This document shows positions 1 through 64,000 of a stretch of DNA of 64,000 bases, piece by piece (position 1 is the stretch's first letter; every line of letters begins with the position of its first letter). The DNA is from Pezicula radicicola (Eukaryota > Ascomycota > Leotiomycetes > Helotiales > Dermateaceae). The notes under the pieces are model-generated. The model had not been told where the DNA came from and did no database searches. It worked only from the letters and a program-made list of their open reading frames with translations. Position numbers and translations under genes: made by a program. The stretch spans positions 375,827 to 439,826 of the forward strand of contig PDUO01000017.1 in NCBI GenBank assembly GCA_003008705.1, written 5' to 3'.

Positions 1-1739
1 AAAACAACAGAAGGCAATTGAGGCTGCTAGGATTGCAGAGAAGAGCGCCGTGACGGAACGGGACTTTATCAGACAAGACCTGGTTGAAGAATCAGGTAGG
101 GTGCGGAGATTGAATAGAGCAAGGGAAGCTGAAAAGTCTGGAGGCGCTGGAAATGTAACGACACCAAAGAAGAAGAAGCTCCCCCACAGGGATGGATTTG
201 ACGATGAAGAGCTGGAGGTACCTTCGCCATCCAAAGTCTCTCCATCCAAATTTCAGAAGCGTCTCACGGACTCTCCCTCAAAACTAGCAGGGAAACGTAA
301 ACGAAAGCCTGCCGATAGTCCAGCTGGAGCGTTGGAGGTTATGCAGATCGATGAGCCTGCCATTAAAGATCCTACCCAGCAGAAGTTCCCTATGCTCGAC
401 GAGGCCATGCTTGAAAGAATGGGTATACAAGACGACCGACTTGATGTAAGACTCCTTCTGAATTATCGTGGGTGGTCAATGCTGACACCAAAAGTTCCTT
501 GGGACCATGATCGATCATCGACCCAAGAAGAATCACATCAGGACACTGGAGGAATTAAGCAAGCACGCTCTGCCTTCCACCCCTAATGAGTCTCTTTCCT
601 CGGCCATATTTGGCAGGATACCAACGATGAGCATGAAGCGATCCCCAGCAGATCTTCCGATTGACTTCTGTGAACTCTTGATATCGCTATGGTCTAGCTG
701 TATGGCTGAGAAATATGTAGGCATCCTAGCCCTCTTGGGATGTATTAACTAATAATCCTTAGCTAAAACCAGTATACCTCTTTGTTGATATGTTAACAAC
801 AGCGTTGGAACTGAAAACACTTTCGGTTGCTCCTCATATTATTGACACTCTTGTCCCGCTTGCTCAACAGACTGCAGATCTCGTTGCAATTCCCCGATTC
901 AATACCAAACCGCCAGACCCTTTCGACAAAGACATCGATGTATCTGCTTGCCTATCTCTACTACATCTTGCCGCACTTGGTTGTATGGGTGAGACTCAGC
1001 ACATTGCTCGGTTTTGGAAGCTGATGCGCTGGGACTTCGTTCTTCTGATCCTCAGTATAAATCAACCAACCGGAGATTTTGAAGCTATGCTAAAAATTTT
1101 GTCTACAAGCGTGCTCAAAGGAAGCTTTGGGACTATAGCTGCTGACGAAATTACCCAAAATGAGCACGTGGGTTACATCATCGATCGACTGACATGGCCG
1201 CTCTTCGAAACCCCTTGCCTCCCTAGAAGCACGCAGAAAGTTGATGCATGGTCCCTTCTCAAATTTCGTCTACAAATACTGCACCTAATGGTTGGAATGA
1301 CTCGGTCGCCATATTCAGGATTGGCTTTGGCTCAGCACCAGAACGCCATTGCCAGAATTGTGAGTCTGATGAGCGACGAATTGGATTCTTTATACGATTA
1401 TAAGTCATGTCATGAAGAAAGGTACTTTCCCCTCCACAAAAATTTCAGTGTAGTACTAACATCCACAGTGCACAATTGATCAGTCTTGCCACCCGACTTC
1501 TATACCACCTCACTACGAAATACGAACAAGCAATAAATATGCAAAAGAAACTTGCTGCTATCAACGGTGGCTTCCAGAAATACCTCATCTGCCTCGCACG
1601 CCTTAATTTTTCAGAGGAAGATCTAGTACTCGAATCGGGTATTGATCCTGATGTAGCCCAGTTTGCGCTGGAAATGCTAGAGCTCGCTGTTACTCCGGAT
1701 GAAGGAGAGACTATTCATGCGGCATTTTCGAGCCAATGA
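1..1739 (+). CDS. ATRIP/Rad26-like DNA damage checkpoint protein, 3' part
   Basis: The reading frame is open from base 2, so the start lies outside the window. My model has exons <1-445, 495-716, 763-1421 and 1469-1739, with introns of 49, 46 and 47 nt that each carry a branch-point-like motif; all phases join cleanly. The N-terminal visible part is charged and helix-forming, then a basic Ser/Pro-Lys stretch (PSPSKVSPSKFQKR) that looks like a disordered, phosphorylatable region, then a long alpha-helical part rich in Leu. This order, and the helical C-terminal half, fit the fungal Rad26/UvsD (ATRIP) family, which recruits the ATR-type kinase to RPA-coated DNA in the nucleus. I see no catalytic motif, as expected. 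Family assignment rests on overall resemblance only; a generic helical-repeat nuclear protein is the alternative. Confidence 0.6.
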
Positions 1740-2570
1740 GGCATCAGTGAGTTGAATATGTACTATATTGTATACATTGGGTTATACAGGGATTTGGCGT
1801 CTGGTTGCATGTGGAAAAAGCGCATATCATGGCATGGTATTTGGAGCGGGTTCATCATACTTCTATAAATTTACTTTTTCGATAATTCGTTCTTATGGCA
1901 TTAAGTACCTACCGACCGCTGTTCTTGCAATCTCCTTTGGCAGCTGACTTGAATGTTTGGAAGGTACTTAGAGGTTTGTGAATTCTCCTTCGCTACACCT
2001 TCCGATCCACTTCGCTAACCTTTCTTTTGTAAGCTCAATGACTCTTATGTCGGAGCAGACGTGTGCAGTTTACTTACATTTTGGGAGACTTAAGTGATCT
2101 TGATGAGTTGATATATACGGCTACTACAACAATAGAACTTTACCTGGATTTAATTTAACGCTATGCCCTCTGTATCGAAGGGGTCACGAATCGCTTCGTT
2201 TGATGATATTTCTGCTGAAGCATACTAGATTACTCAAGTCAAGCGAGTTACTTAAGTCTAGTGGGTTATCTACAAAGTGAGCGACTCAAGTCAAGTGGGT
2301 CGATTTGCTAGAATTGATGCATTCAAGAACGGATTCATGAAGTATACGATTCATGAGCTCATCGATGCAGCTCACTGTTCGAGGATTCAGTGTTCGCCTT
2401 GGTGATGCACGACATAGCTCTTCACTTCAGACTTGATCTATACCTGCATTTATATATTGTATACTGCCTTTTAAATTTCTTAGAAGGTTATTTCTTATTA
2501 TCTCTCCTTAGAAGAGTTTCGCCGCCAATGGAACATATTGATAAGTACGACTTAGCACAGGCCCATAGAT
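1740..2570. other. intergenic, no gene seen
   Basis: Between two convergent genes. It holds short imperfect direct repeats of an ACTCAAGTCAAG-like motif around 2235-2305 but no reading frame I would call a gene. Confidence 0.6.
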
Positions 2571-3617
2571 TCAACCTGGCCCACCGGCTGTAGGAGCGCT
2601 CCCAAGGTTCCCACTCACGAAAACAACAAGCACTGCCGCATAAGCAGCCGTGACCCCAAAAATCTGGTCCCTCCTCGCATTTGTTAATAATCCGACGCAA
2701 GCTACAATAAGGATAGTCCAACCCGACAACATTCCTAGTAGTGGAATCTGATTCTTGACGATGTAGAGGGAGATTATTGCACCTAGAAGCAAGATTGCCG
2801 CTAGTATCGTGCTGAGGACGGCCACAAAGCGAGACTCTGCGTTGGGAGATGCACATTGTGTAGTTGTCAGGCGTGCTAGTCTTGTGAGTAGAAGATTAGC
2901 TTTGGTCTCAATAGGGAAGGTGCTTGATAGATGGCGAGAGCAGTGATACTTACTTGAAAGAAAATGCCGAAGTTGTTCTGGATGAATTCGGATAATCGGT
3001 CTTGATCAGCTGGTACACGCAAAGCTACGAGATCGTGGATGTCATCATACGACTGCGCGCTTGCTCCCCACAGTTGTGGTGTTCGCTCTCCACCCTTGAT
3101 TCTAGCCATATTATTCAAGAACCAGTTTCGGAAGGCTCTAACGGTACTGCTCGAGGGTGGAACTGTGTTGAGAAGTTCTCTGTGAGAAGCGAGGGCGCTA
3201 TCTATCGCTTTGGTTAGTAAAGGAGGTAATTCCGAGCATTGAAATGCGTACGATACCTCTCCAGTACCTCCCGGATTTTCATAGCCAACTCCATCTTCTT
3301 TTTCTGTCTCATTCTCGCCTCATCCACACCTGGGTCTGCTCGCGCCTCCGCGGTGAATGTAGCCCAATCTCTCTGGCATTCTCGCGATATCTTATCAACG
3401 GCTTTTCTATCCTCTTTGTCATATTGATTTCGCAGCGACGATTGAAGCTCCGCGAATTTGGCCTGGTAAAATAACAGGTTTCTCGCCGAGAGCTTATCAA
3501 AGCGGCGGTAGATGGTCGTCGTCTTATCCCCGTCGCTAGTTATCTTTGCGACGACGCTTGGAAGCCTTTTGCTGGCGTGATGTACTGTGGTTTAAGTTCT
3601 ATATCTCTTTCATTCAT
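2571..3617 (-). CDS. DUF6594-family membrane protein with a one-base frameshift
   Basis: Exons (minus strand) 3617-3252, 3207-2954 and 2834-2571. The product has the usual order of this fungal family: a short N-terminus, a motif reading DKTTTIYRRFDKLSARN, a charged helical middle, FRNWF, and a C-terminal pair of transmembrane helices ending LLTNARRDQIFG then AAVLVVFVSG. Exons sum to 884 nt, one short of 295 codons. The break lies near 3560: the frame from the ATG at 3617 gives GFQASS, whereas the family-like reading GF-PSVVAKI continues one frame away, so one base appears to be missing. Role unknown; the family often occurs near NLR and HET genes. Family call is firm; whether the gene is dead or the base is an assembly error is open. 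Confidence 0.75.
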
Positions 3618-4473
3618 TGGCCTGTTGTTCACATTTTATTAATATGTCTTTTCTTCGTTCTGGAGTCGAAAACGGACGGAGGCGGGGGTCCCAAGTTGCG
3701 ACTCTCGCTGATTGTTGAGACAGTGAGGCTGTAGTTGTAGTTCTGCCTTACGATATGCCCGAAATACCCAACAACGCACAACCATGGGCTATGTTGACGG
3801 AGAACTGGTCAAGTTGCCACGTATGCATGCATATGTTACTACAGGTCGAATTAACCTTCTCATGCCGTTTCCCTCTAGGCGCTCAGCTTTTGTGACATGT
3901 CATGTGCAGCTGAGCCTCATAATTGGATGTCCTGTCGAGTCTACCTGCCGCAGTAATTGGAATGACATTCAGGGTTACAATATCTTTCTGTGACTGGACT
4001 TCCCCAGTAATCTTTCAGTCCTTCTCTGCTTGCGAAGCTCCTCTACGGTTTTCGATTCAGTACAATATCAAAAACTGTTTCTTCTCAACTTCTCGACGCT
4101 CCACAAATACTTTGGTTCCTTACCGTTTCTCTTGTGGAGCTGGCCAATATGCTAACATATAAATGACTTAGACTAGGCCTATAAGACATATTCTGCCTAG
4201 ATCGGTCATGGTAAAGGAGCTGTGGCTTTGGCAACCACAGCATTTACACTCTTTGACTCTAAGACGACACTATAACATAGCTGATTTGTCCTACTCCAGG
4301 GCTAATATCGGAACCCAAGCCCGGGCTAATATCCCCAGGGAGGCGGAGAAACTCGCAAAGAGTTGCACAGTCCGTAATGAGGACGGGATGAAGTTCCTCC
4401 AGATTTGTTGAGACTTCAGCACACTGTGGACAGAAGTATTTGATATAAACAAAGAGCCTACAAAGCCTATGGA
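3618..4473. other. intergenic, no gene seen
   Basis: Open frames are short and low in complexity, with no recognisable motif. It contains the upstream sides of the DUF6594 gene and of the retropepsin-like relic. Confidence 0.5.
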
Positions 4474-5747
4474 GTGTATAGGGAGTGGGTTGACATTGCA
4501 TCCTGTCATATCCAATGCTCAACGCTTTGTTGTTGTGCAAAAAAAAACGGCATTTTCAACTGCTATCCAGTTGTCATGTCTGTGGACTTCGCAGGAGAGC
4601 ATGTGTTTCGACGCAGGGTTGTTCCGATGATACTTAACGGCAAGAAGGTTCTTCCTCGACCGGATTCTGGCCCAGAATCAGATGCGATGTCTGCAGACTT
4701 TGTAAAAGAGCATGGCTTTCCGATCCGCCGATCTGGTCTGATCAAGCGGCCTTCAAAATGGGAGATGGGAGGATCATGACATCTATTGGCACCACATATA
4801 TCCCCTGCGTTCTTCCGAATGCTGGCCATACAATAGAAAACCGCTTGTTCTACGTTTTCGAGAAATGTGCTTTTCCCTTATTAATAAGTCAAGAGTTGAT
4901 CAACAAGACAAGTTTATTGCAGAAGTTCCGACACCTCTTGCAAGATGTCCCGTCCCTGTTCAGCGGCATGCCGATGCTAAAACGTATCGGCAAACCCCAA
5001 AGGCGGCTTGACTTCACTGCGGACGGTAGGTCAATCTCAGCATGTCCTAACACGGGCTCCGACCTCAACTGTATGTCATTTTCTTGAGTATCAGCCAGGA
5101 GAATGGTATGGGTGGTGGGGTTGAGACAGATCGTTTGATGAAGGATTCTGAAACTATGAAATCTCTGTGCAAAGAGGAATGGCTTCACGATTGATCGCAG
5201 TGCAGAATACCAGACTCAGGTCATGGTTGCTGATACCTCCGTTGTTCAAACAATAGGCTTCGTCAACATCTCCTCCCTCAGTGTAAAAGGCCACTACGAC
5301 TTCAATACAACTTTTTATATCCTCCCAGGTTTGCCATGGGATGCCATATTTAGCGAGGAATTCCTCGATAATATTGACGCGTTCAACACGTGCGCTGAAA
5401 TCAGCGACGGTGTGGGCCATGACCCGCTCTCCCTCAATACTCTCATCAATCTGGGTTGTTTGCAGATTTTTCTCAGCAAAATCGTTGGCCGCAAATCTGC
5501 CAAGCAAGCGCCAATGGCGCCTGATGAAGACGAGCATGATCGAGATATGGAGGATGAAGACTATCGCCGGAACAACTTCAAGCGTTCCCTTTCTGGCATG
5601 ACAAGCGCGGAACAAGCAGATGCAAATCGAAAAGAAGATGCAAGGCTCAGGTCAGGTCATTTAACAGTAGACACGATAGATGTCAGTATTGACCAACAGA
5701 AGAACTTCATCTGGGCCTGGTCGACCGTCATAACAACGAGCCGGTAA
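4474..5747 (+). pseudogene. retropepsin-like protein, degraded
   Basis: Three separate frames read as consecutive pieces of one fungal protein with retropepsin-like folds. Piece one (frame of 4474) has DSGPESDAMSADFVKEHG; piece two (frame of 4758) has FKMGDGRIMTSIG, FYVFEKCAFPLLISQE and a second active-site-like motif, DTGSDLNCMS near 5055-5085; piece three (frame of 5223) has VQTIGFV and FYILPGLPWDAIFSEE, then an acidic and charged tail. The frame changes near 4735-4755 with no room for an intron, and several stops fall between 5085 and 5165, where I found no clean splice. I therefore call it broken by at least two events. These proteins resemble domesticated aspartic-protease domains of retroelement origin. 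An unrecognised intron in the second gap is possible. Confidence 0.55.
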
Positions 5748-7359
5748 TGTGGGCGGTTAGCCACTTTGGTTAATGAATATTTACGGGTCGCTTCTGTGGA
5801 TAGTGATGATGTGGTGGTCAAGTTGTAAGGTGGAAGAACTCATGACTTAATGGGTGTAATTCGCAGTACTGCTACCGCTACTATTCTGTAGTCAAGATTT
5901 AGCTTGATTATAGATTCGAGGTGGTTTTCAACTTCACTAATAATGTGTCATCACAAGGTTAGTTATCATCATCTCCAGATCTCACATAACGATAGAAGCC
6001 TATAGGAATTAGGTCGTACAAATTGACTTGGCGCTTGAGTTTTACAGAATAGGAGAAGAGGATTTTGTAAAATAAAGTATTTAAATTTAAGCGACGGCTG
6101 GACCGCGAAATGTAATGCTCGATAGTCTTATAGATGGTTGCCTATAGAAATATATATACACAAGCATCGTGCACTAAATTACACTAGATAATAACTTAAT
6201 ATAAAGCTAGTTATATATCTTATGTTATAACAACTAGATAGCTATTTTATCTTTGTGTACTACTTTAAGTTATCCCTTTGTGCGTCTAATGGCGCACAGA
6301 AAAATCCCAGGACGTGCACAACAAATCTCTGTCTAGAAGTTAACTTAGATTTGAGTTTATCTTTAAAGTTAAAGAAAGCCTTAAATAAAGAGTAAAATTA
6401 ATTATACTTATATTTATTTTATTTATTATATAATATACTAGTAATTATATATATATATAGGGGATGCTCTGCGCATTCCCGGACTTCTTAGAAGGGGGAT
6501 ACGTGATTTTAAGAGAGGCAAATATAGGTGAATGTATAGGTATTGCAATGGGAACTAATATAGGCTCCAAAAATCGAATATATAAGGACTTGTAATTGCC
6601 TCACTTAATTGCCTTACGTAGGTATTGAAATGAATTACCTCGCTTAAATGCCTCGTCTACTGACGCGAAATAGGATATTTTTTGGGCCAATATTTGTCCG
6701 AGAAATTGCCAAGGAACTCTAATTTCTCCCTCAACACGCCCTCGCGAGGTAACACTTCTTTTTAGTCGTACCTCCTTCTAAGAAGCATAGCCCTAGTTCC
6801 GAGTATCTCTCCTCTTCTCTTTTCTTCTTCTTTCCTTAGCTTTAAATCCTTGGATATAGGCATTCTCTTACGGGATCGAGACTTATAGTCCTTCATTGGA
6901 TTGCTCAACTAGTCCCCAAATCTTGGTCGCTATGAGCTACCCCACCATGCTGCAACCACCCAGAAATTCTTACCGAGGCACTTTGCTGAGGATTCGATTT
7001 GCAGGCTTCCATTACCCTTGTGATTAGGCACAATTTCCAACACGGAGTACGTTGTATGGTACATCCATTGCCTGATTATCAAGATATTGAGAGACACGTC
7101 TGATATTCATAACAGTTGGTGGATGCTGCGTTTTGCATTAGCTTCACGTAGAGGGGAATGTCATGTGCAGACAGTGGAGTACCTCTCCTCCAGAGCATAG
7201 ATAAGTTTTGATTCTTCAAGAGGGTTACTATCCATCATCCAAAACTTCATGACAATCTCATCTACATATCTCCACTGCGAATCCAAGTTCAATGATCAAC
7301 TCATCCGTGCCATCACAAAATCTGGTCCACTCCGGATGAATTTGTCAAACCAGCTCTGA
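5748..7359. other. AT-rich intergenic with a possible inverted-repeat element
   Basis: Very AT-rich, including an AT dinucleotide run near 6450. No coding sequence is supported. The only structure I can define is the pair of inverted ends listed separately at 6483 and 6787. Confidence 0.6.
6483..6787. mobile_element. possible TIR element, CTTCTTAGAAGG family
   Basis: The left end reads ACTTCTTAGAAGGGGGATAC and the right end TACCTCCTTCTAAGAAGC, inverted copies with mismatches. The right end matches the ends at 19452, 31757 and 51606. The interior is unlike the complete copy at 19236, so this may be a diverged or composite member. Confidence 0.4.
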
Positions 7360-9206
7360 TCATTCCATTCCGATAGTCCTAAGTTTAGTCTTTATAGTAT
7401 CGATAAATCCATGACCACGACCATTTGATACTGGACGTGAGGGCGATGTGGTATGGTTTTGACTGATTTTGTCGCGATCGACAGGTTCTGAGAGGTCCTG
7501 CTGATTGTACGTGTGGTTTTCTTTACTAGCAAAAGCAACAAGCAAGATAGGTTGACTGATTGTAGAGAGTGTTAGAGAATCCCCGGCTGATACTCGCTGG
7601 CAGTACAGGCCTGGAAAGATATCCAACACGTAAAGTAAACTCTCTTTCTCCTCCCTAGTCGTCAATTCTTTGGCGGGTTTCAAGGGTTTGTCACGATTTG
7701 ACAGGTTGATGCATCGAAATTCCTGGATATTGGAGAGGAAGTTTGGGATCCTCAATCCAAATTCGCCTGGTTTGTGAGCCAGAAAGTCGGAATACCTGAA
7801 ATGCCAAATGCCTGACGAAGATTGAGTCTTTGGTGTGTCAGTTTGCTCAAGTGGAGAAAACAGTAGCGGAGACATACTTTGTGAGCGAGGGTGATTGTGG
7901 GGGCGATGATTTCTTTGTGCAACGAAGAGATCGTTGACTCGCTGTCCTGGTCACTTAGCGCTCCACCAAGCAAGTCATGAAGATCCGAAGTGAGAAAGTC
8001 CTCGATCGAAGGACGGCGATTCACGAAATTTTCGTGGCTGTCGATTGCGGCAATAGTGTCGCTCCTCCAAGTTCGGACAATAAGCAAGTCTGCATCGTTC
8101 ATTATTATCATTTCAAAGACTTTCGACTCGACGTCTCACCTTTTTGAAGTCTCGTGTCTTCCATTCCTACCTGAATGTTGGCAAGGAAGTTCCGTTCCTC
8201 TGGTTGGAGAAGTATAGAGAAAGGCTGGTTCAAAATTCGGTCATAAAGATACCGCATAATGATCGCCACCAATACATGTTCTTTCGCATCAATCCATCGC
8301 ATAGATTGAGATTGAAACCGCAGTATGACCTCTTCGAAGGCTTCAAGATGATCACTGAGTGGTGGCCTACAGCGACCAAGCGCATCAAACCCACGTATAT
8401 TATCGTCCACAAATGATTCACAGTTGATGTTCACCCAGTTTTTGACCACTTTGACTAACCTCTCGTAATCTTCTTCGATTTCACTCTCCGTATACTCTTG
8501 TTCTTGTGGTCGCAATCGAAATATAGTGTTTGACGCTTCCTCAAGTCGTTGCTGGAAGTTTGCCCTCTGAGTCTCTGATTCTTCCAAACTGACTTTCAGA
8601 GAGTTCATAGTTTGTTCCTGCTTCTGTATATGATGTAGAGCCTGCTTGTGTTTTGAATTGAGGTGCCTATAGTGCTGTTCCAAATTCGCATATTGTTGCT
8701 TCAATATTTGAAATTGTTCGAGGTCGGATCTCAAGGTATACTCAATTTCGTTCGCCGGAGTACTCAGGGTCCTGCGCGGGTCTACTCTGTCGGCAGCGGT
8801 TTCAATGATGTAGGATAATGGTACTGTACCTCGTGGTTCAAAGTTGGCGTCTTGATATTCATTCTGTGCCCGGTTCGTAGTGGAAGATATCATGTTGGCT
8901 GCTTGTGCGCCGCCGGAGGCTTCCTGGTTCCTTGCTTGAGTACATCTCGCACCGCCAGAGGTTTGGATCGCCTTTTGTTGAGCATCTGAGGTTTTTCCGT
9001 ATCTCTCTTGGGGGCTTTGAGTTGGACTAGCACCGGACTGTGATGGTTGTGCTGTTTGTACTCGTTGCGCGGCGCGGCATGATCTATCTTGACCCTCTGG
9101 AGGAAGTTTCTCTGCTGGTTCTGACTTTGGGAACTCAAAATTGAACTACTCTAAAGATATGAGGAGTACTCACAGTCTCCTGCAGCATCTGTTCACTAAG
9201 ATCCAT
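7360..9206 (-). CDS. coiled-coil protein of unknown function (fungal family)
   Basis: Exons 9206-9174, 9124-8140, 8089-7878 and 7827-7360; introns 49, 50 and 50 nt; the sum is 1698 nt, 565 residues, in frame throughout. The tiny first exon (11 codons, MDLSEQMLQET) is inferred because the frame of exon 2 runs open upstream to a splice site. After a disordered Q/S/P/G-rich N-terminus comes a coiled coil of roughly 80 residues (repeated LEQHYRHLNSKHKQA-type heptads), then a globular helical part with VIVRTW-like IVRTWRSDT and, near the C-terminus, LDIFPGLYCQ. I recognise the architecture from unnamed fungal proteins but know no function. It is divergent from the Hsp70 gene across an 801 bp gap, so the two may share a promoter. 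No catalytic residues seen. Confidence 0.75.
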
Positions 9207-10007
9207 GTTGCTCTTGCGTCAATGCGAGTTTGTTCGACGTTTTCTTCAAAACTTCTAAGACTGAGTATACTGTCTTTCTTGGTAACGCGACGAGGAAGGT
9301 GAGTGAGGCCTACTGCGAGTTCTTGTCCATGGCTACCCCAGGACTTGAAAAGTGAGGTGCAGCGGATGAAGCACTTCAAAATCCTCAAACGTTTGAGTAG
9401 GCAAGGTGCTTTGGTCAAGGAAGATTGATTCGTAGATGACCTCGTATCACACCGAATCACAATTCACAAGTTGATCCTTACGCCGCCACTAATTTTGAAA
9501 TGTGACACCAAGTGTGGAACGGAATCTCTTGATGCAGGTCTTTCGAGGGGTTGACAGCGGTTCTACATAACATGGGTCCCTACGTCCCACGTTTCTAGGC
9601 GGATCGACGCAATCAACATTTCTATCCGTGGAGAAACGGAAAGTTGGTTTCCAGGTAGAACATGAATGACTAGTTTAATTGCATTAAGCTTCAAAGCAGT
9701 CAGAAGTTCAGAACTTACAGTTTGTGCCTTCTTGGAGAAAGAGACCTCAACAGAACAGAAGGAGGGTTTAGGTGAAAGGGGTTACGAGGATGTTCTGCAT
9801 GAGAGTCTGAATTGGTCGTAGTGCCGTACCGATGGAATGGTTCTAACATTCAGACCTTTTGTGACTACCACACCCCTCTGAAATCTGACGCATGCCCCGA
9901 AGCTTCCGACCAATCATAACTTATTCCTTAGCAGGGAAGTCAAATACAAGTACCTCTCTCTACTTGAATATTTGCTTTGAATTTTCAATTACTTACGGCT
10001 AGCAAAG
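9207..10007. promoter_or_regulatory. shared upstream region of a divergent gene pair
   Basis: An 801 bp gap between two start codons on opposite strands must contain both promoters. I see no diagnostic site (no clear heat-shock element or TATA box that I would defend). Confidence 0.5.
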
Positions 10008-12181
10008 ATGTCGACTTCCGAGCTCTCTAAAATCCTAGAGAGGATGGATATGAGAATTAATATGACGCAGGAAAGAAAGATTGTAGTGGGCATTGATTTC
10101 GGAACCACTTTCTCTGGAGTCGCTTGGGGGAATACTCATGATGTAGGAACCCGTCTTCTAGCATGTTATAGATCGAATCTTTGCTAACTTCTTCACCTGC
10201 GGAAACTATTAGGCCCATATAAACATCATACAACAATGGCCTGGATTGAGTTCTCCTCTAGATAAGAGCAGTGAAAAGGTCCCCACCCAGATCTTGTATG
10301 ATGGAGAAGCGCCAGAAGACTTCAAATGGGGCTATCAGATCAAAGACGACCTTCCCCGTTATCAATGGTTCAAGCTGTAAGTGATGATACATTTCCTAGG
10401 CTAGACTGATCTAATCATCGTTCATTCACAGAGATCTTGAATCTTCGTACAACCCTAAAGAAAAAGCTCTTGCCAACCGTTATCCACACTCAAACAACCT
10501 CAATTCAAATGTGGATCACAATGCTGAACAACTCACTACCGATTATCTGGCGGCCATCAAGAGACATCTTATTCATATGCTCCAGCTTCAGCTGGGTGAA
10601 TTTCAAACGAAAACAACACCGCTGCAATTCATCCTGACCGTGCCGGCTGTCTGGACTGAAATCGCAAGAGAAAAAACACTCACAGCAGCAGAAGGGGCGG
10701 GTTTGGGAAATGATGCGCCTATTTTGTTAGTATCAGAACCGGTAACTTAGTCAAATTAACCCAGGCGATGAGTTGTGTTGACAATTCTTAGGAAGCTGCA
10801 GCAACCTATGCTCTGCAGCGCCAGAATCTACGTTATCTTACACCTGGAGACACTTTTGTCGTATGTGATGCTGGAGGCGGAACAGTTGATTTGATCTCGT
10901 ACACTGTCGTCAAACTTGAGCCTGTTCTAGAGGTGAAGGAGGCAGCGCCAGGCACAGGCGGACTTTGTGGGAGTACGTATCTCAATCGAAGATTCAAAGA
11001 GTATCTGGAAGTCAGACTTGGCCAGCAAGATGGATGGGACGAGGACGTGCTCAACGAAGCCATGGATCACTTCGATCAGATGGTAAGCTTAATCAACTAG
11101 AAATTCGGAGGATAATTGATTCGAAAGCAACTAGGTTAAGATTCAATACACGTCAACCGTGAAAGATCAGACTTGGAGAGTCCCTGTCACAGGCCTTGCT
11201 ACCAACGAAGCACTTTCGATCAAAAAGGGGAAACTGATCCTCAAATCCGCAGATGTGAAGGAAATTTTTGAGCCTGTGATAGCCCAGGTCGTCAAATTAG
11301 TTCTCGAGCAGATTCGGACGACGAGCGGGGAAGTCAAAGCAGTTCTCCTCGTGGGAGGCTTCGGCATGAGCATGTATCTTCGCGAGCGAATCAAAGAGGA
11401 AGTGAGCAACAAGATCGAAGTGCTCCAACCACCATATGGATGGAGTGCAGTTGTTCGAGGTGCTGTCCTGAAAGGACTCGCCCAATCTGATCCGAAGCAC
11501 ACAAAAGTCCGCCTGACGTCTCGTATCGCGAGGAAGCATCTTGGTACATGTTGTGGGGTTATTTTCGACGAGAAGATACACTCGGCTAGTCGAAAGTCTG
11601 TCTCTATTCCTTATCGGAAGGCCACAATCAAAGAAGGCATATCTGACTTACTCCAGGTACTTCGACGGTTACAAGGGGACATGGAGGACCAGCGCCATGG
11701 AATGGTATATTAAAAGGGTATTTGCTCCCCTTTCAGTTTTCGTCAGCTTCCAAATCTAATTACGTATTGGGTCTTTATAGGGCGACACTGTCGACGAAGA
11801 CAAGCCATACACCTTTAATTATTTCAATTCTACAAAGTTTACAGATGAAGAACCTAAAGAAGTGACGCAGTACATTTACTGCGATCGCACCAACCGTTCT
11901 GCAGTGGCTTACTGCGACGATGAAGTCGTGACACTTGCCCGACTGAATGTTAAGGTTGGAGATTTACCGAAGGATGCGGCTGAACTAAAAGTTGGGAAAG
12001 ATGGTAATTTGTACTACGTGCTAAACTATAGTGTGGAAGTAACATATCAATCTGCATCTACCAAGTACGAGTTGGTACATAAGGGTATGTAACAATCTCT
12101 GCGCCTTTTCTTTTATAACGAGAGCTGAGTGAGTTATAAACAGGCAAACGATACAGTTCCGTTATAGCTGAATATGTTTAA
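10008..12181 (+). CDS. Hsp70-like ATPase, HSPA12 type
   Basis: Eight exons: 10008-10142, 10213-10376, 10432-10741, 10792-11082, 11135-11595, 11657-11717, 11781-12084 and 12144-12181, 1764 nt, 587 residues. The actin-like ATPase signatures are present: phosphate-1 VGIDFGTTFSGVAW (residues about 27-40), phosphate-2 CDAGGGTVDLISY (about 228) and the adenosine motif VLLVGGFGMSMYL (about 370). The canonical substrate-binding domain is not recognisable, and the C-terminus is a divergent beta-rich region; this is the HSPA12-like pattern common in fungi, often expanded and not essential chaperones. Exon 5 ends at a GTCTGT donor, chosen because it restores the reading KYFDGYKGTW; the rest are standard. 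Cytosolic by lack of any signal. ATP binding is well supported, the client or partner is not known. Confidence 0.88.
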
Positions 12182-13245
12182 AATGACCCATTTACGGAAA
12201 GAAAGTTATCACCCCCGAGATACTATGTAAATTATAACATTGTTGTGTAAGAAAAGGTAGAGCAATTGAATTGCATTTTCCTTTGCACTTGAAATTAAGA
12301 ACTGAGAAATAGTGACATCACTCAATAGAACGACCACCATGTGAATAAGTATTGGCTCTAGCGAGGGACGCTAGTACGAAGGATAAATCTCCCCTTCGCT
12401 CTCTCATAGCTTCATACTCTTTGGTCAACCCAATACAACCTCTTCTACCCCCTACTTGGTTTTTAACAATAGAAAGAATACTTTTATTTCTTATGTTTTA
12501 CGCAAAGGGTAAGTTAAATATAAATTACAGCTAGAAATCTCCTAAAACAAGAAAGAACTAATAGGCCGGTATTGGTACCAAGTACGAGTGCGTTCAAACA
12601 TAATGGGGGCCAAATCTCGAGAGAGACGTCTCAACATCTTACCCGATATGCCATTTTGGTTGTATATTATCAAATCATTAGTAAGAAGGGCTCCGAATAC
12701 AAGAAAGTATCGACTTGCTGACGCTCAACATATATGTATCTGATTATCGGCCCTCACGCACGCAAGTAGGCTGAGTACATAAAATAAGAGGGTCGCTTGC
12801 ACTCGGTTCCTCGCCCTGTGTCTTTATGCATCCCACGACCATTTTGGTTGAGAATCCGTCGAGAGACCACTACCCTTTTCTCGCTTACGTCGGCACTTAT
12901 ATAGGTTTAATTAGGGAAGAGATCGAAAGCTTTCGAACACCAACACTCCGAAATAGTATTAAACAAAAGCCTTTCTCCTAAGCCTCAAAGTTAATAATTT
13001 AAATAAAAGCAAGCAAAACTAAAGATAACATCTCATGTCAGCTCCGGCAGTGACAAACAGGGCAAAAACATACCGGTAGAACAGCAGGTATTCGCTAGTA
13101 GTTACTCGCCTAACTACTGATCTGCTGATCTAAGTCTATAGTATAGAAGGACTGAATTGTAGATTACCTGGTAATAAAAGATAACTAAATAAACTAAAGA
13201 ATACTTAATATTACTTCTAGATAATAATAGCTTAGAAGATAGCTT

Positions 13246-13345
13246 CAAACCCTAGAAAAATATACCTAAGGAATCTAGTATAATTAAGCGACGGATATAT
13301 AAATTTGTTAACACAACCTACTGCATACCTATAACAAAATCCAGC
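13246..13345. repeat. dispersed repeat, copy 1
   Basis: Shares the core CCCTAGAAAAATATACCTAA, then ATTAAGCGA, ATATATAAATTT and ATACCT in the same order and spacing with 22126-22215. Differences between the copies include C/T changes, as expected of old mutated repeats. Confidence 0.65.
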
Positions 13346-13397
13346 CACCTATCTACTACTACCCACACATTTTAAAGCCTAGATTCTACTCAGCCCT

Positions 13398-13660
13398 CTA
13401 ATCTACATTAAAATAACACAAGTATTTCTTATTCTCCACAAGATTCCCAAGATCGGTAAGATTCGGCCACCTAATTATCCTTTCTTTATTATAGCTAATA
13501 TCAATCCTATATTCCCTAGTATCCAGATCCAACACATGATAATACCAGCACGCCTTCTTAATAGCAACAGATATACTTGCTCCCGGAGGCAAGCGTTTGC
13601 TGACACAATCAGACCCGATACTTCCACCTGTTTTGCTGTTTTCCACGGCGTCCGTGTAGT
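13398..13660 (-). pseudogene. unrecognised protein fragment
   Basis: An open frame with protein-like composition (PPGASISVAIKKACWYYHV, then REYRIDISYNKERIIRW) that ends in a stop at 13398 and has a stop just upstream in the same frame. No start codon is convincing. It could be a small secreted-protein relic or part of a repeat; I do not recognise the family. Confidence 0.25.
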
Positions 13661-13739
13661 GGTTGTAAACAATTTCCTTTAAAGGTGGAGTTAGATTGTT
13701 CTACTACCGGAATCTCGACACTCAGACCTGCACCACCTT

Positions 13740-13800
13740 TACTCAGGCCGGCTCAGCTTCAGCTCAGACGTAGCTCAGGTCTGCTCAGGTCTTCTCACCC
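13740..13800. repeat. GCTCAG motif cluster
   Basis: Six to seven near-copies of GCTCAG or CTCAGG in about 60 bases. A similar cluster lies at 30420-30490. Confidence 0.5.
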
Positions 13801-14447
13801 CTTTTAATGCATCTTATCAGAGATCGACAACTTTTAATGAGGGACACGAAAGGACCCCCTTTCGCCCAGCCAGGGGTCCGAAATCTATCACCACTAAATA
13901 TCCACAGGCTCTTGTACCTAGAACTCATTCCCAAATATTATCCCTATCTGCCTGTCTTTACACAAAATGCGAAGATACCCACATACAGGGACGTTTTCTG
14001 CGTTATACTTTAGGGTGTCTTTGTGTCCCTCTAATCAGTGTTTTTAATAGGTGGCTAATTAACTACGAACTAACCTAACCTACCCGCCTAAGCAAGTCAT
14101 GGTTCGTGCCTTTCTACGAACTATAACCTGTTGGTTCTAGGGTTTATAATACCTATAGGCCTTATTTCAATTAATGCGTTCTCTGCTCTATATAAAAATG
14201 TCTTACACCTAACTCCTACTATAAGGAAATTTGTATTATATGTTGAATGGGCACAATATAAGTAGGCAACATGTGGGTGGCAGTCAGTGGTATTATTGTG
14301 TTCTATGTGGAAGCTAGAGTGCCAGAATGGGCCTACTTGTAGTAGTACAGTAGGACGATCACATGACTCCTCCCATATTCACTGAATTCAACATATATTA
14401 TATGTTATAATAAAATAAGAAATGATATAATTTAAGTTTAAAAATAC

Positions 14448-15551
14448 TTAATTTCTTGGCTTTTTCCGTCGACTTATACAGTCTTCCACTGCTTGCTTCA
14501 GTCCTTCCCGCAGTTCAACCAACGGCCTGTACCCGAGCCTTTTCTTCGCTTTGTCGATACAGAAATATCTCGTCATGCAGCTGAGCCGAACCTTGGTTCT
14601 TGTCAAAGGCGGTTCACCTAGCCCGAGTGCCCAGAACACCCACTCCAACAGTCCTGCCAGCAGTAATGCCCACGGTTTGGTGATGACCCGCACTTGATCC
14701 TGCCGCGTTGTATCCCCAGCGTATTCCCAAACCAGCCGTGTGAAGTCCCAGAAGCATTGGGGCTCGTCATTTGTAATAAAAAACGCTTCTCCATCCACCC
14801 TGGCATCATCTTCCGGCGGGATTTTCTGGCATTTGGCCAGAGCGACGGCAGCAAGGTAGTGTGCGTGCGCTACGTTCATATTCTGGGTAAAATCGAATAG
14901 GTTCTGATTATCACCGATCTGCACCTTCGTTTGGCCGCGGTAATAAGCGTCCAGAATCCCAGGAAGCACGACCATGTCCCCAACACCAAAAATGCCGGAT
15001 GGCCGGATGGCGCAGGTCAGGAATTGCTCGGGGGTGGTGTCTTTCGCTCGCTGGTTCTGTGTCAAAACATAAGTCTCCGCGAGAGCTTTGGTATGCACGT
15101 AGAATTCCGGCTGCTGATCACCGATAATCAAGGGAAAAGTCTCGTCGGCATTTTTCAGATCGGTCTTGGCGTCGCTGATGACGCTCGCGGAGCTCGTGTA
15201 CACAAAGGACTGGGTTCCGGATTCCTTTGAGATTTGGATTAAGGTCTTGGTGCCTTCCACGTTGACTTTATACATGATGTGATTTGGAGCATCGAATTTG
15301 GGACTAGCGGTGTGGATCACCACGTCGGGTCTCACGTCTTGAAAGATTCGACGCATTGCATCGGAGTCTGTAAGATCTCCTACGTGATACGTAACACCGT
15401 TGAGACGACGAGAAGGCTGGCGGAGATCAATGGAGTGTAGATTTTTGCAGCCACGCTGCGAGGATAGCTGGAGGATCTGGCTGGCGAGACCGCCGCTGCC
15501 ACCGGTCACAATGACTGTTCCCAGGAGGGGGGATCCCTCGAGTCCAGCCAT
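14448..15551 (-). CDS. Erg26-like sterol 3-beta-dehydrogenase (SDR family)
   Basis: Intronless, 367 residues from the ATG at 15551 (the frame also opens at a TTG two codons earlier). Extended short-chain dehydrogenase of the 3-beta-HSD group: NAD-binding VTGGSGGLASQIL at the N-terminus, the DLTDSDAM segment, the catalytic Tyr-Lys pair in YVHTKALAE, and a hydrophobic patch near the C-terminus (LLLAGLLEWVFWALGL) that could anchor it to the ER or lipid droplets. Erg26 oxidises and decarboxylates 4-alpha-carboxy sterols in C-4 demethylation; fungi also have paralogues in secondary metabolism. Length matches the family. No other sterol gene is next to it, so a paralogue with another substrate is possible. 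Confidence 0.8.
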   Translation of the reverse strand: MAGLEGSPLLGTVIVTGGSGGLASQILQLSSQRGCKNLHSIDLRQPSRRLNGVTYHVGDLTDSDAMRRIFQDVRPDVVIHTASPKFDAPNHIMYKVNVEGTKTLIQISKESGTQSFVYTSSASVISDAKTDLKNADETFPLIIGDQQPEFYVHTKALAETYVLTQNQRAKDTTPEQFLTCAIRPSGIFGVGDMVVLPGILDAYYRGQTKVQIGDNQNLFDFTQNMNVAHAHYLAAVALAKCQKIPPEDDARVDGEAFFITNDEPQCFWDFTRLVWEYAGDTTRQDQVRVITKPWALLLAGLLEWVFWALGLGEPPLTRTKVRLSCMTRYFCIDKAKKRLGYRPLVELREGLKQAVEDCISRRKKPRN

Positions 15552-15776
15552 TATCAATGTCAGCAGTAGGTATTTGATGGAAAGAAGGTGGGAACTTGGA
15601 AGAGACCGAGTAACGCATACTCCTGAATCATACGATAGTGGTAGTGACCACCAATGGTTGTGCTAATTGAGTGCGGGTTAGTCAGCGACCGAATTTCCGT
15701 ACCAGTGGTTGCAGGAATTGAGGTGCAGCCCCCAGATTAGCCAAAATGACCAAAATGAGGCCCTTATGTTGAATTA

Positions 15777-16061
15777 TTATATATTCATTACGGCGAGGAT
15801 GATGCTCCTTGGGTTGGGGAGATCGACAATAGTGAGCTGCGACTGTTTTGGCCCGGAGATCTCAACTCGTAGAATGTCTTTAGTGAAAGCATTCCTATCA
15901 ACTGATAAAAGACCTATAGCATCCTTAGCCTGCTCAAAGAGAGCAACAAAGTCCTCTAGGGAGGAGACTTTGTGCCGAAACAGCCGAAACAGCCAAAGCC
16001 GGTCTTGATCAGCCGACGACCGACTTTTCCCCAGCACTTGCGTCATGTTAGTATATGACAT
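15777..16061 (-). pseudogene. dynamin-like GTPase fragment with internal deletion
   Basis: An 94-residue frame matches the G-domain region of fungal dynamin-like proteins: RVEISGPKQSQLTIVDLP (the G3 segment) is followed at once by NPRSIILAV, which in intact proteins lies about 30 residues further on. The intervening segment, including the Gly after DLP, is missing and no intron signal exists at the junction. The rest of the gene is absent. A dead fragment with a small internal deletion. Confidence 0.65.
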
Positions 16062-16540
16062 CTTAATGAGTTAAAAGGCATACTAAGGAAACTCTGACTT
16101 TGAAGTCGGAAGCCCTACGCAAGATAACCTTGGTTGCAAACCGTGTGCAGAGGTTGTCGTTCTGTGGGAATGGAACTCCAGAAATTGCTTTGAGGGGTTG
16201 AATTTGTTTAGTTGTTTGAAGGCCATCTATAGAATGTAATCTCTAGATTGTTGTCATGATGAGATTACTACAATTTCAAGGAAGCAGAAGCTGGTAGGAG
16301 AGAGACAAAGATGAGCAGAGGTTATAGGTTGTCGAAGAATAACTTATATTTTGCGTTCAAGATTTGAGATGGTTCGCTGATCCGCTCGAAGAGAAAAAAG
16401 CAAGACGTGTGGGAGTACAAGATAAGGGATATTAGGTAGGTCGCTAAGAATTAGCAAATAGTAAACTGAGTCCACACGGCACAGTATGCAATCGATCATC
16501 ATAATTGTCAAGTGATCACAATATCCCTTTTCTCTTACCG

Positions 16541-17032
16541 CTACTCTTGTGGAGCCCTTGTTGGAGCAGTTGGCAACGGTGTAGTCGCAGGGGCGAGTAT
16601 GTCTTGACATGGCGGCTGAAGTTTTGGCTTGGTGTAAAGATCATGGACAAGAGGGATGAATAAATTGGGAATTTTTGGGATTTGACAATAGAGAGATTTA
16701 AGATGAGGCATGAATGTTACAGATGCTCGATTTTCAGAGCAAAACATTACAGGTTTCGGGGCATGAGATATTCCTCTGGTTTCCTTGTGCATGAGGACTT
16801 GGTAGGCTTCAACATCTATAGGATGGCGCTCTGGATCCGCATGGTAAGCATCAAGATTACGCGGCAAAATAACGCCCGAGTTGGTTGAAAAGTTTTGGAG
16901 TAGTGTTCTCTCCATTGGCTGCTGGTCAACCTGTGGAAGCAGGCTTGTTCGACTCTGCGCTGTACTATGGTCCAGCGCGTGCACACTGCGGCCAGAGTCC
17001 TGCCTGGGAACTTGCCGAAGATCTAGCCCCAA
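16541..17032 (-). CDS. hypothetical open frame
   Basis: A 163-residue frame without recognisable domain, rich in Pro, His and Gln. Upstream on the same strand an ATG at about 17135 opens a short frame beginning MAGNNEARRARLSRDEQ, which could be its first exon, and the overlapping frame at 16610 has a Cys-containing start (HTRPCDYTVANCSNKGS). I cannot build a defensible gene model, so coordinates are those of the longest frame. Confidence 0.25.
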   Translation of the reverse strand: MGLDLRQVPRQDSGRSVHALDHSTAQSRTSLLPQVDQQPMERTLLQNFSTNSGVILPRNLDAYHADPERHPIDVEAYQVLMHKETRGISHAPKPVMFCSENRASVTFMPHLKSLYCQIPKIPNLFIPLVHDLYTKPKLQPPCQDILAPATTPLPTAPTRAPQE

Positions 17033-17199
17033 GACTTGTCCTCTTTCTTATATGCCAGCAAGTGTTCTCTTGGGTTCTGGTTTCTTGTTCATCTCGTGAG
17101 AGCCTAGCTCTGCGTGCCTCATTGTTTCCGGCCATGATAACAACGTTACGGGTTGCCGCGTTCTGGGTTCGAGTACTGTACGGGTACTGGTTCGTTTCG

Positions 17200-17755
17200 T
17201 TACGTTGAATATGGATATCCCTCGTAGGGAAGAAAGGCGAAATGGTCTCAAATATTGTATCATACTCTCAGAGCAAGTCAATAAGGGTTTATTTGAATTA
17301 ATATTTAAGACAAGGAGAGGAAAACTAGAATACAAGGTAGGGGGCCGAAGATATACTTAGAGCCTCCCTTGCGCTCTTCCTTGTTAGGCTTAGCGACTCG
17401 GGAAGCGAGCAGCCTTAATTTGTCCACCGCCAGGCTGGCCAAGCCTAACCTCAACTCCTTCCACTAGGCTACTACTCATATTCGTGACAGTTTAATCTAT
17501 TTAGAGCTAATAGTATTCTTATTAGAAGTAAAGGAAAGTCTTTATACTACTTAAATATCTAGTCTCTAGAGTGAGTATTAGGCGATGAAAATAGATCAAG
17601 ATACTAAAATTATTATCTTCTATCAAATATTGAGATAATTACACTAAGAAGCTATAAAGAAGTCTAAAACTCACTTCTTGGATCTAGAAATCTCTCCCGC
17701 CTATTTTCCGCTAAGCCTCTCAACCATCTCCCTCTTATCTCTCTCCTCACACCTA
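17200..17755. other. AT-rich intergenic, no gene seen
   Basis: Lies downstream of the first rhodopsin-domain gene. No repeat partner elsewhere in the window that I could find. Confidence 0.5.
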
Positions 17756-19071
17756 CTAACACTGACTGTCGGGGACCTTTAACTCCATGCCCATGTTACT
17801 ATTAGGCCCATATCCTTCCCTTAAATTCTCGTTCTGACTCGACGGCACAGCCGTCGTCGTCAAACTCACACCCTGATCCGGTGCATCGACCGCCAAGCCA
17901 GTAGGCGTTCTCCTGCCACGAGTGAAAAGCGGCTTGATACCGGGCAGAGAAGCGCAGATCAAGGCCGCTACCAGCTCGGCGTCGGACCAGATGAGGGGTC
18001 TTACGCTTACTACGGGGTCATTCTGTCAGTTTGGAAGAGAAGAGAGGAGGGGGGGGGAGGCAAGGAAAGGAAAAGGGAAGGGGAAGGACGAACGGTCTCT
18101 GTTTGGCTTTTGGAGAAGGTCGAGCAAGATGCGCAGGCGGATTATAGATATTATGCAAACCCTGTGTTGGGTTGAATGCGTTAGTTTTGTGGTTCGATAC
18201 AGAGAGAGATTTTTGAACACCCTTCTAACTTAACAGATAAGCATTCTCAGGAAAGGAAGACTCACAGGGCACCAATACTGAAAATTAACAACAGGCCGAT
18301 TTTCTGCCTCATGGTGACATGAAGCCCATGGAGCTTCGGTAGAGGAAGCACAAAGATAGCAAGATCCGTCACAATATTGATAATCGCTTGCGACATACTG
18401 ATATTGCTGAGACTAGCACACTTGTGGGGGCTTTCCAACTGCCAGAAGCCTTGGACTGGAGTGCACATGAAGATGGTAGTTAGTATGATACCCAGACCCC
18501 AGGCGATGCTTAGAAACATCATGCCCCAGACGGCTTTCGAAGTCCGTGGGGTGAAGATGAATCGTAGGTATTGGAAGAGGATGGACACTTTGGTCGATGT
18601 TATAGAGATGTTGTAGCATATTATGCCGCCCCAGAGGTACTGTTTGTGATGAATTAGGTTATTTTCCTCCATGATAGAACGACACGGGAAAGGCACAACG
18701 TACCTTGAAGAAGTCAGAGAGATCTTTGGGATCAACTTTTGTGACCGGTTTGCCTAAGCCATGAGGTATTTCTATTACGCATATCAGGTATGTTTTCCAT
18801 AGCCATAGCCAGCATATCAGAGGACTCACGTAACCATGTGAAGATATTAAAGCCTAGGAAAGCAAACTTTACGGATACTATTAGTATTTGCTTTTGAAAG
18901 GGATTGGACTTGAAAGATAGGACTTACTAATGAAAGTATTAAGACTTGATCATCAACTTTGGCATTTCGAATAATACAGATCCTAGCTATGAGTCGGGCA
19001 CCCACAGCAAAGATGGCGAGAAGCAAGAAGCACGCCGAAATTGCGATAATAATGACTTGATCAGAGTTCAT
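17756..19071 (-). CDS. fungal rhodopsin-domain membrane protein 1
   Basis: Model: exons 19071-18928, 18866-18830, 18771-18704, 18639-18266, 18161-18094 and 18009-17756, 945 nt, 314 residues. Seven hydrophobic segments are visible; family landmarks include ARICIIRNAKVDDQVLIL after TM1, the LWGGIICYNISITSTKVS segment, CTPVQGFW before TM4-5, and DAELVAALICASLPGIKPL around TM7, followed by a polar cytoplasmic tail. These fungal proteins (related to PTH11-like receptors, here without a CFEM domain) are integral plasma-membrane proteins with suspected sensing roles; no ligand is known. The fifth donor is chosen only because it restores the frame across a 9-G homopolymer region; it is the weakest junction. 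An upstream ATG at 19152 would add 27 hydrophobic residues. Confidence 0.8.
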
Positions 19072-19235
19072 TTGTATAACAAGGTAACCTACGTATAGCG
19101 AACCAAGAAAAATAACGGGGGATATGACATGGATAGAGCATGAACCTTTCATGTGGGGAATTCCGGTAGGGTCACTTTTGACTTTTCGCTAAGGCTGTTC
19201 TCGTCAACGCCACATGCCGTTTAAGGAAACGAGAA
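19072..19235. other. gap between tandem genes
   Basis: Short upstream region of rhodopsin-domain gene 1, bounded by the inverted-repeat element at 19236. Confidence 0.4.
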
Positions 19236-19452
19236 TGCTTCTTAGAAGGAGGTACGACTGGAAATAAGATTGTTTCCCGGGGGGCATTATTTATAGCTCT
19301 AAAATAAGGAAATAGCCTTTGTTATAAACTTAAAATAAGAAAAAATAACTATTAAGATTTTACTAAGCTTTACGCGAAGAAAGTTTATTTGCTAGTAATA
19401 ATACCCCCTAGGAAATAATCTTCTTTTTAGTTGTACCTCCTTCTAAGAAGCA
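19236..19452. mobile_element. MITE-like element, complete copy
   Basis: 217 bp with terminal inverted repeats of about 43 bp: left TGCTTCTTAGAAGGAGGTAC, right TACCTCCTTCTAAGAAGCA preceded by GGAAATAATCTTC. The AT-rich interior has no coding capacity. The right half recurs at 31646-31757 and 51480-51606. No obvious target duplication. Confidence 0.75.
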
Positions 19453-19642
19453 AAGTAAGGTAGTCACGCAAAGCTGTAAAATCACTCGCAGAATACCAGA
19501 GGAAAGATACTATTGTGCAATGACAATGTTCACGCACCTATCGTTACAGATTTACAATGTACCAATAATCAGTACATTGTAAATCCAACACCATCTACGG
19601 TCTTCCTGTCCACGACTACGGTTGCTCTGAAATTGTTATTAA

Positions 19643-21002
19643 CTACGGCATCTTTCTTCCATCAATATTTAATGTGTCTATATCCTCCACAGTTGGTGTA
19701 TTACTGTCGGTCCAGATCGGCATAGGGATTTCACTTTGAGGATGTGGCAAAAACACAGCGTTCATCTTTAGCTCCCGCTCTTCATTGCTCTTTGGGGACT
19801 GTTTCGAGAAATAAGAACGGCTGAAAATAGGCTTTATAACGGGAGCATTGAAGATGATGATCCAGAGAAACTAGTTAGATCATTAGTTGGAGATTGATAC
19901 TTGTGCCACAATCTTGAGAAGGGGTTGTGGCCGAACACTTACCGGCTCGCGGAAACAGATAAGAATATCGCCCAAGCTGCGGAGAACTAGGACAAAACAG
20001 ACGATAGACACAGCGATTGTGAACATTCCCGTAAATAAGAATAGTGCGAGCACTAGTTTCCTATGTGGTCGAAAGTCAATGTTATAGTTCTAGTCCAAGT
20101 AACGCAGAATGAGATGATTCTTACTGTGGCAGTAACATCCGAACTTTGAGCACTAGTGGTACTGGGAAAGTAAGTATACACAGATCAGTCCTAGAATCCA
20201 AATCAGCTAACGTATGAGTAGACACTACGGGGTAACTTACAATATGTTGCACCCAAAGATAATGTAATATGGCACAATTCCGAAGGCACAATTATCTAGA
20301 AAACGTAAGCCATGACATATGTTGCATTAAAGTACCGAAACATACTAGACATCAAAGGTTTAAGTGTCCAGGCATCCTGAATAGGTATACAAATAGCGAA
20401 GATCGAAATTATGCAGGCCACGAACGTCACTACTAACAGGATCCCACATGCTTTGATCATTGCCTGCTGGTGTATTAGGTTATGACTGTGAACTTGTCAG
20501 GCTGAGATCGTTCATACTAGAGTGGATTCCACATACGAAAAGCTCTGGTAGTAAAATAGTATGCAAGCTTTTGAGATCCATATGGCGCATAGATAGCTCA
20601 CGTGGGAGACAAGGTTACATTTACTGCCAAACTCCATGTTGTCGATTGTTGTCTGATCAAGGGCTGCGATTTCATCTGCTGTAAAAATCCCTAGTGCTCC
20701 ATACATCTCTATTCAATAATTAGCCAGCATTCTGATTAGAGGTATCAACATCTTACCAACGAGACGAATCATCTGAAAATGAACAATAAAAAAGGTCTGT
20801 ACTTGGTAAGCAAAGCTGTCTATAATACTGGTAATTGAAACAAGTTACATACTAGTGATAAAATGGCCAGATAATCATCCCATCTAAAACCCTTAAACCC
20901 GGCGAGTCTTATCCGAACAGCATATCGAACGACATTGATGAGGATGGCGATGCTAACCTCTGTGCAACCCTCGATATTGGCGCGCCGATATGATTGCTCC
21001 AT
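19643..21002 (-). CDS. fungal rhodopsin-domain membrane protein 2
   Basis: Eight short exons: 21002-20853, 20796-20757, 20708-20518, 20463-20346, 20295-20241, 20190-20125, 20060-19943 and 19870-19643; the sum is 966 nt, 321 residues, fully in frame. Landmarks are RIRLAGFKGFRWDDYLAIL after TM1, TADEIAALDQTTIDNMEFG in the extracellular loop, CIPIQDAW, and TFPVPLVLKVRML before TM6, then a polar tail. Because the exons are small, most of the gene is invisible to simple frame scanning. It sits head-to-tail with rhodopsin-domain gene 1, but their sequences differ enough that a recent tandem duplication is unlikely. Receptor-like role inferred from the family only. Confidence 0.82.
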
Positions 21003-21109
21003 ATCCTTCAACTTATCGTTGAATAATCGCAAAAGAATATACGGATTAAAGGTTCATCGATTCTTGGTGTACTATCTTATATAGTAATATCTTAGGTAAT
21101 CTTAGTTTA

Positions 21110-21308
21110 AGTCAGATGGTCAGTAGCCTCATGATTTCCGCCGCTTATAGTTTTAATAAGCTTGTTACTAGCCTAGATGCATCCAAGAATTCCCATTTAC
21201 CTTACCTTATATCAGATAGTCAACAGCCTCATTATAATTTCCGGCGCTTAGGGTTTCAATAAACTTGTTACTAACCTAGATGCATCCAAGAAGTCCATTT
21301 ACCTTTTA
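21110..21308. repeat. two-unit tandem repeat of about 100 bp
   Basis: Units 21110-21203 and 21211-21308 share TCAGATRGTCARYAGCCTCA, TTTCCGSCGCTTA and CTAGATGCATCCAAGAA in order. Differences are mostly transitions. Confidence 0.75.
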
Positions 21309-21804
21309 CGACCTTAGGGTTTAGTATGTCCTAACGAAAACGCAGGATTTGAAGACTTAGAGTTAATAGGCGGAAAATAGCTTAAAGCGTGTGCTCTTTC
21401 ATGTCCGGAATAAGGAGAGAGCCAATAGAAGTGCGGCAAAAAAGGCGAATCCCGTGGTTGACGTGCCTTAGGGTGCCCGTCTTCAAGGACAGAATTCCAG
21501 GATCTTAATAGAGTTTGGCCATGGTAGTAAACTTTACAAGTACACTCCGAAAATATCAGAATACTATGGCAAGTAACTAATATAAAGAGCATTAAACTTA
21601 GTTTGACCTAAACGCCGCCAGACTGACCTAAATCGCCGCCGCTAGGCCCGGGATCGGACTATCGCCATGCTACCTTAACATCTCCTTCCTCTATATAATT
21701 TTATACTACACAAAGAGTTAAGCTAATACTTAATAGATACTATTAACCTTACTATTACTCTCGCTTAGAAATTAAAGCTATTCCTAACTAATTACTATAA
21801 GCCC

Positions 21805-21835
21805 TATGTATGTATGTATGTATGTATGTATGTAT
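21805..21835. repeat. (TATG)n microsatellite
   Basis: Seven to eight uninterrupted TATG units. Confidence 0.9.
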
Positions 21836-22125
21836 CTACCTACTGTTAATTATAATCAACATTTATACGGGAAGTGCTATAGGCAAATAGGCGGGCAATA
21901 TTCGTATTGCTATTATTGTGTGTAGTTAGAAAGAACTAACTAAGGAAGAAGTCAAGGAAGTAGTCAACTTAAGGTTGAGCCACTAGTACAGATTAGGAAT
22001 AGAACGACCATTCCACATGGTAAGTTGCAGCTATATGGGCTTTATCCCAAATTATAAATATTAGCTAACACTTAAGATAGATATAATATTTACTTAACTT
22101 AAAGAGTAATTAACTTAATTAGCTT

Positions 22126-22215
22126 AAAACCCTAGAAAAATATACCTAAGGGCTCCGGTATCATTAAGCGATAAATATATAAATTTATTAATATAACCTC
22201 CTATATACCTAGGTA
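22126..22215. repeat. dispersed repeat, copy 2
   Basis: Partner of 13246-13345; it ends 15 bases before the stop codon of the NLR gene, so it forms that gene's 3' flank. Confidence 0.65.
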
Positions 22216-22230
22216 ATACCTAACCATCAC

Positions 22231-25200
22231 TCAACATAGAAAGAAGTCGTCTTCTGAAGTTTCCGAGGACCATAGTTCTTGTTCCCTAAGAGTAGCTAGA
22301 ACCTCTTCCATTTTCCCAATGTCTGCTTCCTTTGAGGGAGGAGGATTGTCCAGCGAGTCAATGCCATCTGTTTCGAATTTTTCGAGGAGCCAAAGTACTT
22401 GGTCATGCTGCTTCGCGGCGTCTCTTGCTGTGGTGGTAGTCCCGTCAGGCTGCATACATTCTAGCTCCGCCCCCTTCCTCAATAACAGTGTCACCGCTGC
22501 CACACTGCCCATTGTACATGCAGCCATCAAGGGAGATCCCAATGTTCCACCCACGAGGTTGATCTCAGCACCATTGTCCAATAATAGCTCCATAGATGAG
22601 ATATCTCCATGGATAGCTGCTGCGTATAGTGGGGTCCCTTGTCGGCATGGGAAGTTGAGGTACGCGTACAAATCTGTGGATGGTGTTCGTTTTAAAAGCT
22701 CTGCGACGATATCGTTGTTACTGGCAAACGCTGCTTTGTTGAGAATGCTGCCGAAGTTTGAGCCGCGGAGTAAATCGACAGTGGGAAGTTTCTCTAATGC
22801 AAATTTGGAATTGTCATGGTATATTGCAGCCTGAATTGATGAGAAACCAATGTCGTCTACTGCGTTGACATCCAGACCCATGTCAACCAGCAGATCTGCT
22901 GCCGTCATATTGGGCAGTTGGAGAGCATGACGGAGAGCATCTTCACCGGTTGAGTCTCGTGCATGTATGTCGAGCTGGTCGTATGTCTTCATTTTCGTCA
23001 AGAACTTTGTCAGTCCCAGTTGAGCAGCGCGAATGAAAGGAGTTGCCCCTTGACGATCTCGTGTGTTAAGATTAGCACCAGCCCCAGCTAGTAATTCAAA
23101 GGTGTCCGTGTCTACATGGATGTAGATCGAATGTTGAAGGGCAGTCATGCCGCTCTCATCTCTAGCCTCCAGATCAGCTCCTGCCCTCAACAATAACTCC
23201 ACGACCTCGACATATCCATTCACAGCAGCTAGAAGTAGCGGATAACCTCCTTTGATGGGTTCACCGAACTTCAATCCTCGGTAGCTGTTCGCCACGAGCT
23301 TTCGTACCCCAGCATCAACGTCGCCCATCCGAGCGTGTACCAATGTTTTGGGATCTTTGGTCTGCTCAAGAAGCATCTGGACGATCTTCAGATTCCCATT
23401 ATATGCGGCAAGATGTATAGGTTTAACCGAATTTTTCAGGTCTCCGGAAATTGAGGCATTTCTGTCCAAGAGTTCTTTCAGGAGGTCCTCGTGCCCAAAG
23501 CATGCTGCATAATGAGCCGCTGAAAACCCTCCAGTCACTGGGTGTTTCCCGCATGTTACCCCCTCGATCGAGGCACCTACACCCATTAAATACAGAGCAA
23601 CTTCCCACCTTTGATTGGCGCAGGCGTAAAGAAAGGGAGTGCAACCGCACTCACAGAGACCGTCAATGGTGAATCCCCGCTCGACAAGTGTCCGGCAGAG
23701 CAGAAGATTACCTCCTCGGACTGCATCAGTCATAGCTGGTGAGATAGCTTCATTCTCAGTTTCTCTTGATGAAATCTTTCTGAGTTTTGCTAATTCATAT
23801 ATTAGAAGATGATCCAAAGAAAGAATAGTGGAAGGTCTCTGAAAAGTGCTGAGAATCTTTCCACTTACATTGAGACTTTTCCGCATCCTCCAACATCTTT
23901 GTAGGATGGAGTTTTTGGTTCTGTAAGGCAAGAAGTGATGGTCTAAGACCCGAGATATCGGTCGCACAGGCGTCAGCCCCGTGGGAAAGAAGCTCCTCCA
24001 CTATTGTTATATTGCCGAGAAATGCGGCGAGGTGAAGCATAGACCACTTCTTTGGTGTATATAATGCATCAGTTCGGGCTCCGTTGGACACCAGGAACTT
24101 TACCAGGTTTTGATTGTGAGCCAGTATCGCAAAGAAGAGCGGAGTCGTTCCGAGATCTGCATCTACGTTGAAATCTATATTTTCCACATGTTCGAGAACA
24201 TATTTGAAGACTTCCAAGCGATTCGTAAACGCCAGGTGATGCAGTGGCGTAAGTCTATGAACACGAACGGAGACCCAAGTATTATACGATTCGCCACATG
24301 TGTTTGTGCTGAAGGTCGGAACAAAGCTTGATTGGAAAGCGCAGGATGTCCTTTCAGTCCAATCATTGACACCTCGATCATCGAGTAATCTACAAATATT
24401 TATGTTTGGTACTCGGTTGAGAAGGCAAGCTTTCCAGCCACGACCGCTAGATCGTCCCACGTCGATGGAGGCATGATGGTCAAGTAGTAATTCGACGATG
24501 GAGGTGTGACTTCCGGCTATAGCTTCCGCAATTGGAGTTGTACGTTCTCTAGACTCAATGTTAACATTGATGCCTCCATTGAGCAACTCCTGTACCACAT
24601 TGATGTGGCCGTTTAGGCAAGCCAAATGAAGAAGACTTTGACCTTCGAAATCAAGCTCTGATAGATCTTTGCACCGAGAGATGATATCCCGCAGTACTTC
24701 GATGTCTCTTGCACCGTGGATACAAAGCAGCTCTAATGGCGACCGAAATCCCGAGGTCCTATCACGGTTCTGAATTCCAATATTAAGGGCGTGGAGTTCT
24801 TTGATGACTTTGTCATTCATTGCAATGATTGCAATATTCAATAGTAGATCACCATCCGGTAAATGTCGCTTTAAGTGATCTTTTGACGCTTGGCTCAAAA
24901 ACCTGAGGGCTAAATCGGTTGCTTCGTGCCGGCTGTATATTCTACGGATGCTTCTAAAGAAGGCCTGAAGAGCAGTTTCCTTAGACTTGTCCAGTATGTC
25001 CACTTGCGCGACGGTAAATTTTCCTAGTTTGGCAGATCTATTTTTTGGCGAGGCTGGTGGCCTAGGTGAGGGAGACGGAGGTGGTGGTGGTGGCGGTGGC
25101 GGAATCCCCCCCGTTCTCCCTCCTATGATAGTAATTGCAGGTCGCAGTAGCTTTGCTCCCGGAGGCGGAGGTGGTGGCGGTCCGAGTGCAGTGTTTGCAG

Positions 25201-28200
25201 TCCACTGGACGTCAATAAAATCACCAATTGTAAGACACAACGGATGTGTGAATGAAACGGCTCTGCACAAGTAGTGTAGTGCTGTACATCCAGCTGCGTC
25301 TTGTGCGTTTGCATCTACGCCCCTTTTCAACAAGAGAGAAATCGCTGACCCGAGATGATAAGCATCTTCAGCAGTCGAGGTATTCGCATATCTGCTCGCC
25401 AGCGATATCAGAGGTGTTCGTTTTTCTTTGTCACGGTGTTCGAGGTCTATACCAACTCGAGATGTAAGATCTTGAAACATCAGCAATTCTTCTGTGGTGA
25501 AGGGGTCGGCGGATATCAAGAATTGTAAGGCCGTTCTCCCGGACCCAGACGTAATATCAAGCCGACGTTGACTGCCAAAACTATCCAGACACCATGCCCC
25601 ATGGCGATTTTGCAACAACGTGGAATGGTCTATGATTGTTCGTTGCGCGAAAGGATTTGAGGTTGGAAGAGTGACTTCATCAATCTGATCGAGTAACTCG
25701 TGAAGTAATGCGTTGTTGACACCCTTGGCTGCGAAATGAAGTGCCGTGAGCCCTTCGCTGGTCCGTTCAAGATGAGAAATACCACACTTCCGAAATAAAG
25801 ACACCATCTTAGATTTCCCCGATTTAGCAGCGAGGTGCAAGCATGTGTGCCCATCCACGGTTTTTACCAAAAGGTCTGAGGGATTCGATCTCCCGATAAT
25901 GAATTTCGCTGTCTCCACCGAGCCTTCATCAACAGCGCAAAGGAGAGCAGTCCGTCCATTTTTGGTCTTCTCTGAAAGTGTGTGGGTATTGCTGGGAGAA
26001 CCTAGCAGGTGCTCGAGAATGAGTACGCTGTTTCCTCTGGCCGCGAGATGGATTGAGGTCAGGTGTTCCATGGTCAGTTTGTTGATGTCGGCGCCATGGT
26101 CTGCCATAAACTTCACCACATCCACGTCCTTCGCTCCAGCGGCTAGATGAAAAGGAGTGCGTTCCTCGTCATCAAGAGCATCGATATTAGCACCACGGTC
26201 AAGTAGGAGTTTTATGATATCAAGGTGACCGCTTTCGCAAGCAAGATGTAACGCTGTGCTACCTTCAGCATCGGGATCGTGGAAGTTAACCTCTATTTCT
26301 GGCTTCTCTAGAAGCTCTTTGACGACTCGAACTTGGCCAACCATGGCTGCTCTTCCCAGAGCGGAATTGTGATTGATTGGCATGTTTTTTGAACCCTCAT
26401 CTGCTCTCGCCATCATATTCACAGCCTGCTGCCGAGTTTCGTTCATCTCGAGCGCAATATTGACATAGCTTTCAGTCATAAAACATTAGTCAGGTATCAT
26501 TGCAATATGGAGGGTAAGGACGGTTAAGAAGACCTCGCAGCCAAAGAAAGGTGTTTGAAGAAGAAGATACCATCTTTGCAATGACCAAAATCTGCCGTAG
26601 TCAAATGATAGCCAGCTCAGCCTGGATGTAATCGAATGGAACATGTACTAAGACAAATGGTTATTCACCTCAATCTGATATCATCCGAAAGATTTCGATC
26701 TGTGACGGACAGAATGAAACTCTCTGCCAACTCTGATTCGTCCTCAATCAGGTCCTCTACCACCTTCAAGCACGTTTCGTCAAGAACAGCACCTCTTTTG
26801 ACTAGAACTTCCCAGCCAAAATCGACCTTGAGAGCTAAGGCAAGTGGCGACCAGTCATAGTCTGGATGAACTCTGATATTGTCCATAGCTGCACCAGCAT
26901 CCAGCAGACACTCTATTGTCCGAAGCCTGCTATCTTTGTTCGAGGTGTCGGCTTCTAGGAAAGGGCTATTTGTCGGGTACTTCGGTGGAATGACCGCATC
27001 TCGAAACAATTCCTGTCCAGCGATCGCGCAGTAGAGAGGAGTGCCGATGTTGGATAGCTTGTCAACATCGCCAATACAATGTTTCTCTTTAATGAGCCAT
27101 TCGCATGTGCTGTAGAATGATAAGTTAGCTGCAAAGTGAAGGGTTTCTGCGTTAGAGGTCCGTATGATAGTATCATCCGATGTACGGGTCCAAGTCCAAA
27201 AATGGCTCCAGTGGACGAAATTACCGCTTTTCGAAGGATCATAAAGAATCCGAACCAAGTCTAGCAGTGCCTCATCATTGTGGAAACGCCCAGCGTGATG
27301 GAACCAAAATGTGCAGGCATAATCGAAGAATCGGTACTCTTCAATACAGTTGCTAAAGTCCTCTTTTCCAGACCAAATTGCTCCGTCGAAATCATCGAAT
27401 TCGAGATATGTTAAACAGATCTTTGCCAGTAAAAGATCCTGATTTTCTTTTGATACTCGATATCTTGCATATCGGCTCTTTGGGTCGCTCGCATCTATAG
27501 CAAGAAGAAACTCTTCGACGGTAAAGTGCGCCAGTTCAAGTCTCTCGCCGTCCGGCGTCCGCCTGACCAGACTACTGCACCACTTCAATATTCCTTCTTC
27601 ATCCGGCATCGCCTCTCGATCCAGTTCGCTATCACCCTCATTGATTGAGACAGCTTCTAAGAGTTCTTTCGTTGACAGCGGCCTCTTCGAGCATACGATC
27701 CACGTGAGGACTCGCTGCACGAGCTCTTGAGTATCGCAGTTGCTAGCATTTACCCTATCAAGTATTCGTTCATAGGTCGCAAAAAGGGTAGGGGGAAGTG
27801 AATGCAATGCTCGTCGTAGTGCCTTATCTGTGTTCAGCTCGCATAGATAATCCAGTTGACATGCAACCCATCGAACTAGAACAGATCAGCTCCAAGTAGT
27901 CCTGTTTTCACATTCTGAGATCTACTTACACATTCCCTCGGCTCCTTCAATTAGTCGGTCCATGATCTCGTTTTTCAATTCCGGATCTCGTGTCCGAAGC
28001 GTTTTCTTTCGAGATCGATTCTCAATCTCCGCTGCAACGTAGAGTTTGAGGTCGCTGCTTGTAGCAGCGATACTGATTTTCTCGTAATCTTGCAGATGTA
28101 TCTCGATGTCCGTTTCTAATCTGGAGGTAAAGAGTGTCTTGATATTGGACTTCCCATTAGCATTGAGACTTGCGAGGAGTTCCACCACGTGGGAACGTTC

Positions 28201-29544
28201 ACTCCCGCATTCGTCAAGTGCATCAATGATGATCAAAATATCCTCATAATAGACGCTAAACGTTTTAAGAAGCGAGCAGAGGCCGTCGGAAGTAATTGTA
28301 GTTGGAGGCCCTGACTCGGGACAATTTCGTTTGTAGAATTCCTCAAGTCTAGCCATACATCGCTCGTCTTGGATGGCAAGCTGCTTGACTAAGGCACCTA
28401 AGATTACTAGTGGATCATGCGTCTTTGGATCTTTATAATCGCAGTAGAAATATGCTATGCCTATTTAACCTATTAGAAAACAGTTTGGGAGGGACTAGAA
28501 CTAATGGCTAACCGTTAGACTGGTCTAATTGATTAGTTGCAGCTTGAATGATAGAGCTTCTGTGCTACGTTAATTGATTTGCCATCATAACTTGGGGGTT
28601 TTATTAATGGGGAAAGACTTACGTTAAGACTGTTTTCCAGCTCCAGCTTGAAAGATTGTTTAGCATTCAGATCAAAATCATGGCAGAGCAGTTTCTTACG
28701 GATTCCATAGAGCCAAAGTTTAGCATTACTCGTTGCAAGCCAATTCGTGAATTGCAATCCTTCAGTAAACCAGACTCCCGTGCCTGGTTGACGCAACTTT
28801 ATGGCAATATCTTGATGCCTGGAGGGATCATACGTTCCGAATGTGTCAAGAATCATTCTTCTTTCCCTACCTACAAGAAGGCAAGTGTTAGAATCACCTC
28901 GACTTAAAGATTTTAATGTTGGAAAACGCACTTAGTAATGAGAGTGCTTGCTCAGCTCTTTGGGTACGAAGGTTATCCCTAATTTCCCTAATATCATCAC
29001 CCTGTGCCTGCTGTTGACTGAGGGCTTGAAGAAGAGCGGTCCTGAGACTATCAATAAGACTGTCTCTATTTCAGATATAACCGGAGGAGTTGAAAGCTTA
29101 CATTCCATCAGCTGCTAAAGCAAGATTCATGGTTGACTTGTGATTCGCAACCTCGGCAATCAAAGCCTTCGTTTCGGTTGACGTGAAGGGCCAAAGAAGT
29201 GATCGCCCCAGCGTAGATGTCTTGTGGCGCACCAGCGATTTCTTCTCGTCCACTTGGCTCGGGTCTGCTTTATCCAACCTCCCCTTGATGGTTTCCAGGA
29301 GGATGTGACAAGCATGTATGTGCTGCGATTGCATGGTACTTTCGAATGCTTCGTCTTCATATCGTGATGCAACCAGTCGTAAGCTATTCAAGATTCCAAA
29401 TAGGTCTGTGATCTCTTCCAGAAGCTTCTTGACCTCTTTTGAGGCACCTCGTGCTTCTTTGGTGTACTTGTAGCATTTCCCAGCGATCATGTCTGTAATC
29501 GTGATCAGTCCAGCAACGCTTGCTGAGATTGAGAGAGGATCCAT
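22231..29544 (-). CDS. NLR-type NACHT-ankyrin protein, one base missing in Walker A
   Basis: Nine exons: 29544-29102, 29059-28932, 28870-28700, 28646-28623, 28559-28513, 28460-27930, 27875-26669, 26468-23869 and 23789-22231. Order: an N-terminal signalling domain starting MDPLSISASVAGLITITDM (fungal STAND N-terminal type), the linker RQPGTGVWFTEG, NACHT ATPase with Walker B IIIDALDECGSE (about residue 351), winged helix WIVCSKRPLSTKELLEAV, then two ankyrin arrays separated by proline runs at about residues 1280 and 1312. Intact length would be 2236 residues. The Walker A motif lies on a 24-nt exon that reads GGA GCT GGA AAA CAG instead of Gly-Ala-Gly-Lys-Thr; the exon sum is 6710, one below a multiple of three. 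Such proteins act in non-self recognition and programmed cell death. Either the gene is disabled or one A of a homopolymer was lost in sequencing. Confidence 0.85.
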
Positions 29545-30669
29545 CTCGAAGGCTGCCCTTTGCTCTTGACTATTGGGTAATGCCCCGATCTTCTTGAGTC
29601 TTTGAAGGAGCAAGGCTGCGGAATGGTGAGACTTGGAGGAGCGACAGGGCAAGGACTCGGCGGTTAGCTGTCTGTTGGGCGGTATTCTCACGGAAACAGC
29701 TCGAGAGCTACCGTCATAGAAACATAATCCTTGGGTTGCTGCCCGAGAGTTTGATATTGAATAAACCTGAAAAGCTAGCCAGAAACTCCAAGGTTAGAAA
29801 AGTGGTAAGCCACTTTTCTCTTTTAACATGACCAGGGAGGGTCTGCCTCGAGCTCAGCACTAACCATCTCCAGACAAGCCCATTGGTGGAGTCCTCCGAT
29901 GGCACTAGGCGCAGCCTCAACCTGCTCTATCACCCCTGTAAATCCAAGGCTGCAGGGTGGGGGCCATATCTGATAGGGAAAGCTGCTAACCCTGAGATTG
30001 CTTTACCTCCATGCCCGTCCTTGAACATCCTCAGAGTGTCAGCCTCGAGGCTTTGAGGTCTAAAAGATGCAACATAGCCAACTCGGCCATTGCATGGCTT
30101 TGTTATGACACACTTTCATACTCTTATGATCGATTTCGGTTTAACGGAGTGGTCCTTTACATGTGTCATAGTTGAGCACGGGATTGACGTCGTTGGTAAT
30201 GAAGGTCTCATGGCCTTGCTCTGGTATTCATACTGATTGATGATCTTCCTTAGTCTAGGATCCAAATCCGGCTCTAGCAGGGATCCTTATATGTTTGACA
30301 GGAGAGCGGGAACGATTACTATTACGACATTTTGATAGGTTGAAAAAGGTGGCGGTGTTCTAGGCAACGACTATTAGCAAAAGTTTATATAGACAACATG
30401 GAAACCTCCCGTGTATGTTCAGGCTGACTCCCAGGCGTGCTCAGAGGCTCAGGGCTCAGCTCAGGTTAGAGCAGCGACTACTCAGGCCCAAAAACGGAAA
30501 TGGAAACTGGTCCCATCAGGATTCCGATGTAAGATTGGCTGTTATTGAACGGAACTACTTAGAGAGCTATAGTCGGCGTTTTAATGTGTATACCGTATAC
30601 ACTAATGACAAAGCTTTCCTGTGGATTCCTCATAATCCATAGAGCTCCGACAGGGTACCTGTCTTTGTA
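29545..30669. other. intergenic upstream of the NLR gene
   Basis: Contains the NLR promoter by position and a GCTCAG cluster at 30420-30490. I see no gene. Confidence 0.5.
30420..30490. repeat. GCTCAG motif cluster
   Basis: CAGGCTGACTCCCAGG followed by several GCTCAG units; resembles the cluster at 13740-13800 in motif but not in order. Confidence 0.45.
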
Positions 30670-31440
30670 TTAAGGATACTCAATGCCGAGGTCGGTCATC
30701 AGGTCGAGGCACTCGTCATGCTCATCCCATATTGTACAATTACGATTGTTATATCGCTTTAGTACTAGAAATTGCAGTCGTGTAAAGTATGAAGGGATAT
30801 AATAAAACACGCGTGATCTATGCCCGTCTTCATTACCGCCGCGTGGCATTGGTTGAGTAACATATATAAATTGTCGTTTTGCCACAAGCCCCTGGGATGC
30901 CGCTTTCTATGGTACAACTGAGTGGCAGAAGAAACGAGTATAGACATCTGATCTTCTGTCCTTTTGAAGGTATATTGCTAGTGGAGAAGAACTATCATCG
31001 CTGAGATAGCATTCAATCTACGCTAAGAATATCTTATCCAGCCAAGGTATAGTCAAGCCTAGTGGAAGTCCTTTATAGATAACTCTCTGAGATACATTTC
31101 GAGATGCAAACCTTGGTTAGTCATTGTCCAAGGGTCCTTGGTCCAAGGGCGAGAATAAGGCCGAATATTCCCAAAATCCAAAAATGCCATAGGAAACGTC
31201 GCTAGCAAACCGACTTCTTCTCCTTCAGCCTTTTCGCTGAGCCAAGCGAAAATAGACGAGTCGGTACTCATTTTCAGAATCTCAAGCTGCAATCTCATGA
31301 ACACGTTCATGCCTTCGCCTAGAGGGGTGGCATGTTTATACCGAACAGGCCGAGAAGACTGCACGCGGTATTCTCAACTCTAGTAGTGACACGTCTAGCA
31401 GCCTAGGACATATTTTGTGCGATAGACATAGTTAACTTGT
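30670..31440 (-). pseudogene. HET-domain protein, C-terminal relic
   Basis: Reading the minus strand across frames recovers the familiar second half of a fungal HET protein: SIAQNMS, stop, AARRVTTRVENTACSLLG, FGINMPPL, GEGMNVFMRLQLEILKMSTD, SIFAW, then SPLAIYLQKDRRSDVYTR and a short tail. Damage seen: TAG at 31403-31405 where Trp is expected (MSWA motif), a missing base near 31320 between PPL and GEG, and further stops near 31060 and 30925. The N-terminal HET domain itself is gone; the upstream side is occupied by repeats. HET proteins trigger vegetative incompatibility; this copy cannot. Confidence 0.7.
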
Positions 31441-31509
31441 ATTAATTTTACTTATATTTTTATAAATTAAATATAGTGTTAATGTCTATTAAAATATAAG
31501 GCTACTAAA

Positions 31510-31590
31510 CTAGAATTACTAATTCCCGAGCTGCTGAGCTACACCCGGACTAAAATTACTAGTTCCCGGGCTGCCAAGCCCCGCCCGGGG
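31510..31590. repeat. two-unit direct repeat, about 40 bp
   Basis: Units around 31510 and 31550 share AGAATTACTARTTCCCGRGCTG and a CACCCGG/CGCCCGG tail. Differences are C to T and G to A, the RIP direction. Confidence 0.6.
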
Positions 31591-31645
31591 TAGAATTACT
31601 TACATTTCTATATAAAATAACATTAATTATTACTCCTAAATAGGA

Positions 31646-31757
31646 AAAAATAACTACTAAGATTATACTAAGTTTTACGCTAAGAAAGTTCATTTGCTAG
31701 CAATAATACCCCCTAGGAAATAATCTTCTTTCTAGTCGTACCTCCTTCTAAGAAGCA
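31646..31757. mobile_element. MITE-like element, right half
   Basis: Matches the right half of the complete element at 19236-19452 (TAACTACTAAGATT through TACCTCCTTCTAAGAAGCA). The left end is missing. It lies 260 bp upstream of the aldehyde dehydrogenase start. Confidence 0.65.
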
Positions 31758-32016
31758 TTCCTCAGAATCTAATCTATCCCCACGCGGTTTATCGCCGAGC
31801 TCCAAGGCCATGGCCTCAACCAGAGTCCCACTATCGGGAACTCTTGCCTCGGACTCCTGGGGAGGTAAATTATCGGGTTCCGGGAGTTGAAGCGCGGTTG
31901 CGAGTGCCGCGCTCTCTCGTTTATCTACTCCATCTTTCCCCGTTAAACGAGCACCTAGCAAACGTCAATCTTTTGCATACACGAGAAGGCCCAGGCTTCG
32001 CGTCTAAGAAAGTAAC

Positions 32017-33532
32017 ATGCCTTCAAGAAAGGAAGACCCCGAAAATGACTCCTCAACACCCCTAATTCCCCTCTTGATCAACAACAAACCACATGTCACC
32101 ACTTCCTCTTTCGCAGTCCATAGTCCAGCTACAGGTGAACTTATCCACCACTTCAGCTCCGCCTCCATCACCGACGCAGATGCTGCTCTAGAAGCCGCTC
32201 AAAATGCGTACCCAGCATGGCGAGATATGAAGCCTGCCCAGAAACGCAACATCTTTTTCACGGCCGCGGATCTTATAGATTCTCGTCAGGACGAACTAAA
32301 GAGCTGTATGATTGAAGAAACAGGCACATCACCACAATGGGCACATTTCAACGTCATCCTAGCCGCAGAGCTCCTTCGTGATGTGGGCGGTCGGATAAGT
32401 AGTATGCAGGGGACAATGCCGACGACCTCTGAGGAGGGCGTCAGTGCTTTAGTTTTCAAGGAACCCTATGGAGTAATCCTCGCTATTGCTCCGTGGAACG
32501 CGGCTCTCATCTTAGGCATTCGATCGATTGCTTACCCGTTAGCTGCGGGGAACACGGTGATCCTAAAGGCACCGGAATTCTCTCCAAAATGTTCTCACTC
32601 GATGGTGAAGCTTTTTCACAATGCAGGTCTCCCGGACGGAGTGCTGAATCTCCTGGCTCATAAGCAATCCGACGCAGCAGCAGTGACGAAACATCTGATT
32701 GAGTCGCCCATTCTCAAGAAACTCAACTTCACGGGCTCGACAGCTGTCGGGAAGATCCTCGCTGAGATAGCGGGGAGGAACCTCAAGCCAGTAGTCCTGG
32801 AGCTCGGTGGGAAAGCACCCGCAATCGTCCTGGAGGATGCAGATCTGGAAACTGCAGCAAAGGAGTGTGCAGTTGGTGCCTTCCTGAACAATGGACAAAT
32901 ATGCATGTCCACGGAACGCATTATCATCCATGAGAGTGTGGCCGATGATTTCGAGAAGCATTTCATTAAAGCCATTGCTGCATTCGCACCGGAGAACCAG
33001 AATATGGGATTACTGATCAACAAGCAGGCTGTGGAGAAGAATAAGAGCTTGGTGGGGAAGGCTGTAGACAAGGGAGCAACAATCATCCATGGCGACTTGG
33101 CAGATGCCTTTAACACCAAGATGCGACCGGTCGTGGTGAAGGGCGTGCACAAGGAAATGGATCTCTATCACACCGAAAGCTTTGGGCCGACGGTTAGTCT
33201 GCTTACCTTCAAGACTGAGCAGGAAGCTTTGACAATTGCAAATGATACGGAATACGGCTTGACTTCGAGCGTGTTTACGAGGGATCTAGCGAAAGGATTG
33301 AGATTTGCCAAGGAGATTGAGTGCGGTGCAGTACATATCAATAGCATGACGGTTCATGACGAGCCAGCATTGCCACACGGCGGTATGCTCCTTCTATCCT
33401 GTCTCGCATTTTATGTTGATGTGGTACACAAGCTGACGCGCAAAAGGCATGAAATCAAGTGGGTATGGGCGATTTGGTGCCCCAGGCCTGGAAGAATGGG
33501 TCAGAACGAAGACTGTTACGTTTAAGAATTGA
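32017..33532 (+). CDS. NAD(P)-dependent aldehyde dehydrogenase (aromatic-aldehyde type)
   Basis: Exons 32017-33382 and 33447-33532, a single 64-nt intron near the 3' end, 483 residues, the usual family length. Seen: APWNAAL and the N-terminal Rossmann part, NFTGSTAVGKILAE, the active-site Glu in LELGGKAPAI, the catalytic Cys in NNGQICMSTERI, TESFGPTVSLL and the C-terminal GGMKSSGYGRFG. It oxidises an aldehyde to the acid in the cytosol. Resemblance is to fungal vanillin and salicylaldehyde dehydrogenases rather than to the acetaldehyde enzymes, which fits the neighbours, but the substrate is an inference. A MITE half-copy lies just upstream and could affect expression. Confidence 0.88.
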
Positions 33533-33669
33533 AAGCGCGACTTCATGATTAGGCATTCGAAATGTATACATCATATCTACATAGGTCCGTTGTTCTTGGT
33601 ACAAAATAGATGAGGTGCTCTTCAACATCACGGATAATGGCGTTTTCCGTTCATAGGCAGCGTTGTGTA

Positions 33670-34344
33670 TAGTGCAATGCACCTAGGACTAGAGGGGTCT
33701 ATATAAAACCTTAGCAACTACTTAAAACAATAACACTATATAATTTTAAAGTAAATAGATTATAATATAGAGCTTAATAAGGGCTTTCTAATACTATTTT
33801 TAGTTTTCTTATATTTTAATTATAAATATAAATAAATAAGTTTTTAAAACTTAAAATTTATATACCTAAATATAAGCCTATACTAAAGTTACTTATTATA
33901 AGATTATTACAGCCCTAGTAGACCCTCTTAAAAATAAAAATTAACTATAAATAAGTAAATTTTTAAAGAGTTATAAAAGTTTAATAATTGTTACGTTTTA
34001 CCACTTAGTCTACTTAGTCTCCTACTAAGTACCTCGCTTATATTAGTGGCCAAGCCAAATATAGCGCTACCGTGGCTATACACTTCTTCTTCTTCGTCTG
34101 TAATTATTACTATTATTCGAATATATATTATTCCCCTATAGATTAACTTCTTATAATAATTTTAAAATTTATTTCTCTACTTATAATAAAAATATAAAAA
34201 AACTAAGAATTATACTAGGAAGCTCTTATTAAGCTCTATATAATAATTTATTTACTTTAAAATTATATAAAGTTAATATTTTAGATGTAGTAGTTAGTAT
34301 TAAAGTTTTATATAGACCCCCCTAGTCCTAGATATATTGCACTA
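33670..34344. mobile_element. 675 bp TIR element, non-coding
   Basis: Left end TAGTGCAATGCACCTAGGAC and right end GTCCTAGATATATTGCACTA are inverted; the match continues inward through GGGGTCTATATAAAAC for about 40 bp. Both sides are bordered by TA, the duplication expected of Tc1/mariner-like elements. The interior is extremely AT-rich without coding frames. Confidence 0.75.
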
Positions 34345-36326
34345 TACGTACTAACTATATTGTAAGCATTGCAGAGATAGCAATATTATAGTACTATGTT
34401 TATTTATTCCCCTATTACCTAAGTAGTAAATTTTACACAATTAATTTACTTATCATTTCGCATTTCACTGTATAGACCGAATATCAAGTTACGAAACCAG
34501 CCAAAGGCCCTAGACTGGTACAAATACATTACTACTTGTACCACTCAACTTGTAATTCAGGGATATAGGAAGCTTAGCATGATTGTTTGAAAGTTCAAGG
34601 ACTGTGAGCTAATAAAAGTTAATGTGCTTCTTAACAGAATTGATTATCAAATAGAGGCAGAGATAGCTAGCCAGAAAGCGATTCTCATTTATCAACTGCC
34701 TGGAAAATATTAGCTTCTGTAATTTTCTCACGCTTATCCTGCCGTTGCCATCTCCTGCCATCTCTCCCCAATATCCCTAAGATTGCCACCGTGCTCCAAG
34801 CCGATGCACGGCCAAGCTTCTAACATGTGCCTCGTCCTAGTCAATGCGCTTGTCTTGCTTGTCTTGTCATGTGCTAGAAACGGGCAGTAGAATCAAGCAA
34901 GTTTCCGACAGGTAGGTATATAGGTACTTTCGAAAAGTTATGTCGGTTAGAGTTGTGCCAGTTAGAGTTGTGCAAATTAGAGTTCGGAGTTCAGATACTA
35001 CAATACTCTAAGCCCCAGTGAAGGCGCACATGAATCGTTGTATTCAAGTTGTAGCGTGGTCGGCATAACATTACATCCTGACTAGGGCGATACGAACCCC
35101 CCAGCGATCAATGGTTGGTTACAATAATATCTTGGCGAATTGCTTAGGTAACTAACTCGGTGTCCGAGCCGCAAATGCGTTAGAACGAACTATTACGGGA
35201 GTAATACTAGGGTTGATAAACCTGCCTCTGCTATACCCCGCTTTAAGGCATTGCTTTAGGCCGGACTTCGTACCTTGAATAGCGATTTCTAGTTGGTGTT
35301 GCTAGAGAGAGACCGGATATTCTGTAGTCTGTTGAGTCGTCAACCGGAACATTGCGAGTAGTTCGTCTCCGCGCACTACCAAGCAATGTTGATGGTTTCG
35401 GTCTCGGTCTTCTGCAATACACGCCCGCCCGGACAGTGAATGATTCCTGCATGCTTATTATATGTCGACGGGGGAATCCTCGAGACCTCTGGGCGCATGT
35501 GATCTCAACTGTCCGATGTAGTAGCCCTCCGATTTGGTAATCCAATCCTTGTGATACAAGAAATTAGCAATTCTCCCTTGACGAAACACTTGAGATATCA
35601 ATATCAGCGCAGTACGGTTCCAGATGACGCCAATAAGTGATTCCAATGGCCACTTACGGCCCCGAATTACTATTGTCGGCGCTGGGCTGGACTTGCGGTA
35701 GCAATCGCAATTGCCTTAAACCGGAAATAGAGGAGACCTATAGAGCGCCGTATTAGTACGTCTAGCCCGTTGCAAGTTATTGAATGGATGGAATGTGATA
35801 GACCTCATGAGTGATAACTGACCCTGTTTTTGATATACCGACAAGTCTGGAATGAAACATTACGTGGTACTGCATCTCCTTCGAAAGCTTTAAAGGACCT
35901 TCTTTTCCATTGATTAAGCCTGTTCTGCTTCTACAGTGAGGTATTACAACTTGATGGTTCGACGTTAGCCTACTAATGCCTTCCCTGAGCCTACTGAAGC
36001 CGTCAATTGGGGTATTCTGCTGGCTGCCATGATTACCTTGACACAAGTAGTACATTTCATGAAAATTTTCAACAGTAAATCTAGTCGTGGCGATCTTGAA
36101 GACATATGTTTTGTATCTCTAAGTCATTTTGCCAATCACTCCAGAGTCTTCAACTATCATATTTATAGCTCGAGACAGTGACCACGCGCGCCATCCGGTA
36201 GAACTTTACAATAGCCTCAGATGAGCATTTGATTTGGTAATAGCAACTTGTTTTACCAATACTACGAAGACTTCGTATGGGCATATTGTTATGAAAGAGA
36301 TTAGCATACTGAAATTAAATATACAG
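34345..36326. other. gene-poor stretch with one gene relic
   Basis: Contains short repeats of GTTAGAGTTGTGC near 34940-34985 and the FAD monooxygenase relic at 35648-35722. The last exon of the esterase may extend into its right end. Confidence 0.5.
35648..35722 (+). pseudogene. FAD-dependent monooxygenase, N-terminal relic
   Basis: ATG GCC ACT TAC is followed, after a one-base shift, by ITIVGAGL and, after a second small deletion, by LAVAIAIALNR: the start of a flavoprotein hydroxylase with its GxGxxG loop broken. Nothing recognisable follows. The pattern resembles the intact start of the enzyme at 47449. Confidence 0.45.
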
Positions 36327-38215
36327 CTACGGAATTACTTTCTCTCCCCTTATATTTCTACTTACCTGCGTCCACTCGTCAATCGCGGCGCCAAATTGCT
36401 GCCACTGCTTATACCTTGCCGTTTTATCTTCATCTTCCGCCAATAGCTCTATCTTTTCCGGGCCATAGCACATGGCCTGGCGCTTCTCGGTGTACGCTGG
36501 CCATGGTGCATCTCCATTGATAAATTTCACCATATGGTGGCCTATTTCTTCTGCTGCAGCTCTGTAGGAGTCCGGTAGAATCATGTTGTATGTCTGAAAG
36601 ATGAAAATAAGATCGACTGCATGATGTGCTGTGCCTGTGAAGGGACCTTCGAAGGTTGTTCGATAGCGCATTCGATGATAGTATGCTTGATCCTTTTTCC
36701 AGTGTTGCAAGACCTCATAAAGAGGAAATGCAAACTCGGCATCACCGCAGAGATTTTCCAATTTGGTAACATATGTCGAGATATCGTCCGATGCTGAGTT
36801 GATGCCATATCCGTTTATGAAGTCGTCGACAGCAACATGTTTCGAGACGTCACTTAGAAGCGCCTCCACCTTTGATGGATTCCAACCTCTCTGTTGTATC
36901 CGAGGCCGCCATATGATTGCCTAGAAGTGGATCAATACAAAATCCATAGTGTTGATTTAGGAGCTCTTACTTCGCGTTCACAGTCTCCAATCAAGATCCT
37001 TTCCACCTTTTGGGAATACTGTATTTGACTGAACTCCGAAGTCTTCAATGGTTTTTCAACGAGGTATCCATCTACAGTAGCTTGCCAATTTGGCAGGGGA
37101 GACCCCGTGCAGCTGTAAGCTGCCAAGACCTTCTCTACGCTCATGCTGCGAAGTTTCCCCACCCTTTCCTTTGGAGTCAAATCAGCTGGGATTGACAATG
37201 CATCCAAGAACAGGTGATACAAGGCGTCTTGATGCGCAAGAGAGCGAGTGGCTAAGACTGCGTTTCCCGATAAAAGGATAGCCTGGTTGAATATAGCCTG
37301 AGGCTGTGCTAGCTGCGAAGTCATTTGAACGTGGATATCACCTTTATGTAGTCAGCACTCTACGGAATAGTCACTCTGACTTGGAAACTTACTCGCTCCA
37401 GCGCTCTCCCCCATGACAGTGACCCGACTTGCATCCCCACCTAAGGATGAGATGTATCGCTGTACCCATTTCAGAGCAAGCATCTGGTCATGAATACCAT
37501 AGTTGCCCACGCCTTCCTCTCCAGCATCAAGGTTGTCTTGTTTGAGATCTTCCGATGCCAGAAATCCAAAAGCACCGAGCCGATAACTAAAGAAAGGTCA
37601 GCGAGACTTCAGACAAAGAGGTGTTCTATACTTTATAGTCACGAGAATGAGCGGCGACCCAGCTTGGATAGATAGGTTAACGAAGGATTCACCGCTGAGC
37701 GCAGCCATATTCGCTGTTGAGAAGCAATTCGCGCCCCTGCAGAAGATGTCAAACATGTATTGCATGATTGAATTTTGGGCATGATCGAGGTTACTTGCCC
37801 ATGAATGAAAACCACAACGGGATAAGAAGCCGCCTCTGACACTAGAGTCGGTATGGTGATGTTCAAATTCAAACATTTGAACTCGTCGGCTGTAGGATCA
37901 GGGAGATTCTTTTGAGCCGGAGGGTAGACGCCGAGCAGGTTAAACTTTGCCGCTGCGGCTGGCATGGGGCTTGTAGGCCTATAGGGAAAGCACTGTTTAG
38001 TAACCCTCTCACGGTCGTCAGGGTGGACAACAATACCCAAAGTTATTCGCATCCAAGCCCTCTGCAGGCCATTCCTCAGCTAGTCGGGCCTTCCGGAATC
38101 GTTGATTGACAATCCCATACGGGATACCTCGGAACTGGGCTACTCTGCCATCGTGGTAGGACAGGTTTGTTCGGATTTTGCCTAGTCCTTCAATATTCCT
38201 TTCAACCAAAGCCAT
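36327..38215 (-). CDS. type-B carboxylesterase/lipase
   Basis: Exons 38215-38037, 37978-37799, 37736-37632, 37586-37393, 37341-36971 and 36920 to about 36362; the last junction is unsure, and the coordinate given is the first stop if the final intron is retained. Seen: FRGIPYG, PVVVFIHGG (oxyanion hole), NYRLGAFGFLAS, the nucleophile elbow GESAGAS, and a late GTAHHAVDL with the likely catalytic His. The intron at 37737-37798 starts with GCAAGT, a GC-AG intron, required to keep HGGAN in frame. No signal peptide, so intracellular. It could cleave aryl or feruloyl-type esters next to the aromatic genes; substrate unknown. Confidence 0.8.
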
Positions 38216-38510
38216 AATACTTCAATTCAATCCTTCCGTGATTGAATGGGTTGAGCAGAACACCAAAATACGAGATCAAGCCTTACCAATGGATATGGCA
38301 GAATACTTTGTATTCAAGAAACTGAGATGATTGGAGTGATGATAAGGAATGGCCCAGCACAAGGACTAGTCTCTAGACAATGTTTGGTCAACGGTTTTAT
38401 AGTCTTTCGCGTATTCTTATCCCTTAACCAGCGTCGCTGGTATTCGGGGTTATATACACGGACCGGAGATTTAGGCACCACGTAATGTTTTCCCGACTAT
38501 TTCCTTCGAT
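38216..38510. other. intergenic
   Basis: Upstream of the esterase; no gene seen. Confidence 0.4.
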
Positions 38511-38878
38511 TTAATTTTCTTTTATTTCGCCAACCCCTAGGGGGTTGGTTCTACTAATACGATCATACCCCTAATGCGATTATTCTATAGAGCCCTTTTA
38601 CATTAATAGATAAAATCAAATAAAAGTATAGATATAAACCTTATAGCTAAAGGTATAATATTACAAGTGATTATGTTATTTAATTAAGTATAGGCATAGA
38701 TATATGACTATTAAATTTATTGTATATTCTTTTGTTCCTGCCTCTCGCTTAGGGGTATGATCGCATTAGTACTGTAGAACCAACCCCCTAATCGTCGGTC
38801 TCGCTTAGGCCCCTCCTAATGCATGTTCGTTTTTAGCGACACCGACGACTAGGGGTTAGCGAAAAAATCAAAAATTAA
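38511..38878. mobile_element. TIR element, host of a nested insertion
   Basis: Left arm (to about 38579): CGCCAACCCCTAGGGGGTTG, then GTTCTACTAATACGATCATA. The right arm (38744-38878) is its inverse, interrupted at 38791-38848. Both ends abut TTAA, which could be a target duplication but may be chance in such AT-rich sequence. Confidence 0.65.
38791..38848. mobile_element. 58 bp palindromic insertion inside the right arm
   Basis: Arms TCGTCGGTCTCGCT (38792-38805) and AGCGACACCGACGA (38835-38848) are inverse with one mismatch. CTA stands on both sides; removing the 58 bp plus one CTA restores the mirror of the left arm exactly, so this is a later insertion with a 3-bp duplication. Confidence 0.7.
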
Positions 38879-39620
38879 TTCAGACATTTCACTCGGAAAA
38901 TCACATAGTCACCAACGAGTAGTAGCATATTGTGTCCTTATGATTTTAAATTGGACTCTACTGTCCCAATTGATCAACCCTAGTCTCATAGATCCACGGA
39001 CTTTTCGTCGGCCTGAAGGATAAGTTCTGCCTCTCAGACTGCGAAATTTATTTATACCGGTGACTAAATTCAATTGGCAATTTGAGCTTCGCTTATTGCG
39101 GAACCCGTGGCTTGGCCTTTTATATAAGCCTGGATAGAAATCTATGAAGGGCGGAGCCATCGATCCATTCTCACCTATTTTTGTAGTTCCATTGAGTAGC
39201 AGGGCCCCGACACAAAATACTTTCGCCATCAACCTTGGTATACTGGACGAACGACCGCATTCTCTATGGCCAACCTCGGGGTAATATCATTTAGTACTAA
39301 CCTTGGTTTGGTACCCTAGTGCACCTTCTCGAGAATGGCCGCCCGGGGTAACATTATTTACTTTCTGAGACATTAACCCTGGGGCTTCGGGAAAGTATTG
39401 ACTTCTGTATACGTCGCGCTCGAATCCGTGGATCCGCGACGATAAGCTAGCTGACGAAATAATACAAGCCAGCGCAAGGACTAAGGCACGAGTGTGTAGA
39501 CTGTAGGCAATTAATAGTGGTTCTGATATGTATTTAAACGATTGAACTCTTAACCAAACCAAGGGAGCAAACAATATTTTTATATATAACAGTCTGACAT
39601 CGGTTCTCGATCTTGCAAAA
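38879..39620. other. upstream region of homogentisate dioxygenase
   Basis: No gene seen. Two CGGGGTAAYATYATTTA-like blocks lie near 39277 and 39344; possible regulatory repeats, unproven. Confidence 0.4.
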
Positions 39621-41290
39621 ATGCCTGCTGAAGTGAAGATGGTCAAACAGCTTGCTAAGCCGGCGGTAACACCACAACAAGCATTCCACTTTACGGACCT
39701 CGGACTCAACAAACCGACGCGAGTGGAAGATCCATACGATTATCAACATGGGTTTGGAAATAGTTTCCAGTCCGAAATCATACCGGGAACTCTGCCCGTG
39801 GCCCAGAATAATCCCCAGATGTGTAGATTCAATCTCTACACGGAAGTTTTGACAGCCTCTGGTTTTGCGGCTCCGCGCCATGCCAACTTCAGTACATTGT
39901 TTTACCGGTGTAGACCAAGCTGTGCTTCCGGTATGTCTTTCGTTATTCTGAAAGAAATAATTTGTCCTACTAACCTAGTTTTAAGATGGCGGAAAGCCCA
40001 TTCAAACCAGATCGGAATGGGAGAGCAATTTCCTGTCAGCAAATCCGAAAGTAAAGTCCGTTGCGTCGCAGCTTGAATGGGCTCCCTTCGAGCTACCCGA
40101 AGTGCCTACAGATTTCATTGACGGCGTACGCACAGTCGGTGGCAATGGTGATGCCAGTCTCAGAGATGGACTTGCTGTGCATATCTTCACAATCAACAAA
40201 TCGATGGACCATCGTGCATTCGTTAATGCGGATGGCGAGTGTCTCTTCGTCGCTCAGCTCGGCAATTTAGACATACAAACCGAGTTGGGGAGATTGTACC
40301 TGCAACCTGGCGAGCTTGCAGTCATCCCCCGGGGTATGAGGTATCGCAGCAATCCTGCGGAGGGTCATACTCAAGCTCGTGGATACATCATCGAGATCTT
40401 CGGAAGTCGCTGGGAACTCCCAGATCTTGGCCCGATTGGAAGCTGTGGGTTGGCAAATTCAAGGGACTTTCTAACCCCAGTAGCATTTATCGATGACAAT
40501 TTGCACGAGGAGTGGCAAATTGTGACGAAGCTGAATGGAAACTGCCACTTTACGGTCCAAGATCACAGTCCCTTTGATATTGCTGCGTGGCACGGCAATT
40601 GTGTCCCCTACAAGGTAACAAAGCCTCTCATGACCTACTGCTGTTCAGATGTGCTGACTTAGAGACTAACAGTACGACATGAGCAAATTTGTTAGCATCA
40701 GCTCCGTTTCGGTCGATCATACAGATCCCTCGATCTACACCGTCTTCACAGCCAAATCCCGCGATCCAAACACTTCACTCGTGGATTTCCTTTGGTTTGG
40801 ACCTCACTGGGACGTCGCGCTCAACACTTTCCGGCCTCCATATTTTCATCGAAATGCTGCTTCAGAGTTCCTTGCCAATATCTACTCCGCCGATGACGCT
40901 GGTGGTCGTTCATCCGGCTTCAAGGCTGGTGGAGGAAGCTATGAAGCAGGCCATATACCCCATGGCGGCTTCGCTGGGCCCTATCTTACCGAGATGGTGA
41001 AAGAGAAGAACGAACCAAGGGTTGTTTTCGACGGTAATCAAAATAAGCTACTTCCGTTGTCCAAATATTTTGCTAACGATTCCGATAGGCTACCTAACTT
41101 TCATGATGGAGAGTAGCCGGTCCTTGCTATTCACAGAGTGGAGCTTAGACATAGGGCGTCATGAGGCGACCGATCCTAAAGTCTGGAAGCAATTTCCGGT
41201 AATTTCTAGGTCTTTCTTCACGTAATCCCTGCTAACGAGATGGAGGATCGCTTTTTCAGTGATTCACAGGTCCAGAAACTTTTGAAATGA
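39621..41290 (+). CDS. hmgA: homogentisate 1,2-dioxygenase
   Basis: Exons 39621-39930, 39986-40614, 40673-41033, 41089-41198 and 41270-41290, 476 residues. It opens the aromatic ring of homogentisate to maleylacetoacetate. Seen: YQHGFGNSFQSE at the N-terminus, the cupin-like AVIPRGMRYR, the catalytic His in WHGNCVPYKYDM, iron ligands His and Glu six apart in YFHRNAASEF, and a later His in GHIPHGGFAG. After the stop at 41288 the same frame stays open for 46 codons to 41431 with protein-like sequence (QLDEPYYYDEQLEALL). An alternative acceptor at 41296 would skip the stop and give 514 residues in frame. The other tyrosine-pathway genes (fumarylacetoacetase, maleylacetoacetate isomerase) are not in the window, so this may be a stand-alone paralogue. 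Confidence 0.92.
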
Positions 41291-41431
41291 GTTAAGGAGA
41301 CAAAGCAGCTCAGGAAGCAGCTTGATGAGCCTTATTACTACGATGAGCAGCTGGAAGCCTTATTGCAGACACCGGTCGATAGACCTGCGATTGATTCGGC
41401 TCCCGCGGATGCTAAAAACGGTCATAAATAG

Positions 41432-41988
41432 AACGAAGCATTTTGTGATCCATGTCAATGATACAAGTAAGTGATGATTGTAAAGGACTTCCTAAATGCT
41501 ATGATTTGTCTCTTGTGCTATGTCTTTTAAATGAATCATGAGTATATGTTTTGTGAAAAAGCATATGTTATCAAATATTCGAAGAATACCTTGATAAAAT
41601 AACATATTATTTTATTAACCTTATTCTCAAAAGTTATCTCTTACAATATAAGCTGCCATAGAATATAGATATTCAGTTTACTTCATGCATCATTTACAAC
41701 TTTAGCGATAGTCAAGTATACTTGGCACTAATCATTAGACTCTGTGGAGGAGAAGAGGGGTAAGTGTTTATTGGTTAGGAATCCCCGCGGGGTGCTATTG
41801 AAAGCCTCTATTACCCTGAGACCATGTCTTGAATCATCTAATTAAACGGGAGAATATACTCTGCTCTAGTAGTCTTAAGAGCGAAAGTGACTATGAGGTA
41901 GCATTTTGCCTTCTCAATCCTCCTTCGTTCAGAACTACGAGTACCAGTCTCATGACTAATGCGTGTCCGAATATCTCCCATTACGCCC
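41432..41988. other. intergenic between convergent genes
   Basis: No gene seen. Confidence 0.5.
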
Positions 41989-43703
41989 TTAGCTTTCACC
42001 GCGCCTCTTCAAATGTACCGTGAGGCCAGTCTGGTGATAAAACAGGGCTGTGAAATGGTCCAGAGGCTTGCCAGGGTTGACGAGCCGCATCTCATACCTT
42101 CGAAATAGCTGGGGTAGGAGTTTATTCATTTCGAAGAGTGCAAGATGTCTCCCGAGGCAAACATGGGATCCACCTCCGAACTGATACTTGTTAGTCCATC
42201 GGCTCCAAGGTTCAAGACTGCTGTTGAGAGGATCACTGCTCGCGGAGAGTGCCCAAAGCATTCCCATTCAAAATTGTAGATATCGATATGTGCACTCACC
42301 TGGAACAAGCATCTCTCCATCAACTTTACGCGACTCTCATCCTTAGATAGCCATCTCTCAGGATTATACGTCTCTGCATCGGCTCCAAAGACATCTTTGT
42401 CTCTGTGTAATACCCATGCATTGAGGGCAACCTGGGTCCCGCCTGGGAGCCAAGTTCCATTAAGCTGTGCACCGCCATCAGGAACCTTCCGAGTCATATT
42501 GAGGGCCAGCGCAGGCTGAAAACGCATTGTCTCTTTGAGACAAGCTTGAAAATATTCGAGGGACTGACCCTCCTTGAATTGTACTATGTCTGAGAGTGGG
42601 CTGTTGAGGAGCTCCGCGACCAATTTTGCGTGGACATTCGGGTGGGCCAGCACGTTCCAGATAAATGAGTGCATCGAAGAAGCCGTCGAGTCAGCTCCAG
42701 CCGCCCTAAAAGTAGCTTATTAGTCTTGTCTATCCCTCATATCATACTGGACAACCAGAACATACACAGCTCCCATTGAGATACAAAGAACATCCTGCAT
42801 TGAGAACTTGTCAGGATTCTGCTGGTGCGATCCCAAAAGCGTCTTGAGTAAGCTCTTCGCTCCTGTTCCACCGCCTTCGCCTTCTTGTAGATGTTGCCTC
42901 AGCATGCGTTCTGCGGTTATGGGGATTATTGAGTCTTTTCTCGCGGGGAGAACATATTTCCAGATAGCATGGCCTCTGATCTTCTCAAAAGATGGGACCT
43001 GGCCAATAATTCCATTCTCCCACGCAATTTTCTTGAACAGTTGGAAGGTCCCATCTACATCAGCACCAGCATCAGAAAATTCATCCATACTAGACTGAAA
43101 CTGCATCATAAGCCTCTCTATTTCTTCAGTTTGCTGTTGGACTGATGCCAAACTGTAAGGCGGCACGGCGAACCGTTTCATGCCTGCATGAACAGGCTCA
43201 CGAATTTCCGTGAAGATGTCTTTTAGATTGTCAGGTAGCCAGACAACGTAAAATTCGGACTTATGAAAGCCTTTGCCCGTCTTGAAAAGATCAAGGGCAG
43301 CGGAAGGCGAAGCCATGGAAACCTCATTTGGACCCATCCTCACTATTGGTCCTAATCATAGATTAGTCGAGCTAGGGATTGAGGGTCCATCCTGGATAGA
43401 ATACCGTATTTCCGGTGAGCTGCCATGTAGTGCTGTTCTGCTTTTCCAGTCCATGTGACCCATACTAAGTTTGGCACATTCAGTAAGAGTAATAGTGAAG
43501 CAATCTCATATCTTACCTTCCCATAGTCTGGTGCAAGAGGCAAGCAACGGCCCAGGGTATTTGCGGATCGGAGTAGAATATCGATTGTAGAGAAGCGTGG
43601 AAGAGACAACGAGAAGACCACCAAGCAACATAAAGCTCAAGGAGTGTATCTTCACGTACTTCCAGAGGTCCTCCTCCTTGAGAACTTGAAGTATGACTGC
43701 CAT
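41989..43703 (-). CDS. cytochrome P450, pisatin-demethylase-like
   Basis: Exons 43703-43517, 43464-43405, 43351-42766, 42705-42300 and 42180-41989, 476 residues in frame. N-terminal membrane anchor (FMLLGGLLVVSSTLLY), proline region RKYPGPLLAS, I-helix AAGADSTAS, K-helix KETMRF, and heme loop FGGGSHVCLGRH with the Cys ligand. The closest family I recognise is the fungal group around pisatin demethylase, enzymes that often detoxify plant phenolics on the ER. It is about 35 residues shorter than usual: the text jumps from MDEFS to DAGADVDGTF, where a helix with the typical membrane-facing segment is expected. So it may be an internally deleted, inactive enzyme. A TIR element lies 90 bp upstream of the ATG. 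Confidence 0.85.
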
Positions 43704-43792
43704 TGTGTTGGATTGTGTTAGGTCAAACAGCCACCAACAGAAATCTTCGATTCAGTCACGGAGGAATGTTGACAAAGTTCGTCATAACCGAA

Positions 43793-44002
43793 CGAAGGTC
43801 ACGGCAAAAAGTTATTAGACTCTATGTGTCGTACCCCGTATTCGTTAATCTAATACCCTGCGGCTAAGTAACAAGCACTATAAACAGCCTGTAGAGATTA
43901 TTTTCTAGTGGTGTACTACAGGGCCATAAGCGAGACTACAGGCAGTTTCATATTATTTCCGGGCCTGTAATCGAGTCCAATAACTTTTTGCCGTGACCTC
44001 CG
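43793..44002. mobile_element. TIR element, GGTCACGGCAAAAAGT family, copy A
   Basis: Left GAAGGTCACGGCAAAAAGTT (then ATTAGACTC), right AACTTTTTGCCGTGACCTCC preceded by GAGTCCAAT; about 26 bp near-perfect inverted ends. The right side abuts TA; the left shows AA. Non-coding interior. Confidence 0.75.
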
Positions 44003-45967
44003 TATAATGCCGGCCGTTGGATCAAGTTCTAGTGGTGATGATGATGATGGGTTCAATTTAACGTCCGTCCCAAGGCCGTAAGGCCTTATACAGACTACTC
44101 TATATACAGGTCCCTTATAATTGAGGTACGAACCTAGTTCATGCTGCCACAGGAGCCCTCCCTAGCTGTATTATCTGTTCCCTCTATCTGTACCTTTAAA
44201 TGCAAGAATAACAAGCCCCAAGCCTAGAACCTGTAGACCTAATACCCTCCTATCCTGACTGTTCTTTCCTTCTTGATCGTCCCTTAAGAAATAGGGGGTA
44301 AGGCCCCTATCCCTTGTAGTCTATGTAGCTAGTGTATATGAATATATCCTCCGTCCTGTAGAGAGTGTCTGATATGTATCTGTCGGGCGAAATGTATATA
44401 CCTTTGATGATATCGTTCGAAATAAGTGACTGCCCTAGCCTCGGGTAGGGTCAATTGTTTATTCTGCCGTATATAAGGTATTGTTGTATATTTATCGAGG
44501 TTGAAAATCGACTTCCGCAAGACCGAAGAATTATAGAGTCCGCTATCTTTGCCGTGTATTCGAGAAGAAGGGGTATCGAAGTCAGGTCACCACTCTGCTT
44601 CGAAAAGGTTGTAGGGGAGCCAATCCTACTTATGGCTGTATGTTGTATCTCGAGGAAGGTTGGAAAAGGGATAGGCGTACTCGCAGCTTATGGGTAGTGT
44701 GGATGAGGATAATCGCGCGCTCGATGTACTACACGTAATACTGTAATGCGACGTGTTGTTGACTCTTCTTTGCTCTGTATACTCAAGAGAGATACAGGTT
44801 CCCAGCTGGCACCACGTGGAGGTGAGAGTCGTCGCCAGCCAGTTCTAGTGGCTGGAGAGAGGTGTCCATGATGTCCGGACTTACCGTTTTACGATTGCCT
44901 CAAATCACTTTAATTAAGAAATTCCTTCTCCGTCAAACACCTGTATAGCGAGTTCTTCGTCTCTGTACTTGAACCATCATGATTGTGATTGATATCTTTC
45001 TCTCGGTCGTACGAGTCTTGGCCATTGCAGGGTTGATTTATTGCCTATGCCATACGTTCTATCAGCTATGGCTTGCTCCTGGTACCAAACAGTGTTGGCA
45101 ACAATATGTCGATATCGTATTGCCGATATTGTTTATGCATTATTTACATAAATATTTTATGTTTGGCCGTGCGTTTTATGTTACTTTATAGAACTCGCTA
45201 AGATTTTCATATCTTCATCCTCGCTAAACTTGTTAGAGTTAATTTCTGCAGAGAACATTAAATTTAACCTACTCTATTTACGTGCTGCACGTGTAGCGTT
45301 CAAACGGAGGTATTCGGATTTATGTTCGTGTCTTTCCGCTTGTTTCTGCTCAGCCATTACGTTAACTAATACGTATTCAGCGTTGCCGGTAGCCACACCA
45401 CCTCGAGTACCCTCACGATGCTCTTCTGGCATCTCCTTCACAACCCTCAGATCATGAACACCCTTGTAAAGAACTAGACAGCGCTCTTCCTGCCCTGACC
45501 CATTCTCACCAGGCATATAGCTACAACGACGTCAATCAACTCAGTTATTTGTCTGCTGTATTGAAAGAAAACTTCAGAATCAACCCCGTCTTCGTAATAC
45601 CTTTGGGGCGGGGTGTTCCTGAAGGTGGGAGAACTATTGCCACTACCATCCACAATTCCAGCGTCATAAGATGTTGAGTAGATCTCAAGATGAGCGGCAC
45701 ATGCAAAGATGACTATTGACGTATGTGAGCCATGAAAAGTATTACCCACGCTGGGTATCCCAGATCCTGTGCGGTTCCCATTCTACTTCAAATATTCAGT
45801 GTCACTTGATTCTTTCCATTCCAGTCCTTGCGTTGACCTTGCTAAAGGTTTAGCTGACATATACAATGCAACCTCTGCACGATATCAAGTGAAAGGAGGA
45901 TATCTCTTTAAATTCTGATATATATTTTCAATTGATAGTTAGATTCAGTAAGAAAAATCTGATTCAT
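44003..45967. other. gene-poor stretch
   Basis: Short frames without recognisable domain, a small GAT-repeat near 44035, and one small ORF listed separately. Origin unclear. Confidence 0.45.
45274..45516 (-). CDS. small hypothetical ORF
   Basis: An 80-residue ATG frame, Glu- and Arg-rich, starting MPGENGSGQEERC and ending LNATRAARK; no domain, no membrane segment. An overlapping frame just upstream could be another exon. It may be a relic; I do not recognise it. Confidence 0.22.
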   Translation of the reverse strand: MPGENGSGQEERCLVLYKGVHDLRVVKEMPEEHREGTRGGVATGNAEYVLVNVMAEQKQAERHEHKSEYLRLNATRAARK

Positions 45968-47449
45968 TCAGTCTATCTTGATCCCCAGCTTATTCAATGC
46001 TTGTTTTGTCACCTCTTCTGCATCATATCCGTACAGTCCCGTATTCCAATCCTTCTCTTCCTCCCCATCCGTTGCCTCCCACTTCCACGCATGGGCCGAG
46101 TTTGCTTTGGGATCAGTGTTAGTCATGGCAGCGTCGCGTGCTTCCTGCTCTGGCCCATCGAACATGTGATTCTTAGCTCTCTGGTCCCTGGCAAATGTTT
46201 GTATTTTGGTGGCACGGGTGTGTCGAATTTTGGTATAAATCTCCGCCGCTTTATCTAACTCCGTTGGCATGTATTTTATGCACATAGCTAGTGCCGCAGC
46301 GTCTTCCATAGCTTGAGAACTTCCCTGTCTTCTTAGTTAGGTTTGTCTATCATAAAAGGATTCACGCAAGGTGGTTCTGTACCTGAGCCAAGTATGGAAG
46401 CATTGGGTGACATGCATCTATTTACCTAGTCAGCCCTTACGCCTGTATACTATATACTCCAATATACTGACCTCCTATAATAGCACAGTTACCCTTATTC
46501 CATGTAGATAATGGCGAGAGGTCCATGAGGATCCACTTCGTTAGGTCCTGTGGTTGAGCAAGACTAAGCAGGCTTGTAACCCTGGGAAGACAATGAGTAC
46601 TCGATCAATAGTCAGACAGAACTCATGACGTACTCAGGACACCAATCTTTGTACAATTCTTGCACTTGCTCGAGGCTTCCAACTGCCTTGGAGCCAGTTT
46701 GAATAGATCCATCATCTGGAAAGACCCGCGACGATGTTGTATATAGATTGGTTCCGCAGCATGTAACCCACGACATGTTTGTTTGGTCCCCACCAACTGC
46801 AAGCTCCGGGTACTTTACCAAGCCGGGCTAGCTGGTCATTCTTTTTCATAACAGCAATTGGAACCGTGAAACGATAGGCCAAGTCACCTGTAGCTCGTGG
46901 TTCTCTAGCATCGGGACACACTGCCTCTCGCACTTTCGAGCGAAGGCCATCCGCTCCAACAAGAAAGTCGCATTCCAATACCTCACCTGTATGTAGAGTG
47001 ACACCCGGTCTACCACTTTCAAGCCCAACGTCAGCCTTGACGACTTGAGAGTCAATGCGGATTGCGCCGCCTAGTTCTTTGAATCGCAACAGGAGAGCTT
47101 CGTGTAAGTCGGCACGATGTACATGCCAGTATGGTGCACCAAATGCTTTTTCCAACAAAGGCATCATTTCACGGTTTAGCAAGGGTTTTCCGTCCTGCCA
47201 TCTGTTGATACGACTAAATTGCGGTTTGACGACTGTGTCTTCAAGGTATTTGGCGCATCCCCAGCGCTGCAAGAGGCGAGAACAATTGGGAGACACCTGT
47301 ATACCCGCACCAACCTCTGCGAGGGCGGGAGCTGCTTCAAGGACGAGCACTGCATAGCGGTCGAGGAGGGTGATGGCGATGGCAGCGGCTAGCCCTCCCA
47401 GCCCAGCGCCAACAACGATAACTTGTGGTTTTGCCGCTTCATCTGACAT
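45968..47449 (-). CDS. FAD-dependent monooxygenase, salicylate-hydroxylase-like, frameshifted
   Basis: Exons 47449-46634, 46581-46472, 46417-46383 and 46324-45968. Seen: FAD-binding VIVVGAGLGGLAAAIA at the N-terminus, HVHRADLHEAL, the second FAD motif FLVGADGLRSKVR, and GDACHPMLPYLAQGSSQAMEDA, the classic DG/P region. The group adds OH to phenolic acids (salicylate to catechol) using NAD(P)H. Exons sum to 1318 nt, one too many: near 46724-46732 the frame SIYNIVA must jump to VFPDDGSIQ, so a base is inserted. Splices on both sides are clean. Without that base the protein would be 438 residues, the normal length. Either a recent loss or an assembly error; salicylate itself as substrate is an inference. 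Confidence 0.85.
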
Positions 47450-48756
47450 TTTTGCAATGGTAGATATAATATGATAACAGTTTTGAAGGTGTTAGAATTT
47501 CGGTTTCGAAGGGCTTACATATGAAGTGTGTGGATGGTTAAGGATATTTGATATTTATAATTCAGCACAAGAGGAAATAGATCGACGAATAATACTGTAT
47601 CTTTTTCCGAATCAAATGATGGGACAAATATTAGGACCTTCTCGGAATCTACGCAATACTTTTCTACTTCCGAGACTTCGCGGGATGTGAACGTTTGCCC
47701 GCGAATACTACAAATCGCGGGTCCACGGAACGGTACTTAGGTGCCAGTGCAAGGAAGATCACGAGCACACCAGAGCGGCGCAAACAAGTTGATGAGGAGG
47801 AAGAAAAGCGATACATAGGGTTACTTGATGTCCGGGTCAAATATTATGGTCTCGGAATGGGGTTTGAGGTATCCGCCAGACCTTCTTTTACTCTGATGCC
47901 GCCAAACACCATTTGAGAAAAAGGCCGAAAGTGCCAAGCCTGTAAATATTAGACTGACGTGAACGACTTACTAAGTGAAGGACCGGTTTTCTGAGGATGA
48001 GAGGATGTGTGATTGCTGTAGCCTGCATCCGGAGAAACGTTTCCAAACCTTAGCTTACAGCAGCAGCGCCACCTCGAAGCTTGGAGGTCTTAGAGATTTC
48101 TAGGGCGGGTAGAAGGAGGAGCTCACAGGTTTAGTTCTTTAATTCATATATTTAATGGTGTGTTGTTAGTTACAGGGTGGTCTACGGATACAAACGTGCT
48201 TATAGAGGATTATAACGTCTATAGTAGGCGGAACTACTTAGGCAATAAAGAATTATTATACTTTAGCTAAAACTCTTCTAATACTAAATATAATATTTTA
48301 CTATTTTAAAAATATAAGTTATATACCTCTAGAAATACTCCTCTGTAAATATAAACTATACTCCCTATATTTATAGCGCTATATACGATAGTTACGTGAT
48401 TAACATACACCGCCTTAAAAGCGGTAAGCGAATTAAGGTATATAAACGAATTCGTTAGAGTGGCTACTATTTGTCGCTATACCCTCCTTCATCGATCTTG
48501 AATCTCGATAGGCGCCAGCAGGCAATGGGAGATATGACACCAGACATCTAGGATTCATCTATTACATCGAAGTCCGGAGGATGATAGGACAAATAACATG
48601 TAATGAGTTGACCTGGGACGCCACAGCAGGACTCGGGGCAGACGTGACAAGAGCCGGTCACAAGCTTTATATACACAGAGAGGAGAGAGCGAACCAGGAC
48701 TCGTGAGGAACCACAAAAGCTTGATCGACCAAAAACTTCTATTTCTTGACCATTAT
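47450..48756. other. intergenic, AT-rich toward the right
   Basis: No gene seen; the first 300 bp carry the promoter of the FAD monooxygenase by position. Confidence 0.5.
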
Positions 48757-49884
48757 CTACCATATAATTATAGGCTTAATCGTCGGCCCGCTCTTCATCG
48801 CCTGTAATGCCTCGAGCACATCCTTTGCTGGATAGAAGTTGACGATTTTCTCCAGGGGTAGCTTTCCATCTCGCCACCATCCCAACATCTTCGGTATCAA
48901 AGTCTTTGGAGCTTCATCCCCAAGCGCGTGGCATTCGAACACCTTGTGAAGCGAATAGAAGTCCTGAAAGTCTAACTCAAGCCCGGCGCCAGGAGGTGGG
49001 ATACCGATTTGTATGAGCTTACCGTGTCTACCCATGGCTTTTGCAGTTGCTGTAATCAACGCACCGATGCCGGTTGTCTCAATTACAACAGAGATACGCT
49101 GGTGATCAACAAGCAATTGCACCTCTTCGACCAAGCTCGTTTTGAGCTTGCTAGTGTCGAGCACTTTGGTAGCACCGAATTCCACTGCCACATCAAGTCG
49201 TGCGGCAAAGCGGTCGACAGCAATGATTTCTTTGCATCCAGAGTGTTTCGCTGCTGCAATTGCACCAAGACCAACAGCCCCCATTCCAGTGACCAGGACA
49301 ACGTCGTGTGGTTCGGCCTTTGCTGAATTCAACACTGCGCCCACACCCGTCATTAGGCCGCATCCCAATGGTGACAACAGCTTCAGCTCCTCGCTACTGT
49401 GTACCAGGTCCTTGACGTTGATCACGCTCGTCTCCTGGACAATACTCTTTTCCGCCAAACTCGATTGGCCAAAGAATTTGCCTCTGATATCATTGCCGTC
49501 TTTGCCCTTGAAGACGGCTTCCTCACCAACGGGATTTCGGAGTGACCATTGCATGCAATATGCTGGATGGCCACTCTTGCAAGTGTCACACTCCTTACAA
49601 TAGTCATAGGAAAGCAAGACTGGGTCTCCGATATTCACATGGGAGACCCCGTCCCCAATTGCTTCGACATATCCAGCGCCCTCGTGCCCGAAGACCTTTG
49701 GGTACCCAAGGCCATCTTCTTTCGGAATGCTCGACACGAAGATGTCGGTGTGGCATATGCCAGTTGACACCATACGAACTTGGATCTCATGGTCCTTGAC
49801 CGATCTAAGCTCCACCTGCTCATACCGCCAATTGGGTGCACCCTGAGGAGGATAACCGACGATCGCCGCAACATCGGTAGCCAT
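48757..49884 (-). CDS. zinc-dependent alcohol dehydrogenase, aryl-alcohol type
   Basis: Intronless, 375 residues, intact. MDR family: catalytic zinc Cys in GICHTDIF and His-Glu in FGHEGAGYVEAIGDGV, structural zinc cysteines in YDYCKECDTCKSGHPAYC, and NAD-binding VTGMGAVGLGAIAAA. The set resembles bacterial and fungal aryl-alcohol (benzyl alcohol) dehydrogenases of the XylB kind, turning an aromatic alcohol into the aldehyde in the cytosol, which would feed the aldehyde dehydrogenase at 32017. It is divergent from the cupin gene with a 468 bp gap. Substrate unproven. Confidence 0.87.
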   Translation of the reverse strand: MATDVAAIVGYPPQGAPNWRYEQVELRSVKDHEIQVRMVSTGICHTDIFVSSIPKEDGLGYPKVFGHEGAGYVEAIGDGVSHVNIGDPVLLSYDYCKECDTCKSGHPAYCMQWSLRNPVGEEAVFKGKDGNDIRGKFFGQSSLAEKSIVQETSVINVKDLVHSSEELKLLSPLGCGLMTGVGAVLNSAKAEPHDVVLVTGMGAVGLGAIAAAKHSGCKEIIAVDRFAARLDVAVEFGATKVLDTSKLKTSLVEEVQLLVDHQRISVVIETTGIGALITATAKAMGRHGKLIQIGIPPPGAGLELDFQDFYSLHKVFECHALGDEAPKTLIPKMLGWWRDGKLPLEKIVNFYPAKDVLEALQAMKSGPTIKPIIIW

Positions 49885-50352
49885 GTTTGTGCGCTGTTTA
49901 TGGTAGAAAGATACTTGTAGCTTGTAAGAGGAGGACAGCGGAAGTATATTATCGGCACCACCTGAATGAGCTGGCTTGAGAAATAATTGTCTTGTGGGTG
50001 CATGGCAAATGATTCTCTAAAGGCGAGGGGCATGAGGTCCGTCTAGTTTTAAGGATAAGGCCGGTCGTGTCCCGGGAAGCTGGTTAGTATGAAGCTGGTT
50101 TGTCTTCGGATGTTCTGTTCTGGGTTGCGCCGTACGCGTCTACCCAACCCCGGATATAGCGGGGTCTACTGACCCAGGTGTTAGCTGCAGGACTCCTCAA
50201 ACACCGATCGATTGTATCTGATGTCGTACCGGACGTTCAGATGCCGTGATTGGAGTAGGGAGCTTCACAAGCGTTTGTTACTAGAACAATCTCAGGCTTG
50301 AGAGACCGATGTCTCATCCTCGTTAAATTTTGGAGATCAAGCATATTCCAAC
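49885..50352. promoter_or_regulatory. divergent upstream region of dehydrogenase and cupin genes
   Basis: 468 bp between two opposite start codons, the natural place for co-regulation. Contains GC-rich CGG/CCG triplets near 50060-50150 (for example CCCGGGAAGC, CCCCGGATATAGCGGGG), the type of half-site Zn2Cys6 regulators use; binding is only a guess. Confidence 0.4.
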
Positions 50353-50944
50353 ATGGCTTTGAATGGCAGCAATATCAGTGATGGACAGATTGCAAGCGGC
50401 CTTCCTCATGTGAGACAGGTCATCACGACACACGACCCTGCAACGGGCAAGGCAGTAATTCATTCTAAGGATCCCGCGTCGTGGAAGTCTGTGAGGGGAG
50501 GAACCGCCGCGTATAACGTTATATACACCACATCCGAGTTTCCAGCCTCTCTGAAGGACGATGTAGACATTGAGTCACACAACAAACTTATGGGCTCTTC
50601 GAGGCTTGGTTTAGCGACTTCCAAGGGGACAGTCTGCCGGATGGTAGATTTTGGGCCTGCAAATGATTCGCCGATGATGCATCGGACCCAGAGCCTCGAC
50701 TATGGTGTTGTGCTCGAGGGTACAATCGAGCTCGTTTTGGATTCTGGCGAGGTAGTTACACTTCGACGGGGCGATACTACAGTTCAACGGGCAACGATGC
50801 ATGCCTGGCGAAATGCGAGCAACGAAATGGGCAAGAATGCCTTTTGTACTGATAGACTGCCAGCCACTGATTGTGAGGGACAAGGTCATGGGCGAGAACT
50901 TGGGCATATATAGCAGAGAGATTCCTCCAAGTGGCAACTCATGA
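50353..50944 (+). CDS. cupin-domain protein with a one-base frameshift
   Basis: Single exon, 592 nt, one base too many for 197 codons. A single cupin fold: SLDYGVVLEGTIELVLDSGE (motif 1, with a substituted His) and RRGDTTVQRATMHAWRNAS (motif 2). Near 50826 the run GAAATGGGC appears to have one extra A: the shifted frame continues WARMPFVLIDCQPL to a stop at 50942, as in related small fungal cupins, while the unshifted frame ends at 50911. The family includes decarboxylases and isomerases of unknown substrate; it often sits in fungal catabolic or secondary-metabolite clusters. Confidence 0.8.
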
Positions 50945-51988
50945 TGCAAAGATGTTTGCCAGCATTTTAGCATGATGCATTATTCATCAGACACGCTCGA
51001 GATAGACTCAGAAGCTGATGATCAGATGCTACGTAGCTCCAAGGCGCTGACTGAATTGATGCCATATGACTCCATATTGACAATCAGACTTCCAGCCGCT
51101 CTACCTACTCTGATTCTAGTTACATGGTAAAAAGGATTATCATGAGGACAGTCAGTCCCAGTTACAAGAAGTCGATTTGGGCTCGTCTCAATGCCTCCCG
51201 GTGCCTTATGATAGCATTTACTCTCAACTTCGCAATTCTCGTAGCAAACGCCTATATTGCCGATGACCGTACGGGATTTTCTTTACGCCTAGACTTTGAA
51301 TGCCCGGTGATAATGAAAACCATAGTGTACTATAATATTACTATACTATATACCTAAAATTAACTATTAAAAAGATATTAGTAGTAGGACACTCTAAGAA
51401 TAAAGATCTAATAAGGATTAAAGCAATTAAATATAATAATTATATAATTTTTAGTTAATAAGGTTTTTTTTATACTTTTTTATTAAAAAATAAATAAAAA
51501 CAACTACTAAGATTTTATTAAGTTTTATACTAAGAAAGTTTATTTACTAGTTATAATTATCTCTAGGAAACAATCTTCTTTCTAGTTATACCTCCTTCTA
51601 AGAAGTATACTCCGGCCGTGGGGGGTGTACTACTGTATATTGTAATCGAGCATTTTCTACAGGCTACCCCAGACCCGAAGCGGGGGTCGTGCATCCCGTA
51701 ATAGTTCAACCCCCAGCATCTATGAGCTTCCCAACACGATCGTCATTCCTCTCATCTTTACGCAACATCCAGACAACAGGAGGCGGTTGATTTCATTTGC
51801 GACCTACGCCCTGCATCACCCTGGCTCGCAGGTTGGCGGGAAAGCTGGAACTATCATCCCTCTTGTCATTGCTTTCACGTGCTCTTGCTGGTCACGGGCA
51901 TACATGGCGGACGTGGAAGCTCTGGTATTGCTTCAACCCTCTTGTTAGGTTTGCCGCGGATCTCATCTCTGCTGTTGAGATTGGCTCA
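50945..51988. other. intergenic with a MITE half-copy
   Basis: Holds the element at 51480-51606 and the promoter of the regulator gene; no gene seen. Confidence 0.5.
51480..51606. mobile_element. MITE-like element, right half, mutated
   Basis: Matches the right half of 19236-19452 with extra C to T changes (TAGTTATACCTCCTTCTAAG); the left end is absent. Confidence 0.6.
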
Positions 51989-54183
51989 ATGAATGACCCC
52001 GACGCCGCCAATTCGCCGCGGGGGTTGTCGGTCACCGACAGATCTAGCAATTTCTCCTCCCCAAATGCTTGCACGGCATGTCGCAGGAAGAAGGTCAAAT
52101 GCAACACGGCCAGACCTGCGTGTAAACAGTGTCAAGATGCAGGCTTGCCTTGCAAATACGTTGAAGTGAAGAAAACGGGCCTACCGCGTGGTTATGTCAG
52201 GAGCTTAGAGGCCACGATTGGTAGGCTCCATCCCTTACCATGCGAATAGTTTTACTGAGAAACTGCTAGAATCATTGAAAAAGGAAAACATACGCTTACA
52301 GCAGGCACTGGAGTCATCCATTGAGGCGAGTACCCTTATGCTTGCCTCGCCGAATACCTTCGACAGCGTTCAGCCTATCCCTATCTTCGACCATGCAACC
52401 GCCACGCCTGCTACCAATACTTCAGATGATACAATCATATTACAAGACCCGTTCGAAGTAGCGACTAATGTTATTTCCGAGGTATTAGCTTCTGAGGACC
52501 AAGAACAATTGTATTTCAACCCCAGAATTACACTGCAATGACTGACATAGTATAGGCGCTCGGTATATTTCGCCAATTGCCATCCCTTCATTCCTATTCT
52601 ACATGAACCGACATTTTCATTCAGAGACGAAGATGTCCATGTGACACTCTCAATGTTTGCCTTGGCTTGTAGACACCTCGAACCTTTCCATCCGAAAGCA
52701 GAAATATTCTACCGTCTTGCAAAGCAAACCACCCAAGCTACGCTTTCGTTCCCAAGGATGAGTACAGTGACAGCCTTAGTTCTCCAAGGAGTGTACGAGC
52801 TTGGCCAGTCAAGCAACTCTTTGAATGCAGTAACAACCATTGGGTCCGCATTAACGATCATAAGTTTGTTCCGCCTCTTTCGGATGGATGAAGATGAGGG
52901 GTCTGCAAGTCTTCCTGCACGGTGGCTGAAACGCCCGAAAGACTGGATAGAGGAAGAGGGGCGTCGACGAATCGTGTTAATGGCCCTTTCTCTGTCGCGC
53001 TGGTTTGTGACAGTACAAGGAAGAGATTGTAGCAATGAAGCTATTCGTGAGATTAGGCTCTTCCTACCCGTCAGCGATGAAATATGGTTTGCTGGTGTGA
53101 GTGCAAATCTCACAAGCATTGTACATTCTTGTTCGCTGATAGATGACAGAGTCCTGAAAGACCGAAGACCGAACTGATCACGAGCTTGGCCAAGTGTAGC
53201 ATTTCTGGGCCCTTTGCACGATTCGTACAAGTTCAGGGAATATTCACTCAAATAAACACCTTTAAACAATCAACAACACGTGATGCAGGCTTCAAGGAGA
53301 GTGAGCTACACAGGCTTGATGGCCTTATCGAAAGCTTTATATACTCTTTTCCAGCAGAGTATCGCAAGGGTACAAGCATCATTGGTGAGCATATGCTAGA
53401 TACCACAACATTATCTCTAGCCCACTCGTAAGACCTCATGATCTGCTTTGTCAATTGCTCTCTAACATATCAGCTCAGCGGAAGTCTACTTCTTCACTAC
53501 TCTTTTGTCTCTGTCGACGCTTCTGGTGTATATAACATCTCGCGTCAGCGATGCTCTGTCCACGCTCAAGACATCTTGGAGATAGCAGACCTTGCGTCTG
53601 ATCAGCCTGACTTGGGGAATTACATACTCCCACACTGTCTTCTCATTGCTGCCCGTGTACGCTTCTTGGAACTCATAGAACGTAGAGGGCATTATCAAGG
53701 GCGAGATATGGATCTCGTAGTGGCGTGCCTACCGCATTTGGGTAGGAAATGGGGCTTGCAGGGTAAAAACTAGAATTCCCATCGAATCAGAAATACATAT
53801 GAGGTTACTAATGTGAACCCAATATAGAAAAGCTTGCGAACCATGTGGCAGGTATAAAGGCGAATGACATGCTCCTCTCCGAGCCGCTGACAACTTTTGA
53901 GCCCATCACCACAACTCACGATCAATCACTTGAAAAACAACGCGGAGATGTGCTCATCTACCATAGAACATTATTAAGGGGCTCGGCGGCTGATACCGTA
54001 CTTATCAATAATGATCAATATACTGAATTATCAAATCCCAATGCGGCGGGGTTTACGGCTACAAATAGCTTCTTCAACAACTTACAAGCACAGAATAATG
54101 CTCAGGGTATGCCTGTAGGATATGCGCTGGATTGGTCTGTAGGTTTGTGGGGTATTGGGAGCGATGAGAACCTGCTTATATAG
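51989..54183 (+). CDS. Zn2Cys6 transcription factor
   Basis: Six exons: 51989-52220, 52270-52481, 52551-53096, 53150-53427, 53479-53762 and 53828-54183; 1908 nt, 635 residues, no frame error. The DNA-binding zinc cluster is CTACRRKKVKCNTARPACKQ then CQDAGLPC near residues 30-60, followed by a short coiled coil (SLKKENIRLQQAL). The middle has the fungal transcription-factor domain (HPFIPILHEPTFSF and the GRR-like EEGRRRIVLMALSLSRW). A nuclear regulator; its position beside cupin, alcohol dehydrogenase and monooxygenase genes makes it a candidate pathway-specific regulator. Start chosen at MNDPDA as the ATG nearest the zinc cluster; an upstream in-frame extension is open but looks non-coding. 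Confidence 0.87.
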
Positions 54184-55239
54184 ATATTTGTGCTTCGATA
54201 CCTGCCGCTTCGAAGCCTGAGCCAAACATCTCATGCTACTGTAGTAATGGATGTGATTTTTACAGAGAACTTTCATGGGCATGGAAAATCATTACCTACA
54301 ATCAACAAACGAGTACTTCTAGCTTTAGGAAAGCGAGAAGTGCTTTTAGCGTACACATTCCAAACGCACATAACGAACAAAGTGGCTACTGGTTCACCCT
54401 TTGATCTGCAAGCTCATGGATACTAAATCAAGTTGAGTTTGATTTACTGCGCATCCTCTTGACTCTTATGAAAAGTAATTTTGTATCCAGATGACCATAC
54501 TCAGCTCCGCCACTCTAATTAGTAACAATCATTCAATATGAATGCTGCTATTCTTTGTCCAACGACGAGCATTCTTGCCCTTGTAGTAGAATAAGATGCC
54601 CAACGAGCACCAAAATGTAGTGAGGGATATATTAGTAAAGAATATTAGGTAGAAACTATACTCAATCAGAATAGACTCGATCGGGTGAAATCATGATTCT
54701 ATGTTGTTTGTTTTAGGAAGAAAGAGAGAAGAAGAGCAAAGATATACCTAGCTTTAACAATCTATAGTGTAATAAACTTTCCTAAACTATACCCTTATCC
54801 CTTTGTGTGGCTTAGGGCTCTCTATACTAGACTTGGAACGTACTAAGCGCGAATCACTAGCTGAGAACTTGTTTAATGTATAAACGTATTCACTACTTAC
54901 TAAAATCTATTTATTTATATTTAAAAATTAGCTTCTTATATAGATTATAGTTCTAGTAAAGTATACCTAGGTTTATACTAAGATAAAGGAGCGTTAATTG
55001 GTATTCTATAGGGGGTAAATTATATAAAATGTCTATATATATATATAAAGTGCTTACCTTGAAAATCTCTCGAATACTTAATTCAAATCCCTGAAGGGAG
55101 AGCCCCGAGCCACACAAAGGGATAGGTTCTTATAGACCGTTACACTAATAAACAAGGCCCCTACAGTAAGTACGGCGTTCTGTAGATGGGTTACGAAAAA
55201 TGTGACGATCTGATGGGAGAGATGTAGTGGATGTACCGA
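54184..55239. other. AT-rich intergenic
   Basis: No gene seen; short TA-rich microsatellite near 55030. Confidence 0.5.
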
Positions 55240-55950
55240 TGTGTTCCGGGCTAATATTATACGGGGGACGGGAGAAGACCATGCTTTGTGTACAGCTGAG
55301 TGACAACCCGACACTTATGCTGAAGGATGATGCAAGAGCTATAAACTGGACGATCGGGAAGGCAAATAGTCTCCATGGTACGAAAAAGGCGATGGCGGCG
55401 CTTTTTAGTGGTTGTGGATGTGGATGATACATGCCAATTTGAGCCCGAGTAGGTCGACCCCTCCCCAGCCACGGGTCTCTGGTGGTCGTTGGGGCATTCG
55501 CGATTGTTTCAGTGCCATTCAAATCGGCCTGAGCATCATCTAACTCCAGTGCCGTCTCAGGGTCTGCGTTAGCTAGACTAGAAGTAGGAGTAGATGTGGA
55601 ATATGCTGCCGTTATACGGCTGGCTTCTGCAATGTTGGGCCGGTGTTATTTTATCTCTGGGAAGAGGAAGACGGTCAATACAAGGCCTAGAATGAGTATT
55701 GTAGTATTAAACTACTAGAAGCTTCGCTATCTAGTCCTCTGCGCTATAGAGCCTACGATAATACCGCCAACCTAGTTGAATATATTAGTCTAATACACTA
55801 GCTTAGAGAGAAGTGACTAAGCTAACTATAACTAAAGAGATATAGGCTACCTAGTATAAGTTGTTCTAGTTGCCCTTGTGATGCAAGAAGAATATGTCTG
55901 CAATGACCGCAGGCTGAATGGTTTCCCCAGGTCCAGTTTTGATTCCGTTC
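55240..55950 (-). pseudogene. MFS transporter, degraded
   Basis: In correct order along the minus strand but with stops and frame changes: ETIQPAVIADIFFLHHKGN then stop (TAG at 55866-55868 where Trp is usual), GGIIVGSIAQ, NTTILILGLVLTVFLFPE (a membrane helix), a polar loop, WRLFAFPIVQF, and PPYNISPEHIG. These are landmarks of a major-facilitator drug:H+ antiporter around TM4-8. N- and C-terminal thirds are not found. It sits between the regulator and the second P450, so a transporter of the same gene island may have been lost. Confidence 0.6.
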
Positions 55951-58285
55951 ACACTGCAAAATGGTCAAGCTAATTGCTTTGACTAAAGCATGAGTGCCTA
56001 CATGCAAGCTCCTATGAAGCTCCCGTAAGAAGTGGCACTGGCCCGCCATATCGAGGCAACGATACACAAGATCAAGACTAGTCGACAGCCAATCGAGGTG
56101 CTTATTGAAACCTTGTGGAAGCAGATATCAGGATCATCGCTTCCCTCAATTATATCTAGATTTACTAAATAAAATCGCTAAAACCAAGTACAGTAGGTGG
56201 ACATAAGTCTGTCCGGTACCCCTCTTTTACACTAAAACTTATACCTAACACTTCAAAGGTTTATAGTAAAGAAGAGATAATAAATTAAGTCCCTTATACT
56301 AGACTTATTTATTCGATAATTACCTATATTTTTATATCTTAGGATTAAAACTTTAGGCTACTAGGGTTAATTTATAGAGACTAGAAGTAAGAGAAGCTTA
56401 TAATTTACTAGTTCTATACTAAAATTCGCTTAAAAATTTACTATCTTAAATTACTTATTATTTTCTATAGTAATTATTAGATATAATTAAAATCTAATAT
56501 AGAAAAGTCTACTTTAAATACTAAAATAACTTATTAGTTAGATTTTTAGATATAGTTATAGCCTAAGTTTAAGTTATTGCTCGCGATACTAGCTGACAGG
56601 TAGTGATATACTACTGCTAACGACGTGAAACCAAATGATTGTATATTAGTATCGAGTACTTTCCAAAGAGGATACCATGCTGTAGGGGCCGGGATGTGTC
56701 CGGAGAGGTTCCCTTTATATTTTTAGGGGGCCTATCTGATTTTACTGGCAGAAAAGGCTTTCCGGAGGTCGGGAAGAGTTTCGGCCAAAGTGGCTGTAAT
56801 AATCCTCTATACCATAACATCGTGGTCCGGGGCTTGACACGTACCCCCGTGATTTAATAAGTATACCAGGTACGGAGGTTCCGGTCAAAAGTCGTGAGAA
56901 TACAGGCTTCAAAGCCTGTAGCACAGGGCTTATAGCGAGCTATGCCCTATAAATACCGCTGAAGTAGCCTATAGGGCTCACTCGTTTAGTAACTAAGCAC
57001 TATGGTTACCCTATCAACTACTTGGAGGGTTTCGCTTGTTGTGCCCTATAGAGTCCTGCTTCTAGTGTCTAAGCGCTGAAAAGGCCCTGTAAGAACCTCC
57101 GTAGAAGGGCGCTATAGCCACAGGCTGCTACAGGCTTCGTAGCCTGTATTCTCACGACTTTTGACCGGAACCTCCGTAGATATTCTGCACTTGACAGATC
57201 AATATTACGGAATACTCTTTATACCAGAAGCAAAGATCTCAAATCTTGGTCCGGTGTAAACGAGTTCTTAATGTCATTATTCTTCTCCACATACGCGAGC
57301 AAATGTGGTAGTGGACCCGGCATAATATTACTTAGGATTAACTATGCGAGGGCCCGCTCAGCTATCCAGTTCAAACTTGATCCTCGTTGGACAAGTAATT
57401 ATACTACTTCCCCTCTTCCAGTTCGGTCTGGTCTAGTTGTAATTTTCCCTAGATATTCTATGCGGACGACTTCATAAGTCGCTTAATTCATGAATCGGTT
57501 GTTGATTTAGTAAAGTACAAACTATCTTTATAACTTTCGGTAGACAGCCTATAACTACAGGGCTTACAGAGGCCTATCCTATAGCCTGTTAGGGCGCGAA
57601 GACCCTATAACCTAGACCCAATAATTTAGATACCTTAGGGAGATAGCTATAAAACCTAACTATATAAAATATTAAAAAATAATAATATAGCACTTTTATA
57701 TTATCCCTTAATTAAATTAATGTTACTGTCAGTTCACTCCTAATTACTAAGCAGACTAGTGAAATGTCGCCTAGCATGCTCGTTGGTAATATTGTGGAAT
57801 GGACGTTGATTCCTAACTAGTTGGAAGAGTAGTAGTCTAAATATACTCGTCTACGTACAAAGACTAGTCCCGTTTGGGCTAGTGGCGCGGCGCGGCCCGG
57901 TTGGGCGCGGCTTCTGATTGGCCCAGCGCCTTGCTTCCATGCTTACATAATACAGTGAATTAATGTCGAAAACCAATGTTCCAACAGTTACTTATTATAA
58001 TCTATATTTAATAACAAGTAGTCTACTATTACATTTAGATAAGAAATATTAAGAGGAGTGTTACTATTAATTAAACCCCTAATTCTAGTATCTGCCTTGA
58101 TAAATTCATGAATTCCTTAACGAGTATATAAATTTAGCCCGGATTTATGAATTTAAGCAATTCATGAACTTGTCGGCAAAGTTCTCATCCAGCGAAAGAC
58201 TGTCTGGAGTAATATTCTATTATTCGGCTGCCTCGGACTACGGAGATGTATCGGGTCCCGCGCTGGTGACGATCATTCTGCTCTG
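55951..58285. other. repeat-rich intergenic
   Basis: AT-rich, with the long-TIR element at 56871-57178 and an isolated GC-rich patch near 57890-57935 (GGCGCGGCGCGGCCCGG). No gene seen. Confidence 0.5.
56871..57178. mobile_element. TIR element with inverted ends of about 50 bp
   Basis: Left TACGGAGGTTCCGGTCAAAA, right TTTTGACCGGAACCTCCGTA, and the match continues inward (GTCGTGAGAATACAGGCT) for about 50 bp with two mismatches. Both ends carry TA, the Tc1/mariner signature. The outer TACGGAGGT is shared in part with the elements at 43793 and 58286. Confidence 0.85.
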
Positions 58286-58544
58286 TACGAAGGTCACGGC
58301 AAAAAGTTTAGAGACGACAGGGACCTTTAGGCGGTCAATGATTAATGCTGCAGCAATAGGCTACAGGGGCCTAAGCAACCTAGTCCTCTTTTGCACTACC
58401 GAAGTACGCTGTAATCTATCTACGACGCCCTGTAGATCGGGTAGAACAAGGGCTAGTTATAGGCTCTTATACACTATAAGTTGTCGTGACATCCCTATAA
58501 CCGCCTATAGTCTCTAAACTTTTTACCGTGACCTTCGCTTCGTA
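58286..58544. mobile_element. TIR element, GGTCACGGCAAAAAGT family, copy B
   Basis: Left TACGAAGGTCACGGCAAAAA then GTTTAGAGAC; right AGTCTCTAAACTTTTTACCG then TGACCTTCG, followed by CTTCGTA. Same outer sequence as copy A at 43793. It ends 105 bp before the P450 start codon. Confidence 0.75.
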
Positions 58545-58648
58545 TAAGACTCAAAAGTCTCATTCCTCTGTCCTCTTCGAAGGCCCTATCTCTCCACTTC
58601 CTCTTGTCATTTGTTTGATTTTCAGCAACCCGAACTGAAGAAATCACC

Positions 58649-60420
58649 ATGGCAATAAATAAAATCTACATCACTGTGTTTGTAAGCACAGCATTCTTGC
58701 TGGTGCTTGTACGAGTGTTGCGCATCGGCAGACGTCCAGCAGGATACCCGCCTGGTCCTCCAACTCTACCCATTCTTGGCAACCTTCATCTTGTAAGAAG
58801 AGTATCTCCCCTGACTCACTAGCAGGCGCTGACCTGTATTAATCAAGATGCCGAAACGCGACGCTCATCTTCATTTTCAAAAATGGGCTCGGGAATACGG
58901 TCCCATCTATAGCCTCATGCTTGGAACTAGAACGATGATTGTCCTATCCAGTGATGTGGCAGTCAAAGACTTACTGGACAAGAGAAGTGCAAATTATAGC
59001 GATCGACCAGACTTGCAGAATATCAGTGAACACCTGCGAATGGTGCTGATGGTTTGTTGCATCCTATGTTTTTCAGAAACAATCTAACGACCACAGCATT
59101 ATGGTCCACGATGGCGACGAATCAGAAAGCTTGTACATGGAATCCTCAACATATCGGCTGCAAGGTCGTATGTACCGTATCAAGTGATGGAAAACAAGCA
59201 GATGTTGAACGACATCCTGGATTCGCCAGACAATGTCCTTGATCATATCCGCCGGTATACGAACTCGTTGACAACATCCATGACTTTTGGGTAAGGCGGA
59301 ACTCGTTGTGTTTTAGGTTGTATATTGATCGGTTCACAGCTGGCGAACACCCAATGTATCAGATCCTAAATTGCAGCAACTTTTCGATATTTTCGAGGAA
59401 GTTGGAGTTCTCAATCAGGCCGGTACTGCTGCTATACTCGATTATTTTCCTATACTGCGCCATCTACCAGACTTCATTCACCCAACTCGAACAAAAGCCC
59501 GTCACTTCCATAAAATGGAAACGGAACTTTATGTCGGCCACTGGCTCCAAGCCAAGAATAGTCTTTTGAACGGAACTGGACAACCATCTTTTTGCGCGGA
59601 TCTAGTTCGCGCACAGCAAGAAGAAGGGTTCAGCGATGTCGAAGCGGCCTTCATCACAGGGACGCTCCTTGAAGCAGGTTCCGATACGACAGCTAGCACA
59701 CTCTACGGCTTTGTCCAAGCCATGTTGCTCTTCCCGGAGGTACAGAAGAGAGCACAAGCAGAAATCGACAAAGTGGTAGGTAATGACCGTCTCCCAACCT
59801 TGGACGACGAGCAGAACTTGCAGTACATCCGTGCCTGCGTAAAAGAGAGTTTACGCTGGATGCCAACCACAATTCTTGGCGCGTTCCCGCACGCAACAAT
59901 GGCTGATGACTCCTATATGGGGTACCTAATCCCAAAGGGTGCTACTATTTTACACAATGTATATACAATCAATATGGATCCGAACCGGTTTGATCAGCCA
60001 CGTCGCTTTGATCCTACGCGATACAAGGACGATTTCCAAAGCCTCCATGAAGCAGCAAGCAACCCGGACCCAACCAAGCGTGACCAATTCACCTTTGGAG
60101 CAGGACGACGAATCTGTCCCGGAATCCACGTCGCAGACCGTAGCCTATTCATTAGTATTTCTAGAATGCTATGGGCGTTTGATATCATACCTATCCTAGA
60201 TAATGAGAAAAGGGAAATATTACCTAATCCGGATAACTTGACACAGGGATTTGTATGTTTGCCAGAGACGTTTCCTGTAAGGCTTGTACCACGGAGTAAG
60301 GAGAGAGCAGCTATGATAAGGAAGGAGTGGGAAGATGCAAAGGAGAGTTTAGACAAAGAGACGTTGCAATGGAAGGAGATTCCAGAAGGGATGGTGCTAC
60401 CAAAACTGGTAAAGATATAG
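58649..60420 (+). CDS. cytochrome P450, CYP2-like fungal group
   Basis: Exons 58649-58792, 58848-59051, 59097-59290 and 59340-60420; 1623 nt, 540 residues, no break. N-terminal membrane anchor (TVFVSTAFLLVLVRVL), proline hinge PPGPPTLPILGNLH, I-helix GSDTTAS, K-helix KESLRW, and heme loop FGAGRRICPGIHVAD. The type resembles fungal oxidoreductases such as O-methylsterigmatocystin oxidoreductase and other secondary-metabolite or xenobiotic P450s, on the ER. Substrate unknown. The TIR element directly upstream may have carried in or altered promoter sequence. Confidence 0.88.
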
Positions 60421-60977
60421 GAGATAGCTAATTCATCTGTTAACAACACTGTCTACAAATATAAGTATTGTATACAATTGTATCATATAATTTGTTCAAG
60501 TGGTTGCTAGTCTTTTTTTGTTATAACACGTGCTCCAGGGATCAAGTAATGTTGATACAACAATCATTGATCACAGCTTCTCGATCATCACTGGCAATGG
60601 GTGGACGAAGCGTTGGGACACAACGTCTAAGACTATCCGGATTATATGCTCACACTCTTAAGATTATCCCTTCGATCTCATTTTATACCGTAATTCTATA
60701 CTCTATGCTTTATGTCCGTCCCATTGCCTTTTCAATAACTTCCAGAGACAATCTTTATACTATATTAATTAGCAATTAAGATAATATCGTATAGTTAAAT
60801 TCGAAGTCCTAGGTTTTAAATCTAAGTTAGGTATAGTCGAGTTAAAGCGTTCTTACTTACCTTAGAGCCAGACCCTATATGTTATATAATGGGTCCGCAT
60901 CCTTATTTAAGTACCCTATAAGACCTACGATTATAAACCAAAGCCCAGGTACGAAATTCTTCTATTTCCGCGCCTGC
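60421..60977. other. intergenic between convergent genes
   Basis: No gene seen. Confidence 0.5.
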
Positions 60978-62276
60978 TCAATACAACATGACAGCAGAGA
61001 ATGCAGTTGTTAGGAACACGACCTCTATACTCAACAATACTTTCTCTCCCACACTCGACTTTGTGGCGCCAGCAGAGGTACTTGAAGCCGTCTCGCTTCC
61101 AGTGGTAGTATCACCCTTTCCGGTAACTATAGTATTTCCTTCGGACGAGGTCTTAGCAGTATTAGTTGTCTTTGCAGTATCGGTAACCTTCGCATTAGCA
61201 CTCGCAGCCGAAATGGTATAAATTATGCCATCACCTCCATTTGTATAAGTGAAGACTGTGCCCGAAGCAGGGCTGGTGACTGTGCCTGCGACATTTGTCA
61301 AAGTTGCTGTACCACTGGCCGGAAGGTTGGATGGGCCGAGATAAGTGGTTGCGTCTGCAATAGTAGAGAAATTGAGATCGGATACGCAATTATATTCGGA
61401 GAGGTAAGGAGTACACTGGCTGAAGGGCGAACCAAGATTCGATTCAACCTGGTTAAATTTGTCAAGTCCAATGACTGTAGGATCCGTGGATGGACAAAAC
61501 TCGTAGATGCTAAAGAATCAAGTTAGCGGATGCTTCGCCTTCAAAGCAACAATCTCCTACGAGTTACCCAAACTCACTCAACCCGGTTGCTCATTATTAT
61601 TGCTCCAAGCCAACCACCAGGGAAGGAAGGAACATGGTGAGGGAAATACCTACACAGTAATAACGCCACTCTCGCCACAACACTGGCACGCCAGAAGCTC
61701 GTCCTCCGAACTCATACCATCAGTAAATATCGAGATAGGGACATTCTCCGAACAAGTTCCCATCTGCGTAATACTTGCATCACCAGCCAAGAAGATATTT
61801 CCCAGATTGCAAGAGCAGGCATTGGAGACGTTGTCTGGGGCAGGAAAGTACGGGACGCCAAGGTCAGTGGTGTAAGTTTGAGGACATTCGGCAAGATATT
61901 GGATCATATATTCTTGGTACTCGCATTCCCAGACCTGACTAAAAGTATCAGTGACTCAACAGCTGACGAATTTTGGAGCTCGCCTTGTGAAGCTCTGGCT
62001 AGGAAGACAGACGAATTCCAAACGTACCCTATTCCAACAACTGGCAGCAAAGCAATTGTATGTGTCAATGTAGTTGACACAGCCGCAAGCAATAACTGCA
62101 GTTTCGTCGCCACGAGAATTTGTTATGCACAGTGAAGCCGCTGCATTTGCTTCAATCTGGCACTGTTCGAAACCAGAGACATCAACACAGCCGGTACTTG
62201 TGAGGTCGACCTGGGCGATGGCAAGGTTCAGTCCTTGGGCTATGACGAGCAGGAGGGTAATGTGGACGAATTTCAT
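60978..62276 (-). CDS. secreted cysteine-rich protein with probable GPI anchor
   Basis: Exons 62276-62028, 61934-61654 and 61509-60978, 353 residues in frame. A signal peptide (VHITLLLVIAQGLNLAIA), then three Cys-containing stretches (for example CGCVNYIDTYNCF and ACSCNLGNIFLAGD), a Thr/Ser-rich linker, and a C-terminal hydrophobic tail (VLLSIEVVFLTTAFSAVML) after a small-residue stretch, the pattern of a GPI-anchor signal. This predicts a cell-wall or plasma-membrane surface protein. I do not recognise a named domain; it is not a canonical CFEM. The 144-nt second intron is longer than usual here. Confidence 0.75.
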
Positions 62277-62946
62277 TGTTTTAGAGTTATTTAGGTCGAT
62301 GAAATGATTTAGGATTTGCTTAAGACACTAAAGAGTGAGGTTGGGCTGTGAAGAAGATGTGGAGGGCGAAGGCGAGATGCGCTAGATATGTCTTGGCAGA
62401 TTACAGGATGGTTCCTTCCTCAATCAACACTAGAATTATCCATTTGATTTGAATACTACAAATCTTTCTTGATATCAAAGTGCGTTGAAGGATACCACTG
62501 AATTTGAAGTAGTACCTGTCACAACGAAGTCAAAAGATAAGAAAGCCATGAGCGGTCAAGCCAGCCACTAAACTAGCTGTGGGACCTCATTTTCAGCCCT
62601 TCAACAAATTAACCTTATGACAGACCCCAATCATCCAACCCAATCGACAAAATAAGCCATCACTGCAAGAGCCTCGTATAACCTCCCCAAGAGTGGAATT
62701 GCTTGTAGAAGCTTGTTCAATGCTTATATGTACCTTGCCGAAGAGTATTGGTCTCGGGACCAACCGAAGCCTCCTTTCGGATTCAGGGACCAATCATGGT
62801 TACCTTAAAAGCTTAGGTCCAGTGCTGCGTGCCTGATGTAAACGAACACAATCCACTTAGAAAACGCCATAGACCAATGCTCTTCGAAACTTGTTAACCA
62901 ATTTTGAATATTTTTTCTCGTATATACACCAATAGCAATCGTCATC
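62277..62946. other. intergenic
   Basis: Upstream of the secreted protein and downstream of the thiolase; no gene seen. Confidence 0.5.
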
Positions 62947-64000
62947 TTACAGCTGCTCGTTCACAAACAAGGCTGCCATGCCCTGTCCCGTACCAATACA
63001 CATACTCGTCAACAAGACCTTCTTCTTCTGTCTCCGACATTCACTAAGACCCGTAACAATCTGTCTTGCTCCAGTGGCTCCCAAAGGATGACCTAAAGCA
63101 ATTGCACCACCGCGGATATTCATCTTCTCATGTGGAATCTTTAACATATCTTTGCAGTATACTGCCATGGATGCGAAAGCCTCGTTAAGCTCAATGACAT
63201 CGATGTCATCGATAGTGACATTGTATTTGGTGAGGAGCTTAGGGATTGCAATGGAGGGGCCGATACCCATAATGCGAGGCGCAAGACCAGCGACAGTCGC
63301 GCCAACGAACTTTCCGAGGATAGGTTGACCGAGTTCAATAGCCTTAGAGCGCTTCATGAGAAGGATGGCAGCAGCTACAGGCAAGTTAGTAACACGTGAA
63401 GCATGTGAAAGTGCATAAACTTACCTCCATCGGTGACCTGACTCGAGTTACCACCAGTAGATTTATCTCCGAAGTCTGGGAAAGCAGGACGAATCTTTGA
63501 CAGACTCTCATATGTAGTTCCATATCGTGGCCCCTCGTCCTTTGTAACAATAATCGTCTTGACCTCGCCAGTCTTAGGGTCCTTAACCTCGGTCTGGATC
63601 GGCACAATCTCATCGTCAAACCAACCCGCCTTCTGCGCTCTCTCTGCTCGTTGGTAACTCTCCGCTGCGTATCTATCCTGCATCTCACGGGTAATATTGA
63701 AGTCGTTTCCTACATTCTCGGATGTCTGGCCCATGGGCTGCATGCAGTCTGCTGCCTCCTGGTTCTTGAGGACTTCGGGGTGGAATGGTTTCTCGAGGCG
63801 GTCACCGCCAACCGACATCATCTCTGCTCCCATTGCAACTCCAATCTCGATACTTCCTTCCGCGATCTGGTTGGCAATATCTTGAGTTGCCTTGAGGCCC
63901 GAAGAGCAGAAACGGTTCACAGTCGAAGCGGCGGTCGTGTTAGGGAAACCGGCAGCGAGACATGCTGCGCGGACAATGTATGCTGCTTTTCCATCGCTGA
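62947..64000 (-). CDS. 3-ketoacyl-CoA thiolase, C-terminal part
   Basis: Exons 63374-62947 and >64000-63425, joined across a 50-nt intron; the frame stays open to the window edge so the N-terminus is outside. Seen: the nucleophile Cys in VNRFCSSGLKA, QPMGQTSENVG, the His-containing VIELNEAFAS, GGAIALGHPLGATGAR, and the second active-site Cys in LLTSMCIGTGQG. The enzyme releases acetyl-CoA from 3-ketoacyl-CoA in beta-oxidation, peroxisomal in fungi by an N-terminal signal that cannot be seen here. It would also suit the last step of ring-fission products, but is probably an ordinary beta-oxidation gene. Confidence 0.92.

What the first reader, a model, noticed from the sequence alone, without database searches (positions are those of the whole stretch)
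28623..28646. NLR Walker A motif on a 24-nt micro-exon with one missing base
Every other junction of this nine-exon gene fits, yet exons sum to 6710 nt, one short of 2237 codons. The deficit maps to the micro-exon, where GGA AAA CAG stands for an expected GGA AAA ACA. The P-loop would be lost and the protein stopped at once. Either the host silenced an incompatibility or death gene, or one A of a homopolymer was lost in the assembly. A catalytic loop isolated on a micro-exon is itself unusual and would allow switching by exon skipping.
Basis: partly seen in the sequence, partly recalled or inferred. Interest (0 to 1): 0.75.

Follow-up and report, generated by a model that had tools for sequence, protein, structure and literature searches.

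The report
Fungal immune receptor with broken micro-exon
A fungal immune-receptor gene carries its ATP-binding loop on a tiny separate exon, a layout shared by sister genes, and in this genome that exon is one base shorter than in the sisters, so no splice form tried keeps the loop; whether this is a natural loss or an assembly slip needs the sequencing reads.

Summary
On the minus strand, 29544-22231 is a nine-exon NACHT-ankyrin NLR gene. Its exons sum to 6710 nt; exon 4 (28646-28623, 24 nt) encodes PGAGK and then hits a stop. The other exons read 2227 codons without a stop. The micro-exon is no oddity of this gene: nine other NLR genes of this genome carry Walker A on a micro-exon at the same place and phases, all 25 nt, five of them found without a length constraint. 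Four public Botrytis models of its closest relatives look mis-spliced at this intron. Of 4160 splice models with no base changed, none keeps a genuine P-loop. Skipping the micro-exon alone does not save the frame; skipping exons 4 and 5 together does, giving a P-loop-less protein. Likeliest is a recent natural null allele (about 0.6); an assembly slip in a short A-run is the main rival (about 0.3), and only reads can decide. The recurrent Walker A micro-exon is the more general result; I met it in no paper listed by nine searches of an open library (capped listings). RPB2 places the host in Leotiomycetes, probably Helotiales.

The parts
29102..29544 (-). Exon 1: start codon and N-terminal HeLo-like/PigL_N domain (PF17111)
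   Evidence: model; PF17111 E=1.1e-8
28932..29059 (-). Exon 2: linker
28700..28870 (-). Exon 3: ...TGVWFTEG...LWLYGI, ends in phase 1 directly before the P-loop
28623..28646 (-). Exon 4: Walker A micro-exon, 24 nt here; 25 nt in nine sister genes; reads PGAGKQS then stop
28513..28559 (-). Exon 5: 47 nt, SSIIQAATNQLDQSN; in frame with exon 6, not with exon 4 as it stands
27930..28460 (-). Exon 6: rest of NACHT (IAYFYCDYKD..., Walker B-like IIIDALDE)
   Evidence: PF24883 E=3.2e-20, profile 53-164
26669..27875 (-). Exon 7: winged helix (GPIID_WHD) and linker
   Evidence: PF22939 E=8.2e-9
23869..26468 (-). Exon 8: ankyrin repeats with a proline-rich insert
   Evidence: Ank_2 E=8.7e-74
22231..23789 (-). 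Exon 9: ankyrin repeats and stop codon
   Evidence: Ank_2 E=2.3e-44

Best explanation
This is a fungal NACHT-ankyrin NLR (STAND receptor) that has recently become a null allele. Its Walker A loop, which in this class grips the phosphates of ADP/ATP and powers the switch (established knowledge, recalled), lies on a 25-nt micro-exon, shared with sister genes, between a phase-1 and a phase-2 intron. Here that micro-exon is one nucleotide shorter than in the sisters: the frame that reads GAGK and the frame that reads the following SSII helix no longer meet. The spliced transcript ends after 254 residues (N-terminal HeLo-like domain plus linker) and is probably degraded, so the receptor is off. Shown: the gene structure, the short exon, that no splice model tried keeps a P-loop, and the sisters with 25 nt. 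Inferred: that the base is truly missing in the organism, that transcripts decay, and that function is lost.
For: Exon sum and open frames. Nine sister micro-exons of 25 nt at the same site and phases. No splice model of 4160 keeps a genuine P-loop. 60 other homopolymer runs of 4 or more (longest 7) in exons 1-3 and 5-9 leave the frame open, so a general homopolymer problem would have to spare them and hit a run of 4. Only 2 loci with frameshift candidates backed by two or more proteins in 122,874 unique aligned nt of 53 stretches. Damaged NLR copies are common here: 32 of 150 scored NPHP3_N matches hold in-frame stops (counted by hand; some may be introns read through). Published natural NLR damage: Podospora strain Wa87+ het-d with two read-supported stops (PMC12222747, passages).
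Against: No reads, RNA or second isolate could be seen. The lesion sits in an A-run, a usual place for assembly slips, and the same paper reports an apparent het-d deletion that short reads suggest is a misassembly in a small homopolymer. A single lesion in a 6.7-kb gene fits an error as well as a young null. My frameshift scan cannot see breaks inside micro-exons, and it did find two other frameshift candidates, one of them in A-rich repeats.
Confidence: 0.6

Rival explanations
1. Assembly error: the organism has a normal 25-nt micro-exon and the consensus dropped one base of the A-run.
For: A published fungal NLR case of this kind, as the authors judge from short reads (PMC12222747, passage). 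The rest of the gene is open over 2227 codons, as expected of a living gene. Two other frameshift candidates exist in the loci scanned, one of them (L075) in A-rich ankyrin repeats.
Against: The run is only four long, while 60 other runs of 4-7 in the same gene's exons keep the frame. None of the three large RNA polymerase genes has a frameshift candidate backed by two or more proteins; RPB2 (L079) has a one-protein signal, probably its ordinary intron. Sequencing platform and read depth are unknown.
Confidence: 0.3
2. Bypass by splicing: transcripts skip exons 4 and 5 together, or use a weak site in exon 4, and make a long NLR that cannot bind nucleotide normally.
For: Exon 3 to exon 6 is in frame (GIR-IAYFYCDYKD). 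So are an internal acceptor (GI-LLTSSII) and a weak donor GTCTTA (GAGKQ-SSIIQ). Two Botrytis models (P0003, P0006) have the same kind of joint, LYGIR-LAFFYCDYKD.
Against: Those Botrytis joints may be gene-finder artefacts. The annotated donor of exon 4 is GTAAGT and the alternatives look poor by eye (no splice-site scoring was run). No RNA was seen.
Confidence: 0.07
3. Ribosomal -1 slippage on the A-run restores the frame in part of the protein.
For: Four A allow a lysine tRNA to re-pair one base back (sequence).
Against: There is no X XXY YYZ heptamer in the reading frame (by eye). I folded no downstream stimulator. The nine sisters are 25 nt, so slippage is not a family trait.
Confidence: 0.02

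Closest known systems
Fungal NACHT-ANK NLRs with a HeLo-like (PF17111) N-terminus; closest sequences in Botrytis, Ciborinia and relatives
   Same: NACHT and ankyrin order, 33-37% identity for the seven best hits, signs of an intron at the same P-loop border
   Different: This copy has lost the Walker A frame; P0005 and P0028 show an intact GIPGAGKT, P0001 and P0004 GAGKT behind extra residues
Tuber melanosporum nank (NACHT-ANK) family with alternatively spliced codon-sized (3-bp) microexons (Iotti 2012, known here only through passages of PMC3689799, PMC4986451 and PMC10197012)
   Same: Fungal NACHT-ANK genes with micro-exons
   Different: There 3-bp exons said to diversify the receptors; here one 25-nt exon that carries the catalytic loop
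Trichoderma Xlr2 microexon switch (PMC11121469, abstract and passages)
   Same: A short exon carries part of a key functional motif
   Different: Transcription factor, with inclusion shown to be regulated; here no RNA evidence
Podospora het-d/het-e and NWD broken alleles and pseudogenes (PMC12222747 and PMC1805685, passages)
   Same: NLR alleles broken in some strains
   Different: Those passages show stop codons, RIP damage or rearrangement; this is a single frame break in a micro-exon

Membership tests
Fungal NLR / STAND NACHT receptor | N-terminal effector or signalling domain | tested here: met
   PF17111 E=1.1e-8, residues 1-144
Fungal NLR / STAND NACHT receptor | NACHT-type core with hhhhD[GAS]hDE Walker B (motif as quoted in PMC12258605, passage) | tested here: met
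   PF24883 E=3.2e-20; IIIDALDE in exon 6
Fungal NLR / STAND NACHT receptor | Intact Walker A GxxxxGK[TS] | tested here: not met
   GAGKQS-stop; none of 4160 splice models restores it genuinely. Hence a broken member.
Fungal NLR / STAND NACHT receptor | Winged helix and C-terminal repeats | tested here: met
   PF22939 E=8.2e-9; Ank_2 E=8.7e-74
RIP-inactivated NLR pseudogene | Many nonsense codons and lowered GC | tested here: not met
   No nonsense codon in 2227 codons; GC 0.46-0.475 over 22001-30000, within the upper part of the window's range 0.39-0.48. CA/TA ratios were not computed.
Tuber nank microexon genes | 3-bp microexons alternatively spliced | tested here: not met
   The shortest exon in the model is 24 nt; splicing itself was not testable
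Regulated microexon switch (Xlr2 type) | Inclusion changes with conditions | not testable with these tools
   No RNA data

The most novel reading that the evidence does not exclude
The Walker A micro-exon is a splicing switch of NLRs in this group of fungi: inclusion makes a nucleotide-driven receptor, and exclusion (a frame break in the sisters, or the joint in-frame skip of exons 4 and 5 in this gene) makes an off or nucleotide-blind form. The present allele would be locked in the excluded state.
Probability: 0.08. Interest if true: 0.75.

Novelty: new variant of a known kind. Interest (0 to 1): 0.42.

Why it matters
If the base is truly missing, this is a clean single-lesion null of a probable self/non-self receptor that isolates of one species can be typed for. 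The wider point holds either way. Walker A on a 25-nt exon recurs in this NLR family, and several public gene models of its nearest relatives seem to drop or garble it, so surveys that find P-loop-less fungal NLRs from predicted proteins may partly be counting missed micro-exons.

Tried and rejected
Rejected: a chance or mis-modelled micro-exon (nine sisters, same borders and phases). Rejected: rescue by other splice sites that keep GKT/S. Of 4160 models (GT or GCAA donors from 28760 on, AG acceptors, introns of at least 38 nt, up to three introns), 200 were open into exon 6. Four of those matched G-x4-GK[ST], but only as GKHYDGKS made largely of intron sequence. Rejected: RIP decay (no stops, GC not lowered). 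Weak or dead ends: the ERG26-like neighbour did not place the organism; RPB2 did. The upstream HET-like remnant gave no Pfam match. One search was a translation in the wrong frame. The first version of the phase check printed nothing because of a length slip in my expression and was repeated. Paper searches gave no report of a Walker A micro-exon in NLRs. Searches listed only 20 of 2394, 8 of 16, 8 of 210 and 10 of 227 papers, and the library lacks most subscription papers. No structure was predicted.

Rows dropped or unseen: the decayed copy C14 (L035) was left out of the 25-nt count because its exon borders are unclear. Of the 34 hits of the looser pattern (its reversed control gave 9), 11 were looked at as sequence: 8 already known, C143, C103 and C152; 23 were not. 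In one search, P0117 was a false hit of my own expression. One search printed all 120 relatives with a cruder sorting; one search replaced it for the counts.

Full report
WHAT IS THERE. On the minus strand, 29544-22231 holds a nine-exon gene. Pfam finds an N-terminal PF17111 domain, the NACHT-like NPHP3_N core, a winged helix and long ankyrin arrays, so it is a fungal NLR. PF17111 is called HeLo-like in PMC9815663 (passages) and PigL_N in the Pfam copy used. Exon lengths sum to 6710 nt. Exons 1-4 read 254 residues to a stop inside the 24-nt exon 4 (28646-28623). Exons 5-9 read 1980 residues to the natural stop. Exons 1-3 and 5-9 together hold 2227 codons with no nonsense.

THE MICRO-EXON IS A FAMILY FEATURE. 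A search of the same genome with the exon 7 frame gave 55 matches; one with exon 3 gave 19. Four genes (C71, C63, C82, C90) showed an intron right behind LWxxG and then a 25-nt exon CY-GGN-NNN-GGN-AAR-WCN.... A pattern for that arrangement then found 8 places in 61 Mb (these four and C66, C80, C86, C111), against 0 for the reversed pattern. 8 of 8 have an exon 3-like end upstream and the next NACHT exon downstream. That pattern fixes the length, so the fair test is the set found without it: C71, C63, C82, C90 and C143, 5 of 5 at 25 nt. In 9 of 9 sisters the upstream intron is phase 1 and the downstream one phase 2. C143 carries a TGA in the preceding exon. C103 and C152 have the upstream intron only, and among the loci seen several NLRs have neither, so the layout is variable. 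One decayed copy, C14, could not be scored.

TREE. In a 57-row tree (114 columns, weak backbone) the micro-exon label needs 7 changes, at least 2 of them forced by well-supported branches. The window gene lies with the Botrytis relatives in an 18-row clade at 100/100, together with micro-exon-free genes such as its nearest neighbour C25. The four Botrytis rows were labelled micro-exon by inference. Shared position and phase favour an old arrangement with repeated intron loss, but parallel gain is not excluded.

RELATIVES ELSEWHERE. The nearest proteins are Botrytis and Ciborinia models at 33-37% identity for the seven best. Of the 120 listed proteins (870 passed the cut-off), 88 carried the exon 3 motif by my expression: 81 have the P-loop right behind it, 3 have extra residues between (P0001, P0004, P0084), and 4 have none nearby (P0003, P0006, P0099, and P0117, which is a false hit). 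The other 32 lack the motif. In P0001 and P0004 the extra residues start RK, as a read-through GTAAG after ATC C would give, and end in AGAGKT. In P0003 and P0006 exon 3 runs straight into LAFFYCDYKD.

CAN THE SEQUENCE AS IT STANDS BE RESCUED? Enumerating 4160 splice models between exons 3 and 6 gave 200 open ones. None keeps a genuine P-loop: the 4 formal matches are GKHYDGKS strings built largely of intron sequence. In-frame but loop-less or altered options are a joint skip of exons 4 and 5, a 7-nt version of exon 4, and a weak donor inside exon 4 that gives GAGKQ-SSII. Skipping exon 4 alone is not among the open forms that use the annotated exon 3 donor.

NATURAL OR ARTEFACT? For natural: the A-run is only four long, while 60 other homopolymer runs of 4-7 in exons 1-3 and 5-9 are in frame. 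240 relatives (120 NLR, 120 RPB2) were compared with the 80 loci then held: 122,874 unique aligned nt over 53 stretches showed two loci (L075, L076) with frameshift candidates backed by two or more proteins. Five further loci (L015, L026 and L042, which are one gene, L069 and L079) had one-protein signals, not counted; L079 is RPB2 and its signal is probably the ordinary intron. 32 of 150 scored NPHP3_N matches (219 candidates) contain in-frame stops, some of which may be introns read through (counted by hand). For artefact: PMC12222747 (passages) describes an apparent het-d deletion that short reads suggest is a misassembly in a small homopolymer; in the same study another strain has read-supported stops, so there is a precedent for each side. 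If natural, the loss is young: zero nonsense codons puts a 95% bound of about 0.011 neutral substitutions per site since the loss (equal substitution rates assumed).

MECHANISM. In STAND proteins the Walker A lysine and the next Thr/Ser hold the nucleotide phosphates and Mg (established knowledge, recalled). Without them, or with a 254-residue stub, the receptor cannot cycle. Decay of the stop-containing mRNA is expected but not shown.

ORGANISM. RPB2 is 94% identical to a Mollisiaceae protein, with Lachnellula, Sclerotinia and Golovinomyces next at 93%. Mollisiaceae are Helotiales, Leotiomycetes, so a helotialean host is likely; the species is unknown. No close allele of this gene was among the hits listed (best-scoring hit 36% identical), so no allele comparison was possible.

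NOVELTY. Microexons in fungal NACHT-ANK genes are known from Tuber (3 bp), and a microexon switch is known in Trichoderma Xlr2. A Walker A micro-exon in NLRs did not turn up in the nine searches named in Tried and rejected, some of which listed only part of what they found.

Noticed in passing
window 31062-31319, minus strand: Remnant that reads like the region behind a HET domain (TDSSIFAWL...GLLATFPMAF...TMTNQGLHLEM; resemblance recalled), followed by stops, upstream of the NLR gene; no Pfam match.
   Followed up: partly
window 14451-15662, minus strand: ERG26-like dehydrogenase whose nearest named relatives are Pyrenophora, Penicillium and Aspergillus (81-82%; four unnamed or metagenome hits at 84-87%) although RPB2 says Leotiomycetes; patchy paralog or horizontal transfer.
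   Followed up: no
window 39985-60417: Homogentisate dioxygenase, two P450 pieces, FAD-binding oxidoreductase, zinc dehydrogenase, cupin and a Fungal_trans factor lie together: possible catabolic or secondary-metabolism cluster.
   Followed up: no
window 25046-25183, minus strand: Proline-rich insert (GPPPPPPPGAK...PPPPPPPPPSPSPRPPASP) in the middle of the ankyrin array.
   Followed up: no
L012, contig C144 of the window's genome: An NLR match lies in a single open frame of 5070 residues, an unusually long uninterrupted frame.
   Followed up: no
L076, around locus position 1436: A second NLR with a probable single frame break, not in a homopolymer.
   Followed up: partly
L081, contig C143: NLR with an intact 25-nt Walker A micro-exon but a TGA in the exon before it (L-stop-LRGI), so possibly a null of another kind.
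   Followed up: partly
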